From contig DS995276.1 in NCBI GenBank assembly GCA_000156115.1, forward strand, positions 3,222,696-3,286,695: DNA of 64,000 nt. The letters are read 5' to 3'. This document shows positions 1 through 64,000 of the stretch, piece by piece. Position 1 is the stretch's first letter; each line of letters begins with the position of its first letter. The notes below the pieces were generated by a model. That model made no database searches. It was not told the DNA's origin and worked only from the letters and a program-made list of their open reading frames with translations. Source of the DNA: Rhodobacteraceae bacterium HTCC2083. Its GTDB lineage: Bacteria > Pseudomonadota > Alphaproteobacteria > Rhodobacterales > Rhodobacteraceae. The translations under genes were made by a program, and so were the position numbers.

Positions 1-604
1 CATCGATGCCGTATTTCAGTGCGTTGCCTGGTAGGAATTGTGTGTGGCCGAGTTCGCCGTGTTTCGCGCCCTTGGTGCTGCTATCAATAGCGCCTTTGTC
101 GACAAGTTTCAGAGCGCCAATCGCGTGTGGTACGAAGAATGCGGAGCGACGACAGTCATAGGCGAGGGTAGTGATCGCGGACACGATCCTGCTGTCACCC
201 ATAAAGCGTCCAAATCCCGTCTCCATGCCGTGAATGGCAATGATCACACCGGCTGGCACGCCGTATTGGCGTTCAAGTGCTTCAAAGAACGATGCGTTCT
301 TGGCCTTACGTTTGCGTCCTTGTGACACAATTGTTGGTGCGCCGCGCACTTTCATGAATTTATCAAGGCTGTACTTGAAGCTTTTTTGATTGCGATCTGC
401 TGCAATCGTTTTTGAGGCATATTGGCTGCTTGCCAAAGCTTGAATGCCGCGTTGACCGACACCTGCGCGTTGTGCATCTGACGCAAACGCTGCTTTCCAC
501 GCATTAAATCCCGAGGATGTGTTGCCGCATGTTGCCGCTTGGGCCGCAACAGTGCTGCTTGTAAAAATGACGGCCGTTACCGCCGCTTTGAATAAATATC
601 CCAT
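1..604 (-). CDS. Lytic murein transglycosylase (MltB/SLT_2-like), 3' end cut by window
   Basis: The reading frame is open from an ATG at 604 down to the window edge, so the C-terminus is missing. The N-terminus is a signal peptide (positive start, then a hydrophobic stretch ending near ...TSSTVAAQA), which predicts export to the periplasm. The segment that follows (GFNAWKAAFA, KTIAADRNQKSFKYSLDKF, GVPAGVIIAIHGMETGFG, GHTQFLPGNALKYGID) has the order and wording of the MltB-type transglycosylase domain; the E in METGFG is the expected catalytic glutamate. Such enzymes cleave the glycan strands of peptidoglycan to 1,6-anhydro ends. The family call is firm; the exact subfamily is not. Confidence 0.85.
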   Translation of the reverse strand, partial: MGYLFKAAVTAVIFTSSTVAAQAATCGNTSSGFNAWKAAFASDAQRAGVGQRGIQALASSQYASKTIAADRNQKSFKYSLDKFMKVRGAPTIVSQGRKRKAKNASFFEALERQYGVPAGVIIAIHGMETGFGRFMGDSRIVSAITTLAYDCRRSAFFVPHAIGALKLVDKGAIDSSTKGAKHGELGHTQFLPGNALKYGID

Positions 605-675
605 AAAACTCTCCCAACCCACGCTTTTAACGGTGCTATGTTACCGCCGCGTGATTTGCGAGCAATGAGAAAAAT

Positions 676-999
676 TCACATGTATTGAACCGCAAGTGCA
701 GTTGCGACCATCACAACAAGCTCAAGGCGACGCAAAAGGCGGATGGAATGATGTTTCCAGCAGAACTTTGCCTTGTGACGTACGGCATGTTTTGCGCTGA
801 TCTGTGCAATGCGACTTGCAAACTCTAACTGGCCGCGTTGCCAACCTTCGAACGTGGTTTTATGCGTGGCAGTCGGGAATTGCTTTGCCGCTGTTATGCC
901 AAAGCCAAGGCTTTGACGCGACATAAGGTTGCGCAAGACGCGCTCAATTTCGCGTTGGTCAATTTGATAGGCCGCACCACGTAGCGACATGGAGTTCAT
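676..999 (-). CDS. Small hypothetical protein, start uncertain
   Basis: This 107-residue ORF matches nothing I recognise. It is basic and ends in a hydrophobic stretch (LELVVMVATALAVQYM). The only good ribosome-binding site nearby (AGAGGTAA) precedes an ATG at 1018 in another frame, which encodes a 19-residue peptide ending at 959, inside this ORF. The protein might therefore be coupled to that short upstream ORF, or the reading frame may be chance. It lies between the transglycosylase and glnA on the same strand. Low confidence that it is expressed. Confidence 0.3.
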   Translation of the reverse strand: MNSMSLRGAAYQIDQREIERVLRNLMSRQSLGFGITAAKQFPTATHKTTFEGWQRGQLEFASRIAQISAKHAVRHKAKFCWKHHSIRLLRRLELVVMVATALAVQYM

Positions 1000-1145
1000 A
1001 ACTGGACATATATGTCATTGTTACCTCTTTTATTGCTACTCGTGACCTGAGGTTAACGCAGTAATTGGGGCGAGGTTTGTTTCCAAAATGGAATTTTTTG
1101 GACGAAATATGATCGATTGTGTCGATTTTGACCAAATTAGGAATC

Positions 1146-1173
1146 AAAAAGAGCGCCCCATTGAGACGCTCTC
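1146..1173 (-). terminator. Intrinsic terminator downstream of glnA
   Basis: On the minus strand, AGAGCGTC and GGCGCTCT pair around a 6-7 nt loop (one G-T pair) and are followed by TTTTT, 20 nt after the glnA stop codon. Confidence 0.85.
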
Positions 1174-1192
1174 TCTAAGTTTTTAAGTCAGT

Positions 1193-2599
1193 TTAGCAGG
1201 AGTAGTACATGCCATACTCAACAGGGTGTGGCGTATGCTCGTATGTTTCGACTTCTTCCATTTTCAGAGCGACGTAGCCATCGATCTGATCTTGGGTGAA
1301 AACATCGCCGGCGAGCAGGTAGTCACTGTTCGCCTGAAGCTCGTCCAAGGCTTCGCGCAAGGAACCACAAACCGTTGGGATGTCCGCAAGCTCTTCCGCT
1401 GGCAAGTCATAGAGGTTTTTGTCCATGGCTTCGCCCGGATCGATCTTGTTCTTGATGCCGTCAAGGCCCGCCATCAACAATGCCGAGAAGCACAGGTAAG
1501 GATTAGCGGATGGGTCAGGGAAACGTGCCTCAACGCGCTTTGCTTTCGGGCTTTCTGTCCATGGGATACGAACACAACCAGAGCGGTTACGCGCAGAATA
1601 CGCGCGCAGAACTGGTGCCTCAAAGCCAGGGATCAAACGCTTGTAGCTATTGGTTGATGGGTTGGTGAACGCGTTCAAAGACTTGGCGTGCTTTAGGATG
1701 CCACCGATAAAATACAGCGCTTCCTGAGACAGATCAGCATATTTGTCACCTGCAAACAAAGGCTTGCCATCTTTCCAGATCGACATGTTTACGTGCATAC
1801 CTGTGCCGTTGTCACCATATATCGGCTTTGGCATGAATGTAGCAGATTTGCCATAAGCGTGCGCCACGTTGTGGATCACATACTTATATTTCTGAAGCTC
1901 GTCTGCCTGTTTTGTCAGGCTATCAAAGATAAGACCCAGCTCGTGCTGACAAGATGCAACTTCGTGATGATGCTTGTCGACTTTCATACCGAGGCGCTTC
2001 ATCGTTGAGAGCATCTCACCACGCAGGTCTTGCGCTTCGTCGATTGGGTTAACAGGGAAGTAACCGCCCTTAAGGCCAGGGCGGTGACCCATGTTGCCCA
2101 TCTCGTACTCTGTGTCCGTGTTCCAAGACGCGTCCGTTGCGTCAACTTCGTAGGATACTTTGTTGATTGTATTGGAGAAACGAACATCGTCGAAGAGGAA
2201 AAATTCAGCTTCTGGACCCATGTAGGCGACGTCGCCAATACCGGAGGCCTTCAAATACGCTTCCGCTTTTTGCGCTGTGCCGCGTGGATCGCGCTCGTAA
2301 GCTTCGCCTGTGTCCGGTTCAACGATGGAGCAGTGGATGCACAAAGTTTTCTCGGCATAGAATGGGTCGAGGTATGTGGATGTCGTGTCTGGCATCAATT
2401 TCATGTCGGAATTCTCGATGGATTTCCAACCTGCGATTGAGGATCCGTCAAACATGAAGCCTTCTTCGAGGAAGTCTTCGTCAACGAGATCGCAATCCAC
2501 AGTCACGTGCTGCACTTTACCGCGCGTGTCGGTAAAGCGGATGTCTACGTAAGCGACATCTTCGTCTTTGATTTGCTTGAGAACGGCTTCAATACTCAT
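1193..2599 (-). CDS. glnA: Glutamine synthetase, type I
   Basis: This 468-residue protein forms glutamine from glutamate, ammonia and ATP in the cytoplasm and is the entry point of ammonium assimilation. The length and motifs are those of GSI: the beta-grasp N-terminus ([11 protein letters not shown]), the metal/substrate region ([19 protein letters not shown]), the ATP site ([15 protein letters not shown]) and the Arg-rich site (NRSGCVRIP). Tyr397 in KNLYDLP sits at the known adenylylation position, so GlnE-type control is expected. The start ATG at 2599 follows AAAGGACG. glnB lies 38 bp upstream on the same strand, forming the usual glnB-glnA operon of alphaproteobacteria, and a terminator follows the stop. 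Confidence 0.97.
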
Positions 2600-2637
2600 G
2601 GGCCATCGTCCTTTATAGTTTGATGAGAAGGGTGTTT

Positions 2638-2994
<357 letters not shown>

Positions 2995-3171
2995 TTATGC
3001 CTCTGCTAAAACCAGTTACCTTCGGTATGCACAAATGGATTGCCCGCGATCGATAGGAAAAGCAGCATGGCTTTTCGATTTAAGGCCAAGGATTGAGCGG
3101 ATTGCACAAAAATTAGGCGAAATGAAAACTCGCTTGCATATGGTCGAACGTCTAGTTCAAACGCTTCGTCT

Positions 3172-3576
3172 TTACAGAGGTGTTTGACAGCTCACTTCAA
3201 GACCACCTGCATAAATGACGTGAGGCTTGTCGAAAATGAATTCGACAACGTCCATCTCTCGCTGAGGTAAGATTTTCACATATTCGCCATCTTGCAGATC
3301 TTGCGCGGCGATCAGGGCTTGTTTCGTTCCAAAGATCGCATTAGCGCGCCAATCGCGGATTAACAGTTTGGTGCCGCAAGGCAGCACTACATCTTCGGAC
3401 GGCCGCTTGTGACCCAATGACCCAGCTTTGATTTGCACCGCATCGCAAGTTACGCGTTTTCGGCGTACGCCAAGCAACACAACCATACCCGCATCACGCG
3501 TTATAATGCGATCACCAGGGGCGATATCATGGGCAGGGAGCTCCCCATCCATCGTAAGAATATTGTGTCTGCGCAA
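3172..3576 (-). CDS. Hint-domain protein (Hedgehog/intein-like), start anomalous
   Basis: The motifs TMDGELPAHDIAPGDRIITRD and GLEVSCQTPL are typical of the stand-alone Hint domain found in many Rhodobacterales. Related domains catalyse self-splicing or autocleavage, but the role of these free copies is unknown. The only standard start codon in this frame is a TTG at 3576. The same frame stays open and protein-like for about 30 further codons upstream (to a TAG near 3674) without any ATG, GTG or TTG. The true start may be non-canonical, or the 5' end may be damaged. An ATG with different phase overlaps here (3501-3800). The family is clear; the 5' end is not. Confidence 0.7.
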   Translation of the reverse strand: MRRHNILTMDGELPAHDIAPGDRIITRDAGMVVLLGVRRKRVTCDAVQIKAGSLGHKRPSEDVVLPCGTKLLIRDWRANAIFGTKQALIAAQDLQDGEYVKILPQREMDVVEFIFDKPHVIYAGGLEVSCQTPL

Positions 3577-3846
3577 AGACCTGCCTGCGCGGTATTTTGC
3601 TGCGCTTTTAGATCTTCCGAGGCCTGCGCCTCGTCCTCGCGCCGGGCCATTTTTGGCTCCATCTGCGATGTCCTAACTCTGCTCTCATGGTCATTTTTGA
3701 CCTTATTGAAATTAGGGTAGCGGGTAACGGCGGGTGAATCTAGTCTCTTGTGCATTGCTGTCGTATAGCAGCCACATCTTGAGATTTCGTAAAGCTGCAT
3801 TTTTCCTCTCGCGTTCTGGATATTGCTTTGCTAAGAGGCGCGTAGT
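3577..3846. other. Intergenic region between Hint gene and tRNA-Leu
   Basis: This stretch holds the coding-like but start-less 5' extension of the Hint frame on the minus strand (about 3577-3672) and the promoter region of tRNA-Leu. I see no other gene. Confidence 0.5.
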
Positions 3847-3931
3847 GCGGGTGTGGCGGAATTGGTAGACGCACCAGATTTAGGTTCTGGCGCCGCGAGG
3901 CGTGGGGGTTCGAGTCCCTTCACCCGCACCA
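3847..3931 (+). tRNA. tRNA-Leu, anticodon UAG
   Basis: The acceptor arms GCGGGTG (3847-3853) and CACCCGC (3921-3927) pair perfectly and are followed by the discriminator A and an encoded CCA. The D-loop has GGTAGACGC. The anticodon stem CCAGA/TCTGG encloses TTTAGGT, giving anticodon TAG. A long variable arm (cgccgcgaggcg) marks a class II tRNA, and the T arm has GGTTCGAGTCC. The 85-nt size fits tRNA-Leu. It reads leucine CUN codons. Confidence 0.97.
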
Positions 3932-4044
3932 TTTTCATATCTCTTCCGAATCTACTTGATCCTATTTGGCTGCGCTCATAGTAAGGCCCAGATTTTGACC
4001 GCCGCGGACGCCTCTGCGGCCCCTACGACATGGATAAGGACGAC

Positions 4045-5379
4045 ATGCAGGTCACCGAAACACTGAACGAAGGTCTCAAGCGAGGCTACTCCATCACAAT
4101 CGCGGCAGCAGAGCTGGAAACGAAAGTTAACGAAAAGCTTGAAGAAGCGCGCCCAGAAGTCGAAATGAAAGGTTTCCGTAAGGGCAAAGTCCCGATGCCA
4201 TTGCTGAAAAAGCAATTCGGCCAGCGTATTCTTGGCGAAGCAATGCAAGAAGCTGTGGACGGCGCGATGTCCGAGCACTTTGAAAAATCCGGCGATCGCC
4301 CCGCGCTCCAGCCTGAGGTCACAATGGTTGATGGTGAGACGTGGAAAGAGGGCGACGATGTTAACGTAACAATGTCCTACGAAGCGCTGCCAGAGATCCC
4401 TGAAGTTGATCTGAGCAAGATCGAGCTGGAGCGTTTGGTCGCCAAGGCTGACGACGCGTCTGTTGACGAAGCTCTCGCCAACCTTGCCGAAACCGCGCAA
4501 GACTTTAACGATCGCAAGAAAGGCTCGAAAGCCAAGGACGGTGATCAGGTCACGATGGACTTCTTGGGCAAAGTTGACGGCGAAGCCTTTGAAGGTGGTG
4601 CTGGCGAAGACTTCCCACTTGTGTTGGGGTCCAACCAGTTCATTCCGGGCTTTGAAGAGCAGCTCGTTGGCGTGAAAGCTGAGGAAGTTAAGGACGTCAC
4701 TGTTACGTTCCCAGACCCTTACCAAGCTGAGCACCTTGCAGGCAAAGAAGCGATTTTCACGTGCACAATCAAAGCCGTGAAAGAACCAGTTGCAGCGGAG
4801 GTCAACGATGAGTTGGCGACGAAGTTTGGTGCGGAAGACTTGGCTGCGTTGAAGGTTCAGATCGCTGAGCGTCTTGAAGCGGAATACACAGGTGCTGCGC
4901 GCGCGGTGATGAAGCGCGGTTTGCTCGACAAGCTGGATGATGTTGTCTCCTTCGATTTGCCACCATCCTTGGTGACAGCAGAATCCGACCAGATCGCACA
5001 CCAGCTATGGCATGAAGAGAACCCAGAGGTTGAAGGCCACGATCACCCAACTATCGAGGCGACGGATGAGCACAAGTCATTGGCTGAGCGTCGTGTGCGT
5101 TTGGGTCTATTGCTGGCTGAGTTGGGTCAGAAGGCTGAGGTTCAAGTGACCGACGCGGAAATGACGCAAGCGATGATGAACCAAGCACGCCAGTACCCTG
5201 GTCAAGAGCGTGAGTTTTTTGAATTCGTTCAACAAAACCAGCAGATGCAACAGCAAATGCGTGCACCAATCTTTGAAGACAAGGTTGTGGATTACATCGT
5301 TGAGTTGGCGCAAGTCACTGATAAGGAGATTAGCAAAGACGATCTTCAAAAGGCTGTTGAGGCGCTTGAAGAAGAGTAA
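4045..5379 (+). CDS. tig: Trigger factor, ribosome-associated chaperone and prolyl isomerase
   Basis: Trigger factor binds at the ribosomal exit tunnel and protects nascent chains. The N-terminal ribosome-binding domain carries the signature GFRKGKVP. The central FKBP-type PPIase domain ([20 protein letters not shown] to [16 protein letters not shown]) and the helical C-terminal substrate-binding arms are complete, giving the usual size of about 445 residues. I place the start at ATG 4045 ([10 protein letters not shown]) because AAGGACG lies just upstream; an in-frame ATG at 4030 lacks a site. The gene stands alone between tRNA-Leu and a terminator, with clp/lon genes not in view. Confidence 0.96.
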
Positions 5380-5407
5380 ATTGCTCTCGCATTTGAAAAC
5401 AGAGAAC

Positions 5408-5436
5408 CCCGTCTGAGTTGCAGGCGGGTTTTTTTG
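5408..5436 (+). terminator. Intrinsic terminator of tig
   Basis: CCCGTCTG pairs with CAGGCGGG (one G-T pair) around loop AGTTG and is followed by eight T residues, 28 nt after the tig stop. Confidence 0.9.
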
Positions 5437-5476
5437 TTAGTTTGCGTACAGTTGCGGCCCTGAATGGTAAAAAGAC

Positions 5477-5514
5477 AAAAAAATGCGGGCCTCGAGCTGT
5501 CAATCGAGACCCGC
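5477..5514 (-). terminator. Intrinsic terminator of luxI
   Basis: On the minus strand GCGGGTCTCGA pairs with TCGAGGCCCGC (one G-T pair), followed by ATTTTTTTG. It lies about 65 nt past the luxI stop and faces the tig terminator. Confidence 0.8.
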
Positions 5515-5581
5515 GAAACTGTCTATGGCTGCCAGCTGGGGAGTTTGTGTGAGTGTGGCAACCAAAGTCAGCTTAACTATT

Positions 5582-6361
5582 TTATTTTTCTATTTCGGAG
5601 ATTAATTTCAGCGTTGCATGAAGTTCGTCCAAAGTGTCTGCTGATTGCAGTTGTTCGCTGAGGTAGGTCCGAATAGCGTCCGATGCAGCCAAGTTCTTTT
5701 TACTGTTGTCACCAAAGCGCACGATCGCTGTTTTTTCATCAAGAAACACATCGCCACGCATATCTGAGCGTTCGCGTAATCGTTCTGTCCGTTCGATGGA
5801 GCAGTCCAAAAGACCCGCCATGGCTGTCACTTTACCCATAGGCGTTGCTTTGCCGAGATAGTCATACGGAGCGTTTCCTGAGCGTTTTAAAACGCGGTTC
5901 ATGAGCGGATCGATCACAGCAACCGCATCCGAGACACCAGCGTCCATCGCATACTCGCAGGCTGCAACCATAATCTCGGATGTCACATAGCTGATCGAGT
6001 TACGCGCACGTGGACTGCCTGTTGCGTTTAATCGGTCTGTATCGACGCAAAGGCGCGTTGCTTCCCAGATAAGCGGACTTCTGGGGGCGGGTTCGCCTTG
6101 AAGAATAGAATAGAAGACGTCCGCGAGCATGTTAGGCCCAGTTGTTTGCAAGATCCTCATCGACCCAACAACCTGACCAGACGCATTTAAGCTAACCAAT
6201 GTGGTTGGGTTTAGAGCATCGAAAACATCCGTTTCCATACCGTTTTCGACATTCACATCCCAACCGAGACGGTCTTGAAAGACGCGTGCGCGTAGCTGAT
6301 AGCTTTGTCGCAGCAAGCTTTGAAAATGATGAGCGTTAATGCCATCTATCGCAATAATCAT
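5582..6361 (-). CDS. Acyl-homoserine-lactone synthase, LuxI family
   Basis: The enzyme makes an N-acyl-homoserine lactone from S-adenosylmethionine and an acyl carrier protein. From the ATG at 6361 the family's invariant residues fall at the canonical numbers: Arg24, Phe28, Trp34, Asp45 (YQLRARVFQDRLGWDV, then METD). At 259 residues it is longer than classic LuxI (about 200) because of a C-terminal extension with no recognised motif. An in-frame TTG at 6379 is possible, but GGATTGGGGGG spaces well to the ATG. The luxR gene lies immediately upstream on the same strand. The chain length of the signal cannot be read from the sequence. ACP genes occur 8 kb away. Confidence 0.93.
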   Translation of the reverse strand: MIIAIDGINAHHFQSLLRQSYQLRARVFQDRLGWDVNVENGMETDVFDALNPTTLVSLNASGQVVGSMRILQTTGPNMLADVFYSILQGEPAPRSPLIWEATRLCVDTDRLNATGSPRARNSISYVTSEIMVAACEYAMDAGVSDAVAVIDPLMNRVLKRSGNAPYDYLGKATPMGKVTAMAGLLDCSIERTERLRERSDMRGDVFLDEKTAIVRFGDNSKKNLAASDAIRTYLSEQLQSADTLDELHATLKLISEIEK

Positions 6362-6509
6362 AGTTTTGAATCCCCCCAATCCTCATGGAGTTATTAACCA
6401 TTACATCTCATGGCGCTATTAGGGGAATCCCGTAGTGGAGATGGAAAAAGTGGGCTTAAAGTATGTCATGGGAGCACTTATAGTTGACATTCGTTAGTCA
6501 AAGCTGTGC

Positions 6510-7244
6510 TTATTTTGGTTGGATAAAGCCCATTCCGATTGCACGGCCTACGGCTTGCGGTGTGCTAAGAGCAGAAAGTTTAGAGCGTGCAGACCTTAAG
6601 TGAACTTCGACGGTGCGCGAAGAGATTGTTAAAATGACACCAATGTCGATCTGGCTTTTGCCTGCCGCAGTCCATTGCAAAACCTCGCATTCACGCGAAG
6701 ACAATTGCGGACGTCGCAGCGCGTATCCAAGCGTATCTGATTGCATAACTGTGTCGTGCAAGGATACAGCCGCTGTTTGTAATTCGGTTATAACGTTCTT
6801 GCGAAGCTTTTCCCAAGTTCCGAGACTGCAATCGCGGGTGACACTTATTAATCCAACCTCACCATAGGGCCCATGAATTGGGACGCTAAGACCTTGATCT
6901 TTAATTTTAAAATCTCGAGCATGTTCAAAAACACGATCGAAATCTCTGTGTTCTCTTAAGCGTTGCCAATCAATGGGCGCTATAGAACGCATCGGGAGAT
7001 GTAGCGTTGGATCGATGTTCTGAAAGCGTTGCGACGTATAGTGTTCTTTCCACGCATCATCGTAAGTCGTGAAGCCAATCACTTGATCGGAAACCGTATT
7101 TACAGCGCAATAGGTCGCATAATCTAATTCCAAATTTTCGCATAGATCGTTAAGATAGGATGTAAATCCTTCCTCTGTTTTATCTACCGAATCTAGATCA
7201 AAAATTTCCACGAACGCGCCTATGTCAATGCTCGCTTCGAGCAC
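6510..7244 (-). CDS. LuxR-family quorum-sensing regulator
   Basis: The N-terminal autoinducer-binding domain has the family's Trp65, Tyr69 and Asp78-Pro79 pattern (WKEHYTSQRFQNIDP). The C-terminal helix-turn-helix is complete (LSSRECEVLQWTAAGKSQ, then SSRTVEVHL). The start is the GTG at 7244, with GAGAA about 10 nt upstream. It sits 148 bp upstream of the luxI homologue on the same strand, so the two form a cognate sensor/synthase pair. I looked for a lux box between them and did not find a convincing palindrome. In Rhodobacterales such pairs often control motility, biofilm or GTA genes; the target here is unknown. Confidence 0.92.
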   Translation of the reverse strand: MLEASIDIGAFVEIFDLDSVDKTEEGFTSYLNDLCENLELDYATYCAVNTVSDQVIGFTTYDDAWKEHYTSQRFQNIDPTLHLPMRSIAPIDWQRLREHRDFDRVFEHARDFKIKDQGLSVPIHGPYGEVGLISVTRDCSLGTWEKLRKNVITELQTAAVSLHDTVMQSDTLGYALRRPQLSSRECEVLQWTAAGKSQIDIGVILTISSRTVEVHLRSARSKLSALSTPQAVGRAIGMGFIQPK

Positions 7245-7301
7245 TTACATGTTCTCATGTTCAACCTATCAAAGCAATCGTTCTGACCGCGCGCTCAGTA
7301 A

Positions 7302-7703
7302 TTATACTGGCTCGGATTCTGTCGTTTTGGCCAAAGTACGCAAAAATGCGAGCACGGCCATCTGCTGTTCCTTGGGAAGTGTTTCAACCAAGGCGAGTAT
7401 TTCACTGACGCGTGCATCTGATAGCGCATTCATTGGAGCAGTTGCGCGCGCAGACGGTTGAACGTCGGTGCTGTCAGCGGATCCCGCATTGTCCAAGCCT
7501 TGAAAAAAATAGGAAATTGGCACGCCTAGCGTTTCTGCCACCATAAGCAGACGCGAAGCGCTGACGCGATTGGCACCTGATTCATATTTTTGAACTTGCT
7601 GGAAGCGGACACCAACGGCTTCGGCTAATTTGGTTTGAGAAATTTTCAAGGCGATGCGACGCCCTTTTATTCGCGCACCAATTAAAACATCAATATTCGT
7701 CAT
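7302..7703 (-). CDS. XRE-family transcriptional regulator
   Basis: An N-terminal helix-turn-helix (GRRIALKISQTKLAEAVGVR followed by FQQVQKYESGANRVSASRL) and a short C-terminal tail make up this 133-residue protein. Proteins of this type are common in alphaproteobacteria and usually act as small dimeric regulators. The ATG at 7703 (MTNIDVLIGAR) follows AAGGTG and fits the family length. The open frame runs on upstream to 7895, but that part overlaps the rplI terminator and is unlikely to be translated. It is transcribed towards luxR, 57 bp away, so it could share a transcript with the quorum-sensing pair. Confidence 0.85.
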   Translation of the reverse strand: MTNIDVLIGARIKGRRIALKISQTKLAEAVGVRFQQVQKYESGANRVSASRLLMVAETLGVPISYFFQGLDNAGSADSTDVQPSARATAPMNALSDARVSEILALVETLPKEQQMAVLAFLRTLAKTTESEPV

Positions 7704-7893
7704 TCTATTCACCTTTTTACACAACCCGCGCAGTACTGCAATTGACGCAAGTCCTAATAATGTCATTTGAACTGAAATTACCCAAGGTTGCAAGACGTTG
7801 TAGTTAATAGGGTTAAGGCTGTTATTGCTAAAGGTGCTCGAAACAGCGGTATCTTGCCGAAACCACGCACGCAGATTTATGCTAAAATCGTTC

Positions 7894-7924
7894 AAAAAGG
7901 GCCACGAATAGTGTTCGCAGCCCT
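7894..7924 (-). terminator. Intrinsic terminator of rpsF-rpsR-rplI operon
   Basis: On the minus strand GGGCTGCGAA pairs with TTCGTGGCCC (two G-T pairs), then TTTTT, about 27 nt past the rplI stop. Confidence 0.8.
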
Positions 7925-7950
7925 TCGTTAATTCGTTAACCGATCAAAGC

Positions 7951-8583
7951 TTACGCTTCGTCCACTCGCTCTGCATCTGCATTTGCTTCTGGTGCAGTAG
8001 CAGGTGCGAGATCGTCGTCGTCCATTGCTGCAGACCCGATATCATCGAACAACTCAGCAATTTCGAAGTCTGCCGCAGCTTCTTCTTCTGCGGCAAGTTC
8101 CTGAATGGACTTACCAGCGGATTGAAGCTCTGCTTCTTCTGTAGAACGTGCAACGTTCATAATGATTTCAGCGTCAACCTCAGGGTGTAGGCGCACTGTT
8201 ACGGCGTGAAGACCAAGTTCTTTGATCGGCGCTTGCAAGACAACTTGCTTACGATCGACTGAGAAGCCGCCGTCTGTTGCCGCGTCAGCCGCATCACGTG
8301 TTGTAACGGAGCCATAAAGATAGCCGGCATCGGACGCTTGGCGAATCACAACGAACTTCTGACCGTCGAGACGGGACGCCATGTCTTCGGCTTCTTTCTT
8401 GCTCTCCAGGTTGTTTGCTTCGAGCTGCGCTTTGCGCGCTTCAAAGCTGGCGATGTTTGCTTGGGACGCAGACAGGCCTTTGCTCTGTGGGAGCAGGAAG
8501 TTACGTGCGTAACCTGCTTTAACGTCTACAACGTCGCCCATTTGGCCGAGCTTTGCGACGCGCTCAAGAAGGATAACTTTCAT
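7951..8583 (-). CDS. rplI: 50S ribosomal protein L9
   Basis: The first 150 residues are canonical L9 ([19 protein letters not shown], then the RNA-binding C-domain [11 protein letters not shown]). L9 binds 23S rRNA near the L1 stalk and helps keep the reading frame. At 210 residues it is about 60 longer than E. coli L9 because of an acidic, alanine-rich tail ([26 protein letters not shown]). Such tails are usual in Rhodobacterales. It is the last gene of rpsF-rpsR-rplI, 11 bp after rpsR. Confidence 0.96.
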
Positions 8584-8594
8584 GATCGTTCTCC

Positions 8595-8822
8595 TTATTT
8601 CACAGCGTAGGGCAGAAGTGCGAGGAAGCGGGCGCGCTTGATGGCACGGGCCAACTCACGCTGCTTTTTCGCAGATACTGCGGTGATACGGGACGGCACG
8701 ATTTTGCCACGCTCGGAGATGTAGCGCTGAAGCAAACGTGTGTCTTTATAGTCGATCTTCGGTGCATTCTCGCCTGAGAATGGGCACACTTTACGACGGC
8801 GGAAAAATGGTTTTGCAGCCAT
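8595..8822 (-). CDS. rpsR: 30S ribosomal protein S18
   Basis: This 75-residue basic protein has the S18 signature ([40 protein letters not shown] with one residue difference at the start). S18 pairs with S6 on the platform of the small subunit, which explains why rpsF and rpsR are adjacent. The start at 8822 follows AGGATCC and lies 27 bp after rpsF. Middle gene of the operon. Confidence 0.97.
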
Positions 8823-8849
8823 GGTTTAGGATCCTTTCTTCAGGTTAAA

Positions 8850-9203
8850 TTAGCGACGCTCACGACGTTCGCCGCGCTCTTCGCGTTTCTGCATTTGAAC
8901 GGATGGCAACTCAGCATGATCGTCCATTTTGATCGTCAGAACGCGCATGACATCTTCATGCAAACGCATCAAACGCTCCATCTCCTGCACGGCTGGTGCC
9001 GGTGCATCGGAACGCAAGAAGGCATAGTGTCCTTTGCGGTTCTTGTTAATTTTGTAGGCCATCGTTTTGACGCCCCAATACTCGTGATCAACCAGCTTAC
9101 CGCCGTTGTCCGCGAGGACTGTGCCAAAGTGTTCGATAAGGCCTTCTGCTTGCGTGTTGGACAAGTCCTGACGCGCAATCATGACATGCTCATATAAAGG
9201 CAT
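8850..9203 (-). CDS. rpsF: 30S ribosomal protein S6
   Basis: The protein begins MPLYEHVMIARQDLSNTQAE, the standard S6 start, and ends in a basic, Arg/Glu-rich tail (EERGERRERR). I choose ATG 9203 because GGAG lies 6 nt upstream and the family starts here; an in-frame start at 9230 is not needed. S6 binds 16S rRNA together with S18. It is the first gene of rpsF-rpsR-rplI; in many bacteria the S6-S18 dimer represses its own operon through the leader. Confidence 0.97.
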   Translation of the reverse strand: MPLYEHVMIARQDLSNTQAEGLIEHFGTVLADNGGKLVDHEYWGVKTMAYKINKNRKGHYAFLRSDAPAPAVQEMERLMRLHEDVMRVLTIKMDDHAELPSVQMQKREERGERRERR

Positions 9204-9312
9204 GTGTGCTCCATTCATGTATCGGCGCATTTCAAAGACCAGAACAAAAACGCTTTCCGCGCCCCGGTCACGAGAGACTGCGCAGTGAAAACGTCCTGCG
9301 GAAAGCCTGTGT

Positions 9313-9341
9313 CATTTAACTGGGTTAGGGGGTTCGCGCAA
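9313..9341 (-). promoter_or_regulatory. Candidate sigma-70 promoter for rpsF operon
   Basis: On the minus strand TTGCGC (9336-9341), a 17-bp spacer and TAAATG (9313-9318) lie about 110 bp upstream of rpsF. The match to consensus is moderate. Confidence 0.35.
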
Positions 9342-9442
9342 GTGCAATGGATGTTCGGCATGAAACTGTCCAAAGCGCGCCGTATTTCAGGCGCAATAGT
9401 TAGCGAGATTTTCTCTAGAGCATAAACAAAAGGAAAAACCCA

Positions 9443-9694
9443 ATGTCATATATTTCAGCGCATTCAATGTTGAAGCCGATCGCGGCAGCGCGTGAGCAAG
9501 ATGAGCTAAAACCGATCATTTCGGAGCGCACTGTGCGCCGTTTCTTCGGATTGGTCTTCGGATTTGCTGCTATCGGCCTTTGGTTGGTGCCAAGCGCAGA
9601 TGAAACAGCAGATGTCGTTTTGTTGAAGTCTGGTTTCACAGCAATTCTTTGCTTTTGCGCCATTATTGCTCTGTTGCCGCGCTTGAAAGACTAA
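9443..9694 (+). CDS. Small membrane protein, unknown function
   Basis: The 83-residue product has a charged N-terminal half followed by two predicted membrane helices (FGLVFGFAAIGLWLVP and FTAILCFCAIIALLP) joined by a short acidic loop. AAAGGA lies 10 nt before the ATG. I do not recognise the family. It is divergent from rpsF and precedes a YceI gene on the same strand by 120 bp, but nothing ties it to either. Confidence 0.65.
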   Translation: MSYISAHSMLKPIAAAREQDELKPIISERTVRRFFGLVFGFAAIGLWLVPSADETADVVLLKSGFTAILCFCAIIALLPRLKD

Positions 9695-9814
9695 CTTCAA
9701 AATTATTCGCGACATATGTGTTCATCAACGCACACGAGATGTTGATCATCGTATAGTTGCGCGCGCAACCGGTAAGACTTCTTATATTGGGTATCTTTAT
9801 ATGGAGGCTTACCA

Positions 9815-10390
9815 ATGAAATTAGTTCTATTCGCCGCAGCATTCGCCCTTGCAGGAACCAGCGCCTACGCGGCACCCGAGAAATATATGCTCGATGCGAG
9901 CCACAGTCAGATTGTGTTCACTTACAGCCACGTGGGTTTTTCCACGACTTACGGCATGTTTTCCGGCTTTGAAGGCGAGATCATGTTCGATCAAGAAGAT
10001 CCGGCAGCGTCTAGTGTAACTGTCTCCATGCCCGCGACGTCGATGATTACTGGATGGGAACAACGCTTGGGTCATTTTATGTCACCCGACTTTTTTGATG
10101 CATCCGATGATGAGATTATTTCGTTCACATCTACAAGCATTGAAGTGATGGGCGATAACACTGCTCAAATAACAGGTGATTTGACGATCAATGATGTAAC
10201 GAAATCTGTCGTGTTGGACGCAAAACTCAACAATGTTGGACCTAACCCAGTAATGGGCGGAAAAGCATGGGCAGGTTTTGATGCAACAGCAACTTTGTTG
10301 CGTTCTGATTATAGGTTAGGCCTGTATGCGCCAGCGATCAGCGATGAAGTCGAAGTTATGATTTCTATCGAGGCGGCAAAAGCCGAGTAA
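9815..10390 (+). CDS. YceI-family periplasmic lipid-binding protein
   Basis: A cleavable signal peptide (MKLVLFAAAFALAGTSAYA) precedes a single YceI domain. The domain starts with the typical DASHSQIVFTYSHVGFSTT and contains FEGEIMFD and LTINDVTKSV. YceI proteins form a lipocalin-like barrel that binds isoprenoids, and some are induced by base or stress. Length 191 is standard. GGAGG lies 10 nt before the ATG. It converges on a cytochrome b561-YceI fusion (10466-11662) across a shared terminator, so two YceI domains occur within 2 kb; a joint role in isoprenoid-quinone handling is possible but inferred. Confidence 0.92.
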   Translation: MKLVLFAAAFALAGTSAYAAPEKYMLDASHSQIVFTYSHVGFSTTYGMFSGFEGEIMFDQEDPAASSVTVSMPATSMITGWEQRLGHFMSPDFFDASDDEIISFTSTSIEVMGDNTAQITGDLTINDVTKSVVLDAKLNNVGPNPVMGGKAWAGFDATATLLRSDYRLGLYAPAISDEVEVMISIEAAKAE

Positions 10391-10413
10391 GCGTAACCCC
10401 TTTTAGACATAGA

Positions 10414-10445
10414 AAAGGCCGCTGCATCTGCTAGCGGCCTTTTTT
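10414..10445. terminator. Bidirectional intrinsic terminator
   Basis: AAAGGCCGCT pairs with AGCGGCCTTT around a 9-nt loop, with A-rich and T-rich flanks on both sides. It separates the convergent yceI and cytochrome b561-YceI genes. Confidence 0.88.
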
Positions 10446-10465
10446 GTATCTTGCTGGTCAGGCTT

Positions 10466-11662
10466 TTAGGGCGTTCGCGTTGCAGTAAGCGTAATACCGA
10501 CATCCACTTTGAACGCGAGCGAGCTTTCATCCGGCATATTGTCTCCGATCTTGAAATCCCTTCGATCTAGCTCAAGTCGACCCTTCATTTGTGCTGTTTC
10601 GCCCTCGATGTGTAGATCGAATGGCATACTGACCGGAATTTCCGTGCCGCGAATGCTGAGCGTGCCGTCAGCGGTGTAGCCATCGGCTTGAAACATCAGC
10701 TCGGCATAGAATTCGGCAGTTGGGTGCGTGTCGGCATCAAAGAAATCAGGCCCCAATGCTTGTCCTGTGACTGACCCGAGCGTCAGAGATCCAATCGAGA
10801 TTACAGCGCGCACAGTGCCGTGAGAACCCGGGCTTTCAAGTTCTTTGTACGCTATATCGGCGGTCCAATCTTCAAAACTGCCGCTGACCTGTGACCCGAA
10901 TTGTGTAATTTCGAGGCTGAGCATACCACTATCAACATGCCAGTCGCTTTGGACCTCTTCCAGAGGTACGCTTTGCGCTGTGTCTGAATGGCTGTTGTGA
11001 GTGCCCATGGCCGACCCGACGCCCAAAGCCGCAATCCAAACCACGATCGCCGTCATAAAGGGCGCGAACTTGCTTGTTGCGTGAAGCGTGCCTGCTTCCG
11101 TCATGCCAGGCAACATGCGACGTAGCGTGTCATCTTTGTCGACAAAGTGATGTTTCAGCGCACCTGCCACATGTAAGAAGATTGAAAGCGCGAGAACGCG
11201 TTCGAATACGATATGCAAACCTGCGGTCAGCGCGGCAAGGCTTTCGCTTTTAGGCACCATGGGTAGGTTTTGTCCGAACGGCCACAAGATGGGTGCAAAG
11301 CCTGAGGTTGATGCGTGATGGATCCATCCGCTCAGTGGCACTAATAGGAGTGAGCCGTAGAGGAGCCAGTGCACAAGCTCTGCCAGAAAGCTCTCGGCGC
11401 GACGTTCGGGGTGAAGTCCTGAGGGCTTTGGTTGGCTCAACGCCCAAATAATGCGGCCAAGGGCAACGAAAAATGCCGTGACGCCGACGGTTTTGTGCAT
11501 CGAGAAGAGAAACGCTTTGAATTCAAGCGCTTCACTGGTGTCATAAGCGAGTTTGTTGGCAATGATCCCCAGGGGAATGGCCGTAAAAATCAATAAGACC
11601 GTTAGCCAGTGGAAGGTTTTGGTGACCGAGCCATAGCTGCGGGGTGTGTTCGAGGTTGGCAT
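10466..11662 (-). CDS. Cytochrome b561 - YceI fusion protein
   Basis: Residues about 1-200 form a four-helix b561 membrane domain (SYGSVTKTFHWLTVLLIF, SMHKTVGVTAFFVALGRIIW, ELVHWLLYGSLLLVPLSGW, HVAGALKHHF) with the expected haem-binding histidines. A further helix (FAPFMTAIVVWIAALGVGSA) leads to a periplasmic YceI domain from about residue 235 (WHVDSGMLSLEITQFGSQVSG). The fused form is known in proteobacteria. It probably exchanges electrons with the quinone pool while the YceI barrel binds an isoprenoid ligand, but the reaction is not established. It converges on the stand-alone yceI gene. Confidence 0.9.
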   Translation of the reverse strand: MPTSNTPRSYGSVTKTFHWLTVLLIFTAIPLGIIANKLAYDTSEALEFKAFLFSMHKTVGVTAFFVALGRIIWALSQPKPSGLHPERRAESFLAELVHWLLYGSLLLVPLSGWIHHASTSGFAPILWPFGQNLPMVPKSESLAALTAGLHIVFERVLALSIFLHVAGALKHHFVDKDDTLRRMLPGMTEAGTLHATSKFAPFMTAIVVWIAALGVGSAMGTHNSHSDTAQSVPLEEVQSDWHVDSGMLSLEITQFGSQVSGSFEDWTADIAYKELESPGSHGTVRAVISIGSLTLGSVTGQALGPDFFDADTHPTAEFYAELMFQADGYTADGTLSIRGTEIPVSMPFDLHIEGETAQMKGRLELDRRDFKIGDNMPDESSLAFKVDVGITLTATRTP

Positions 11663-11850
11663 TCCATTGCTCCAAGTAGAAGTGTTCTGCGTGATGACGC
11701 GTCAACTGAAGGACTTATTCGTACAGTATCGTGCCTACGTGTTCGCTGCAGTCATTTTCTCAATACAGGGTCTGTGCGCCCATGCAGGCAGACTTGCGAT
11801 GAACGCGGAGCAGGGGTAGAGCAAAAGAAACGCTTTTGAGGAGACGCGAC

Positions 11851-12780
11851 ATGAGCAAAGCCTTTGTATTCCCCGGTCAAGGGGCGCAATCGATTGGAAT
11901 GGGTAAAGCTCTGGCGGATGCTTATCCTGCAGCGAAAGCGGTCTTTGGCGAGGTCGATGAGGCCTTAGGCGAAAAGCTAAGTGCGCTTATTTGGGAAGGC
12001 GAGCAGGACACGTTGACGCTAACGCAAAACGCGCAGCCTGCATTGATGGCGACTTCGCTTGCTGCGATGCGCGCACTTGAGGCGGAAGGCGTTGCGATCA
12101 CAGATGCTTCTTTTGTAGCGGGTCATTCTTTGGGTGAGTATTCCGCATTGGCCGCTACGGGAGCCTTGTCAATTGCCGACACCGCACGTTTGTTGCGCAC
12201 ACGCGGCACAGCCATGCAAGAAGCGGTGCCTGTCGGTGTCGGCGCGATGGCAGCCTTGTTGGGGCTGGATTTTGAAACGGCGCAAGAGGTGGCCAGCGAA
12301 GCCGCACAAGGCGATGTGTGTCAGGCTGCGAACGACAATGATCCAAGCCAAGTGGTTGTATCCGGTCATCTTGGTGCTGTTGAACGAGCTTTGGTGATCG
12401 CTAAAGAAAAAGGTGCGAAACGTGCGGTTCTATTGCCTGTGAGCGCGCCATTTCATTGTGCTTTGATGGAACCAGCGGCACGCGTTATGGCCGACGCGTT
12501 GGGCGCAGTGGAGATCAACACGCCTGCCGTGCCAGTTGTCGCAAATGTGCGCGCTGATGCTGTGAGCGATCCAGCGGCTATTCGCACCTTGCTTGTAGAA
12601 CAGGTCACAGGTTCCGTGCGCTGGCGCGAAAGCGTCGGCTTTATGGCCGCGCAGGGCGTTGATACGATTTGGGAAGTGGGTGCGGGCAAAGCATTGTCCG
12701 GCATGATCCGCCGCATAGCGCGCGAGATCGCGTGTAGCCCTGTTGGAACACCTGAGGATATCGCAAAGTTGGAGCGCTAA
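11851..12780 (+). CDS. fabD: Malonyl-CoA:ACP transacylase
   Basis: FabD loads malonate from CoA onto acyl carrier protein for fatty-acid synthesis. The catalytic Ser93 lies in GHSLGEYSA, and the N-terminal FPGQGAQ and C-terminal VGAGKALSGMIRRI motifs are present. The start at 11851 follows GAGGAGAC; five upstream codons in the same frame are not part of the family. 309 residues is normal. It heads the fabD-fabG-acpP-fabF-mltG group on the plus strand, though 480 bp separate it from fabG. Confidence 0.96.
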   Translation: MSKAFVFPGQGAQSIGMGKALADAYPAAKAVFGEVDEALGEKLSALIWEGEQDTLTLTQNAQPALMATSLAAMRALEAEGVAITDASFVAGHSLGEYSALAATGALSIADTARLLRTRGTAMQEAVPVGVGAMAALLGLDFETAQEVASEAAQGDVCQAANDNDPSQVVVSGHLGAVERALVIAKEKGAKRAVLLPVSAPFHCALMEPAARVMADALGAVEINTPAVPVVANVRADAVSDPAAIRTLLVEQVTGSVRWRESVGFMAAQGVDTIWEVGAGKALSGMIRRIAREIACSPVGTPEDIAKLER

Positions 12781-12798
12781 GCGCGCTCTAACCCTTAT

Positions 12799-13131
12799 TC
12801 AGCGGCGATTGCTGTGGTATTCACAGGTCTTGCCGGACGCCCCGGGCGCGTAGCTTTTCTGGTAGTCTTGACCGATTGAACGGCTTTGACGGGGGACCCA
12901 TTGAGGCGCGCTGTACATGAAGCGGGTTTTAGCACACATCTGCGCAATGACAGTGTAATCAGTGGCGGCGCGATTGACGCATTTTTGGGCGGCACCCAAC
13001 GCATAATGGAAGAGTGTGTTGTTATTGGAGTGGCACATGGTGCGGACACTGAGGCACACAAAATATTTGCCACTGAAATGACCGGTGGTGATGGATATGC
13101 GCGCTTTGCGGATGAATTTGCTGGCCGCCAT
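12799..13131 (-). CDS. Possible secreted/hypothetical protein between fabD and fabG
   Basis: The 480-bp gap between fabD and fabG has long open frames on three frames. The most protein-like is this minus-strand frame (MAASKFIRKA to CEYHSNRR), because its third codon positions are GC-rich and it has several cysteines (CVNRAATDYT, CAKTRFMY, GQDYQKSY). I do not recognise the family. The start is unclear: GAGGG is only 2 nt before the ATG, and the frame is open further up to 13341, into fabG. A competing frame (12795-13196) has an unusual composition and looks like a shadow. Low confidence. Confidence 0.3.
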   Translation of the reverse strand: MAASKFIRKARISITTGHFSGKYFVCLSVRTMCHSNNNTLFHYALGAAQKCVNRAATDYTVIAQMCAKTRFMYSAPQWVPRQSRSIGQDYQKSYAPGASGKTCEYHSNRR

Positions 13132-13218
13132 AGCCCTCGGGCGATGACAATCGCTGAGATTGGCGCTATGGGAATCGTGAGTGCGAATGCGGGCAACGTA
13201 TTGGCTGCGATTAACGGG

Positions 13219-13250
13219 CTTTCCTTTGCTTGGGGGAGAGCAAAGGAAAG
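13219..13250 (+). promoter_or_regulatory. 12-bp hairpin covering the fabG ribosome-binding site
   Basis: CTTTCCTTTGCT (13219-13230) and AGCAAAGGAAAG (13239-13250) are perfectly complementary with an 8-nt loop. The 3' arm contains the AAAGGAAAG that serves as fabG Shine-Dalgarno, 10 nt before the ATG. No T-run follows, so it is not a normal terminator. Confidence 0.7.
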
Positions 13251-13260
13251 GGTTGTTTAC

Positions 13261-13998
13261 ATGTTCGATTTGACGGGAAAATGCGCGCTGGTCACAGGCG
13301 CATCTGGTGGCATCGGCGCGGATATAGCGCGGGGTTTGCACGCTGCGGGCGCAATTGTTGGCTTATCTGGCACACGTGTCGCACCGCTTGAGGCGTTGGC
13401 CGCGGAGCTTGGTGAGCGCGCGCATATCTTGCCGTGCAATCTGTCTGACATGGAAGCCGTTGTGGCACTGCCAAAGCAAGCGATTGAAGCAATGGGCAGC
13501 GTCGACATTTTGGTGAACAACGCAGGCATAACCCGCGACAATCTGTTTATGCGGATGTCTGACGAGGAATGGCAGTCCGTGCTGGACGTGAACCTGACGG
13601 CGACAATGAAGCTTTGCAAAGGTGTGATGCGCGGCATGATGAAGGCGCGTTGGGGGCGTATTGTGAATGTCTCCTCCATCGTTGGGGCCACCGGCAATCC
13701 TGGCCAAGCGAACTACGCAGCGTCCAAAGCGGGCATGATTGCGATGGGTAAATCGCTGGCTTATGAGGTCGCATCGCGCGGGATCACCGTGAACGCGATT
13801 GCGCCGGGCTTTATTGAGACCGCGATGACCGACAAGCTTACCGATGATCAAAAGGCCGGAATTCTGGGGCAGGTGCCAGCAGGGCGCATGGGAGCACCGA
13901 ATGAGATTGCTGCGGCCGTGATCTATCTTTCAAGCGTTGAGGCGTCTTATGTGACGGGTGCAACGCTGCATGTGAACGGCGGAATGGCGATGCTTTAA
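13261..13998 (+). CDS. fabG: 3-oxoacyl-ACP reductase
   Basis: FabG is the NADPH-dependent short-chain dehydrogenase that reduces 3-oxoacyl-ACP. The Rossmann motif VTGASGGIG, the NNAG motif (LVNNAGITRDN), the catalytic Ser (NVSSIVG) and the YxxxK pair (YAASKAG) are all present in 245 residues. The frame is open 375 nt further upstream, but the family starts at MFDLTGKCALVTG, so ATG 13261 is chosen. It is followed by acpP after 192 bp. Translation may be governed by the hairpin that covers its ribosome-binding site. Confidence 0.96.
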   Translation: MFDLTGKCALVTGASGGIGADIARGLHAAGAIVGLSGTRVAPLEALAAELGERAHILPCNLSDMEAVVALPKQAIEAMGSVDILVNNAGITRDNLFMRMSDEEWQSVLDVNLTATMKLCKGVMRGMMKARWGRIVNVSSIVGATGNPGQANYAASKAGMIAMGKSLAYEVASRGITVNAIAPGFIETAMTDKLTDDQKAGILGQVPAGRMGAPNEIAAAVIYLSSVEASYVTGATLHVNGGMAML

Positions 13999-14026
13999 CG
14001 CGTGACTTGAAGTCAGGCGATTCCGT

Positions 14027-14054
14027 TTGCCTTATGCGTCGCGTATGTTATAGG
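14027..14054 (+). promoter_or_regulatory. Candidate promoter of acpP
   Basis: TTGCCT (14027-14032), a 16-bp spacer and TATAGG (14049-14054). This would give acpP its own transcript with a leader of about 130 nt. Confidence 0.5.
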
Positions 14055-14111
14055 CGGCGCATCATTGGCCTTGGGATTGATTTTCCACGGTGTTCCGCAT
14101 GGAACAAAAGC

Positions 14112-14171
14112 TGCCCAATCGGGCAATATCAAGTGCCCCTCTGGGGACAGGCACCAAAGGGCAATATGCCC
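14112..14171 (+). promoter_or_regulatory. Structured acpP leader with alternative hairpins
   Basis: Three successive short hairpins use GCCC/GGGC arms: TGCCC-aatc-GGGCA (14112-14125), GTGCC...GGCAC (14133-14154) and GGGC-aatat-GCCC (14159-14171). The segment GGGCAATAT occurs twice, at 14121 and 14159, so the arms can pair in more than one way. It lies 20 nt before the acpP Shine-Dalgarno. Confidence 0.5.
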
Positions 14172-14190
14172 AAGATATAAGGATTTCGAG

Positions 14191-14424
14191 ATGAGCGACG
14201 TTGCAGATCGTGTTAAAAAGATCGTAGTTGAGCACCTTGGTGTGGAAGAAGACAAAGTTGTTGAGGGTGCATCCTTTATCGACGATTTGGGCGCAGACAG
14301 CCTCGACACAGTTGAGCTGGTCATGGCGTTCGAAGAAGAGTTCGGCATCGAGATCCCTGATGACGCAGCTGAGAACATCCAGTCCTTCGGCGACGCGGTA
14401 AAGTTCATCTCTGAAGCGGCGTAA
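14191..14424 (+). CDS. acpP: Acyl carrier protein
   Basis: The 77-residue acidic protein carries growing acyl chains on a phosphopantetheine attached to Ser37 in the motif [11 protein letters not shown]. The helical pattern and length are standard. AAGGAT lies 7 nt before the ATG. It lies between fabG and fabF, but a strong terminator and a minus-strand gene separate it from fabF, so acpP is probably expressed as its own unit, as expected for this abundant protein. ACP would also donate the acyl chain to the LuxI enzyme. Confidence 0.97.
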
Positions 14425-14453
14425 GCTGGTTTTACGAGATTAGAGTTTAAAAG

Positions 14454-14489
14454 CGCCCCTGCGAGTAGATCGCGAGGGGCGTTTTTTTT
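14454..14489 (+). terminator. Intrinsic terminator of acpP
   Basis: CGCCCCT-GCGA pairs with TCGC-AGGGGCG (one bulged G) around GTAGA, followed by eight T residues. Confidence 0.9.
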
Positions 14490-14518
14490 GTTTTGAATAG
14501 ATCGGCTGGAATTCAAAC

Positions 14519-14848
14519 CTACTCGTCTGTCCACTCACCGATTGGACTGTATTCTACCAAGCACGTATCCCTCAATTCTCTTCGAACATCTTGCAAAATG
14601 GAGTGTGCTTTGGATTCAAATTGTTCAAAGTCTCCTCGCGACCATGGACTCGGTCCAGCAGGATCATTCCAATTCAATGCCTCATCGTGGATTTCGGATA
14701 GCTCGCCTAATTTGGCTTTGGTTTCGTTTCGCAATAGTAAGAGACACTCGATCTCTGCATAGCCATATATTGCTTTGGCTGCTTCATTCACGCCCCACAG
14801 GCAGCTACCGCCCCATTCAAACATGAGCCGAATTTCATAGAGCGCCAT
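14519..14848 (-). CDS. Conserved hypothetical protein
   Basis: The product is 109 residues and starts MALYEIRLMFEWGGSCLWG. I choose the ATG at 14848 because GAGG lies 6 nt upstream; the frame is open to a GTG at 14935. It is acidic and tryptophan-rich (WNDPAGPSPWSRGDFEQF) with no signal peptide, membrane helix or known catalytic motif. It seems familiar as a small protein scattered through several bacterial phyla, without a known function. It sits alone between acpP and fabF in opposite orientation, so it may be a later arrival in the fab cluster. Confidence 0.7.
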   Translation of the reverse strand: MALYEIRLMFEWGGSCLWGVNEAAKAIYGYAEIECLLLLRNETKAKLGELSEIHDEALNWNDPAGPSPWSRGDFEQFESKAHSILQDVRRELRDTCLVEYSPIGEWTDE

Positions 14849-15099
14849 TTGGAACCTCATAGTATTTGATCGATTTTTTATTGAAAGAAGCCATGGGATT
14901 TTAATATCTGCAAAGTCAACGACCGTAACGTCCACACAACTGACTTTATCGTATTTTTCAGAAAGCTCTAGTTACTTCAAGGTTTGGTTTTTTCTCTTTG
15001 AAACGTGACTTAGCCAACTCATCACCCAACCTCTTGCCCCCATCCCCCCAGCACTGGTAAGTGTGCCTATAACAAACACACTCTAAAGAGGGCAGTCTT

Positions 15100-16359
15100 A
15101 TGCGCCGAGTAGTTGTCACAGGTCTTGGATTGGTTACGCCGCTTGCCAGCGGTGTTGAGGAAACCTGGGCTCGTATTTTAAAAGGCACCTCTGGTGCGGG
15201 GCCAATCACGCGCTTTGATGCGTCACGTGTGACCACGAAATATGCCTGCGAAGTGCCGCTTGGTGATGGCACGGACGGCACATTTAATGCCGACGACTGG
15301 ATGCTGCCGAAAGAACGGCGCAAAGTGGATGATTTCATTCTTTATGGTATTGCAGCGGCTGAGCAAGCGGTTCAGGATGCAGGTTGGACGCCCGAGGATG
15401 AAGACAACAAACTGCGCACGGGTGTGATGATCGGCTCTGGCATCGGCGGTTTGAATTCCATCGCGGAAACGGCGATTTTGATCCATGAGCGCGGTCCACG
15501 CCGCGTCTCGCCCTTCTTTATTCCTGGTGCATTGATCAACTTGATTTCTGGTCAGGTCGGCATTCGGTATGGCTTTAAAGGACCAAACCACGCGGTTGTA
15601 ACAGCTTGTTCGACGGGTGCGCATGCGATTGGGGATGCGGCGCGGCTTATTATGACCTCCGATGCGGATGTTATGATCGCAGGCGGCGCCGAAGCGTCGA
15701 TTTCCGAGATTGGCATTGCCGGTTTCAACGCCTGCAAGGCGCTCAGCACGAAATGCGAAGACGATCCCACCAAGGCGAGCCGACCCTATGACGCGGATCG
15801 CGATGGTTTTGTGATGGGCGAAGGCGCTGGTGTTGTTGTGCTCGAAGAATACGAGCACGCCAAAGCGCGCGGCGCAAAAATTTACGCTGAAGTCATTGGT
15901 TATGGCCTGTCAGGTGATGCCTATCACATCACAGCACCCAGCGAGACGGGTGAAGGCGGTGAGCGTTCTATGCGCGCGGCACTTGGCAAGGCAGGGCTTG
16001 AGCCGAAAGACATTGATTACATCAACGCGCACGGCACATCGACGATGGCGGATACCATCGAATTGGGCGCGGTTGAGCGGATGTTGGGGGAGCATGCGGG
16101 CTCTGTCACGATGTCCTCGACCAAGTCGATGACGGGTCATCTGCTTGGGGCGGCTGGCGCGATTGAAGCGATCTTCTCGATCCTCGCGATCCGCGATCAA
16201 GTGGCACCGCCAACGATTAACTTGGATAACCCTGCTGTTGAGACAGCTGTGGATCTTGCACCGAATGCGCCTGTTAAGCGTGAAATCAACGTGGCTTTGA
16301 GCAATTCGTTTGGATTTGGCGGCACGAACGCGAGCGTGTTGTTCGGAAAGGTCGACTAA
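15100..16359 (+). CDS. fabF: 3-oxoacyl-ACP synthase II
   Basis: FabF condenses malonyl-ACP with acyl-ACP and sets chain length and unsaturation balance. The Cys-His-His triad is visible: ACSTGAHAIG (nucleophile), INAHGTSTMA and TKSMTGHLLGAAGAIEA. The C-terminal SFGFGGTNASV glycine loop is complete. Length 419 is typical. Start MRRVVVTGLGLVTP at 15100. mltG begins 1 nt after the fabF stop, so these two are translationally coupled. Confidence 0.97.
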   Translation: MRRVVVTGLGLVTPLASGVEETWARILKGTSGAGPITRFDASRVTTKYACEVPLGDGTDGTFNADDWMLPKERRKVDDFILYGIAAAEQAVQDAGWTPEDEDNKLRTGVMIGSGIGGLNSIAETAILIHERGPRRVSPFFIPGALINLISGQVGIRYGFKGPNHAVVTACSTGAHAIGDAARLIMTSDADVMIAGGAEASISEIGIAGFNACKALSTKCEDDPTKASRPYDADRDGFVMGEGAGVVVLEEYEHAKARGAKIYAEVIGYGLSGDAYHITAPSETGEGGERSMRAALGKAGLEPKDIDYINAHGTSTMADTIELGAVERMLGEHAGSVTMSSTKSMTGHLLGAAGAIEAIFSILAIRDQVAPPTINLDNPAVETAVDLAPNAPVKREINVALSNSFGFGGTNASVLFGKVD

Positions 16360-16360
16360 T

Positions 16361-17515
16361 ATGTGGCGGCACATTGCGTCTAACGCGGTGACGTTTCTCA
16401 TCGTGGCGCTTTTTCTGTTGGGCGGCGCTATTCTTTGGGGGCAGGGTCAGTACAAAGACGCTGGTCCTTTGGAGCAAGCGATTTGCCTGAAAGTGGATCG
16501 TGGATCGACCATGAGTAGGGTCAGTGATGATCTTGGCGCTCAAGGAGCGGTTTCCAGTCCTGCAGTATTTCGCATCGGTGCGGATTATCAAGATAAGACC
16601 GCCAAGTTGAAGGCGGGTAGTTTTCTGGTGCCAGAGAATGCTTCTATGGAAGAGATCGTCAGCATTGTTACGCGAGGTGGGGCGAACTCGTGCGGTACGG
16701 AAGTGGTGTACCGTATTGGTGTAACGCGGGCGACCGTGCAAGTGCGTCAGCTTGATCCAAGTACCAATCGTTTTTTGGAAATGGCCAGTTTCAACCCCGT
16801 TGAGGATGCGATCCCCGAGGAATATACCCGTGTGCGCGGTGAGACTGACACGCGCTATCGGATCGCTTTGGCGGAAGGAGTGACCAGCTGGCAGGTGATT
16901 GAAGAGTTGAAATCAGTTGATTTGTTAAGTGGTGACGTTGCTGAGGTGCCAGCGGAAGGCATGCTTGCGCCGGATAGTTATGAGGTGAGCGTGGACGATA
17001 CACGCACGGAATTGGTGCAGCGGATGTTGGATGCGCAACAGAAACGCATCGCTGATGTGTGGGCCGAGCGGCGCGAAGATGTACCACTGAAAACACCTGA
17101 AGAAATGCTGACGCTAGCCTCTATCATCGAGAAAGAGACGGGGATTGCGGAGGAACGTCGACAAGTGGCCTCTGTGTTTACCAATCGTTTGAACCAAGGG
17201 ATTAGGTTACAGACCGATCCAACGGTGATTTACGGTGTCACGCGCGGTAAGGGCGTGCTTGGGCGTGGTTTGCTGCGCAGTGAGCTGCGCAAGGAGACTC
17301 CTTGGAATACCTATGTGATCGATGGTTTGCCACCGACCCCGATTGCCAATCCAGGATTGGCAAGTTTGCGGGCTGCGGTTGATCCAGACGAGACACCCTT
17401 CATCTTCTTTGTAGCCGACGGCACGGGTGGGCATGCATTTGCTGAAACGCTTGCAGAGCATAACGCAAATGTAGCCAAGTGGCGCCAGATCGAAGCAGAT
17501 CGTGCCGATAACTAA
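16361..17515 (+). CDS. mltG: Endolytic transglycosylase MltG
   Basis: MltG (YceG) is an inner-membrane enzyme that cuts nascent glycan strands and so terminates their synthesis. An N-terminal membrane helix (AVTFLIVALFLLGGAILWG) anchors a periplasmic domain. The catalytic region LTLASIIEKETGI carries the essential Glu, followed by VFTNRLNQGIRLQTDPTV and the typical TPIANPGLASLRAAVDP. The start at 16361 follows the fabF stop directly. 384 residues is normal. The fabF-mltG pairing is conserved in Rhodobacterales. Confidence 0.95.
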   Translation: MWRHIASNAVTFLIVALFLLGGAILWGQGQYKDAGPLEQAICLKVDRGSTMSRVSDDLGAQGAVSSPAVFRIGADYQDKTAKLKAGSFLVPENASMEEIVSIVTRGGANSCGTEVVYRIGVTRATVQVRQLDPSTNRFLEMASFNPVEDAIPEEYTRVRGETDTRYRIALAEGVTSWQVIEELKSVDLLSGDVAEVPAEGMLAPDSYEVSVDDTRTELVQRMLDAQQKRIADVWAERREDVPLKTPEEMLTLASIIEKETGIAEERRQVASVFTNRLNQGIRLQTDPTVIYGVTRGKGVLGRGLLRSELRKETPWNTYVIDGLPPTPIANPGLASLRAAVDPDETPFIFFVADGTGGHAFAETLAEHNANVAKWRQIEADRADN

Positions 17516-17660
17516 CGCGACTGCGGGTGCTTCCCCCGTCTGCGATGCAGACTTATCCGAGGTGTTTCAAGACCAGAGAAGCGGGTAGGTTTGAGAGACT
17601 GATTTTAACAATTTGTTAATGATACCGCGCGGTTAGAGTAATGTAACAATCTGGTTTTGC

Positions 17661-17689
17661 TTGACTTTGCGAACGGCCTCTCCTATAAG
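17661..17689 (+). promoter_or_regulatory. Strong sigma-70-like promoter before the GTA remnant
   Basis: TTGACT (17661-17666), an exact 17-bp spacer and TATAAG (17684-17689). Transcription would start near 17696 and meet a terminator-like hairpin 25 nt later. Confidence 0.65.
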
Positions 17690-17717
17690 TTGTGACATGC
17701 TAGAAGTAGTGGCAAAG

Positions 17718-17749
17718 CGGCCTTGAGGTGGTACCTCGGGGCCGTTTTT
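17718..17749 (+). terminator. Terminator or attenuator upstream of the GTA remnant
   Basis: A two-part stem (CGGCC/GGCCG outside, GAGGT/ACCTC inside, 2-nt internal loops, GGT loop) is followed by TTTTT. It may end the mltG transcript or attenuate the promoter at 17661. Confidence 0.65.
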
Positions 17750-17815
17750 CATTTTGCTCGTGCGGAGGAAACTCGCATGAGGAGTAACTATGTATGACAC
17801 AAACACCCCCAACGC

Positions 17816-18889
17816 GTGTCGGCTCAGGATCTAACTGAGCTACAAATGTCAGCTAAAGCGCAACTGGTGCGAGCCATCGCGGCGCTCAACCAGCTATCGT
17901 TGAGGATTGATGCAGGGACAGTGGGACCTAAATCCGAAGCGTCCAAAGTGTTTGGGGACATTCGGGACTGGTTGAAAATCGCTCATGAGATGGAGTTGCG
18001 TCTTGAAAAATTTGAACAAGAAAGAGGTGCCGTCACGGCGAATCCTTGGCCCGCGGCTGTAGCGGTTTATGATGCGCCAATTGATGCGAATTATGGGTTT
18101 AACACCTATTGTCAGGGCCGCTCTACTATTGGGGTGACCCAAACCCCGCTGAACGCGAGCGCATTCGGTGTAATTGATCGCGGCGCACCTTTGCGGGTCA
18201 AACTAGCGAGCGATCAGCTAGAGAGTATTGCCCGCGAAACGCTCCTGTCTGGGGGTAATCTTGCAGCCATCGGAGATGGCTCTGGCGCGAATTGGGAGAT
18301 CTTTCAGTTTGAGCGCGCAAAGCTTGTAGCGCCTGATACCTATGAGTTGAGTCAACGCTTACGCGGGCAATATGGAACAGATGGTTTGGTGCCCGCCGCA
18401 TGGCCTGTTGGGTCGGTCTTCGTACTGTTGAATGGCGTGCCCAACCAGATTGGTTTGCGCAGCTCCGATCGCGACGTGCAACGCCATTTCAGGATTGGAC
18501 CCGCGCACCGTGGATATGATGATCCGGCTTATGAGCACCTGGTCGAGACTTTTGAAGGTACAGGTTTGCGACCCTATCCACCTGCGCATCTTGAAGCGAA
18601 TTCCAATGGTGCCGATGTTGATTTTTCCTGGATACGGCGCACGCGCAGTGACGGGGATGATTGGGGGTGGGGCGATGTGCCCCTTGGCGAAGAAAGTGAG
18701 CAGTATCTTATCCAAATCATCGTTGGCGGTAACGTCAAACGACAAGTTTTTAGTGCAACAGCGCAATATCGTTACCTGCAAGCCGACCAGTTTTCAGACA
18801 ATGTCACAGGGGTTTACGAAGTGCGTGTTGCGCAAATCTCTGAACGGTTTGGGCCCGGGCTCTTTGCGTCGCACATTGTGGGGGGCTGA
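17816..18889 (+). CDS. GTA remnant: gp1 (TerS)-like N-terminus fused to gp15 C-terminus
   Basis: Residues about 85-357 match the C-terminal part of the gene transfer agent tail protein gp15. Landmarks are PWPAAVAVYDA, AAIGDGSGANWEIFQF, VAPDTYELSQRLRGQYGTDG, FRIGPAHRGYDDPAYEH, GLRPYPPAHLEA and WIRRTRSDGDDWGWG. Full gp15 has about 1300 residues, so some 1000 are missing. The first 80 residues are helical (AKAQLVRAIAALNQLSLRI, DIRDWLKIAHEMELRLEKF) and resemble the small GTA gene g1. The simplest reading is an internal deletion of g2-g14 that joined g1 to g15 in frame. The GTG start at 17816 has no good ribosome site. The best one (GGAG before ATG 17790) opens a 14-codon ORF in another frame, so translation is doubtful. 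The gp15 part is firm; the g1 assignment is less so. Confidence 0.8.
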   Translation: MSAQDLTELQMSAKAQLVRAIAALNQLSLRIDAGTVGPKSEASKVFGDIRDWLKIAHEMELRLEKFEQERGAVTANPWPAAVAVYDAPIDANYGFNTYCQGRSTIGVTQTPLNASAFGVIDRGAPLRVKLASDQLESIARETLLSGGNLAAIGDGSGANWEIFQFERAKLVAPDTYELSQRLRGQYGTDGLVPAAWPVGSVFVLLNGVPNQIGLRSSDRDVQRHFRIGPAHRGYDDPAYEHLVETFEGTGLRPYPPAHLEANSNGADVDFSWIRRTRSDGDDWGWGDVPLGEESEQYLIQIIVGGNVKRQVFSATAQYRYLQADQFSDNVTGVYEVRVAQISERFGPGLFASHIVGG

Positions 18890-19188
18890 TGAGTAACCAT
18901 ATAACTTTGCATGATGCATATTTGCTGGCGCGTTATGGGATCTGTTTTCAACCCAACCATAGGACCTGGAAATGCCGTGAGCTTTTGGCACGTGTCCGCG
19001 AGGCGGCTTTCTATGTTGAACTGACGGGTCACGCCCATCCCTTTTACGGGGATGGGTCTATCGCCAGTCTCGCCTTACGAACACACCTACCAGAGATGTC
19101 TATGCATCTGACCCATGAGACATTGGCTGTCTATGGCGTTGCGTTTCGTGAAATCACCGAGGTGCTGTGTCACACTAACGACACCTAG
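18889..19188 (+). CDS. Hypothetical protein downstream of GTA gp15 remnant
   Basis: The ATG overlaps the stop of the preceding frame (TGATG), which indicates translational coupling. The 99-residue protein begins MSNHITLHDAYLLARYGICF and contains FQPNHRTWKCRELLAR and LTGHAHPFYGDGSIASLAL. It has no signal peptide or membrane helix. I know no function. Its coupling to gp15 suggests that it was the last gene of the GTA operon or a passenger kept with it. The next gene, cysE, is a common right-hand neighbour of GTA clusters in this order. Confidence 0.65.
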   Translation: MSNHITLHDAYLLARYGICFQPNHRTWKCRELLARVREAAFYVELTGHAHPFYGDGSIASLALRTHLPEMSMHLTHETLAVYGVAFREITEVLCHTNDT

Positions 19189-19295
19189 CCTTTTGTGATC
19201 CATCAATCATTTCTCTGTGAGGGATCACCCATTTGCATTTGTCCTGTACACTGCATTTGTTGTAAGGATGGCGCAAAGCAAGAGGAGCTTTCGCG

Positions 19296-20108
19296 ATGGC
19301 GCAAGTCGATTCACCCCTTCGTAGTATCGATCCGGTTTGGGATCGTATCTCGCATGAAGCCGCAGACGCAGTGCAGGCTGAACCGTTGATGGGTGGGCTG
19401 TTACACGCATGTGTTCTGCACCACAATAGCCTAGAGAAGGCCTTGTCGTATCGGTTTTCGGCCAAGCTTCACTCGAACGAAATGAGCCAGATCATCTTGC
19501 GTGACATTGCAGATGAGGCCTATGCACAAGATCCCAGTATTGTTGAAGCGGCGCGCGCGGATTTGATGGCGATTTTTGAACGCGATCCGGCGTGCCATCG
19601 TTTGTTGCAGCCTTTGGTGTTCTTCAAAGGCTTTCAAGCTATTCAAGCCTTTCGTATTGCCAATTGGCTTTGGCGAACAGGTCGCAAAGATCTTTCATAT
19701 TTTGTACAAATGCGCGTGTCTGAGATTTTTGGTGTGGATATCCATCCCGCCGCGTGCATCGGTAAGGGCATCATGATTGATCACGCCCATTCCATCGTAA
19801 TTGGCGAAACCGCGGTTGTGGGTGACAATGTCTCGATGCTGCATTCTGTGACGTTAGGCGGCACAGGCAAAGAGGAGGAAGATCGCCATCCCAAAATTGG
19901 CGATGGCGTGTTGATAGGCGCCGGAGCGAAAGTGTTGGGTAACATCAAGGTTGGTCATTGCAGCCGGATTGCGGCCGGATCTGTGGTGCTCGCCGAAGTG
20001 CCTCCATGTAAAACTGTCGCAGGCGTGCCCGCGAAAATCGTTGGCGAGGCAGGGTGCGATCAGCCGTCTGTGTCGATGCACCAGATCATAAATTCAGCGC
20101 CCAAGTAA
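19296..20108 (+). CDS. cysE: Serine O-acetyltransferase
   Basis: CysE acetylates L-serine with acetyl-CoA as the first step of cysteine synthesis. The N-terminal helical domain (SFRDPVW-like RSIDPVWDRISHEAADAV) precedes a left-handed beta-helix with hexapeptide repeats (GVDIHPAACIGKGIMIDHAHSIVIG is spread over residues about 147-172, and GDGVLIGAGAKVLGNIKVG follows). The catalytic His and Asp in DHAHS and the flexible C-terminal tail are present. AAGAGGAGC lies before the ATG. 270 residues matches the family. It stands next to the GTA remnant. Confidence 0.95.
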   Translation: MAQVDSPLRSIDPVWDRISHEAADAVQAEPLMGGLLHACVLHHNSLEKALSYRFSAKLHSNEMSQIILRDIADEAYAQDPSIVEAARADLMAIFERDPACHRLLQPLVFFKGFQAIQAFRIANWLWRTGRKDLSYFVQMRVSEIFGVDIHPAACIGKGIMIDHAHSIVIGETAVVGDNVSMLHSVTLGGTGKEEEDRHPKIGDGVLIGAGAKVLGNIKVGHCSRIAAGSVVLAEVPPCKTVAGVPAKIVGEAGCDQPSVSMHQIINSAPK

Positions 20109-20197
20109 CACCTGTTGCAAAGGCATGCTGCATGCATTTAGTCTGTCCTTAAGAGGTCAGGCGATGCCCGCGGTGGGAGTTTTAGGTAAAATGAAGT

Positions 20198-21466
20198 TTA
20201 AGCGAGCATCGCGATCGGATTTTCCAAGTTTGCTTTGATCGCGGCCAGTAGATCAGCACCAAGCGCGCCGTCGATAACTCTGTGATCGACCGAGAGCGTG
20301 ACGGACATCACAGTCGCAATGTCGAGGTCGCCGTCGCTGTTCACAATTGGTTTCTTCGCGCCCGCACCCACAGCGAGAATTGCGCCGTGAGGTGGATTGA
20401 TGACAGCGTCAAAATTTTCGATACCCATCATACCAAGATTGGAGATCGCAAAGCTACCGCCCATATATTCATGAGGTGCAAGTTTACGATCCCGCGCGCG
20501 GTTGGCGAGATCTTTCATCTGTGCAGAGAGCGCGGAAAGTGATTTTGAATCAGCGTCTTGCAGGACTGGAGTAAAGAGGCCGCCTTCAATCGCAACGGCG
20601 ACAGCTACGTCTGATGCCTTCATCTGGAGCACGCGATCACCGGCCCAAACCGCGTTGGCCGCGGGGACTTGTTGCAGTGCAAGCGCACAGGCTTTTATGA
20701 TGAAATCGTTTACGGAAAGTTTGATGTCACGCGCAGCGAGTTGTTTGTTGAGCTGACTGCGGAATTTCAGGAGCGCATCGAGGTGGATATCGCGGCGCAG
20801 GTAGAAATGCGGTATGTTTTGTTTGGCCTCTGTCAGGCGCGCCGCGATGGTTTTGCGCATGCCATCGAGGGGCAGTTCGGTGAACTCGCGCCCTTCGTAC
20901 ATTTTGGCGATTTGGCTTGGGTTTGTGTCTGGTGCCTTGGCTGTTTGAGGCGTTGGAATAGCGGCTGGCTGCGCGGCAGGAGCACTTTGTGCGTTTTCAA
21001 CGTCGGCTTTGACGATGCGTCCTCTGGGGCCACTGCCTGTGATCGTTGCGAGATCAATGCCTTTGTCCGCGGCAATGCGGCGTGCGAGAGGGGATGCGAA
21101 AACGCGATCTCCAGTTTGCGTCAATTTCGGCGCAGGGGCCGTGGCTACTGGCGTGCTAAGCACCTCTGGAGCGATCGGCGCGGGAGCGGTCTGGCTCGAG
21201 GCCACAACCTCAGCACTGTCTTCACCATCCTCGAGCAAGAGCGCAATGGGGCTGTTGACAAGCACACCTGCAGTGCCTGCCTCGACCAAGATCTTACCGA
21301 TGACGCCTTCATCGACGGCTTCGAATTCCATCGTGGCTTTGTCGGTTTCAATTTCTGCCAGCAGATCGCCAGAAGAGACTGTGTCACCCTCTTTCACGAG
21401 CCATTTGGCGAGCGTGCCGTCCTCCATCGTGGGGGACAGGGCGGGCATGAGAATTTCGATGGCCAT
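20198..21466 (-). CDS. pdhC: Pyruvate dehydrogenase E2, dihydrolipoamide acetyltransferase
   Basis: E2 is the core of the pyruvate dehydrogenase complex and passes acetyl groups to CoA. Order: lipoyl domain (1-80, lipoyl Lys in [11 protein letters not shown]), Ala/Pro linker, E1/E3-binding domain ([19 protein letters not shown], residues about 118-150), linker, and the catalytic domain ending with the active-site His motif [14 protein letters not shown]. Length 422. It is the last of pdhA-pdhB-pdhC, 12 bp after pdhB. Lipoate would come from LipA, encoded 40 kb away in this window. Confidence 0.96.
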
Positions 21467-21478
21467 TAGGTCTCTCCC

Positions 21479-22843
21479 TTAACGATATGTTACTTTTTGC
21501 ACCGCTTCGATCACCTCATCGGTGGTGGTCAGCGCGAGCTTTTCAAGGTTGGCAGCATAAGGCATGGGCACGTCCTTGCCTGTGCAATTGATGACCGGCG
21601 CATCGAGGTAATCGAATGCTTCTTGCATAAGAACCGCGGAGATATGATTGCCGATTGCGCCGACGGGGAACCCTTCTTCGACGGTGACGCAGCGGTTGGT
21701 TTTCTTGACGCTTTCGATAACGGTTTGCGTATCCATCGGTCGAAGAGAGCGTAGGTCAATCACCTCTGAACTTACGCCACTTTCAGAAAGCTTTTCAGCA
21801 GCTTCCATGGCGTAGCTCATCCCGATTCCAAAGCTCACAATCGTCACATCGCTACCCTCGCATGCGATGCGAGCCTTGCCGATGGGAACGGTGAAATCAT
21901 CAAGCACAGGAACCTCGAATGTGCGCCCGTAGAGAATTTCGTTCTCCAGGAAAATTACAGGGTTTGGGTCGCGGATCGCGGACTTCATTAGACCTTTCGC
22001 ATCGGCTGCAGTGTAGGGCATCACGACTTTAAGGCCAGGGATATGCGCATACCATGCGGCGTAGTCCTGCGAGTGCTGCGCACCCACGCGTGCGGCTGCA
22101 CCATTGGGGCCGCGGAACACCATAGGAGCCCCCATTTGACCACCTGACATATAGAGCGTCTTTGCGGCTGAATTAATAATATGATCAATGGCTTGCATGG
22201 CAAAGTTAAAAGTCATGAACTCAACAATTGGCTTCAAGCCACCAAAGGATGCACCAACCGCAATACCGGCAAATCCATGCTCTGTGATTGGTGTATCAAT
22301 CACACGCTTGCTGCCAAATTCATCCAGCATACCCTGGGAAATTTTATACGCCCCTTGGTATTCTCCAACCTCTTCACCCATGAGAAACACGCTCTCATCA
22401 CTGCGCATTTCTTCGCTCATTGCATCGCGCAAGGCTTCGCGAACGGTTTGCTGCTTCATCCGTGTGCCTTCGGGCCAATCGGACTGAGGCGCACGCCATT
22501 GTGGTTTATCTGCAATTTCGTTGTGCTGAACAGGGGCGGCTAGAACGCTGGGCGCGGTAGCTGCCACTGGGGCAGGCGCACTCGCATCATCGGCGCTTTC
22601 GCCTTCTTCCAAGAGCAAAGCAATCGCTGTATTCACAGCTACACCAGCGCTGCCTTCTGGCACAAGGATCGACCCTATCACGCCTTCATCGACGGCTTCA
22701 AATTCCATCGTGGCTTTGTCGGTTTCGATTTCAGCGATGATGTCACCTGAGGAAACTGTGTCACCTTCCTTTACCAACCATTTGGCGAGCGTGCCTTCCT
22801 CCATGGTGGGCGATAGGGCAGGCATTAGGATTTCGATGGCCAT
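21479..22843 (-). CDS. pdhB: Pyruvate dehydrogenase E1 beta with N-terminal lipoyl domain
   Basis: E1-beta works with E1-alpha to decarboxylate pyruvate with thiamine diphosphate. This protein has the alphaproteobacterial form: a lipoyl domain (1-80, [11 protein letters not shown]), a linker of about 50 residues and then the transketolase-like E1-beta domain ([19 protein letters not shown] to KVTYR). The lipoyl domain is almost identical to that of E2: among the first 57 residues only positions 16, 35 and 36 differ. Length 454. It starts 4 bp after pdhA and precedes pdhC. Confidence 0.96.
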
Positions 22844-22846
22844 GAT

Positions 22847-23848
22847 TTACACCTCCGCCTCTGCATAAATGTCGGTCCAAAGCTCCGATACATCGGGCAA
22901 GGGGCTGTCCTTGGCGAATTCCGCCGAGGCGTTCACCACTTTCTTGATCTCTTTGTCGATGGCTTTGAGATCATCCTCGCTCGCGTGTTTGCCTGTCAGC
23001 AAAACGTCGCGGACTTGCTCAATTGGGTCACGCTCGTCGCGCATTTTCTGCACTTCTTCGCGGGTGCGATATTTGGCAGGGTCCGACATAGAGTGACCGC
23101 GATAACGATAGGTTTTGATTTCCAAGATGTAAGGGCCTTTGCCAGACCGGCAATGTTTTACTGCGCGCTCACCAGCTTCTTTGACGGCCATTACGTCCAT
23201 GCCATCAACGATTTCACCGGGGATGCCAAAGGCTTCGCCGCGGGTGTGCAAATCAGGCGTGGAAGTGGAGCGATCTTGCGATGTACCCATAGCGTACTGA
23301 TTGTTTTCAATGACAAAAATGCATGGGAGATCCCAAATTGCGGCCATATTGAAGGTCTCGTAGACCTGACCTTGGTTCGCGGCGCCGTCGCCAAAATAGG
23401 TGAAGGTTACGCGGCCATTGTCTTGATATTTGTCTGCAAAGGCGAGACCCGCACCAAGCGGTACTTGCGCTGCAACGATGCCGTGACCGCCATAGAAATG
23501 CTTCTCTTTCGAGAACATATGCATGGAGCCACCTTTACCCTTGGAATAGCCATCAATGCGGCCCGTTAACTCGGCCATTACGCCATTGGGATCCATGCCA
23601 CAGGCCAGCATATGACCGTGATCGCGATATGATGTGATGCGTTTGTCGCCTTCTTCGGCGGCGGCCTCTAAGCCCACAACAACAGCTTCTTGACCAATGT
23701 AGAGATGGCAAAATCCTCCGATCAGACCCATGCCATAGAGCTGGCCAGCCTTTTCTTCAAAGCGGCGGATGAGCAGCATGTCTTTGTAGTGCTGCAACAA
23801 ATCTTTAGCAGACACATTGGATTTAGCGGTCGTTTTTCGCGCAGCCAT
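22847..23848 (-). CDS. pdhA: Pyruvate dehydrogenase E1 alpha
   Basis: E1-alpha binds thiamine diphosphate through the motif GDGAANQGQVYETFNMA...NNQYAMG. The phosphorylation-loop region YRYRGHSMSDPAKYR is conserved, although bacteria generally lack the kinase. Length 333 is standard. GGAGGA lies 10 nt before the ATG at 23848. It is the first gene of the pdhABC operon, and ftsB lies 120 bp upstream on the same strand, an arrangement usual in alphaproteobacteria. Confidence 0.96.
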   Translation of the reverse strand: MAARKTTAKSNVSAKDLLQHYKDMLLIRRFEEKAGQLYGMGLIGGFCHLYIGQEAVVVGLEAAAEEGDKRITSYRDHGHMLACGMDPNGVMAELTGRIDGYSKGKGGSMHMFSKEKHFYGGHGIVAAQVPLGAGLAFADKYQDNGRVTFTYFGDGAANQGQVYETFNMAAIWDLPCIFVIENNQYAMGTSQDRSTSTPDLHTRGEAFGIPGEIVDGMDVMAVKEAGERAVKHCRSGKGPYILEIKTYRYRGHSMSDPAKYRTREEVQKMRDERDPIEQVRDVLLTGKHASEDDLKAIDKEIKKVVNASAEFAKDSPLPDVSELWTDIYAEAEV

Positions 23849-23968
23849 AAGCGGTGCATCCTCCCAGAAACATCAAGTGGTTTAGCGTTAAACAATAGTC
23901 TAACGCAGGAAAACCATACTGGCCAGAGTGCAATGATGTGGGTAACGAATTGGTTAACGCGACATGCC

Positions 23969-24271
23969 TTAACGGACAACGATTTCGTCAGCGCGTAGCA
24001 GGCCAAGGACATCTCGGGCCTGTTGATCGAGTAGGTCGAGATCAAGGTAGGTGTCTGACAAGCGTTTGGTGAGATTTTCCATCTCTGCCACTTCGCTCTT
24101 AAGTTGGCTGAGTTGCACATCTAAATCCCGTGCTAACACAACGATTTCCGCACGGCGAAACACGCCGTAGTCGCCTTGAACAGCCGCAAACGTGAAATAC
24201 GTCGCAAGGCTGAATGCCGCTGCAAAGTAGATCAAAGCGCCAAGCGCGGGTTTCGCAGTTTTCGGTGTCAT
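23969..24271 (-). CDS. ftsB: Septum formation initiator, FtsB/DivIC family
   Basis: A single membrane helix (ALGALIYFAAAFSLATYFTF) is followed by a coiled-coil (RDLDVQLSQLKSEVAEMEN) and a short C-terminus (DLLDQQARDVLGLLRADEIV), the classic FtsB layout. FtsB joins FtsQ and FtsL to license the septal peptidoglycan synthase during division. I take ATG 24271 (MTPKTAKP). A GTG six codons further up (24289) is possible. About 100 residues is normal. The eno-ftsB-pdhA order is typical of alphaproteobacteria; eno is absent here. Confidence 0.9.
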   Translation of the reverse strand: MTPKTAKPALGALIYFAAAFSLATYFTFAAVQGDYGVFRRAEIVVLARDLDVQLSQLKSEVAEMENLTKRLSDTYLDLDLLDQQARDVLGLLRADEIVVR

Positions 24272-24431
24272 TCGGATTAGCTGTCTCACTGGCCTTGGAT
24301 ACGCCTCTTACGGACGTTGTCTGATCTATGTGCCACGAAGATTTACCTTCGGTCAGCCCTTTTTTCCCCTCATGTCCAAACTGAGGGGCAGGTGTGTGCT
24401 GGAAGGCACAATTGCTTGGTGCGCACTTCAT

Positions 24432-25418
24432 TTAGAGGGCCGTCAAGACCTCTGCTGCCAGCTCGAACGAGCGGATTCGCGCACTGTTATCATGAATCGC
24501 CCCTGTCAGCATGATCTCATCAGGTTGATAATGCGCGATAATTTCGCTTAAGCGAGCCTGCACAGTTTCGGGCGCACCCGTCGCAGAGCACGACAAAGCA
24601 TGCTGCACTTGCTGCAAAACGACAGGGGGCACGTGATCTTCCACGCGCTCAACGGGGCATGGTAGTGGGCCAGGATTGCCGGTGCGCAAGTTTGCGAAAG
24701 CTAAGATTTGCGACGATCTCAGCACCTGCGCTTCCTCGTCAGTTGGCGCCACGCACACACCAGAGGCAAGCATCGCATGCGGTGCATCGAGATACTTTGA
24801 GGGTTGGAATGTGTCACGGTAGATGTGTAGTGCTTGCCCTAACATGTCAGGCGCAAAATGGGACGCAAACGCGTAAGGCAGGCCGAGATACGCGGCTAGC
24901 TGTGCACCGAACAGGCTGGACCCAAGAATCCAGATGGGCACTTCTGTGCCTTGGCCAGGCACGGCTTGCACGCCATGCTCTCCACCACCTTTTGAAAGAT
25001 ATCCGATAAGTTCTTGAACATCCTGAGGAAAACTATCCTCCGGAGCCATGTGACGGCGTAGTGCGCGCGCGGTAGCCATGTCACTTCCCGGTGCGCGACC
25101 AAGGCCAAGATCGATGCGATCAGGATAAAGCATGGCGAGCGTGCCGAACTGTTCTGCAATCACCAAAGGGGCGTGATTTGGCAGCATGATCCCACCTGCA
25201 CCGACTCGCAGTGATGTCGTGGCCGCCGCAACTTTCGCGATGACGAGGGCGGTTGCTGCACTTGCAATGCCGGGCATGTTGTGATGTTCCGCCAGCCAGT
25301 ATCGCGTATAGCCCGCGCACTCTGCTGCTTGGGCGAGCTCAACTGTATTTTCAATCGCATGTCGTGCAGTTTGGCCTTCGGGAATGGGCGAAAGATCAAG
25401 CAGCGAGAAAGGAATCAT
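24432..25418 (-). CDS. LLM-class flavin-dependent oxidoreductase
   Basis: This 328-residue protein belongs to the bacterial luciferase-like group that uses FMNH2 or F420. Signs are the start [54 protein letters not shown] and [10 protein letters not shown], all typical of the subgroup near LuxA-like YhbW. The substrate is unknown. The ATG at 25418 lies 1 nt after the mnmA stop, so the gene is probably coupled to mnmA. An upstream frame (to 25475) lies inside mnmA and is not needed. Confidence 0.88.
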
Positions 25419-25419
25419 C

Positions 25420-26565
25420 TTAATAGCCGCGCCAGATCCAACCGCCGCCAAAGATGCGCGTGCTGTCAGTGTCATAGAACACGCAAGCTTGCCCCGGTGA
25501 CACGCCGTCCTCTGGGGTTAACAGCTCAACCGTTGCTTCCACATCAGAAATCGGGCGAATGATCGCAGGGCGCGGCGGACGGGTGGATCGCACGCGCACC
25601 AAGACATGCCATTCCTCTTTAGAGCTAAGCGGCGCATCCCCTAGCCAATTGATTTCGCGCACTGGAATGGTGCGCGTGCTGAGCAGCTCTTTCGGCCCAA
25701 CGATCACATGTTTTAGATCGACATCCAGCCGCACCACGTAAAGCGGCGTTTCCAAACCACCGATACCAAGGCCGCGACGTTGGCCAATGGTGTAGTGAAT
25801 AACGCCCTCGTGCTTGCCTAGGACGTTGCCCTCTGTGTCGACAATATCGCCCGCTTCGGCGGCACCGGGACGCAGTTTTTCAATCACCGCTGCGTAATTG
25901 CCGTTTGGCACAAAACAAATATCCTGACTGTCAGGCTTATCCGCCACGCTTAGCCCAAACTTTGCGGCGAGTTCACGTGTTGCATCCTTAGATGGCAGGT
26001 GGCCCAACGGGAACCGCAGGAAATCAAGCTGTTCTTGCTTGGTGGAAAAGAGAAAATAACTCTGATCACGCGCGCCGTCCGCTGCGGCATGAAGTTCAGC
26101 CTTTTCAGGTCCCATCTTGCGCTGGATATAGTGGCCCGTCGCCATGCAATCCGCATCGAGGTCCTTGGCAGTTTCCAGAAGGTCTTTGAATTTCACCCGC
26201 TCATTGCAACGAATGCACGGCACAGGGGTCGCACCAGCCAAATAACTATCTGCGAACTCGTCAATCACCGCATCTTTAAACACGTTCTCATAGTCCAGAA
26301 CGTAATGGGGAAAGCCCATTTCCTCGGCCACGCGGCGCGCATCATGGATATCGAGGCCTGCACAGCACGCACCCTTCTTGGCCAAAGCCGCACCATGATC
26401 ATAAAGCTGCAGCGTTACACCGACCACGTCATAGCCCTCGGATGCCAATTGCGCCGCAACCACAGAACTATCCACACCGCCAGACATCGCCACGACAACG
26501 CGGGTATCTGATGGGGCTTTGGCAAACCCGAGGCTGTTCAATTTTGTCGCAGTGTCCAGCGCCAT
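25420..26565 (-). CDS. mnmA: tRNA-specific 2-thiouridylase MnmA
   Basis: MnmA thiolates U34 of tRNAs for Lys, Glu and Gln. The PP-loop motif [15 protein letters not shown] binds ATP. The two catalytic cysteines lie in [14 protein letters not shown] and [10 protein letters not shown], and [10 protein letters not shown] is the tRNA-binding region. Length 381 is normal. It is followed without a gap by the LLM oxidoreductase and is divergent from sciP. Confidence 0.95.
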
Positions 26566-26688
26566 ATCGGCAACTCCTTAGCAGACCTTAAAGAAATATA
26601 GGAAAATCCTAACTACTCTCAAGGGCAGGCTTCACCTCGCTTTAAGAGATTGAACGCAGAAAGGCGAGAGCAGACATGAGGCGATGAA

Positions 26689-26967
26689 ATGTATCTCAAG
26701 AAAGTAGACGGACCGCGCGCGGTGACACTGCCAGATGGTAAGGTCATGAGCCGCGCAGACCTCCCCGCGGACACGACTCGTCGGTGGGTCGCATCACGAA
26801 AAGCGGCAGTTGTGCGGGGCGTAAATTACGGTTTGATCTCGAAAGATGAGGCGCTGGAACGTTATTCTTTGAGCGAGGAAGAGTTCACGCATTGGGTGCA
26901 AGCTGTTGCAAAACATGGAGAGAATGCGCTGAAAGCAACCTGCGCGCAGGTCTATATACAACCCTAG
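26689..26967 (+). CDS. sciP: SciP-type CtrA inhibitor (DUF1153)
   Basis: The 92-residue protein matches DUF1153: PRAVTLPDGKVMSRADLP, WVASRKAAVVRGVNYGLIS and ALERYSLSEEEFTHWVQAV, a helix-turn-helix fold. In Caulobacter, SciP binds CtrA at promoters and blocks its activation of transcription. GAGG lies 11 nt before the ATG. It stands directly upstream of ctrA on the same strand, a linkage conserved in Rhodobacterales, where CtrA and SciP shape motility and GTA expression. Confidence 0.93.
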   Translation: MYLKKVDGPRAVTLPDGKVMSRADLPADTTRRWVASRKAAVVRGVNYGLISKDEALERYSLSEEEFTHWVQAVAKHGENALKATCAQVYIQP

Positions 26968-26997
26968 GTTGATTTTGTTATCGTTTCTTAACCTATA

Positions 26998-27013
26998 GTA
27001 ACGTTGGATTAAC
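26998..27013 (+). promoter_or_regulatory. Candidate CtrA-binding site upstream of ctrA
   Basis: GTAA-N7-TTAAC (26998-27013) differs by one base from the CtrA full-site consensus TTAA-N7-TTAAC. A further TTAAC lies at 26988. The site is 51 bp upstream of the ctrA ATG and would allow autoregulation. Confidence 0.5.
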
Positions 27014-27063
27014 TATTTTCGAGCATCTTGCATTTGAAGCAAAGTTTAAACGGAGTGATTCCT

Positions 27064-32086
<5,023 letters not shown>

Positions 32087-32102
32087 AAAAATATTAACAA
32101 AA

Positions 32103-32154
32103 TGTTCTCAAATGTTCCATTTTGTTCTTTACATATATTTAAAGAAATGAGAAC
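32103..32154 (+). promoter_or_regulatory. Three phased GTTC repeats plus inverted GAAC upstream of a small membrane protein gene
   Basis: GTTC occurs at 32104, 32114 and 32124, exactly one helical turn apart, and GAAC follows at 32151. This looks like a protein-binding array in the promoter of the gene at 32195. The alphaproteobacterial LexA box is GTTC-N7-GTTC; here the spacing is N6. Confidence 0.45.
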
Positions 32155-32194
32155 AAAGAGGCAACAAAAAACAAGTTCGAGCAGGAGCCACACA

Positions 32195-32317
32195 ATGATG
32201 GATCAAATCAAAGCAGTCATCGCCCGCGCAGACCGCACTTTGGTGCAAGATGCGATCGGGGCAGTGTCTTTGATGACGATTTTCGTCGCAGCCCTGCACA
32301 TTCCCGGTTTTGTTTAA
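32195..32317 (+). CDS. 40-residue single-pass membrane protein
   Basis: A short protein with an amphipathic N-terminus (MMDQIKAVIARADRTLVQD) and one membrane helix (AIGAVSLMTIFVAALHIPGF). AGGAGCC lies 8 nt before the first of two ATGs. Similar short proteins occur in Roseobacter genomes; no function is known. It follows the GTTC-repeat region after recG, and a possible sRNA and terminator lie downstream. Confidence 0.75.
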   Translation: MMDQIKAVIARADRTLVQDAIGAVSLMTIFVAALHIPGFV

Positions 32318-32353
32318 CTTTTTGCCTCGTGATTTCGTGCCGACCGCCGCGCA

Positions 32354-32506
32354 TCCTGTCCCAACTTAGATGCATCTAACACGTCCTGTCCCAACGAGAG
32401 TGTTAACATTCAGAGCTTTGCCTGGCTCTTACACGGCGAGTATCGGATCCTAACGAAAACACCTACTTTGCGCCGCCATCCTTCCCCGGATGTGCGGCGT
32501 TTTTTT
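32354..32506 (+). ncRNA. Candidate small RNA or 3' UTR with duplicated CCTGTCCC motif
   Basis: TCCTGTCCCAAC occurs twice (32354-32365 and 32384-32395), separated by the perfect 14-bp palindrome TTAGATGCATCTAA (32366-32379). A strong terminator follows at 32471-32506. C-rich motifs repeated in single-stranded loops are typical of some alphaproteobacterial regulatory RNAs. There is no ORF. No promoter was found, so it could also be the 3' UTR of the preceding gene. Confidence 0.35.
32471..32506 (+). terminator. Intrinsic terminator
   Basis: CGCCGC-ATCC pairs with GGAT-GCGGCG with a small internal loop, followed by seven T residues. It runs into the stop codon of the convergent Fe-S scaffold gene. 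Confidence 0.88.
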
Positions 32507-32945
32507 ATGCTTGGATAAGGTCAATCGCCTCACATGTGGCCTCGATCGACAACAGGATCGACGCGTGCCGGTTTTTATAAGCAGAGGCGGGCAGAAAAAC
32601 TTCAAACCCTTGGAAAGGACTGTCGGGCACGACTCCGTTCCCGTTTAAAAGTGCGCGCAATTGATCGCGTGCGCTCAATAATTGTTCAGGTGTCGTGCCA
32701 AGAATTGCACCCCCAACAACGGATGCCGATGCCTGTCCAAGCGCACAGGCTTTGACATCTTGCCCGAATGCGCTGATCACGCCATCTTTCAGATCTAAAT
32801 CAACAGTTACCATCGAGCCGCAGAGGGGCGAGCGCTTCTTGACGCTGGCTTGCGCTGTCCCCAACCGTTCCGCATGGGGAATATCGGCGGCAAGCGCTAG
32901 AATTTTGCCCGAATAGAGCTTGATAAGATCAGTTTTGCCTGACAT
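32505..32945 (-). CDS. Iron-sulfur cluster scaffold-like protein (NifU/SufU N-domain)
   Basis: The 146-residue protein matches the U-type scaffold fold (LIKLYSGKILALAADIPH, VKKRSPLCGSMVTVDL, DVKACALGQASASVVG). Cys42, Cys67 and a C-terminal Cys138 resemble the three ligands of SufU/IscU, but the Asp that usually follows the first Cys (CGD) is Ser here. This Rhodobacterales subgroup therefore may not assemble clusters in the standard way. It is divergent from hisI with 72 bp between them. Confidence 0.8.
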   Translation of the reverse strand: MSGKTDLIKLYSGKILALAADIPHAERLGTAQASVKKRSPLCGSMVTVDLDLKDGVISAFGQDVKACALGQASASVVGGAILGTTPEQLLSARDQLRALLNGNGVVPDSPFQGFEVFLPASAYKNRHASILLSIEATCEAIDLIQA

Positions 32946-33017
32946 GTGTTTGTGCGCTTTCGCCGTGTTTCGTTAAAGGTCATTTAGGCGAGGAGCCTCA
33001 GTTTTCAAAGGAGTAGC

Positions 33018-33377
33018 ATGATGATTTTTAATCCCGCAACGCTGGCGTTCAATGAATCCGGCCTTATTCCAGTGATCGCACAGTCCGAGGCGACTGGCGA
33101 AGTCCTAATGATGGCTTGGATGAACGAAGAGGCGGTACAACGCACAATAGACACCCGCAAAGTTACTTACTGGTCGCGCTCCCGTCAATCGTTCTGGGTC
33201 AAAGGCGAAACATCAGGCAACGTGCAGCAGCTGATTGATCTGCGCATGGATTGCGACAAGGACTGCCTGTTGGCGCTTGTGAAACAGACAGGGCCAGCAT
33301 GTCACACCAACCGAAGAAGTTGTTTTTATACTTCAGTTTCAGAAGGTTCTGAGATTGAATTGATGTCTCCTGAATAA
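33018..33377 (+). CDS. hisI: Phosphoribosyl-AMP cyclohydrolase
   Basis: HisI opens the purine ring of PR-AMP, the third step of histidine synthesis. The core motifs MMAWMNEEAVQRTI, TYWSRSRQSFWVKGETSGN and the zinc/magnesium ligands in DCDKDCLLALV and GPACHTNRRSCFY are complete in 119 residues. AAAGGAG precedes the ATG. It is the monofunctional form, with HisE elsewhere. It converges on gluQ. Confidence 0.95.
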   Translation: MMIFNPATLAFNESGLIPVIAQSEATGEVLMMAWMNEEAVQRTIDTRKVTYWSRSRQSFWVKGETSGNVQQLIDLRMDCDKDCLLALVKQTGPACHTNRRSCFYTSVSEGSEIELMSPE

Positions 33378-33382
33378 CGCGT

Positions 33383-34222
33383 TCACAGTCCAACCATTCG
33401 CTTAACATCCATTGGCGATATCCCATCCTCGCGGTATTTAGCGATAGCGCGCGCATCGTCCCGCTTAGCAAGCCTTTTGCCAGCATCGTCGCGGATTAAC
33501 CTATGATGTTGATAGATGGGGGTCGCAAACCCCAAAATCTTTTGCAACAAAATATGGATGAAAGTGGCCTCTCGAAGGTCCTCACCACGAATGATCTGGG
33601 TTATCTTTTGGTCGGCATCATCCACGACAATCGAAAGATGGTAGGATGCGGCCATATCCTTGCGCGCCACGACGATATCGCCAATTTCAGATGTTATTTG
33701 ATCTGCTGACTTAGTGTGATGCTGTATACCATCCAGGAAACTGATTTCGTCGATTCCAAAAAGCTTGAGCGATTTATAGATGTTAAGACGTAGAACAGTG
33801 TGTTCTGGCAAGCTGCCAAATAGCTCTGCTCGACACGTTCCCGGATAGACTAAACCGTCAGGCCCGATCAAAGGCGCGCCTTCTTGCGGAGCATTCGCGG
33901 CCTCTTTGATATCTTTTCGCGTGCACGTGCACGAATAGAGCAAACCTAAATCCCACAAACGCTGCAAAGCATTGCGATACTGCTTAGAACGCGCGTTCTG
34001 GGACCAAATTGGACCATACCACGTCACCCCCAACCACGTCAGATCTTCCACAATCTGATCGACCCAATGCGCGCGCGCGCGGCTCTGATCAATGTCATCC
34101 ATGCGCAGATGGAAAAAACCATTGTTTGCACGCGCTTGATCATGTGCAAGAAGGGCTGAGTACGCATGGCCCAAATGTAGTGGACCTGTTGGGCTAGGTG
34201 CAAATCGTGTTCGAAAAATCAC
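33383..34222 (-). CDS. gluQ: Glutamyl-Q tRNA(Asp) synthetase
   Basis: GluQ-RS attaches glutamate to queuosine at position 34 of tRNA-Asp. It is a shortened glutamyl-tRNA synthetase of 279 residues without the anticodon-binding domain. The class I HIGH motif appears as HLGH (FAPSPTGPLHLGHAYSAL) and KMSKS as KRLAKRD. Zinc ligands Cys-x-Cys...Tyr...Cys are seen in SCTCTRKDI and VYPGTCR. It overlaps the upstream methyltransferase gene by 4 nt. Confidence 0.93.
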   Translation of the reverse strand: MIFRTRFAPSPTGPLHLGHAYSALLAHDQARANNGFFHLRMDDIDQSRARAHWVDQIVEDLTWLGVTWYGPIWSQNARSKQYRNALQRLWDLGLLYSCTCTRKDIKEAANAPQEGAPLIGPDGLVYPGTCRAELFGSLPEHTVLRLNIYKSLKLFGIDEISFLDGIQHHTKSADQITSEIGDIVVARKDMAASYHLSIVVDDADQKITQIIRGEDLREATFIHILLQKILGFATPIYQHHRLIRDDAGKRLAKRDDARAIAKYREDGISPMDVKRMVGL

Positions 34223-34833
34223 TTTTTATCAAGTACATAAACGCTAGATTTCATGTTCCGACCTGGCAAATGATCACCGTATTCTTCTGACAAGAGCTGC
34301 GCACTCCCTTCAGAAATGGCGTCGTTGATCCGCGCGTAAAACACCGGATCTTCTAGCGTGTGATCATTGTAAGAGAGAACAAATTTTCCACCTGGATCGA
34401 GCGCTTCGAGCAACATATCAAAAACCTCAACAGGTGCCGCACCAGCGCCGATCACGCCGATCGCGCAAATCGCCGAGTAAGCGCTTTTTTTCACAGGAAA
34501 GGGTTGATCAGGCTCGGACAGGTTCAGGCTTCTGTACAGGTTTTTTTCTGCTGCAAGATCAAGCATTTCCTGCGTCATATCCATGCCATCTATCGTACTA
34601 AAGCCTGCAAGAGACAGCGCTAAACCAGACAAGCCCGTGCCACAACCAAAGTCCAAGATCGGTTGGGAAAAATCAACGGTCACGGCTTTGAGGGCATTCG
34701 CACAGCGAGCAGGGGTCACATAGCCATTTTGACCCGTTTCTGCCTCGTAACTCTTTGCCCACTTGGCATAAAGCTCGCGCGTGGCTTGCGTGCCAGTGAC
34801 GCCGTAGGCTTTGTCGAGAAAATTTTCTGTCAT
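34219..34833 (-). CDS. Class I SAM-dependent methyltransferase
   Basis: The 204-residue protein has motif I of SAM methyltransferases (ILDFGCGTGLSGLALSLAG) and the acidic residue of motif II (IDGMDMTQEMLDLAAEK), then FVLSYNDHTLEDPVFY. The substrate cannot be inferred. Its stop overlaps the gluQ start by 4 nt, so the two are translated together; a role in tRNA modification is possible but not shown by the sequence. Confidence 0.85.
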   Translation of the reverse strand: MTENFLDKAYGVTGTQATRELYAKWAKSYEAETGQNGYVTPARCANALKAVTVDFSQPILDFGCGTGLSGLALSLAGFSTIDGMDMTQEMLDLAAEKNLYRSLNLSEPDQPFPVKKSAYSAICAIGVIGAGAAPVEVFDMLLEALDPGGKFVLSYNDHTLEDPVFYARINDAISEGSAQLLSEEYGDHLPGRNMKSSVYVLDKK

Positions 34834-34865
34834 AAAAATACGCTAGCGGGCGGGTTCAACCCTGT

Positions 34866-36209
34866 CTAGCCTTGTCCCTGCAACCACTCAGTCCAAGCCG
34901 CCTTTGCGCGATCTGTGTAGGCTTTGTAACGATCCGTGCGACCACGCCGTCCGCCTTTGAGGCCTTCTACGGGGCGAAACAGTCCGAAATTCACATTCAT
35001 CGGCTGGAACGTCTTCGCCTCAGCACCACCCGTTATGTGATGTACTAAAGCGCCTGTGGCTGTGTCTTGCGGCAGTTCAGAGAGCGGTGTTCCCTTGATC
35101 TCTGCGGCGGCAAGTCGACCTGCGAGCAAGCCCATCGAAGCACTTTCAACGTACCCCTCAACACCTGTGATCTGACCCGCAAAACGGATGTGCGGCTTCG
35201 ATTTTAGGCGCATTTGACTGTCTAACAAGGTCGGCGAGTTCAGGAATGTATTGCGGTGGATACCACCAAGACGTGCAAAACTCGCATTCTCAAGTCCGGG
35301 AATGGATTTGAAAACATCAGCTTGCGCGCCGTATCTCATTTTCGTTTGGAAGCCGACGATATTATAGAGTGTGCCAAGCGCATTGTCGCGGCGCAATTGT
35401 ACTACGGCATAGGCTTTCACGTCTGGTTGATGCGGGTTGGTAAGGCCAACAGGCTTCATCGGGCCAAACCGCAGCGTTTCGCGACCACGTTCGGCCATGA
35501 CCTCTATCGGTAGGCAGCCGTCGAAGTATTTCGCGGTTTCGCCTTCGTGAAACTCGGCCTTATCCGCTGTTAACAAGGCGTTAATGAACCCTTCGTATTG
35601 CTCTTTGTCCATTGGGCAATTGAGGTAGGCTGTGCGCTCTTCCTCGGTTTCACCTTTGTCGTAACGCGACTGCATCCAAGCTTTACTCATGTCGATGCTG
35701 TCGGCGTAAATAATCGGGGCGATCGCATCGAAGAAGGCTAAAGCGTCTTGGCCGGTCTCCGCGGCGATAGATTCACCAAGATGGGACGAGGTCAAAGGAC
35801 CCGTCGCAATGATCCAATGACCGCTTGAAGGAAGCTCTGTAATTTCCTCATAATCAACAGTTATTAAATTATGATTATTGATTTTCTCTGTAACACCAGC
35901 AGCGAAGGCTTCACGATCCACAGCCAAAGCACCGCCCGCAGGAAGACGATGTTCACCCGCCATTTCCATAATCAAACCGCCCGCTTGCCGCATTTCCCAA
36001 TGCAGCAACCCGACTGCGTTTTGTTCGTGATCGTCCGAGCGGAATGAATTGGAACACACCATTTCAGCAAGGTCGCCCGACTTATGTGCAAAGGTTTCAA
36101 CCTTCGGGCGCATCTCATGAATGACGACGTTGACGCCCAAATTGGCCGCTTGCCATGCTGCTTCGGATCCAGCGAGCCCGCCGCCGATAATATGTAGAGT
36201 TTTATCCAT
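34866..36209 (-). CDS. trmFO: tRNA m5U54 methyltransferase, folate/FAD-dependent
   Basis: TrmFO makes ribothymidine at position 54 of tRNA using methylenetetrahydrofolate and FADH2. The N-terminal FAD motif is [16 protein letters not shown], followed by the family's [23 protein letters not shown] and [16 protein letters not shown]. About 447 residues is typical. Start [11 protein letters not shown] at 36209 fits the family; an in-frame ATG at 36218 is an alternative. Neither has a clear ribosome site. Confidence 0.94.
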
Positions 36210-36248
36210 GCCGCGCATGTAGGTCAGCGCGCGGCAATTAGCAAACTT

Positions 36249-37568
36249 TTAACTAGGGTCTGATATCGTATCGAGGGGCAGATCAGAGGGCATGCGAACT
36301 GGAACGCCTAATCGGCCATGACGGCTAATTGGATCTTCAAGCGTACGGAGGATGCTCATGAGTTGATCAATTTCGATATCACGCAGCTCGACAGGTTCGA
36401 TTTCAACGGCTCTCTAGATGCGCAGCACTTCTGCAAGATTATCCATCGGTTCCCAGTCTTTAGTGGATTGGCCTAAGTCGTGAAGCGCGGCTTGACGGCG
36501 GTCATAGTTGCCGACCCTCAAATGGGTCGAGGTGGTGGTGCACCATCGACACTAAGTCTGTATATGCGCCATTGTGACCGTAGGGTGCGCTTAGTGTCAC
36601 ATTGCGCAGGCTAGGGGTGCGCAAACGGAACTTGTCGTCCTCAACGCCGGAAATTATGCCGCGACCCGCATCCGCATAGGCGTCGTCTTTGCCAAGCCCG
36701 AATTGCGGACGGCCGATAGCGCGGAAATAATGATCGGTTTGGAACTTGCCTTCATGGCATGAAGCGCCGGTAACCTTGCCATAAATATTGCTATTCCGGC
36801 CGTCTCATCAATGCTCAGCGCGTCTTCTTTGCCATTGAAATATTTATCAAACGGACTGTCAGTGGCGCGAAATTTATAAGTAATTAACTGCGACAGAGTA
36901 TCGCCTATGTCAGTGTTATGCAGCGTCCGGTCTTTGCCAATGATCCAGTCAAAGGTCATCCGATATTCGTTAATCGATTCAACGTTTACAGTGATTTTCT
37001 GCCATGCGTCGTTCGGGCCATGAATTATTTCGGCACCAATGGCGTCCGCGATCAGGTTTTCACCAGGGTACCCCGCCATTTCGTCCTAGCTGAGGATCGG
37101 GAGAATGTTTTGCGCAGCAAAGGCAGTTGGAACGGTCCGCTCCAACGTGCGGTCGTCAGGCATTGCGACGCCGTACATCGGCTCTCGGTTTAAATGAACG
37201 CGACCGTCATGAAACATCACGGAAAATTCCCACGCACCTAAATTGAACAGAGCAAGGGCATTGCGCGAGATGCATGCTTTTGGAGCATTGCCATTCACTA
37301 CTTCGCGAAGACGACCTAAGCCTAGCCGCCCGTAACCAATCGACAAAGACATTGCATCACCGGATCTCAGAGCAGGATGATGGCATGTTGCGCAGGCGAT
37401 ATTGTCATTTCCAGACAGCACCGGATCAAAGAACAATTGACTCCCGAGTGCGAAGATCTCCGTATATGGCGTGGGGAATTTCGACGGCATAACACGGTTT
37501 AGCCGTTCGGATGCCGTTGCCATGCTCGTACTGCTAAACAACAGGAGGGACCCAAGAAAATAGCGCAT
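36249..37568 (-). pseudogene. Decayed di-heme cytochrome c peroxidase (MauG/CCP-like)
   Basis: The N-terminus is intact: signal peptide MRYFLGSLLLFSSTSMATA at 37568 after CAGGAG, then the first haem motif ACATCHHP. A TAG interrupts the frame at 37086-37088 (ILS-stop-DEMAGYPGEN). A frameshift near 36780 moves the second half (EGKFQTDHYFRAIGRP, FRLRTPSLRNVTLSAPYGHNG) into another frame. A second shift follows near 36515, and a second TAG lies at 36414-36416. The second haem motif reads GASCH, so its first Cys is lost. Several independent lesions show a dead gene. The intact protein would have been a periplasmic peroxidase or related enzyme. Confidence 0.93.
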
Positions 37569-37855
37569 TTGAAAAACTCCTGAAACTCGAAGCATATCAC
37601 GCGGCAAATATCACGCGTCTGCGATCAGGGTCTGGATAACCGTTGGCTCAGGCAAATGATGAATTGGAAACACTGCGGTACAGCTTTGGAAACATCGATG
37701 TAAAACGACACAATAAAACAACAAATATTAGGGTTAATGCGGTCTCGATACGCGGAAGCCCCTTCGCCTGCGATAAAGGACGCCGACACAATCGCCACCA
37801 CTTTGTAGCAAATCGCGCTATAGAAGCTGCAAATGCCCACCGATTTTTTTCGCGC
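37569..37855. other. Intergenic region without a recognisable gene
   Basis: This stretch holds the promoter side of the decayed peroxidase and the 3' flank of the enoyl-CoA hydratase gene. Open frames on both strands have no coding character. I see no RNA gene or repeat. Confidence 0.5.
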
Positions 37856-38644
37856 CTAATCTTGCGTCCAATCTGGCGGTCGCTTGTCCAAAAACGCAGC
37901 AATCCCTTCCTTTGTATCGCGATAAAGCATGTTTTCTACCATGACGTCGCCCGTAAAGTCATAGGCCTCGGCCAATGACATGTCGATCTGCTCGTAGAAC
38001 GCTGATTTTCCAATTTTCACTGCCGCTCCAAGCTTGGTCGCGATGATTTCAGCCATATCTTGGGTTTCACTTGCCAGAGTATCAGCCGCGACTACACGGT
38101 TAATCAAACCTAAATGCTCGGCACGATCCGCATCGATAAATTCGCCGGTTGTAAGCATCTCAAACGCCTGTTTTCGAGGGATATTGCGCGACAATGCAAC
38201 CATTGGGGTTGAACAAAACAAGCCAATATTCACGCCATTCACGCCAAAGCGCGTGCCTTGCGCCGCAACGGCAAGATCGCAACTTGCCACCATCTGGCAG
38301 CCCGCGGCGGTCGCGATGCCATGCACTTGCGCGATAACAGGCTGGGGCAGGGCGCGGATGCTTTGCATCATGGTGGCGCATCGATCAAAGAGATCTTTGA
38401 AATACGCCTTGCCGCCATCCGCATTTTGACGCCCAGACGTCATTTGCTTCAGATCGTGTCCTGCACAAAAGGCTTTGCCCGCGCCGGATAAGATGATCGC
38501 GCGCACAGAGGCGGTTTCGCGCAACTCGAGAAACTGCGATTGTAGCGCTGCAATCATTTCATCAGAGAGCGCGTTCAGCCTCTCAGGTGCATTCATATGA
38601 AGATGCGCAACCGCACCTGTGCCGCGACGTTCTAGAATTGCCAT
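37856..38644 (-). CDS. Enoyl-CoA hydratase/isomerase family protein
   Basis: A crotonase-fold protein of 262 residues: RLNALSDEMIAALQ, oxyanion-hole segment GAGKAFCAGHDLKQM, second oxyanion segment GIATAAGCQMVASCDLAVAA, and the C-terminal EGIAAFLDKRPPDW. It resembles the ECHDC3-type subgroup. It probably hydrates or isomerises a CoA-bound acyl chain, but the substrate is unknown. I choose ATG 38644 (MAILERRG) since GGAGAG lies upstream. It is divergent from a thioesterase gene 59 bp away. Confidence 0.88.
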   Translation of the reverse strand: MAILERRGTGAVAHLHMNAPERLNALSDEMIAALQSQFLELRETASVRAIILSGAGKAFCAGHDLKQMTSGRQNADGGKAYFKDLFDRCATMMQSIRALPQPVIAQVHGIATAAGCQMVASCDLAVAAQGTRFGVNGVNIGLFCSTPMVALSRNIPRKQAFEMLTTGEFIDADRAEHLGLINRVVAADTLASETQDMAEIIATKLGAAVKIGKSAFYEQIDMSLAEAYDFTGDVMVENMLYRDTKEGIAAFLDKRPPDWTQD

Positions 38645-38703
38645 CTTGCTCTCCATCCTGTTGTTGCTGAAACTCTAGAAGCAAGAAGCGCGGGAGAAAA
38701 GCC

Positions 38704-39123
38704 ATGGACCTCAAATTGGATGCAGATGGATTAAACGCATTAATGCGTGCAGAGTTTTCGCAAGTGGCGGGTGATTTCGTCGTGGAAGACGTCAAACCGA
38801 TGGAAGTAAGCGTGCGTATGCCTGTCGCGGAGGAACATTTGCGTCCAGGGGGTACAATCAGTGGTCCAACCATGTTCGCACTGGCAGATGTATCAATGTA
38901 CCTTGCGGTTTTGGCGATGATCGGACCTGTAACGCTTGCGGTCACCACCAATTGCTCCATTGATTTCATGCGAAAGCCCGTAGCTGGCGTTGATTTGATC
39001 GCAAAAGCGCGCCTGCATAAGCTGGGGAGATCCCTTGCCGTTGGAGATGTATTGATACAATCTGTTGGCAAGGTAGACCCTGTCGCAAGAGCTTCCTTGA
39101 CCTATGCGATCCCGCCAAGATGA
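38704..39123 (+). CDS. PaaI-type hotdog thioesterase
   Basis: The 139-residue protein has the hotdog pattern of PaaI thioesterases: LRPGGTISGPTMFALADVSMYLAVLA and TTNCSIDFMRKPVAGVDLIAKARLHKLG. It likely hydrolyses acyl- or aryl-CoA esters. The neighbouring hydratase suggests a shared role in acyl-CoA turnover. Its stop overlaps the next start by 4 nt (ATGA), coupling it to the transporter gene. Confidence 0.88.
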   Translation: MDLKLDADGLNALMRAEFSQVAGDFVVEDVKPMEVSVRMPVAEEHLRPGGTISGPTMFALADVSMYLAVLAMIGPVTLAVTTNCSIDFMRKPVAGVDLIAKARLHKLGRSLAVGDVLIQSVGKVDPVARASLTYAIPPR

Positions 39124-40010
39124 GCGCTAAAACCGCTCAGTTGAGCTTCAAAGCGATAGGGCTTTTGTTGCTTACCATTCTTTGCTTTGACGTCATGTCG
39201 ATCTTGGTGCGCATTCTAAGCACAAGCTACAACGCCCAAGAACTTTCTGCCTATCGCAACGTGTTTGGCATCATTCCATCACTAGCTTTGTTGATCTGGA
39301 CGGGAGAGCTGCGTTTTAAGGCAAGTTCATTCAAAGTTGAGAACCCAAAACTCGCGATTGGGCGCGGTGTTGTGGTGGCTGTGGCGCAACTTTTCTTCTA
39401 TTCGGCACTTGCACAACTAGAACTCGCGACAGTTGCCACATTGGGACAAGCAAACGCGTTCTTCGTGGTCATTCTGTCGGTACTCTATTTAGGCGAAAAG
39501 GTGGGGATCTGGCGGATTGTGGCCTTGTTCGTCGGCTTCGCTGGGGTCGTTTGGATCTTGCGGCCTGGATCTGATGCATTCAGCTTGGTCGCGATCCTGC
39601 CCGTGGGGGCAGCAGCCTGCTACGCTTTTGCAATGGTGAGTGTGCGAAAGTTTTCGGATGACACATCTAATGCCCTGCTATATCTATATTCCTCTATCGG
39701 TTCAATCATAGGAGCCATCATTCTTGCTACTTTCACAGCTGAGTTTTCAGGCGTCCACAGCTGGGCCGACGCGGGCCTGATCCTACTTATGTCGACGATA
39801 GGCGGGATCGGCGTTTTACTGATGATGATCGCGTTCCGCATTGCCAGCCCGTCGGTCTTGGCTCCGTTCTGGTATTTCGGCATTTTGACTGCGGGCCTTT
39901 TTGGCTGGCTCCTGTTTGGAGAAGCGCCGTTAGATAAGTTATTCCCTGGCGTCTTGTTGATTGTGGGCGCTGGTGTTTTGATCATCTGGCGCGAACACAA
40001 GCGCGCATAA
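39120..40010 (+). CDS. EamA-family (DMT superfamily) transporter
   Basis: The 296-residue product has about ten hydrophobic helices arranged as two EamA repeats, for example LLLTILCFDVMSILVRIL at the start and FWYFGILTAGLFGWLLFGEA near the end. DMT carriers export small metabolites; the substrate is unknown. Translationally coupled to the thioesterase. Confidence 0.87.
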   Translation: MSAKTAQLSFKAIGLLLLTILCFDVMSILVRILSTSYNAQELSAYRNVFGIIPSLALLIWTGELRFKASSFKVENPKLAIGRGVVVAVAQLFFYSALAQLELATVATLGQANAFFVVILSVLYLGEKVGIWRIVALFVGFAGVVWILRPGSDAFSLVAILPVGAAACYAFAMVSVRKFSDDTSNALLYLYSSIGSIIGAIILATFTAEFSGVHSWADAGLILLMSTIGGIGVLLMMIAFRIASPSVLAPFWYFGILTAGLFGWLLFGEAPLDKLFPGVLLIVGAGVLIIWREHKRA

Positions 40011-40089
40011 AAAGCGGCGGCCCATGACATACATGAAAGCCGCCGAAGTAAGAGGTTCGTGAAACTTGGGAACAGTCCATACCGCGAGA

Positions 40090-40323
40090 TTAGGCGCGCC
40101 AGAACCTCTTATTCGCTTCGATACTTGCTGTCTCTTGTGTAACGCCGATATCGCGCAACAGGTGAGCGTCAAGATCTTTAAGAGCAAGGCGTGTTCGATA
40201 ACGCGTGGCCCATTTGGAGCTTGTCACCGCAACACGAACCGCCAGCGTCGCCAAAAGTGGCATAGGGCGGTGTTGATCCAGAAAGGCGAGATCTGCTGAG
40301 ATCAGAGCGCGAGATTGTAACAT
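40090..40323 (-). CDS. DUF1127 protein
   Basis: The C-terminal segment (ALKDLDAHLLRDIGVTQ) is the DUF1127 motif, a short Arg-rich helix known from small alphaproteobacterial proteins, some of which affect RNA turnover or phosphate and stress responses. The ATG at 40323 follows AAGGAG. 77 residues is longer than the shortest members (about 50). It is divergent from the MocR regulator, which may control it. Confidence 0.85.
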   Translation of the reverse strand: MLQSRALISADLAFLDQHRPMPLLATLAVRVAVTSSKWATRYRTRLALKDLDAHLLRDIGVTQETASIEANKRFWRA

Positions 40324-40337
40324 AGAACACTCCTTAA

Positions 40338-40426
40338 ATTGTATTGACACAATAATACATTGCACCTAAAAATTAAATACAAAGTGATTTATTGTACGTC
40401 CACAGAAAGATTGTAATGAATACAAT
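40338..40426. promoter_or_regulatory. Operator-like ATTGTA/TACAAT repeats between DUF1127 and mocR-type gene
   Basis: Three inverted pairs occur in 89 bp: TATTG-ACA-CAATA (40342-40354), TACAA-N9-TTGTA (40378-40396) and ATTGTA-ATGAA-TACAAT (40410-40426), the last lying over the start codon of the regulator. The repeats suggest autoregulation by the MocR protein and control of the divergent DUF1127 gene. Confidence 0.5.
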
Positions 40427-41837
40427 TTGGCTCTCCAGCATTGAGAACCGTGAAGGTCCTAAATACAAAGCGCTCGCAGAGGCAATCCGACATGCTATTC
40501 GTGACAAGGCGTTAATCGTTGGGCAAAAATTACCGCCTGTTCGCGATCTTGCATGGGATTTGAAAATTACGCCTGGAACAGTTGCGCGCGCCTACACTTT
40601 GCTAACAGATGAGGGCACTTTGGAAGCCGCCGTAGGTCGCGGAACTTTCGTGGCACCCGCCAAAGCAAAGACTGAGTCGGTGGTCGCCGCTGATCACATA
40701 ACAGATAATGTCACGCATTCCGACACCGCAGAGGAGCGGCCGGATGTAGTGCGCTTAACCTCGCCACAGTTGCCGGATGTCGGGCAAAGGGCTTTGATTC
40801 AACGCTTGATGGGGCAAGTGGCAGCCAACCCGAGGTCGGGCGTGATGCATTATCCCAATCGCACAAAATTTCAGCCAGCGCGCGAGGCGACGCTGCATTG
40901 GCTGCAAGGCACTCCTTTAGGGGCCATTGATGAGCAAGACATTGTTTTATCGCATGGTGGACAGAATGGTGTGAGCCTTGCGCTGCAGTCCATTCTAAGC
41001 GGTCCAACACCAGTAATTTTGGTGGAAGAGCTGTCTTATTCTGGATTTCGACGCGCGGCAGCCTTGTTGCGCGCTGAAGTGATTGCGGTCCCAATGGATG
41101 CACACGGCATGAACCCCGAAGCGATTGCCGCCATTGCCAAATCCCACGATGTTCAGGCCATTTGTACGTCGCCGGAGGTCCATAATCCGACCGGTCTGTT
41201 TACACCCGTTGAGCGGCGCGAAGAGATAGTCGAGGTCGCCAGAGCCCATGATATCCAGATCATCGAGGATGATTGCTACCGCATGGGCGCTTCGCGTGCG
41301 CCGAGCTATCGTATGCTCGCACCAGAGCGAGGCTGGTATGTTTCCTCAATCTCGAAAACCTTAACGCCCGCCTTGCGCATTGGCTTTGTGGTCGCCCCGA
41401 AACCAAGTGTTCCTGCATTGCGTCGCTCTGCTGAGCATGGATTCTTCGGTCTCGCGACACCTTTGGCAGATCTAGCAGAACGTCTTTTGGCCGATCCGCA
41501 AGCCGCTGAATATGCCACAAAGGTGAACGAGGTTTTTGGAAAATATGTGCAGACCTGTGTGAATGCCTTGGGCTGTTATGACTTAACATGGAATGAGGAT
41601 GTACCTTTTGTGTGGTTAAAGCTTCCCGAAGGATGGCGCGCTTCAGCCTTTTGCCAAGCAGCTGAAAGCGAGAAGGTGCAAATTCGCCCCGCAGAAGATT
41701 TTGCAGGGCGCGAGGCGCGCGCCCCTCATGCGGTGCGTATCGCAATAAATGCCCAAATCGCGCATGATCATTTTGAAAGCGCGATGCTGCGGTTGAGGAA
41801 TTTACTGGATTCTCCTCCAGAACGGATCAGCGTTTAG
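40416..41837 (+). CDS. MocR-family regulator (GntR HTH plus aminotransferase domain)
   Basis: An N-terminal GntR winged helix (YKALAEAIRHAIRDKALI, LPPVRDLAWDLKITPGTVARAY) is linked to a PLP-binding fold-type I aminotransferase domain (SHGGQNGVSLALQSIL, IIEDDCYRMG and the Lys site SSISKTLTPALRIGFVV). MocR proteins sense PLP-linked ligands and regulate vitamin B6, GABA or taurine genes. I take ATG 40416 (MNTIWLSSIENREG). It is divergent from DUF1127 with repeated operator-like sites between them; no metabolic target gene is adjacent. Confidence 0.9.
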   Translation: MNTIWLSSIENREGPKYKALAEAIRHAIRDKALIVGQKLPPVRDLAWDLKITPGTVARAYTLLTDEGTLEAAVGRGTFVAPAKAKTESVVAADHITDNVTHSDTAEERPDVVRLTSPQLPDVGQRALIQRLMGQVAANPRSGVMHYPNRTKFQPAREATLHWLQGTPLGAIDEQDIVLSHGGQNGVSLALQSILSGPTPVILVEELSYSGFRRAAALLRAEVIAVPMDAHGMNPEAIAAIAKSHDVQAICTSPEVHNPTGLFTPVERREEIVEVARAHDIQIIEDDCYRMGASRAPSYRMLAPERGWYVSSISKTLTPALRIGFVVAPKPSVPALRRSAEHGFFGLATPLADLAERLLADPQAAEYATKVNEVFGKYVQTCVNALGCYDLTWNEDVPFVWLKLPEGWRASAFCQAAESEKVQIRPAEDFAGREARAPHAVRIAINAQIAHDHFESAMLRLRNLLDSPPERISV

Positions 41838-41902
41838 TGGGGTATTATTTTACCTAATTTATAAGATATTGTTTTCATTATATTATATCACATAAAGGTG
41901 GC

Positions 41903-41930
41903 TTGACGTGAAACTTCGAGTGCTTATAAC
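41903..41930 (+). promoter_or_regulatory. Promoter of rplM-rpsI
   Basis: TTGACG (41903-41908), a 16-bp spacer and TATAAC (41925-41930). The leader then contains GACGC...GCGTC (about 41941-41960), a short hairpin that could be part of ribosomal protein autoregulation. Confidence 0.6.
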
Positions 41931-41995
41931 GCCTTTATTCGACGCGGCCATCGCTGCGTCACGTGATTAAAAAAAGACCTATAAGGTATATGTCG

Positions 41996-42457
41996 ATGAA
42001 AACTTACTCTGCAAAGCCAGCAGACATCGAAAAGAAATGGATCATTATCGACGCTGAAGGCGTTGTTTTGGGCCGTCTCGCTTCGATCGTTGCGATGCGC
42101 TTGCGTGGCAAGCATAAAGCCACATTCACGCCGCACATGGATATGGGCGACAACGTTATCATCATCAACGCTGAAAAAGTGCAGATGACCGGCAAGAAGC
42201 GCACGGACAAGAAATATTACTGGCACACGGGCCACCCAGGCGGCATCAAGTTCCGCACGGCAGGTCAATTGCTCGAGGGAGATTACCCAGAGCGCGTGAT
42301 GACCAAAGCGGTTCAGCGCATGCTGCCAGGCGGTCCTTTGTCCCGCCAGCAAATGACGAACCTGCGTGTATACGCTGGTGCAGAGCACCCGCATGAAGCA
42401 CAAAACCCAGAAGTTGTGGATGTGAAGTCCATGAACTCCAAGAACACACGGGTATAA
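41996..42457 (+). CDS. rplM: 50S ribosomal protein L13
   Basis: The protein starts [15 protein letters not shown] and has the L13 motifs [30 protein letters not shown] and [19 protein letters not shown]13 binds 23S rRNA early in assembly. I choose ATG 41996 because AAGGT lies 8 nt upstream; an ATG two codons before is too close to that site. 153 residues is normal. rpsI follows 2 nt after its stop. Confidence 0.96.
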
Positions 42458-42459
42458 TC

Positions 42460-42951
42460 ATGGCTGATCAAGTAAATTCTCTCGAAGAACTCGGCGCAGT
42501 TGCCGAAGGCGTTGAAGCAGCGGTTATTGAAACTGTTCCTTTGCGCGAAGCGGTACGTGATGAGCTCGGTCGTTCCTATGCGACAGGAAAGCGTAAAGAC
42601 GCGATTGCGCGCGTTTGGATCAAGCCAGGTTCCGGCAAAGTTGTCGTGAACGGTAAAGAAATGGCTGCTTATTTCGCGCGTCCGGTTTTGCAAATGATCC
42701 TGCGTCAGCCGTTCACAGTTGCAGGCGTTGAAGATCAGTTCGACGTCATGGCGACGGTCAAAGGTGGCGGTCTGTCCGGTCAAGCGGGCGCGGTGAAGCA
42801 TGGTATCTCTAAAGCTTTGCAGCTTTATGATCCCTCCTTGCGCGGTGCTTTGAAAGCAGCTGGCTTTATCACACGCGACAGCCGCGTTGTGGAACGTAAG
42901 AAGCCAGGTAAGCGCAAAGCGCGCCGTAGCTTCCAGTTCTCCAAGCGCTAA
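42460..42951 (+). CDS. rpsI: 30S ribosomal protein S9
   Basis: S9 reaches the P-site tRNA with its C-terminal tail. The core [18 protein letters not shown] and the end [17 protein letters not shown] are canonical. An acidic N-terminal extension of about 35 residues is usual in alphaproteobacteria. It is coupled to rplM. The integrative element begins just after its terminator. Confidence 0.97.
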
Positions 42952-42981
42952 CAGAGAACGACACAATTTGTCATACAAAAC

Positions 42982-43012
42982 AAAGGGTTGCGTATTTCGC
43001 AGCCCTTTTTTT
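42982..43012 (+). terminator. Intrinsic terminator of rplM-rpsI
   Basis: AAAGGGTTGCG pairs with CGCAGCCCTTT (one G-T pair) around TATTT, followed by more T residues. It marks the last chromosomal feature before the element, and may be part of the insertion site. Confidence 0.9.
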
Positions 43013-43111
43013 GTGCGTAGCAGAATTGTAGCAGACGCAATATGTGTTGACGTTGTGGTTTAGCGATTTTAGCATAATGATAGCGTTTTAGGTTGCTATT
43101 GGAGTGCGCTG

Positions 43112-44596
43112 TTGGCGTTTTATGAGGACAAAAGGGAGCACTATGGTGGTGCGCTTGTGCTGTTTAAGCGCAACCTTTCTGTTGCTGTGCCCAACGCCAA
43201 AACGCACAGACGTGCAAATTGGTATATGCGTTTGAAGATTGGTGGACGCAAAGGCTATGTGACACGCAGCACTAAACTAACGATTTATGAAGATGCTTAT
43301 GAGTATGCGAAGAGTGAGTTGTTACGCTTACAGCAAGCAGCGAAGTTGGGGCACAGTTTAGACGAACACACGTTTGAACAGCATTGGAACAATTGGTTCG
43401 AACGAAACGTAAAGAACGGCACTTGGACGGCGAGTAGGCAGTATTGGCACGACAAATACGCTGAACGATATTTTAAGCAGTATTTTAAGAACAAAGACGG
43501 CACGAGTATGCTGCTGAATGACATTACGCCAAGTGTTGCGAGTGGATATTGGGATTGGCGTATTGGATTTTGGGACAGTGCAGAAGGTAGAGCACTGCAG
43601 AAATACAATGCAAAGCGACGTGGCGCTAAAACACGTGGCACAAACAACGCACGAAAAGCGCCAGCAACTAAAACGCTGCTGATGGAGCAAAGTGCATTAA
43701 ACCAAATCTTTTTTGATGCTTTTGAACGTGGACGCTTACAACAAGTGTTTAAGATGAAAGCGCCAGCAAAAAACAGAACGCCAACAAGACGTGCTGGGTT
43801 TGACGCTGAAGAATACGCTACGCTTACACGTTATCTGCGCAGTTATAGGGACTGTGTTGGCGTGTTTGCAGACAAGCGAGTGAATGCTTGGCATAAAGTG
43901 CAACGACAGCAGATGTATTATTTTGTGTTGTTTTTGGCGAACAGTGGACTGCGTGTAGGTGAAGCACGTGAGATGCTGTGGAGTGATGTTAAGTTTGATG
44001 TTGCTGTTGAAGGCAGCGACAGTGTGATTGCAGAAGTGCGTGTGAGTAAGGCTACGAAAAAGGGTGAAGCACGTTTTGTGCAGACACAGCCAAACGCAAA
44101 CAGTCTGCTAAAGCGTTGGCGCGAAACTTCGCAGTATAACAAACACAACGATTTGGTTTGGTTTGGGCAAGTGGATGCTGCGACACGTGAAGTTGGCAAG
44201 TTTACAGACTTAAACAGAGGCTTTCAGTTATTTCTAAAGCGTGTGCCGTATAACGAACGTGTGGATGGATTGCTGTATGATAGGGACGGAGACAAGCGCA
44301 GTTTATACAGTTTGCGGCATACTTATGCGACACTGCGTTTGGAAAAGGGTGATGTGAGCGTTTACGATTTGGCGATGAATATGGGCTGTAAAGTTGCGCA
44401 AATTGAAAACCATTATTCGCACGTGCTTACACAGCAGCGTAGACACGAAATTACAAAAACAAAACGCAAGACAGCAGCAGTTGTAGAAGAAGTTGTGGAT
44501 GCAGAAGATGGCTTTGCGCTTGAAGCACTAAAGCGTTTTAGACGTGGCGAGTTGAGTGAAGCAGCGCTGCTTGAGATAATGAAACTGCCGCAATAA
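43112..44596 (+). CDS. Tyrosine recombinase/integrase of the element
   Basis: The 494-residue protein has an N-terminal DNA-binding part (NWYMRLKIGGRKGYVTRST), a core-binding domain and a C-terminal catalytic domain. The catalytic residues visible are Arg in NSGLRVGEAREML, the RH pair in YSLRHTYATLRL and the nucleophile Tyr in ENHYSHV. The first His of HxxR is Tyr (YSLR), as in many phage integrases. The start is a TTG at 43112 with GGAG 7 nt upstream. It lies next to the left end and most likely integrates and excises the element. It converges on the second recombinase, 3 bp apart. Confidence 0.9.
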   Translation: MAFYEDKREHYGGALVLFKRNLSVAVPNAKTHRRANWYMRLKIGGRKGYVTRSTKLTIYEDAYEYAKSELLRLQQAAKLGHSLDEHTFEQHWNNWFERNVKNGTWTASRQYWHDKYAERYFKQYFKNKDGTSMLLNDITPSVASGYWDWRIGFWDSAEGRALQKYNAKRRGAKTRGTNNARKAPATKTLLMEQSALNQIFFDAFERGRLQQVFKMKAPAKNRTPTRRAGFDAEEYATLTRYLRSYRDCVGVFADKRVNAWHKVQRQQMYYFVLFLANSGLRVGEAREMLWSDVKFDVAVEGSDSVIAEVRVSKATKKGEARFVQTQPNANSLLKRWRETSQYNKHNDLVWFGQVDAATREVGKFTDLNRGFQLFLKRVPYNERVDGLLYDRDGDKRSLYSLRHTYATLRLEKGDVSVYDLAMNMGCKVAQIENHYSHVLTQQRRHEITKTKRKTAAVVEEVVDAEDGFALEALKRFRRGELSEAALLEIMKLPQ

Positions 44597-44599
44597 TTG

Positions 44600-45163
44600 T
44601 TAAACTAACTCTACAGCATTCGCCAACTGTTCTGCATTAACGTCAATGTAGCGTTGTGTTGTTGCTATGCTGCTGTGCCCAGCAAGTTCTGCAAGCACAC
44701 GAACGCCAACACCTTTGCTTGCAAGTCGTGTAATAAACGTGCGTCTTCCGCTGTGTGAAGTTGCGTGTTTGAGGCTGCACTGTTGGAAGATGTGTATGAG
44801 CAGTTGGCACATTGTGTTTGCACTAAAGAAACTGCCTTTTTGACTGCAAAACAGTGGCGCTGTGTGCTGTTTGGGTAGCGTTGGGTAATATTGGGCAAGT
44901 TGGCGTTTGAGTGTTTTGTTGACGTATACAGTGCGTGTGCGTGCGCCTTTTGTTGCTGCTGCTGACAGCACAAATGAACTATGCACATTGCCAACACTGT
45001 CATACACATCGCTAATACGCAGTGCTGCAAGTTCCTTTGCACGCAAGCCAGCGTGTAAACTAAACACAAAGATGGTTGTGTCGCGCAATGCGTGTTGACG
45101 AGTTGCGCAGTATGCAAGCACACGTTTTATCTCTGCGTCTTTTAGTGTCTTTGCTTGTCGCAT
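44600..45163 (-). CDS. Short tyrosine recombinase (catalytic domain only)
   Basis: At 187 residues this is only the catalytic half of a XerC/FimB-type recombinase. All active-site residues are present: Arg (HAGLRAKELAAL), Lys (AAATKGARTR), His-x-x-Arg (TSHSGRRTFI), His (LAGHSSIATT) and Tyr (QRYIDV). The ATG at 45163 follows GGAG. Such compact enzymes invert or resolve DNA, or assist a larger integrase. It is the second recombinase of the element and shares with the Rep-like gene a conserved upstream motif, TTATGGGRTTTGGA. Confidence 0.9.
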   Translation of the reverse strand: MRQAKTLKDAEIKRVLAYCATRQHALRDTTIFVFSLHAGLRAKELAALRISDVYDSVGNVHSSFVLSAAATKGARTRTVYVNKTLKRQLAQYYPTLPKQHTAPLFCSQKGSFFSANTMCQLLIHIFQQCSLKHATSHSGRRTFITRLASKGVGVRVLAELAGHSSIATTQRYIDVNAEQLANAVELV

Positions 45164-45460
45164 TGCTGTCTCCAAACCCCATAAGCATCAGTAATTAAGT
45201 GTAAATTCTGATATTGTGTTTGGACAACGATAAAGTGTCTGCAAATGAGTTGTTCGATTACAAGCACTTACAGCAGAACCCCATACAATACATATTGTAT
45301 GACATTCTTGTTTGTTTGCAGTGCGTTGTGTCCAAACAGTGTGTTTGAACCTACTGTTTTGTTTGAGTGTGTTTGAAACACTGTGTTGCAAGCAATAAGA
45401 AACACTACGCCGTCCCCAAGCAAACGGCGTGTGCTGTCGTATAAACTGTCTGTGCTAACT
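45164..45460. other. Gene-free, repeat-rich region of the element
   Basis: This 297-bp gap holds a 20-bp palindrome (45282-45301), direct repeats of AGTGTGTTTGAA (near 45340 and 45368), and ACGCCGT...ACGGCGT (near 45408-45431), which could end the Rep-like transcript. The density of repeats beside a Rep-like gene suggests an origin or control region. No ORF of note. Confidence 0.5.
45282..45301. repeat. Perfect 20-bp palindromic site CATACAATA-CA-TATTGTATG
   Basis: Nine-base arms are fully complementary around a 2-bp centre. The size is typical for a dimeric repressor operator or a replication/recombination site. Confidence 0.75.
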
Positions 45461-46015
45461 TCAGTCTGCATAAACAGCAGCGTTGGGAATAAATGTGTTG
45501 TCTACGTCCCAAGTGCTTATGTCGCCTACAATCTTTTGCTTGTCATAATGTGCCTCTTTAAGAACATAGAAATTTAAGCCTTTGCTGCTGCCTATAATTG
45601 TTTGTGTGTGCACGTCTTCGCTTTGCCTACAGTTTGCCCAAGTGTGCCTAAATATGCTGTCGATTGTTGCTGCTTGCCTAAAGTGCTTTGGGATATTGCC
45701 TAATATTATGTTGAAATGTGTTGTGAGTGTTTGTGCTTGCGCTGTGTTGGTGGCTTCGATGGTTGTAAGTGTGAGTGGGCGATAGAGATGTGGCTTGCGA
45801 CGCACGAGGTTTGATTGATTTGGATGCAGCGCAGCAGCAAGCACATTGAGTGTGTGCCGTAAGTCTTGTTTTGCTGCTTGGATGCGTGTGTGCAGCGTTT
45901 TGACTGACAAACGTGCTGGGCAAATGTTTGTGTGTGCTACTACATAGAATTGCGCCAAATGCGCTTGTGTGTCGAAAAGTTGTTGTATGTCATTCGCGTT
46001 GTAAGTGCGCATCAT
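45461..46015 (-). CDS. Rep-like protein with HFN and YxxK motifs, unknown function
   Basis: The 184-residue protein starts MMRTYNANDIQQLF. Its centre reads LTLTTIEAT, then TTHFNIILGNIPKHF, and further on LNFYVLKEAH. This order resembles HUH endonucleases of rolling-circle replication: motif 2 (His-hydrophobic-His, here HFN) and motif 3 (YxxK, here YVLK). The match is partial, and no zinc or helicase domain is seen. I recall related, unnamed proteins beside short recombinases in marine alphaproteobacteria. The ATG at 46015 is preceded by GGGAT. A replication or mobilisation role is inferred. Confidence 0.7.
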   Translation of the reverse strand: MMRTYNANDIQQLFDTQAHLAQFYVVAHTNICPARLSVKTLHTRIQAAKQDLRHTLNVLAAALHPNQSNLVRRKPHLYRPLTLTTIEATNTAQAQTLTTHFNIILGNIPKHFRQAATIDSIFRHTWANCRQSEDVHTQTIIGSSKGLNFYVLKEAHYDKQKIVGDISTWDVDNTFIPNAAVYAD

Positions 46016-46088
46016 CCAAATCCCATAAATACTCGTGTGCAAACACCAACACAGTGTTGCTGTGTATTTATGCGCAGAGGAGAAATTG

Positions 46089-46418
46089 ATGACGAAAACG
46101 GTTTTGGATGAGATTAAGCAAGCATTGATGGCTGCAAATGCAGTGCAAGGCGAACAAGAGTTTTGCGTTGCGTGGTTGGGCAAGAACGCAAGTTATATGC
46201 GTGTTTTGCGTTTCCAACAGTTGCAACCCAGTGCTGATGCATTGGCAGTGTGTGCAAGCAAATTGAATTACTACACACAGAGATTGGAGGGCAGCAGCGA
46301 CAGCAAGCACAAGCAATGGGCGCAACGCTTTGCAGTTCTGCATAGCAAATGCACGACGGCACTAAACGAACAAGCGCGGACAAAGTGGCAAGCAGCAGAA
46401 CGAATGGGCGCTGTGTGA
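46089..46418 (+). CDS. Small DUF6626-like protein
   Basis: Starts MTKTVLDEIKQALMAANAV after GAGGAG, 109 residues. The segment EQEFCVAWLGKNASYMRVLRF followed by PSADALAVCASKL resembles the DUF6626 pattern, a probable helix-turn-helix for small element regulators. It is divergent from the Rep-like gene with 73 bp between starts, the usual place for an element's control protein. Assignment to DUF6626 is from memory, so moderate. Confidence 0.65.
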   Translation: MTKTVLDEIKQALMAANAVQGEQEFCVAWLGKNASYMRVLRFQQLQPSADALAVCASKLNYYTQRLEGSSDSKHKQWAQRFAVLHSKCTTALNEQARTKWQAAERMGAV

Positions 46419-46593
46419 AATGGGTTTTAGACGTAGAAAAAACGTGCTGCGGTTTTTGGTAGGGAACTACTTACAGTTTTGTGCTGGTGATTTTGCACAT
46501 ATGGGGGTGGCACAGTGAGTGCTTTGGCTGACGTGGTGAGCCTCCCCCTTTGAAGTGGTCCGCCCCTATAGTTAGGAAAGCGGAGGACCTGAG

Positions 46594-46872
46594 ATGGCCA
46601 TTAAGAGACCAAAGCCCGAAGAGATTGTCGTGAAGTTACGGCAGGTTGAAGTTCTGATGGGGCAAGGCATGCCTCGGATTGACGCAATCAGACAGATCAG
46701 TGTGACTGAACAAACCTATTATCGCTGGAAGAAGAAGTATGGCGGAATGGGCACGGAACAACTCAAGGAATTAAAGCGCCTTCAGAAAGAGAACGAACGT
46801 CTTCGGCGTGCAGTTTCCGACCTGACGCTGGATAAGTTGATCTTAAGGGAGGCCGCATCGGGAAACTTCTAA
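46594..46872 (+). CDS. IS3-family transposase OrfA
   Basis: The 92-residue OrfA has the helix-turn-helix of this family ([35 protein letters not shown]) and a leucine-zipper-like helix ([18 protein letters not shown]). It ends AASGNF at 46872. A -1 frameshift in the overlap joins it to OrfB to make the active OrfAB transposase. Confidence 0.95.
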
Positions 46873-46979
46873 GCCCCTCGCGCAGGCGTGCCTGCATCAA
46901 TCACGTTCGTAGTCAGTTCAAAGTTTCTGAGCGTCGTGTCTGCCGTGTATTAGGCCAACACCGATCCACGCAGCGGCGG

Positions 46980-47720
46980 TTGCCACAAGGGCGTGCTGAC
47001 GAAGAACGCTTGGTTGCGGACATGATCGAGTTCACACGCCAGTACGGCCGATATGGCTATCGTCGGGTTGCAGCCCTGCTGAGAGACGCGGGTTGGCAGG
47101 TTAATGACAAGCGTGTCGAACGCCTATGGCGACGTGAGGGGCTTAAAGTGCCAATGAAGCAACCAAAGAAAGGACGGCTCTGGCTGAATGACGGATCATG
47201 TGTCCGTTTACGTCCCGAGTATCGTAATCACGTCTGGTCGTATGACTTCGTGCATCACCGGACAGATGATGGTAGGGCGTTTCGGACGCTTAACATCTTG
47301 GACGAGCATAGCCGAGAATGTCTGGCGATCCGAGTGAAACGAAAGCTGAACTCGACGGAGGTCATCGACGCTCTTACGGACCTGTTCATCTTGCGAGGTT
47401 TCCCTGCCTACATCCGTTCAGACAACGGCCCTGAGTTCATTGCTGAGGCCGTCAGAGATTGGATCAAAGCCGTGGGAGCCAAGACGGCTTATATAGAACC
47501 TGGATCACCCTGGGAGAACGGATACTGCGAAAGCTTCAACGGGAGAATGCGAGACGAGTTGCTGAACGGTGAAATCTTCTACTCGCTCCGAGAAGCCCAA
47601 ATCATCATTGAAAGATGGAGGAACCATTACAACACCAAGCGACCACACAGTGCATTGGGCTACCGCCCGCCCGCGCCAGAGGCCATCATCCCGATGGACC
47701 AAAGGCCAATCATGCACTAA
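46980..47720 (+). CDS. IS3-family transposase OrfB (DDE integrase domain)
   Basis: The DDE triad is visible: Asp in [14 protein letters not shown], Asp in [10 protein letters not shown] and Glu in [15 protein letters not shown]. The frame is open upstream to about 46858 and reads [12 protein letters not shown], overlapping the end of OrfA in the -1 frame. OrfB is therefore made as a fusion by programmed frameshifting. No lesion is seen, so the IS may still be active. Confidence 0.95.
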
Positions 47721-48036
47721 CTTTCAAATTGGACCACTCAAGTGGGGCTGCTCAGTGCAACGTGCGCTGAATGCAATACGAGACATAACGAACAAAGAGC
47801 AAGCAGCAGTGCGTTTGGAGGTGCTGAGGTTGTTGGCAAGCACAATTGCTGACGAGGCACGTGACATTGAAGGTGTGAAAGTGAAAGGAGCAAAGCGTGT
47901 AAAGCAGTTGCCAACGCTGCCCATACCCAAGTCTGCAAACACACCCAACCAAATCCAAGCAGCGCCAACGCAGCAAGTGTCACAGCAAAACTTCGAGCCC
48001 AAACAGCCGCAAACACCTATAGCGCCCAAGTAGTGC

Positions 48037-48057
48037 TTACATCGGAAACCGATGTAA
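48037..48057. repeat. Perfect hairpin TTACATCGG-AAA-CCGATGTAA
   Basis: Nine-base arms with a 3-nt loop, 3 nt after the stop of the split gene. No T-run follows; an operator, recombination site or RNA hairpin is possible. Confidence 0.7.
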
Positions 48058-48262
48058 CAGTGCTGTGCAGTGGTGGCATAGAGCACGTGTGTGCTTGCTG
48101 TATGGGGTGAGTTTAAGGGTAGGGTGCGTTGAGTGCTGCACAGTAACAGAGGGCTGTGTGTGCGTTTTTTGCTGGAAAACTGCAGATTTAATGTGTTTGA
48201 ATAGGCTAAATGCTGCTTTGGATGAGTGGCATAGTGAGACTGGTTTAAAATGGAGAAACAGA

Positions 48263-48661
48263 ATGAAAATAATTAAATACTTTACGGTTGCTGCATTTAT
48301 TATTTCGAACGCTTGTGCTGTAAATGCAGCCGATAAAACTGAAAAGTTGAGTAAATCTGAATTAGAGAAAGTACTTATTAATCACACATATCCGTTAGGT
48401 GGTAAAACACTCAAAAAATCTAAAGGCGCGATGTACTTCACAGACAATGGAGAGTTGGAGATTGTATGGGAAGGTGCAAAAGGAAAGGGTAAATGGAAGG
48501 CTGATAATAAAAGTCGGTTCTGTTACACTCAATCTCTTTGGGGCGGACGTGAGTGCATAACGCTACTGCGCAATAATGAAGATGGTGGTTTCGTGCATAT
48601 ATTTGACGGAAAGAAAAGAATGCTTGTGGAAGGTGCTATCGAAAAAGGGCGAAAACTCTAA
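48263..48661 (+). CDS. Small secreted protein, cargo of the element
   Basis: The ATG at 48263 follows GGAG and opens a signal peptide (MKIIKYFTVAAFIISNACA, cleavage near VNAA-DK). The mature part of about 110 residues has LSKSELEKVLINHTYPLGG, MYFTDNGELEIVWEGAKGKG, GKWKADNKSRFCYTQSLWGG and REC, a pattern found in DUF995-like exported proteins. Two Cys may form a disulfide. Function unknown. It is more AT-rich than the other element genes and may have come from another source. Confidence 0.8.
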   Translation: MKIIKYFTVAAFIISNACAVNAADKTEKLSKSELEKVLINHTYPLGGKTLKKSKGAMYFTDNGELEIVWEGAKGKGKWKADNKSRFCYTQSLWGGRECITLLRNNEDGGFVHIFDGKKRMLVEGAIEKGRKL

Positions 48662-48784
48662 AAAGTCATCTAAGATGTAGCATACTATAAGCATATATAT
48701 AATATACTATATAAGTTATTGTAAATTAAATGTAAATTAACATACCGAATAGAGAAACGTTAATCTGCTTCAAAATTTATTGCA

Positions 48785-48815
48785 AAGGGCTGCTCTTACG
48801 AGCGGCCCTTTTCTT
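48785..48815 (+). terminator. Terminator at right end of the element
   Basis: AAGGGCTGCTC pairs with GAGCGGCCCTT (one G-T pair) around TTAC, then TTTTCTT. It resembles the rpsI terminator at 42982 (both begin CAAAGGG and end GCCCTTTT). Confidence 0.8.
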
Positions 48816-48821
48816 ATTTGA

Positions 48822-48864
48822 GCACGCCTAGGGGCGTGCGGGTGCCTCCGGCGAGGATATTTTT
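48822..48864 (+). repeat. Hairpin plus intergenic repeat copy 1
   Basis: GCACGCC-TAGG-GGCGTGC (48822-48839) is followed by CTCCGGCGAGGATATTTTT (48846-48864), a word common downstream of genes in Rhodobacterales. Confidence 0.6.
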
Positions 48865-49001
48865 AGAGATAAGAAACGCAAAATTAACATCGACGGTGTT
48901 TGGTGATTGGACGGTACAGGCGGGGACGTCGATAACCGTGAGATGAGAAGCATGGCTTTCTAGGAGGTGGCTTTGAGAAAGGCTGCCTCTTCCTATCTCT
49001 G

Positions 49002-49020
49002 ACAAATATCCCCGCCGGAG
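49002..49020 (-). repeat. Intergenic repeat copy 2, inverted
   Basis: The reverse complement reads CTCCGGCGGGGATATTTGT, matching copy 1 at 17 of 19 positions. Confidence 0.6.
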
Positions 49021-49073
49021 ACACATTGCATAGACGAAAGCCATGCTAAACCTGCGACGCACATTGCGCGTTT

Positions 49074-49697
49074 CTATTTGGTATCTGCGTCGATCAAACC
49101 AAGTCCACGTAAGTATATGCCAATAGCGCTTTCCAATAGTTCTTCAGGAGGGAACGGGCTTTGGGTTCCCGGACTATTGCGCGCAAAAAGTTCGACAACA
49201 CCGTGGCTCATTGCCCAGATATGCGCGCTGAACATAGACGCAGGCGGGCGTTTGTGAATGGGGATATGTTGGTTCAGATCTTCTGCCGCTTGCTCCAACA
49301 CGCCGCGCGCGCGGGTGGAGACCATCGCAAGTTCAGGTGTTCTATTCACCGAAATACCGCTTTCGAACATAGAGATATAATGCCCGGGGTATTTGCGCGC
49401 AAAGGCGAGATACGCGCGTCCCGTTGCCTCAAACGCCGCCAAAGCAGACGGTTGTCCTTTGTCATAAGCGTATTGCATTACATCTGCGAAAATTTCATAG
49501 CCTTGGCGTGCGGCCTCTGCGATCAGATCTTCGCGACCTTCAAAATGGCGATAGACGGCAGCGGGGGTGACGCCCGCTTGTTTGGCCGCTTCTGACAATG
49601 TGAAACCCGTCGGGCCTTTGGCGCGGATCAGCTCTAAGGCGGCTTCCACAAGCGCTTGGCGCAGGTTTCCGTGGTGATAACCACGTTTTTTAGGCAT
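49074..49697 (-). CDS. TetR-family transcriptional regulator
   Basis: The 207-residue protein starts [21 protein letters not shown]. The N-terminal helix-turn-helix is clear ([32 protein letters not shown]). The C-terminal ligand domain ([16 protein letters not shown]) is like the TetR_C_33 group. ATG 49697 lies inside the end of ppk2 (8-nt overlap), so it is translated with ppk2; the upstream open frame is not part of the family. Possible targets are unknown. Confidence 0.92.
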
Positions 49698-50559
49698 CCC
49701 AGATCTCCGGTCCGGCGCAGATTTTCGCATCGACCTCGCCCAATGCCTTTTTATCTTTGTGATCATAAGCGAATAGAGCAAGCACATGACGGATTGCATT
49801 GACCCGCGCGCGGCGTTTGTCGTCAGAACGGATCACGGTCCAAGGTGCCGTTTCTGTGTGGCTCCGTTGCATGTTCTCTTTTATCGCATCGGAATAGGCT
49901 TCCCAGCGGTTCAATCCTTCGACGTCGATCCAAGAGAGTTTCCACTGTTTCAAAGGATCGTTCTCGCGCTCCATAAAGCGGCGCAACTGTTCCTCACGCC
50001 CCACATTGAGCCAGAACTTCACCAAGGTAATGCCCTCATTGACGATCATATCTTCGAATTGCGTAACCTGTTTGAAGAACACTTCGCGCTGTTCGGGCGT
50101 GCAGAATTCAAAAACATGCTCCACGACGCCGCGATTGTACCAGCTGCGATCAAAGAAAGTGATTTCGCCACCCGCAGGTAAATAATCGATGTAGCGCTGA
50201 AAATACCATTGGCTTTGCTCGCGCTCGGTTGGTTTGGAAAGTGCCACCACATTGGCAGCACGTGGATTAAGGTTCTCGCGGAAGCGCTTGATTGTGCCGC
50301 CTTTTCCCGCCGCATCTCGACCTTCAAAAACGATCGCCACACGCTGACCATTTTCGCGCACCCAGTGCTGAAAACGTACCAGTTCGATCTGAAGCGCTGC
50401 CATATCTTTTTCATACTGTTTACGCTTCATGCGCGCGCCGTAGGGGTAGCTCTTGCTCAAAATATCACCGCCTGCGCTTGACTTGATCGCGTCGCGCACT
50501 GCGCCGGGTGCTTTTTCATTGTAGAACGTGCTAATAGCACCGTCAAAAGGCAAGCTCAT
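49690..50559 (-). CDS. ppk2: Polyphosphate kinase 2
   Basis: PPK2 enzymes transfer phosphate between polyphosphate and nucleotides. The Walker A motif is [16 protein letters not shown] and Walker B is [13 protein letters not shown]; the lid region [11 protein letters not shown] is also typical. The first 60 residues include [17 protein letters not shown], as in class I PPK2. I choose ATG 50559 (MSLPFDGA); a TTG at 50607 is an alternative. It overlaps a TetR gene by 8 nt. Direction (GDP/ADP to NTP) cannot be told. Confidence 0.93.
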
Positions 50560-50607
50560 GTTGCGTGTTCCCGTGTTGCTTGGTGCCACTATGAAGAGGC
50601 TGCGCAA

Positions 50608-51600
50608 TTACTGCAATCGCGCACGCGAAGCGACGCGGGAGATTGCAGAGAGGACCTCAGGTTGCGACACGTGTTGTGGCATATGTCCGATACCTTTCAG
50701 CACCGTAAGATTGGCATGTGCGATTTGATTGACCAACAACTCGGAATGAATTGAGAGACCGACAATCGTGTCCACGTCGCCGTGAAGCAGCTCTGTTGGC
50801 ACCGATATTTCACCGTATCTCGGGATTAGCGCCTTGATATCGGGCAGCAAACGAACGCGTTGTCGCGCGTTTACAACCATTGTTTTGCGTCGCAATGTAA
50901 TACTGGGGCCGAAATGACGTGCGTAGCCCTCTGGTGCAGCTTGCGGTTCGAAAACTCCCTCAAGGGCGTTGGCAACATAGGACTTTGGCACCCATGCTGT
51001 CAGAATCGGCACTAAAAGATGTGCGCCCAAAAAGGACGATGTTGCACGGTAGAGCGGGTCGATGGGCGTGCTCCAGATATTGGAAGGCGCGGCGAGTAAG
51101 ACCAGCCCAGAAATGGTATCGGGGTGATGCACGGCCCACGCGAGCGCAACCGCGCCGCCAAAGGATTGTCCCAACACGATAGGTCGATCTGCGCCGAGTT
51201 CTGCAGCTGCAGCCGAAAGCAGCGCCGCTTGTTCCTCAAGGCTTTCGCCGTCTTTGTGAAGTCGCGGCGTGTAGCCAAAACCAGGCCGGTCCAACACGAT
51301 CACTCGATAGTCGCTCTCAAGCTGAGCGACCAGCGTATGGGTGTAATCGCGAGTGGAGCCTGACGCACCGTGGATCAGCACCAAATCCGGCCCCTCGCCA
51401 CGCACGACTGCGTGGACTTTGTAACCTTTGACCTCAATAGTTTGGCCCTCAGGGGGATAGGCCTTTTCCGCGGCAGCCTCACGAGCGTTTGCGCGCCAGA
51501 GCGTTACCGCAACAAATGCGATGAGGATAAACCCAATGATCAACAGAGCCTTACCCACCAATTTCCGCCATATAGTAGGGGGTTGATTGATAGATCTCAT
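50608..51600 (-). CDS. Alpha/beta hydrolase with N-terminal membrane anchor
   Basis: A membrane helix ([19 protein letters not shown]) precedes an alpha/beta-hydrolase domain of about 270 residues: [13 protein letters not shown] (oxyanion), nucleophile elbow [12 protein letters not shown], acidic residue near HGDVDTIV, and His in [13 protein letters not shown]. The substrate is unknown. Its ATG at 51600 lies 50 nt inside metA, an unusually long overlap; the real start could be further in. Confidence 0.86.
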
Positions 51601-52468
51601 TCACCCAGTTGCCGTAAAGGAGATGCGCGTGGCTGCGCCACCGGTTCTGAGGCGGTTGTGTTGGATCATCGTTGGGGTAGTAATTCATCGGCACATGGAT
51701 CGGCACACCCTCTGCAACATCGCGGTCATATTCCTGCTTAAGCGAGCCTGAATCATACTCGAAATGATTAAAAATATAGAGCGCACGGTGCTTTGGATCT
51801 TCGACCAAACACGGTCCTGCATCATCGCTCGACAACAATGTGGTGAGCTCGGGATTTCGATCAATCTCGGTTTGATGCATTTCAGTCCACCGGCTTACGG
51901 GGATCACGCAATCATCTGAAAATCCGCGTAAATAAGGTGACGCGGGTGCCAAATTCGAATGGCGATAACAACCAAACAGCTTGTGATCCAAAATATGTTT
52001 TTGAACGCCGTGAAAATGATTGATCATCGCCATGCCGCCCCAACAGACACCGAATGTGGAATGCACATGGGTCTGAGTCCACGCGAAAACCTCGCGCAGT
52101 TCTTCCCAATAGGTGACCTCGTCGAACTCCAAATGCTCAATCGGGGCACCGGTGATGATCAAGCCGTCGAACTTCTCGTCCTTCACTTCCGAAAAGGGTC
52201 GATAAAAACTTGCCATATGTTCCGACGCCGTATTGCGCGTTTTGTGTTCGCTCATACGGATCAGGGAGAGTTCGATCTGCAAAGGCGTCGCGCCAATGAG
52301 GCGGGCGAACTGGCTCTCCGTCTGAATCTTCTTGGGCATCAGGTTCAGCAAAGCAATCCGCAAAGGACGGATGTCCTGACGCGCCGCTTCGTCCTCGGAG
52401 ACAAGCATCACGCCTTCGCGCTGAAGCACGTCATACGCAGGAAGATCAGCAGGGAGTTTTATCGGCAT
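51551..52468 (-). CDS. metA: Homoserine O-acyltransferase, probably acetyl-CoA-specific
   Basis: MetA activates homoserine for methionine synthesis. The catalytic Cys lies in [12 protein letters not shown], with His and Glu in [12 protein letters not shown]. In this family residue 111 decides the acyl donor: Gly for succinyl-CoA, Glu for acetyl-CoA. Here it is Glu111 ([13 protein letters not shown]), so acetyl-CoA is predicted even though the name homoserine O-succinyltransferase is often copied. 305 residues is normal. Confidence 0.94.
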
Positions 52469-52507
52469 CGCACCGGACTTTCTTTGACTTCAGTGATGTA
52501 GATAGGT

Positions 52508-53374
52508 CTAGGCCTGATGTGCTGCAAGGGCGTCGGCGATCACATCTACGAATGTCGCCTCGGAGGTGATGGTTTCCCACGCGCACGCATCAACAGTTAT
52601 TCCGAAGTTTTGCGCCATATTAGCGTAGCGCGGCTGGCGGTGCGCAAGGGCCTGTGCATAGGTCCAACGCACGAATTCATCTGGATCAACATCGCCCTCT
52701 TTAATGTTGTTATCATTGAGGTATTCACCCCATATACGCTGCAAGAATTCAGGCTGATAGGACATCGGTTTGGGCTCTTTGTCAAAGCGCGCAACGAGGG
52801 AATCGGTATGCGCTTCACCGCCTTTGATCCAAACCATCAAGCAGTCCTCGGCGAGTTTGCTCAGCAATGGATCATTCGGGTCAGTCGGATCAACCCACTC
52901 GCAAATAGACCCGCCCGTGTCGCAGATAAAATTATCATAGCCATAGATTGATTGGCCGCGCTCGATAAAATGCGCTGTGTCGTTCAGCGCCGCAATCTCT
53001 GCCTTGCGGAATTGATCTTGGCGGTGCTGATACTCTGCGAGCGGCAGGCCACCTTGATCGGGGTTGCCCGGTTTGCCCAAATAGGCTGCAACGGGGCGCA
53101 GATCGTGATCATGCACATTAACACCAAAATGGATCAGATCCTGCATCAACATCTTGCGCAGGAACGGTGTTTTCATCGCCTCACGTTTGAGATTGTCGAT
53201 AATATGTTCGCCCATGTGGCGCGTGCCGATGCGATAGTCCACGGAGTAGTGAAACCAGCCGCCTTGCTCGGCGAGCATTTCGGACACATGGGTTTTACCA
53301 AGACCCGACATCGCGAAGATCAAAACGCGTTTGTGAGGAGCTTCGCGCCAAGCTTGCGCAGTGGGATAAAGCAT
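52508..53374 (-). CDS. P-loop ATPase, conserved hypothetical
   Basis: The 288-residue protein has a Walker A-like motif (IFAMSGLGKTHVSEML) and later YGYDNFICDTGGSICEW, which may hold Walker B. It resembles small nucleotide-kinase-like proteins found in Roseobacter genomes but has no assigned role. No membrane helix or signal peptide. It lies 39 bp upstream of metA on the same strand. Confidence 0.75.
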   Translation of the reverse strand: MLYPTAQAWREAPHKRVLIFAMSGLGKTHVSEMLAEQGGWFHYSVDYRIGTRHMGEHIIDNLKREAMKTPFLRKMLMQDLIHFGVNVHDHDLRPVAAYLGKPGNPDQGGLPLAEYQHRQDQFRKAEIAALNDTAHFIERGQSIYGYDNFICDTGGSICEWVDPTDPNDPLLSKLAEDCLMVWIKGGEAHTDSLVARFDKEPKPMSYQPEFLQRIWGEYLNDNNIKEGDVDPDEFVRWTYAQALAHRQPRYANMAQNFGITVDACAWETITSEATFVDVIADALAAHQA

Positions 53375-53410
53375 GTGGCGGTCCTTCGCGCAAATGACGG
53401 TACCGCCTTG

Positions 53411-54322
53411 CTACTTTGCGCGGCGAAAGGCGTCAACGGCGCGTCCATCGAGAATGAACAAACCGACAGTCAGCAACCCAAACCCAAGATAGGCGCGCGG
53501 ATGTAAGGTTTCGCCCAAAACCACTGCGCCAAGCACGATCGCTATTGGCGGCACGAGCAAGGTTACTAGCATTAGGTTACCACTGCCTACTAATGCAAGG
53601 ATGCGGTAATACAGCAGATAGGCCAGCGCCGTCGCGATCATCACAAAGTAGCCGATGGCGAGCCATGTGATGGGTTCAAGGGAAAGCGAGATCGGCCCCT
53701 CAATGATCCAAGCAGCAGGGAGCGTGATTATTGTTGCGCCTGTGAGCATCCCTGCAGCCGCAACTTCGGGGGGCAGGCCACTAAGACGTTTACGTGCCCA
53801 TATCCCTGCAAAAGCATATGAAATCGTACCAGCTACGATCGCCAATTGCGCGAGAGAGCGCGGATCGAAACTCATAAGGTGCTGAATCCCGATGGCCGTG
53901 GCGACACCGCAGAATCCGATTATAACCCCCAACAGTTTTCGGGGGCTTAAGGTTTCATCTGCAAAAAACAGCGAGGCAAGAACTACACCAAAGATTGCGG
54001 TCGCAGCGTTGAAGATCGAGGTGAGGCCGCTTTCAACCGTTAATTGCCCCCAAGCCATCAGTGAAAAGGGGATCGCATTGTTAAGTAGGCCCATTCCAAG
54101 AAACCCGATCCACACCTCGCGCGAACGTGGAATTGGGATGCCGCGCAGCCAAACATAAAGCCACAACAGACACATGGCCCAACCCGTGCGATGCGCGACA
54201 GAGGTCAGAAACCCGATCTCATTAAGCGAAATCCGAATGGACAGGAACGAGCCGCCCCAGATCAAACCCAAAAGGCCTAGAAGCACCCAAGCGAGGGGGG
54301 ATATGTCTTCGCTTTGTCTCAC
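53411..54322 (-). CDS. EamA-family (DMT) transporter
   Basis: About ten hydrophobic helices in two EamA repeats (SPLAWVLLGLLGLIWGGSFL at the start, GAVVLGETLHPRAYLGFGLL at the end). I take the GTG at 54322 (RQSEDISPLAW); the longer open frame to 54475 overlaps the next gene and is not membrane-like. Substrate unknown. It is followed upstream by a second DMT gene on the same strand (54354-55238), but the two proteins differ. Confidence 0.83.
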   Translation of the reverse strand: MRQSEDISPLAWVLLGLLGLIWGGSFLSIRISLNEIGFLTSVAHRTGWAMCLLWLYVWLRGIPIPRSREVWIGFLGMGLLNNAIPFSLMAWGQLTVESGLTSIFNAATAIFGVVLASLFFADETLSPRKLLGVIIGFCGVATAIGIQHLMSFDPRSLAQLAIVAGTISYAFAGIWARKRLSGLPPEVAAAGMLTGATIITLPAAWIIEGPISLSLEPITWLAIGYFVMIATALAYLLYYRILALVGSGNLMLVTLLVPPIAIVLGAVVLGETLHPRAYLGFGLLTVGLFILDGRAVDAFRRAK

Positions 54323-54353
54323 GGAACTGGCTTGCAGCAAAGGACACGTAGGC

Positions 54354-55238
54354 TCAATCCGAAATCTGCGCTTTGCGGGTCTCTGACCAGATATTATAAT
54401 AATTACCCGCAAATATGAGCGCGGCCCCCACGAACACCCAAGGATCAAGCGCTTCACCGAAGACCAACATACCAATCACAGCAATCAACGGCAGACGGGT
54501 GAAATCTATCGGCATGACGACGGTCGCAGGTGCAATGCTCAGCGCTTTGGTCAGACAAAAATGCGCAATTAAACCGGCGAGGCCGACCAAACCCAAAAGC
54601 GGTGTGCTCTCTGTTGTTGGCAAGCGAATATCGCCATCATATCCGGCGCAGATCAGTCCAAAAACGGCTTGTGTGGCAGTGAGATACGCCAAGATTGAGG
54701 TCAGACTTTCCGTTTTCGTCAATCGCTTGGTCAACAGCCCCGTCAGCGCGAAACAAATCGCAGCAATCGCAGCCATGACAATACCTGCATTAAGCGGCGT
54801 TGCGCCGGGACGTGTAACGACCAAGACGCCGATGAAACCCAAGACCGCCGCCACAATGCGCGGACGGGTCATGCGTTCGCCCAAGAAGATGGGCGAGAGG
54901 ATCAAGATCCAGATGGGAGAGGTAAACTCAAGCGCAAACACCTGCGCCAATGGGATGACCGTGATTGCGTAGAACCACAGGTTTTGCCCAACGAAGTGAA
55001 ACAGATTACGGATCACATGGGTCGGGGCAGAGCGCGTGCTGAGCTCGCTCAAAGTTCCAAAAAACGCCGCAAACACAAAGACTATCACGATGCCCGTTAA
55101 GGAGCGATAGAGCATGATCTCGAACGTATCATACCCCTCCGCCAACCAACGCCCCGCGACCGCCATAAAGGAAAACGACAGGATTGAACCGATCATCCAA
55201 AGCGCCGCGCGCAGCTCAGGGGCAAGCGTGTCCTTCAT
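54354..55238 (-). CDS. EamA-family (DMT) transporter, second copy
   Basis: 294 residues with two EamA repeats (AALWMIGSILSFSFMAVAGRWL; FTSPIWILILSPIFLGERMTR; VIGMLVFGEALDPWVFVGAALIFAG is the C-terminal helix pair). It is close in type to the RhaT/SAM-like exporters of alphaproteobacteria. It starts 27 bp downstream of guaA. Substrate unknown. Confidence 0.85.
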   Translation of the reverse strand: MKDTLAPELRAALWMIGSILSFSFMAVAGRWLAEGYDTFEIMLYRSLTGIVIVFVFAAFFGTLSELSTRSAPTHVIRNLFHFVGQNLWFYAITVIPLAQVFALEFTSPIWILILSPIFLGERMTRPRIVAAVLGFIGVLVVTRPGATPLNAGIVMAAIAAICFALTGLLTKRLTKTESLTSILAYLTATQAVFGLICAGYDGDIRLPTTESTPLLGLVGLAGLIAHFCLTKALSIAPATVVMPIDFTRLPLIAVIGMLVFGEALDPWVFVGAALIFAGNYYNIWSETRKAQISD

Positions 55239-55265
55239 TTTGCCTCTAAACTCTCTTTAGGGGCA

Positions 55266-56840
55266 TCATTCCCACTCAATCGTGCCGGGCGGTTTGGACG
55301 TGATATCATAGGTCACACGGTTGATCCCCGGCACTTCGTTGATGATCCGCGTCGCCGTTTCGCCAAGAAATTCGTGGCTAAACGGATAATAATCCGCCGT
55401 CATCCCATCAACTGAGTTCACAGCGCGCAAGGCGCAAGCAAAATCATAGGTGCGCCCGTCACCCATCACGCCAACAGTGCGCACAGGCAAGATCGCAACG
55501 AAGGCCTGCCAAATTTCATCATAAAGCCCGTGCTTGCGAATTTGATCGATATAGACCGCATCTGCTTCGCGTAGGATATCAAGCTTTGCGCGGGTGATTT
55601 CACCAGGACAGCGAATGGCCAGTCCTGGACCTGGGAAAGGATGACGGCCGATGAAAGAGGCAGGTAGGCCAAGCTCGCGGCCAAGGGCGCGCACTTCGTC
55701 CTTAAAAAGCTCGCGTAGAGGCTCAACCAGCTTTAAACCCATCTTTTCGGGCAAGCCACCCACATTATGATGCGACTTGATCGTGACGGACGGGCCACCA
55801 GAAAAGCTCACGCTTTCAATGACATCAGGGTAGAGCGTGCCCTGCGCTAGGAACTCTGCACCGTCAATCTGGCCCGCGTATTTCTGGAACACGTCAATGA
55901 ACAGACGGCCAATAATCTTACGTTTGGTCTCTGGATCGTCTTGGCCATCCAACTCGCCCAGGAACAATTCCTGCTCTTCTGCGTGAATGAAGTGCATGTT
56001 GTAATTGTCGCGAAACATCGACACTACCTCATCCGCTTCGCCCTTGCGCAGCAAACCGTGATCCACGAACACGCAGGTCAATTGATCGCCAATCGCTTCA
56101 TGAATGAGCACTGCCGCGACGGAGCTATCAACACCACCCGAAAGACCGCAAATGACTTTCTTGTCGCCAACCTGTGCGCGGATCGCCTCGATCGCTTGAT
56201 CGCGATATGCATCCATCGTCCAGTCGCCTGTAAATCCGGCAAGGCGCACAAAGTTCTCGTATAATTTCGAGCCGTTCGGCGTGTGATGCACTTCAGGATG
56301 AAACTGCACCGCGAAGAAATTGCGTGCGGCATCCGCGGTGATCGCGTAGGGCGCATTGGGGGAGGTGCCAAAGACCTCAAACCCAGGCGCGAGTGCGCTG
56401 ACGTGATCGCCATGGCTCATCCAGACTTGTTCGTTACCCTCTGCGAACCAACCCTCAAGCAAAGCCAATGTGTTTTGAGGTGTCACAAACGCACGACCAA
56501 ATTCAGCAGTGCCACCACCGCCAGAAATCTTGCCACCTTCGACCTTGCCACCCAACTGTTGCATCATGACTTGCTGGCCGTAGCATATGCCCAACACGGG
56601 AACGCCGTACTCAAAGAGGCTCTCGGGCGCACGCGGTGAGCCTTCGCGTGTCACACTATCAGGGCCGCCCGACAGAATAACCGCTTTTGGCGCAAATTCC
56701 GCCAAATAAGCATCTGTCACGTTTTGATAGGGGTGAATTTCACAGTAAACATTCAGCTCGCGCAAACGACGCGCGATAAGCTGTGTGACTTGGCTACCAA
56801 AGTCTACAATGAGAAGGCGGTCATGGGATATATCTGTCAT
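55266..56840 (-). CDS. guaA: GMP synthase, glutamine-hydrolysing
   Basis: GuaA converts XMP to GMP. The class I amidotransferase domain has the nucleophile Cys in VLGICYGQQ and His/Glu in [11 protein letters not shown]; the ATP-pyrophosphatase domain has [14 protein letters not shown]; the C-terminal dimerisation domain ends KPPGTIEWE. 524 residues is normal. It faces the VOC gene with 117 bp between starts. Confidence 0.97.
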
Positions 56841-56957
56841 ATGTGTGCTCTAGGGCAGGGCGCGACGGAGGTCAATTCGGATGCTCTGCCCAAATTTGCG
56901 ATACAGAAAACGAACATCTGGCTAAAGTCACGTCGAATACACCGACAGGACAGCACT

Positions 56958-57347
56958 ATGAAACTTCGTTACACTATTCTTTACGTTGAAAACGTCGCCA
57001 AAAGTATGAACCTTTACGAGGTCGCATTTGGCCTAACACGCGGCTTTATCCATGAAAGTGGCGATTATGGCGAGATGGTCACGGGCGAAACAAAACTGGC
57101 TTTCGCCGCGAAAGAACTGATCGCACAAACAGGCAAAGGGGTTGGCGTAGCTGATCCGTTAAAACCTGTGTTCGAGATTGCGTTTGAAACCGATGATGTT
57201 GGGAGAGCGTTTAAAACCGCAGTGGAAGCAGGCGCGGTTTCGCAAAAGGAACCGACGCAGATGCCGTGGGGTCAAACCGTTTCATTCGTGAGCGATCCAG
57301 ATGGTATTTTGATTGAAATATGTTCGCCCGTTGCAGGCTCTGCTTGA
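56958..57347 (+). CDS. VOC-superfamily (glyoxalase-like) protein
   Basis: Paired beta-alpha-beta-beta-beta units: MKLRYTILYVENVAKSMNLYE and VSFVSDPDGILIEICSPV. The C-terminal Glu in LIEICSP is the usual metal ligand. 129 residues. Members include glyoxalase I, dioxygenases and resistance proteins; this one cannot be placed. The ATG at 56958 is preceded by AGGAC; the open frame further up overlaps guaA and is excluded. Confidence 0.87.
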   Translation: MKLRYTILYVENVAKSMNLYEVAFGLTRGFIHESGDYGEMVTGETKLAFAAKELIAQTGKGVGVADPLKPVFEIAFETDDVGRAFKTAVEAGAVSQKEPTQMPWGQTVSFVSDPDGILIEICSPVAGSA

Positions 57348-57491
57348 TCCAGCTCGTGTATCAGCGCTGCTGATTTCGTACCAAAGGTCGCTTTTTCACC
57401 GCAAAGGCCGCAAACCCGCAGTGCGCGTGCAGAGAGTTTGCGTATCAATGACACACATTGTCAGCACCCTTCAAACGTAAGGATCAAAGGT

Positions 57492-59036
57492 ATGGCCGAA
57501 GCAGCACGCACACGTAGAACCCGTGGAGGTGGCGGCGCAGCCCGTCGCGCAGAACGCACATCCGTTAGCTTTGACACCGCCAAATACATCGAGCGCAATA
57601 TCCCGAACTATGAAGTTCTGAGTGAGGCTGCACTGGATGTGATCGAGGCAAATGCCGAGCAAATCCTTGAAGAAGTGGGGGTGAATTTCGTCTCTAACCC
57701 AGCCGCGCTTGAACGTTGGCGCGCGGCAGGCGCGATCATCGAGGGCGAGCGCGTGCGCATTCCAAAAGGTTTGGCGCGCGAACTCTGCAAGACGGCGCCG
57801 TCGAGCTTTACCCAGCACGCGCGCAATCCTGAGCGCAACGTGGTTATAGGTGGCAACACTATGGTCTGCGCCCCTGTCTATGGTCCGCCCTTTGTGCGCG
57901 ACGCAGAAGGTGGCCGTCGCTACGCAACGATGGATGATTTCCAGAAGTTTGTGAAACTTGGCTATATGTCCAAGTGGTTGCACCATTCTGGCGGCACGGT
58001 TTGCGAACCGACAGATGTCGCCGTGAACAAGCGCCATCTTGATATGTTGCTCGCACATATGACGCTCAGCGATAAGCCGTTCATGGGCTCCGTCACCGAT
58101 CCGAGCCGCGCACAAGATAGCGTCGAGATGTGTGAAATTCTGTTCGGCAAGGAGTTCGTTCAGGAAAACACAGTGATGACCTCGCTGATCAATATTAACT
58201 CACCGATGACGTTCGATGATATCATGATGGGCGCTTTGGAGGTGTATGCACAAAACAACCAAGCCTGCATCATCTCGCCCTTCATCGTTGGTGGCGCGAT
58301 GGCACCCGTTTCGGTTGCAGGCACGCTGACACAGGTTCTTGCAGAACTGCTCGCAGGCATCGCCTATAGCCAACTCATTCGCCCGGGCGCGCCAGTTATT
58401 GCAGGCGCCTTTGTGACCTCGATCGACATGAACTCTGGCGCACCGACATTTGGGACACCAGAGGCCAGTCATATTCTTTACGGTGCAGGTCAACTTGCGC
58501 GGCGTTTGGGCCTACCGTTCCGTTCTGGCGGGGGGCTTTGTGGGTCGAAATTGCCTGATGCGCAGTCCGCGTATGAAACAGCCCACACCCATAGCGCAGC
58601 GCTGCTTGGTGGTGTGAACTTTATGCTGCATTCTTGCGGCTGGCTTGAAGGTGGGCTGGTAGCATCCTTTGAGAAATTCGTGGTGGATGCGGATCAATTG
58701 GGGATCTTGCACCATATGGCACGCGGCGTTGAGATTGACGAGAATGCGCAGGCAATGGGTGCCATTCGCGAAGTAGGCCCCGGCGGTCATTACCTTGGGT
58801 GCGAACACACGCAAGCCAACTTTAAAAATGCGTTCTGGCGCACGGATGTCTTTGATTACAAACCATTTGAGACATGGTATGATGAAGGCGCGCGCGACAC
58901 TCAAACCCTTGCAAACGCGCGGGTGGCACAGATGCTATCCACCTATCAAAAACCAGCCCTTGATCCGGACACCTTAGCCGCACTGACCGCTTATGTTGAG
59001 GACAAGAAGGCCTCGATGCCAGACGCTTTCGTCTAA
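57492..59036 (+). CDS. MttB-family methyltransferase without pyrrolysine
   Basis: The 514-residue protein matches the trimethylamine methyltransferase family (ERNIPNYEVLSEAALDVIEANAEQ is spread over residues 37-60; TFGTPEASHILYGAGQLARR and HSCGWLEGGLVAS follow). The pyrrolysine codon of methanogen MttB is absent, so it belongs to the non-Pyl group that acts on quaternary amines such as glycine betaine with a corrinoid protein. The exact substrate is unknown. The start at 57492 follows CAAAGG. An Arg/Gly-rich tail starts the protein (RTRRTRGGGGAARRAE). Confidence 0.93.
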   Translation: MAEAARTRRTRGGGGAARRAERTSVSFDTAKYIERNIPNYEVLSEAALDVIEANAEQILEEVGVNFVSNPAALERWRAAGAIIEGERVRIPKGLARELCKTAPSSFTQHARNPERNVVIGGNTMVCAPVYGPPFVRDAEGGRRYATMDDFQKFVKLGYMSKWLHHSGGTVCEPTDVAVNKRHLDMLLAHMTLSDKPFMGSVTDPSRAQDSVEMCEILFGKEFVQENTVMTSLININSPMTFDDIMMGALEVYAQNNQACIISPFIVGGAMAPVSVAGTLTQVLAELLAGIAYSQLIRPGAPVIAGAFVTSIDMNSGAPTFGTPEASHILYGAGQLARRLGLPFRSGGGLCGSKLPDAQSAYETAHTHSAALLGGVNFMLHSCGWLEGGLVASFEKFVVDADQLGILHHMARGVEIDENAQAMGAIREVGPGGHYLGCEHTQANFKNAFWRTDVFDYKPFETWYDEGARDTQTLANARVAQMLSTYQKPALDPDTLAALTAYVEDKKASMPDAFV

Positions 59037-59037
59037 A

Positions 59038-59325
59038 CTATCCGGAATGGTTTGCGAAGCGCTGGCTTTCGGCGATGAGGGCAATCAATATTTCTACATG
59101 ACGCGCGGCGCTGTAAGCAGCATCGCGCGTTTTTCGTAGACTGTTTTGGTGATTCTCAAGATCGCAAAGCTGTATCAAAATTGCACTCGCTTTGGCAGGT
59201 ACATTGCCGCCAAGCACACGGTTCAGATGGACCTTTCGGCGATAGTCTTTTTGCCCAAGACTTGCCGCACGCACCAATAATTTCGGGCGTTTTAACTGCG
59301 ACAATTGTGATTTCAGATCAAGCAT
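59038..59325 (-). CDS. DUF6477 protein
   Basis: The 95-residue protein (MLDLKSQLSQLKRPKLLVRA, LGQKDYRRKVHLNRVLGG, AAYSAARHVEILIALIAES) fits DUF6477, a small helical family of Rhodobacterales. It is divergent from the GafA-like gene, with about 180 bp between starts, and converges on the mttB-like gene (1 bp apart). Function unknown; its position beside gafA appears conserved in the order, which suggests a link with GTA control. Confidence 0.82.
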   Translation of the reverse strand: MLDLKSQLSQLKRPKLLVRAASLGQKDYRRKVHLNRVLGGNVPAKASAILIQLCDLENHQNSLRKTRDAAYSAARHVEILIALIAESQRFANHSG

Positions 59326-59417
59326 ATAAGTCCCCAATACTGTGGCAGTTATCGGAGAATAATACACAACCTTAAGATGTTTTGCGATTTGGGCGACCGC
59401 TCCGCACGCCATGTTCA

Positions 59418-59444
59418 GTATTGTTTATGATTTGGAAACAATAC
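59418..59444. promoter_or_regulatory. Perfect inverted repeat GTATTGTTT-N9-AAACAATAC
   Basis: Nine-base arms (59418-59426 and 59436-59444) are fully complementary. The repeat lies between the divergent DUF6477 and gafA-like genes, so it may be an operator for either. Confidence 0.7.
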
Positions 59445-59462
59445 TTAATGGAACGCTAACTG

Positions 59463-59478
59463 TTAACGATTACGTAAC
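59463..59478 (+). promoter_or_regulatory. Candidate CtrA-binding site upstream of the gafA-like gene
   Basis: TTAA-CGATTAC-GTAAC (59463-59478) matches TTAA-N7-TTAAC with one change. It lies 29 bp before the likely ATG, in agreement with known CtrA control of gafA in Rhodobacter. Confidence 0.5.
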
Positions 59479-59506
59479 AACTAGCGGTCAAGTTGTGGAA
59501 AACTCT

Positions 59507-60640
59507 ATGGATAATTCCCTTACAACAAGGTCAGAAAAATTGACTCACTTAATGACGAACTCAGACACCTCTGGCGCGGGTTTTTCGCCCAAAATGCCAA
59601 TTCCGTCATGGGTGCCCGAATCCGTTCAACGATATTTGACCCACACGCAAGCGGGCCTGCCTATAAGAGAAGTGGCGCGTCGCACTGGCTGTCATGCGTC
59701 GACCGTTTTGCGCCAAATTCGTAAAATTGAAGTCCGTCGCGACGATCCTTTGGTCGATCGCGCTTTGCACTTGTTAAGTTCAAAATTTTTTCACGGCACC
59801 CCCTCTTTTTGCGCTAAGGAGACGTCTGAAATGAGTGACATGCCAAGTACTAAAGGCTTCAAAAATGATGCTGCTAATATGGATCAGCAAACGCTTCGAA
59901 TCTTGCGCAGATTATGCGAGGCGGGATCTGTCTTGGCCGTCGCGGAGGGCATGGCGACGGCAGTTGTTGTGCGTGAAAACGCGAATGGCGCTACGAGTAA
60001 GACGGCTTCTGTGTCGGCCGAATTCGTGTCTGTATTAGCACTAAACGCTTGGATTGAATGCGCAAAACTGGGCCGGATTTCGCGTTATAAAATTACAGCT
60101 GCAGGGCGCGGTAAACTCGCTGAATTGTCAGACAATGATGCGCACACCAAATCTACAGGCAATCCATCCTCGGACGAAGACGGTGGACGTCGCCGCGTGC
60201 GCTACAACACTGCGGAAAGCCCGGTCGCGGCCTTGTCGCGGCGCAAAGACAAGGATGGATCGCAATTTTTGAGCGAAGCTTTGGTCAACGCAGCCGAACG
60301 CTTGCGCGAGGATTTCGAGCTTGCACAAATGGGGCCAAGTGTTGCGCAAAACTGGGACAATTTTCTAATTGCAGGCCGCAAACAGGGCGGGCAGAGCGCT
60401 GGTAATGACGGTTTTAACGGACCCTCTGAAGCCCGAGAAAGGGTTGCAAAAGCCTTGCAATACCTTGGGCCTGGGCTTGGCGATATTGCCTTGAAGTGTT
60501 GCTGCTATCTGGAAGGCTTAGAGACCGCTGAAAAACGCATGGGCTGGTCCGCACGATCTGGCAAGATCGTTCTCAGAATCGCTTTGCAGCGTTTATTGCA
60601 GTTTTACGAGACCGAATTGGGTGATGTTTTGATCGGGTGA
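59507..60640 (+). CDS. gafA: GafA-like GTA transcription activator (DUF6456)
   Basis: An N-terminal helix-turn-helix (VPESVQRYLTHTQAGLPIR, VARRTGCHASTVLRQIRKI) is followed by a linker and a C-terminal DUF6456 domain (GRRRVRYNTAESPVAALSRR, AAERLREDFELAQMGPSVAQ, RVAKALQYLGPGLGDIAL). This layout matches GafA, the direct activator of GTA genes, in Rhodobacter. The start is uncertain: ATG 59507 has GGAAAA upstream and lies after the inverted repeat and CtrA site, while the frame runs to 59411 and the conserved part begins near 59594. The frame is intact although the GTA cluster seems lost at 17.8 kb. Confidence 0.82.
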   Translation: MDNSLTTRSEKLTHLMTNSDTSGAGFSPKMPIPSWVPESVQRYLTHTQAGLPIREVARRTGCHASTVLRQIRKIEVRRDDPLVDRALHLLSSKFFHGTPSFCAKETSEMSDMPSTKGFKNDAANMDQQTLRILRRLCEAGSVLAVAEGMATAVVVRENANGATSKTASVSAEFVSVLALNAWIECAKLGRISRYKITAAGRGKLAELSDNDAHTKSTGNPSSDEDGGRRRVRYNTAESPVAALSRRKDKDGSQFLSEALVNAAERLREDFELAQMGPSVAQNWDNFLIAGRKQGGQSAGNDGFNGPSEARERVAKALQYLGPGLGDIALKCCCYLEGLETAEKRMGWSARSGKIVLRIALQRLLQFYETELGDVLIG

Positions 60641-60691
60641 CTCAAAGGCACAAACCGACCCCCTTTATGCTCCCGTGTAATGAGTTGATAT

Positions 60692-60725
60692 AACGGCGCT
60701 TCGTGAAAACGAGCGCCGTTTTTTT
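60692..60725 (+). terminator. Intrinsic terminator of the gafA-like gene
   Basis: AACGGCGC-TCGT pairs with ACGA-GCGCCGTT (one bulged T) around GAAA, followed by T residues. Confidence 0.9.
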
Positions 60726-60844
60726 GCCTGTGGACCTTTGGAGAGTGCATCCCAGCTATGCATTTGCGCGGCTGGCAAACGCAGGAATGTGTGCTACACC
60801 ATCGGCCACACTCTTTTCGTTTTTATGCTTGAGAGGGCTTTGCG

Positions 60845-61789
60845 ATGCGCGATCTTAAAATTCCCGACCAACGTCACCCAGAAAAAGCTCATCGTCCTGA
60901 CAATGCGCAGCCCAAGAAACCAAGCTGGATTCGCGTAAAAGCGCCCACCGGTGCTGGATATAAAGAAACCCGCAATATTTTGCGCGAGAACAAGCTGGTG
61001 ACAGTTTGCGAAGAGGCGAGTTGCCCAAATGTAGGTGAATGCTGGAACCAAGGTCACGCGACCATGATGATCATGGGCGACATTTGTACACGCGGTTGTA
61101 CCTTTTGTAACATTGCGACGGGCAAGCCAGACGCGCTCGATGCGTTTGAACCGGGCAGGGTGGCCCATGCGGTTGAAACGCTCGGGTTGAACCATGTTGT
61201 GATCACCTCTGTGGACCGTGATGATCTGGCTGATGGCGGTGCCGGACATATCGCACAGACCATTCGTGCTGTGCGCCACCGCGCACCCGAGACGACAATT
61301 GAGGTTTTGACACCTGATTTCCTAAAGTGCCCTGTGAGCGCGGTTGAGGCGGTTGTTGAAGCCCGTCCCGATGTGTTCAATCACAACCTCGAAACCGTCC
61401 CGGGCCTTTATCCGACCGTACGCCCCGGTGCGCGCTATTTCCATTCCTTGCGTTTGTTGCAGCAAGTGAAGGAAATGGATGCGACGATTTTCACAAAATC
61501 GGGCATCATGGTTGGTCTGGGCGAAGATAAGCAGTCTGTTCAACAGGTTATGGACGACATGCGCGCCGCTGACGTAGATTTTCTGACCATTGGTCAGTAT
61601 TTGCAGCCCACGCCCAAGCACCATGGTGTTGCACGCTTTGTCGAGCCTGAGGAGTTCGCAGCCTACGAGAAGGCAGCGTGGGGCAAGGGCTTTTTGATGG
61701 TCTCAGCCACGCCTTTGACACGCTCTTCGTACCATGCGGGCGATGATTTCGCGCGCTTGCGCGATGCTCGCGCTGCAAAGCTTGGTTGA
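60845..61789 (+). CDS. lipA: Lipoyl synthase
   Basis: LipA is a radical-SAM enzyme that inserts two sulfurs into octanoyl groups on E2 proteins. The auxiliary cluster cysteines lie in [12 protein letters not shown], and the radical-SAM CxxxCxxC in [13 protein letters not shown]. The C-terminal motif [12 protein letters not shown] is complete. 314 residues is normal. Its targets include the lipoyl domains of PdhB and PdhC in this window. Confidence 0.97.
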
Positions 61790-61790
61790 A

Positions 61791-61817
61791 CGACTAATTT
61801 TTCTAGAAAAATTGTCG
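61791..61817 (+). repeat. AT-rich palindrome after lipA
   Basis: CGAC-AATTTTTC and GAAAAATT-GTCG are complementary around TA, with one bulged T. It starts right after the lipA stop. A second small hairpin, GCGCAA-AGGTC-TTGCGC, lies at 61826-61842, in the leader of rpsB. Confidence 0.6.
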
Positions 61818-61986
61818 CCCGCACCGCGCAAAGGTCTTGCGCAGTATCTCAAGCTGTCATAAACGCGCGTTACTAAATCCCGCAGGTGGGGTTGGGCCTT
61901 TGAGGGAGAAATCCTCAAAACGTCCGCCGGTTTGAACATCCGTTCATCACCCCCATCAAGGCGAAACCGGAAAAAGGAAGACAGAC

Positions 61987-62757
61987 ATGGCTCTACCAGA
62001 GTTCACTATGCGCCAATTGCTTGAAGCAGGCGTACACTTCGGCCACCAAACGCAGCGTTGGAACCCTCGTATGGGTCCGTTCATCTACGGCGCGCGCAAT
62101 GGCATCCACATCATGGACCTGACACAGACCGTACCAATGCTCGACGCAGCTTTGAACGCGATCCGTGATACAGTCGCTAAGGGCGGCCGTATCTTGTTCG
62201 TTGGCACAAAGCGTCAGGCCGCAGCGCCAGTTGCCGCAGCTGCAGAGCAGTGCGCACAGTACTACATGAACCACCGTTGGTTGGGTGGCACGTTGACGAA
62301 CTGGAAGACCGTTTCCCAGTCCATCAACCGCCTTAAGTCTATCGACGAGAAGTTCGAGACAGGCTTTGAAGGTCTGACCAAGAAAGAGCGCCTCGGCATG
62401 GAGCGCGATCAAGGCAAGCTTCAGGCATCTCTCGGCGGTATCCGTGAAATGGGCGGTGTGCCTGACCTAATCTTCGTCATCGACGTGAAAAAAGAAGCGT
62501 TGGCGATCGCAGAAGCCAACAAATTGGGTATCCCTGTTGTTGCTGTTGTTGACTCCAACTGTTCCCCAGATGGCATCGACTACATCATTCCTGGCAACGA
62601 CGACGCGGCACGCGCAATAGCACTTTATACAGATCTCGCAGCACGTGCTGCGCTTGACGGCATGTCCGCTCAGCTTGGTGCCGCTGGCGTTGATCTTGGC
62701 GCGATGGAAGAAGCACCTGTTGAAGAAGTCGTAGCCGAAGCACCAGCTGCAAGCTAA
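61987..62757 (+). CDS. rpsB: 30S ribosomal protein S2
   Basis: S2 is needed for S1 binding on the small subunit. The sequence starts [22 protein letters not shown] and contains [21 protein letters not shown] and [14 protein letters not shown]. An acidic Ala/Glu tail ends the 256-residue protein. The ATG follows AAAGGAAG. A leader of nearly 200 nt precedes it and is a likely site of autoregulation. tsf follows 71 bp later, the standard order. Confidence 0.97.
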
Positions 62758-62828
62758 GCCTTAAGTCTTTATTGAGCGAGGGCAGGGACCACCCCGCCCT
62801 CGTTTTCCCCATTTTAGGAGATATGAAA

Positions 62829-63704
62829 ATGGCAATCACAGCAGCCATGGTTAAAGAACTGCGCGACGCATCCGGCGCAGGCATGATGGACGCGAAAAAA
62901 GCGCTCACAGAAGTTGACGGCGACATGGAGGCAGCAATCGATTGGTTGCGCACCAAGGGCCTCGCGAAAGCGGCAAAGAAATCCGGTCGTACGGCAGCAG
63001 AGGGTCTTGTGGCCGTTGCGGTTGACGGCGGCAAAGGCGTTGCAGTTGAAGTGAATTCCGAAACTGACTTCGTTGGTAAAAACGCAGAATTCCAAGAGAT
63101 GGTTGGCGGTATCGCGGCAGTTGCAATGGGCGTGTCCGACGTAGACTCACTTGCAGGCGCGGATATGGGCGGCAAGCCTGTTTCTGAGGTTCTCACAGAC
63201 AAGATCGCGACGATTGGCGAGAACATGTCCCTGCGTCGCATGTCTGCAGTCGAAGCGCCTGCTGTGGTGTCCTACGTGCACAACGCAGCGACAGCTGGCA
63301 TGGGCAAAATCGGCGTCCTCGTTGGTCTGTCCGCAGATAATGAGGCGTTCGGCAAGCAGGTAGCGATGCACATCGCGGCGGCAAACCCAGCGGCGTTGTC
63401 CGAGGCAGATCTGGACCCAGCAATCGTTGAGAAAGAGAAGCAAGTTCAGATGGATATCGCAAGCGAGTCCGGTAAGCCTGAACAAGTGATCGAGAAAATG
63501 ATTGTGGGCCGTATGAAAAAATGGCTCGCAGAGAGCACACTTTTGGGCCAAGCGTTTGTGATCAACCCAGACCTGACCGTTGCGGAAGCAGCGAAAGAAG
63601 CAGGCGTCGACATCACCGCATTCGTGCGTCTCGAAGTTGGCGAAGGTATTGAAAAGAAAGAAGAAGATTTCGCAGCAGAAGTTGCGAAAACAATGAAGGG
63701 CTAA
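62829..63704 (+). CDS. tsf: Elongation factor Ts
   Basis: EF-Ts recycles EF-Tu by GDP exchange. Signature 1 [16 protein letters not shown] and the TDFV motif ([13 protein letters not shown]) are complete, with the coiled-coil C-domain following. I choose ATG 62829 ([11 protein letters not shown]) because AGGAG is 8 nt upstream; ATG 62823 is too close to it. 291 residues is normal. Coupled in expression to rpsB. Confidence 0.97.
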
Positions 63705-63732
63705 ACGCTTTTCAACTTTTTTGAGTAGTGGG

Positions 63733-63768
63733 CCGCCGTGCGATTATCTTCGCGCGGCGGTTTTTTTT
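63733..63768 (+). terminator. Intrinsic terminator of rpsB-tsf
   Basis: CCGCCGTGCG pairs with CGCGCGGCGG (one G-T pair) around an 8-nt loop, followed by eight T residues. Confidence 0.92.
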
Positions 63769-64000
63769 GTTTAGCTATACTTCAAAACATAACAGCCAAT
63801 ATCCGCGTTTCGTCACAGCCACCTTGATGATGCCCCAATTGTAGAAGAAGTCTATACCGTTAATCAAACACTTTAAATTGCGTAGCTAAATGGCGAAAGG
63901 GTTTGGAAAATTGTTAGAATTCATTATTGAGGAAGCAATCTACGGGCAATACTGTTAGCGATAGTCATGGTCTATCTTCACATTTAAAACCGCCGCACGA
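63769..64000. other. End of window, no gene seen
   Basis: AT-rich intergenic sequence after tsf. I see no ORF, RNA gene or repeat; a gene may begin beyond the window. Confidence 0.5.

Follow-up and report, generated by a model that had tools for sequence, protein, structure and literature searches.

A deletion scar joining the first and last genes of a gene transfer agent cluster in Rhodobacteraceae bacterium HTCC2083, and repeated cluster loss among its relatives

The DNA stretch analysed here (the window) comprises 64,000 nucleotides of the genome of Rhodobacteraceae bacterium HTCC2083. An open reading frame (ORF) at 17816-18889 starts with GTG and encodes 357 residues, with no stop within the 357 codons. 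An earlier note had proposed that this ORF fuses a gp1-like start to the end of gp15, two proteins of the gene transfer agent (GTA) head-tail cluster. Similarity searches bear out the proposal: the product begins as gp1 (small terminase, TerS) and finishes as the C-terminal end of gp15 (megatron). With the whole ORF as query, residues 103-203 matched Pfam PF23666 (Rcc01698_C, E 6.7e-33). Residues 67-353 matched positions 1010-1297 of the NCBIfam model NF048004 (GTA_megatron, E 2.4e-86) with 290.6 bits, compared with a whole-protein cut-off of 800 bits, and the ORF does not rank as a full-length gp15. In the PDB, residues 71-356 matched chain 6tba_8A of RcGTA (E 1.3e-83), and the gp15 half, residues 72-357, also matched phrog_4271 (E 5.2e-59) and PDB 8gtc. 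The megatron C-terminal domain, a trait of RcGTA-like elements, is thus present. Its identity is 72% to the gp15 C-terminus of Planktotalea arctica and 70-71% to that of P. frisia.

Assignment of the gp1 half came from relatives. Residues 1-85 used as a separate query had no match in PHROGs or NCBIfam, Pfam having been queried with the whole ORF only. Residues 1-70, in turn, match the gp1 ORF that opens the GTA locus in four of five congeners, with identities of 90% (HE327_NSB060, hereafter HE327), 82% (P. frisia), 79% (Ww402) and 71% (P. arctica). The segment found no match in the fifth congener, G004, where the left part of the locus is replaced. Both halves therefore have the identity that the earlier note gave them, with amended lengths (70 residues of gp1 instead of 80-85, and 286 of gp15 instead of 270), and the possibility that the first 85 residues belong to another family can be set aside. 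The features of the locus are listed in Table 1.

Table 1. Features of the GTA locus and of the putative activator gene in the window
Feature	Coordinates	Strand	Evidence and remarks
mltG (YceG), flanking the GTA locus on the left	16310..17515	+	PF02618, E 1.3e-76
Promoter-like TTGACT-17 nt-TATAAG 5' of gp1, retained from the intact cluster	17661..17689	+	Reading by eye of five aligned leaders, window included
Terminator-like hairpin and T-run, between promoter and gp1	17714..17748	+	Scan (16 pairs); conservation
Putative 6-codon leader ORF (ATG..TGA), stop overlapping the native gp1 ATG	17777..17797	+	Read from the sequence
Native gp1 start frame, 14 codons then TGA	17794..17838	+	Broken by a 1-nt insertion in a C run
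gp1 (TerS) part, ORF residues 1-70, two N-terminal helices	17816..18025	+	Congener matches; predicted helices 3-33 and 39-73
Deletion junction g1::g15, in frame	18026..18028	+	Position known to within a few bases
gp15 (megatron) C-terminal end and stop, equivalent to residues ~1051-1336 of P. arctica gp15	18029..18889	+	PF23666, phrog_4271, NF048004, PDB
DUF7742 gene, open, downstream neighbour of g15	18889..19188	+	PF24891, E 7.8e-9
cysE, right neighbour	19296..20108	+	PF06426, E 6.9e-39; same order in congeners
gafA homologue (DUF6456), GTA activator, open, 409 aa	59411..60640	+	DUF6456, E 5.9e-60

The genome appears to be of Planktotalea type, a genus name that we draw from the named relatives whose sequences match the ORF: P. 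arctica IMCC9565, P. frisia SH6-1 and the metagenome-assembled genomes Ww402 and HE327_NSB060. The gene mltG occupies the same place in all five congeners, with 82-95% identity, and the DUF7742 gene likewise keeps its position in three of them (P. arctica, P. frisia and G004). Where congeners carry a cluster, it lies between mltG on the left and cysE on the right, the neighbours anticipated by the earlier note. Compared with these clusters, the window locus lacks 13,035 bp (P. arctica) or 12,990 bp (P. frisia), bounded by the same neighbours (mltG on one side, DUF7742 and cysE on the other). The deletion proposed earlier is thus upheld, at a size of about 13.0 kb rather than 13-14 kb. As the note had described, g2-g14 are gone, together with a large part of gp15 (about 1050 residues; the note gave about 1000).

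The lost genes were sought in the rest of the genome (4.02 Mb, five contigs, rated 100% complete). The gp15 family model matched the scar ORF only. Portal (g3) and capsid (g5) queries had no match, and among the six genomes of the genus only P. arctica and P. frisia matched them; a query made of TerL and gp15 pieces also had no match in the window genome. A 14.4-kb query of cluster DNA recovered the two scar halves and four short matches to a dispersed repeat (40 of 84 candidates scored). Hence, no other copy of the lost genes was found by protein searches for gp15, portal, capsid and part of TerL, nor by DNA similarity alone for g4 and g6-g14, in agreement with the loss posited in the note. 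The head-tail cluster with capsid and portal that typifies RcGTA-like elements is absent from the genome, and the locus qualifies as a GTA deletion scar: remnants of two cluster genes are joined at the ancestral locus, and the cluster is present in congeners. That the scar is an assembly artefact is very improbable, the least probable of the explanations considered here. The species is represented by a single assembly; against an artefact, the locus lies within a 3.95-Mb contig of a genome rated complete, the flanking gene order is that of congeners, and neither capsid nor portal matches occur anywhere.

Two side observations concern repeated and mobile DNA. A short segment in the g3-g4 interval of P. 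arctica (L043, ~6827-6901) has scattered matches of ~28-75 bp and 79-100% identity in all six genus genomes searched, and is a dispersed repeat. In the window, 43112-47720 is a likely mobile region, partly of low GC content, with two phage-type integrases (PF00589) and a transposase with an rve domain.

The leader of the cluster is retained in the window. The promoter-like pair was missing from the output of a consensus promoter scan. The terminator scan found two sites compared with 1.9 expected by chance, so that the case for the hairpin rests on conservation; the consensus of the five leaders has 22 pairs, of which only one has changed on both sides and several are disrupted in one of the rows. 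Both the ATG and the TGA of the leader ORF hold identical positions in the five leaders. In Caulobacter, read-through of a terminator in the GTA operon by a GafA-related antiterminator is described in the available part of PMC11150451; for the hairpin in the window, this analogy may serve as a lead only. The native gp1 ATG at 17794 is out of frame (+1) with the ORF at 17816-18889: owing to an extra base in a C run, translation from this ATG would meet a stop after 14 codons, and the long frame is accessible only from the internal GTG, which has no clear ribosome site directly 5' of it. The extra base sits in a run of five C, and a sequencing error is possible. The intact frame claimed by the earlier note therefore exists across the junction, from the internal GTG, and is lost from the native gp1 start.

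A homologue of the GTA activator gene gafA is also found in the window, and a GafA-type activator, another RcGTA-like trait, is thus present in the genome; the tie between DUF6456 and GafA is taken from the text available of PMC9638019. In the other losers of the cluster, this gene is damaged: only its last 24 residues are matched in HE327 (L075:5513-5584), it is split over three frames in G004 (L077:223-1349), and one stop interrupts it in Ww402 (L078:2820-4028). As far as these sequences tell, the activator is decaying alongside the cluster.

Four of the six genomes of the genus lack most of the GTA cluster. In P. arctica, g1 and 14 further ORFs lie open and in cluster order between mltG and DUF7742-cysE. 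The order is the same in P. frisia, with one frameshift in g14; gene numbers were assigned by order in both species, leaving out the small g3.5 and g10.1. In the type strain of P. frisia, the frameshift breaks g14 in two at L040:7396-7895 (reverse strand); the cluster of this strain may be inactive, or the split may be a draft error. The P. frisia genome paper, in the part available to us, describes the cluster as complete but without g1 (PMC5896138); a g1 ORF is, contrary to that description, present (L038:9974-10324). In HE327, a complete g1 is followed by the 5' part of g2, from which the sequence jumps into DUF7742 at residue 43; comparison of its locus revealed neither gp15 nor the start of DUF7742. 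Ww402 has an in-frame fusion of some 190 TerL residues to gp15, on a 3.9-kb contig with coverage 1.6. In G004, mltG is followed by ~650 bp of unrelated sequence and then by a gp15 that starts near residue 974 and is itself cut by a contig break. The unrelated sequence of G004 (L047:646-1318) resembles none of the other loci; it stands where the GTA locus should begin, and contains a small ORF on the opposite strand.

The genus tree, (arctica,(G004,((window,HE327),(frisia,Ww402)))), pairs the window genome with HE327 (support 100/100) and P. frisia with Ww402 (support 90/91, not starred; Ww402 was placed by mltG only). Given this topology, four separate losses are required, provided that a lost cluster was never regained. 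The window and HE327, although sisters, have different breakpoints and mutually exclusive pieces, and neither scar can derive from the other because each retains what the other lost. Nor do sister strains share the fused ORF, as an explanation without GTA loss would have it: HE327 carries a different scar. That most of the genus lacks most of the cluster might suggest a single ancestral deletion, widened differently in each lineage. We consider this highly unlikely, in view of the exclusive pieces of the window and HE327, the TerL residues that Ww402 retains and the window lost, and the position of P. frisia, whose nearly complete cluster nests among the losers. From these comparisons, the losses look like independent deletions. 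The rarity that the earlier note attached to such a snapshot does not survive these counts, nor the finding of gp15 remnants elsewhere in the family.

The age and fate of the fused ORF were approached through substitution rates. The dS between the window and HE327 is 0.21-0.30 for mltG, cysE and pdhC, with fabF an outlier (0.905). Under neutrality, and counting substitutions only, a frame of this length would remain open with a probability of 0.48 at 0.02 substitutions per site and of 0.03 at 0.1. The deletion is therefore probably far more recent than the divergence from HE327, unless the frame has been otherwise maintained. In the gp15 remnant, dN is not raised (0.199 for window-arctica, 0.223 for window-frisia and 0.222 for frisia-arctica). 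For the gp1 piece, dN/dS is 0.38 between the window and HE327, on 14 changes in a short piece, and 0.19 between P. frisia and P. arctica.

Our interpretation, which we hold with high confidence, is that a single deletion of ~13.0 kb produced the g1::g15 scar, that the in-frame joint arose by chance, and that the leftover ORF is a young pseudogene. The deletion would have been illegitimate, with microhomology of a few bases at most: the base match at the junction is weak, and the bases that preceded the deletion lack a reference, HE327 having no g15. It would have taken out the 3' part of g1, the whole of g2-g14 and the bulk of g15 after the split from HE327, whose cluster would have been lost through another deletion. 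Judging from the absence of capsid, portal, TerL and second gp15 matches, the cell presumably no longer makes GTA particles. The ORF, which kept its leader and lost its native start, would most likely be an untranslated or barely translated pseudogene in which stops have not yet accumulated. Spread of the loss may have followed a cheater scenario, in which non-producers avoid lysis yet still receive DNA. The main point against this interpretation is that the ORF is still open, so that the deletion must be recent or something must keep the frame.

Could the fusion have become a working protein? One may imagine that the two TerS helices oligomerise the C-terminal domain of gp15, yielding a decoy or a receptor-binding protein under GafA control. 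Such a proposal accommodates the in-frame junction, the absence of stops, the unraised dN of gp15 and the retention of leader and gafA, as well as a structure model in which both helices (3-33 and 39-73) are kept. It fits poorly with a native start out of frame, a GTG lacking a clear ribosome site just before it, a sister genome without any gp15, and a gp15 half modelled mostly at low confidence (mean pLDDT 61 overall). We regard it as unlikely; at the level of sequence, our analysis gave no sign that the fusion still functions. The frame itself can be judged against noncanonical remnants of the family that have a cluster gene directly upstream: four of nine share its frame and five do not, compared with three expected by chance, and one of the four (G101) has a stop between the two genes. 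Hence, the in-frame joint in the window needs no special cause.

Remnants of gp15 were surveyed in 395 genomes of the family with completeness of at least 95%: 333 had a match above the cut-off, 32 below it only, and 30 none. In 13 of 16 weak cases inspected, the window included, only the C-terminal end was matched; in the others, gp15 was split in two frames (G082) or represented by inner pieces (G148, at a contig end, and G176). Within the flanks fetched, cysE was found at 13 of the 16 loci and another cluster gene at 12.

Three genomes, G082, G148 and Ww402, share one TerL::gp15 joint. A 200-residue query spanning it (L033:1661-2260) gave almost full-length matches (1-2 to 197-200) in at least 16 of the 395 genomes, belonging to 16 genera, while intact genomes among the matches listed covered only about residues 1-111. 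With G408 and Ww402 (the genome of the query itself), at least 18 genomes carry the chimera (L111-L127 and L033:1409-3856). It consists of the first ~190 residues of TerL fused in frame, codon-exactly, to gp15 from about residue 675, mostly with ~830 residues in all. In 18 of 18, the joint reads W-x-D-E from TerL and then x-G-C from gp15, and the Walker A motif and WxDE end are kept: the TerL part retains its ATP-binding motifs and stops at the Walker B 'DE', and gp15 is entered inside its TIM-barrel domain. All four chimeras tested with Pfam contain Terminase_6N, Phage-tail_3 and the final third of GTA_TIM. Rcc01698_C was seen in three of them; for the fourth, G082, whose gene is broken, the query was its first frame. 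The chimera lies between mltG and cysE in 14 of 18 genomes, and in the other four one of the two is seen in the stretch fetched. Fifteen are unbroken in the sequence at hand, that of G148 ending at the contig end; a frameshift (G082), an early stop (G295) and an early end on a contig with coverage 1.6 (Ww402) break the other three. No close capsid g5 was detected in the 17 fused genomes searched or in Ww402; one was present in four of four intact congeners, and four of the 17 have relatives at 30-37% identity. The window genome has no match to the query across the WxDE|xGC joint (g2 ~190, g15 ~675).

In a tree of the two ends, with 18 fused and 14 intact rows, 10 state changes are needed and all 10 are forced by well-supported branches. 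The fused label is no more clustered than after shuffling (216 of 500 shuffles as low), and the starred pairs of fused and intact sisters are Ww402/frisia, G082/G386, G070/G378, G152/G420, G149/G419, G095/G346 and G227/G153. Several explanations for a recurrent joint were tried and rejected. A hotspot of DNA homology is not seen, since the best direct repeats lie elsewhere in the 14 intact clusters: the joint diagonal fell below the reporting score in 10, and ranked 245th, 620th, 694th and 1435th in the others, two of these off the joint. A conserved DNA site left no clear signal (by codon conservation, rank 12 among 171 g2 windows and rank 54 among 264 g15 windows). A single imported allele is disfavoured because, over all 32 rows, fused genes are no more similar to one another next to the joint than to intact genes: in the four windows touching it, 197, 270, 440 and 467 of 500 label shuffles were as high, and trees of near-joint codons still require 9-14 changes. 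In six fused-intact pairs, the congener was mostly the nearest sequence; the result is mixed, since another fused genome is nearer to G152 in the three windows beside the joint, and to G149 in its left windows. A return of the cluster to lineages with the fusion finds no support in the trees of inner genes and ends, which are broadly congruent in the 14 intact genomes (distance correlation 0.87). As for carriage by mobile elements, none of 144 phage and 14 plasmid records covers 80% of the query, none of the 80 viral-contig loci kept (of 100 relatives) spans the joint, and eight viral contigs with the junction DNA pattern lack GTA similarity. PADLOC gave no match for the three chimeras tested.

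The exact recurrence of the chimera is a computed result; selection behind it is our inference. Both left and right of the joint, the relationships of fused genes are with their intact congeners, and DNA homology at the joint is poor; for this reason a convergently selected protein comes into consideration. A tentative reading, which we place somewhat short of probable, is that roseobacters repeatedly lose their GTA through the same codon-exact fusion, which would create a new protein (for instance, a decoy or immunity factor) as the endpoint of GTA domestication; the window would then represent another route of loss. For three fused pairs, dN/dS is 0.12-0.33, a range also to be expected of constrained genes that had fused recently and independently; the AlphaFold model of one chimera has a mean pLDDT of 37. 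Chance deletions hardly account for a recurrence of this kind, which would imply either a new gene under strong selection or a novel mechanism of deletion.

GTAs persist in spite of being lethal to their makers, and are lost in some lineages. Modelling indicates that self-transfer costs GTA genes more than it gains them, as stated in the available part of PMC6209664. Neither a g1::g15 nor a TerL::gp15 fusion is named in the titles or abstract openings of the open-access papers that our literature searches listed. GTA loss is already known, and the g1::g15 scar itself is a modest find. With the RcGTA-type head-tail cluster (g1-g15), the window shares the gp15 C-terminus, the gp1 N-terminus, the place between mltG and cysE and the GafA homologue; it differs in the deletion of g2-g14 and most of g15 and in the shifted start of g1. 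In RcGTA gp1, according to the text available of PMC6854486, two N-terminal helices are predicted to form a coiled coil and a C-terminal third helix is required for TerL binding. The two N-terminal helices are kept in the window ORF, and the third, to judge by its position, would fall in the deleted part. Pseudogenisation and loss of GTA clusters in several lineages of Alphaproteobacteria have been explained by cheaters and deletion bias (PMC10883770). Loss by lineage is common to those clusters and to ours; whereas that study, in the part available to us, set incomplete clusters aside, here the breakpoints are mapped and four losses are located in one genus. With one open cluster, one nearly complete and four located losses, the six Planktotalea genomes permit direct comparison of losers and keepers.
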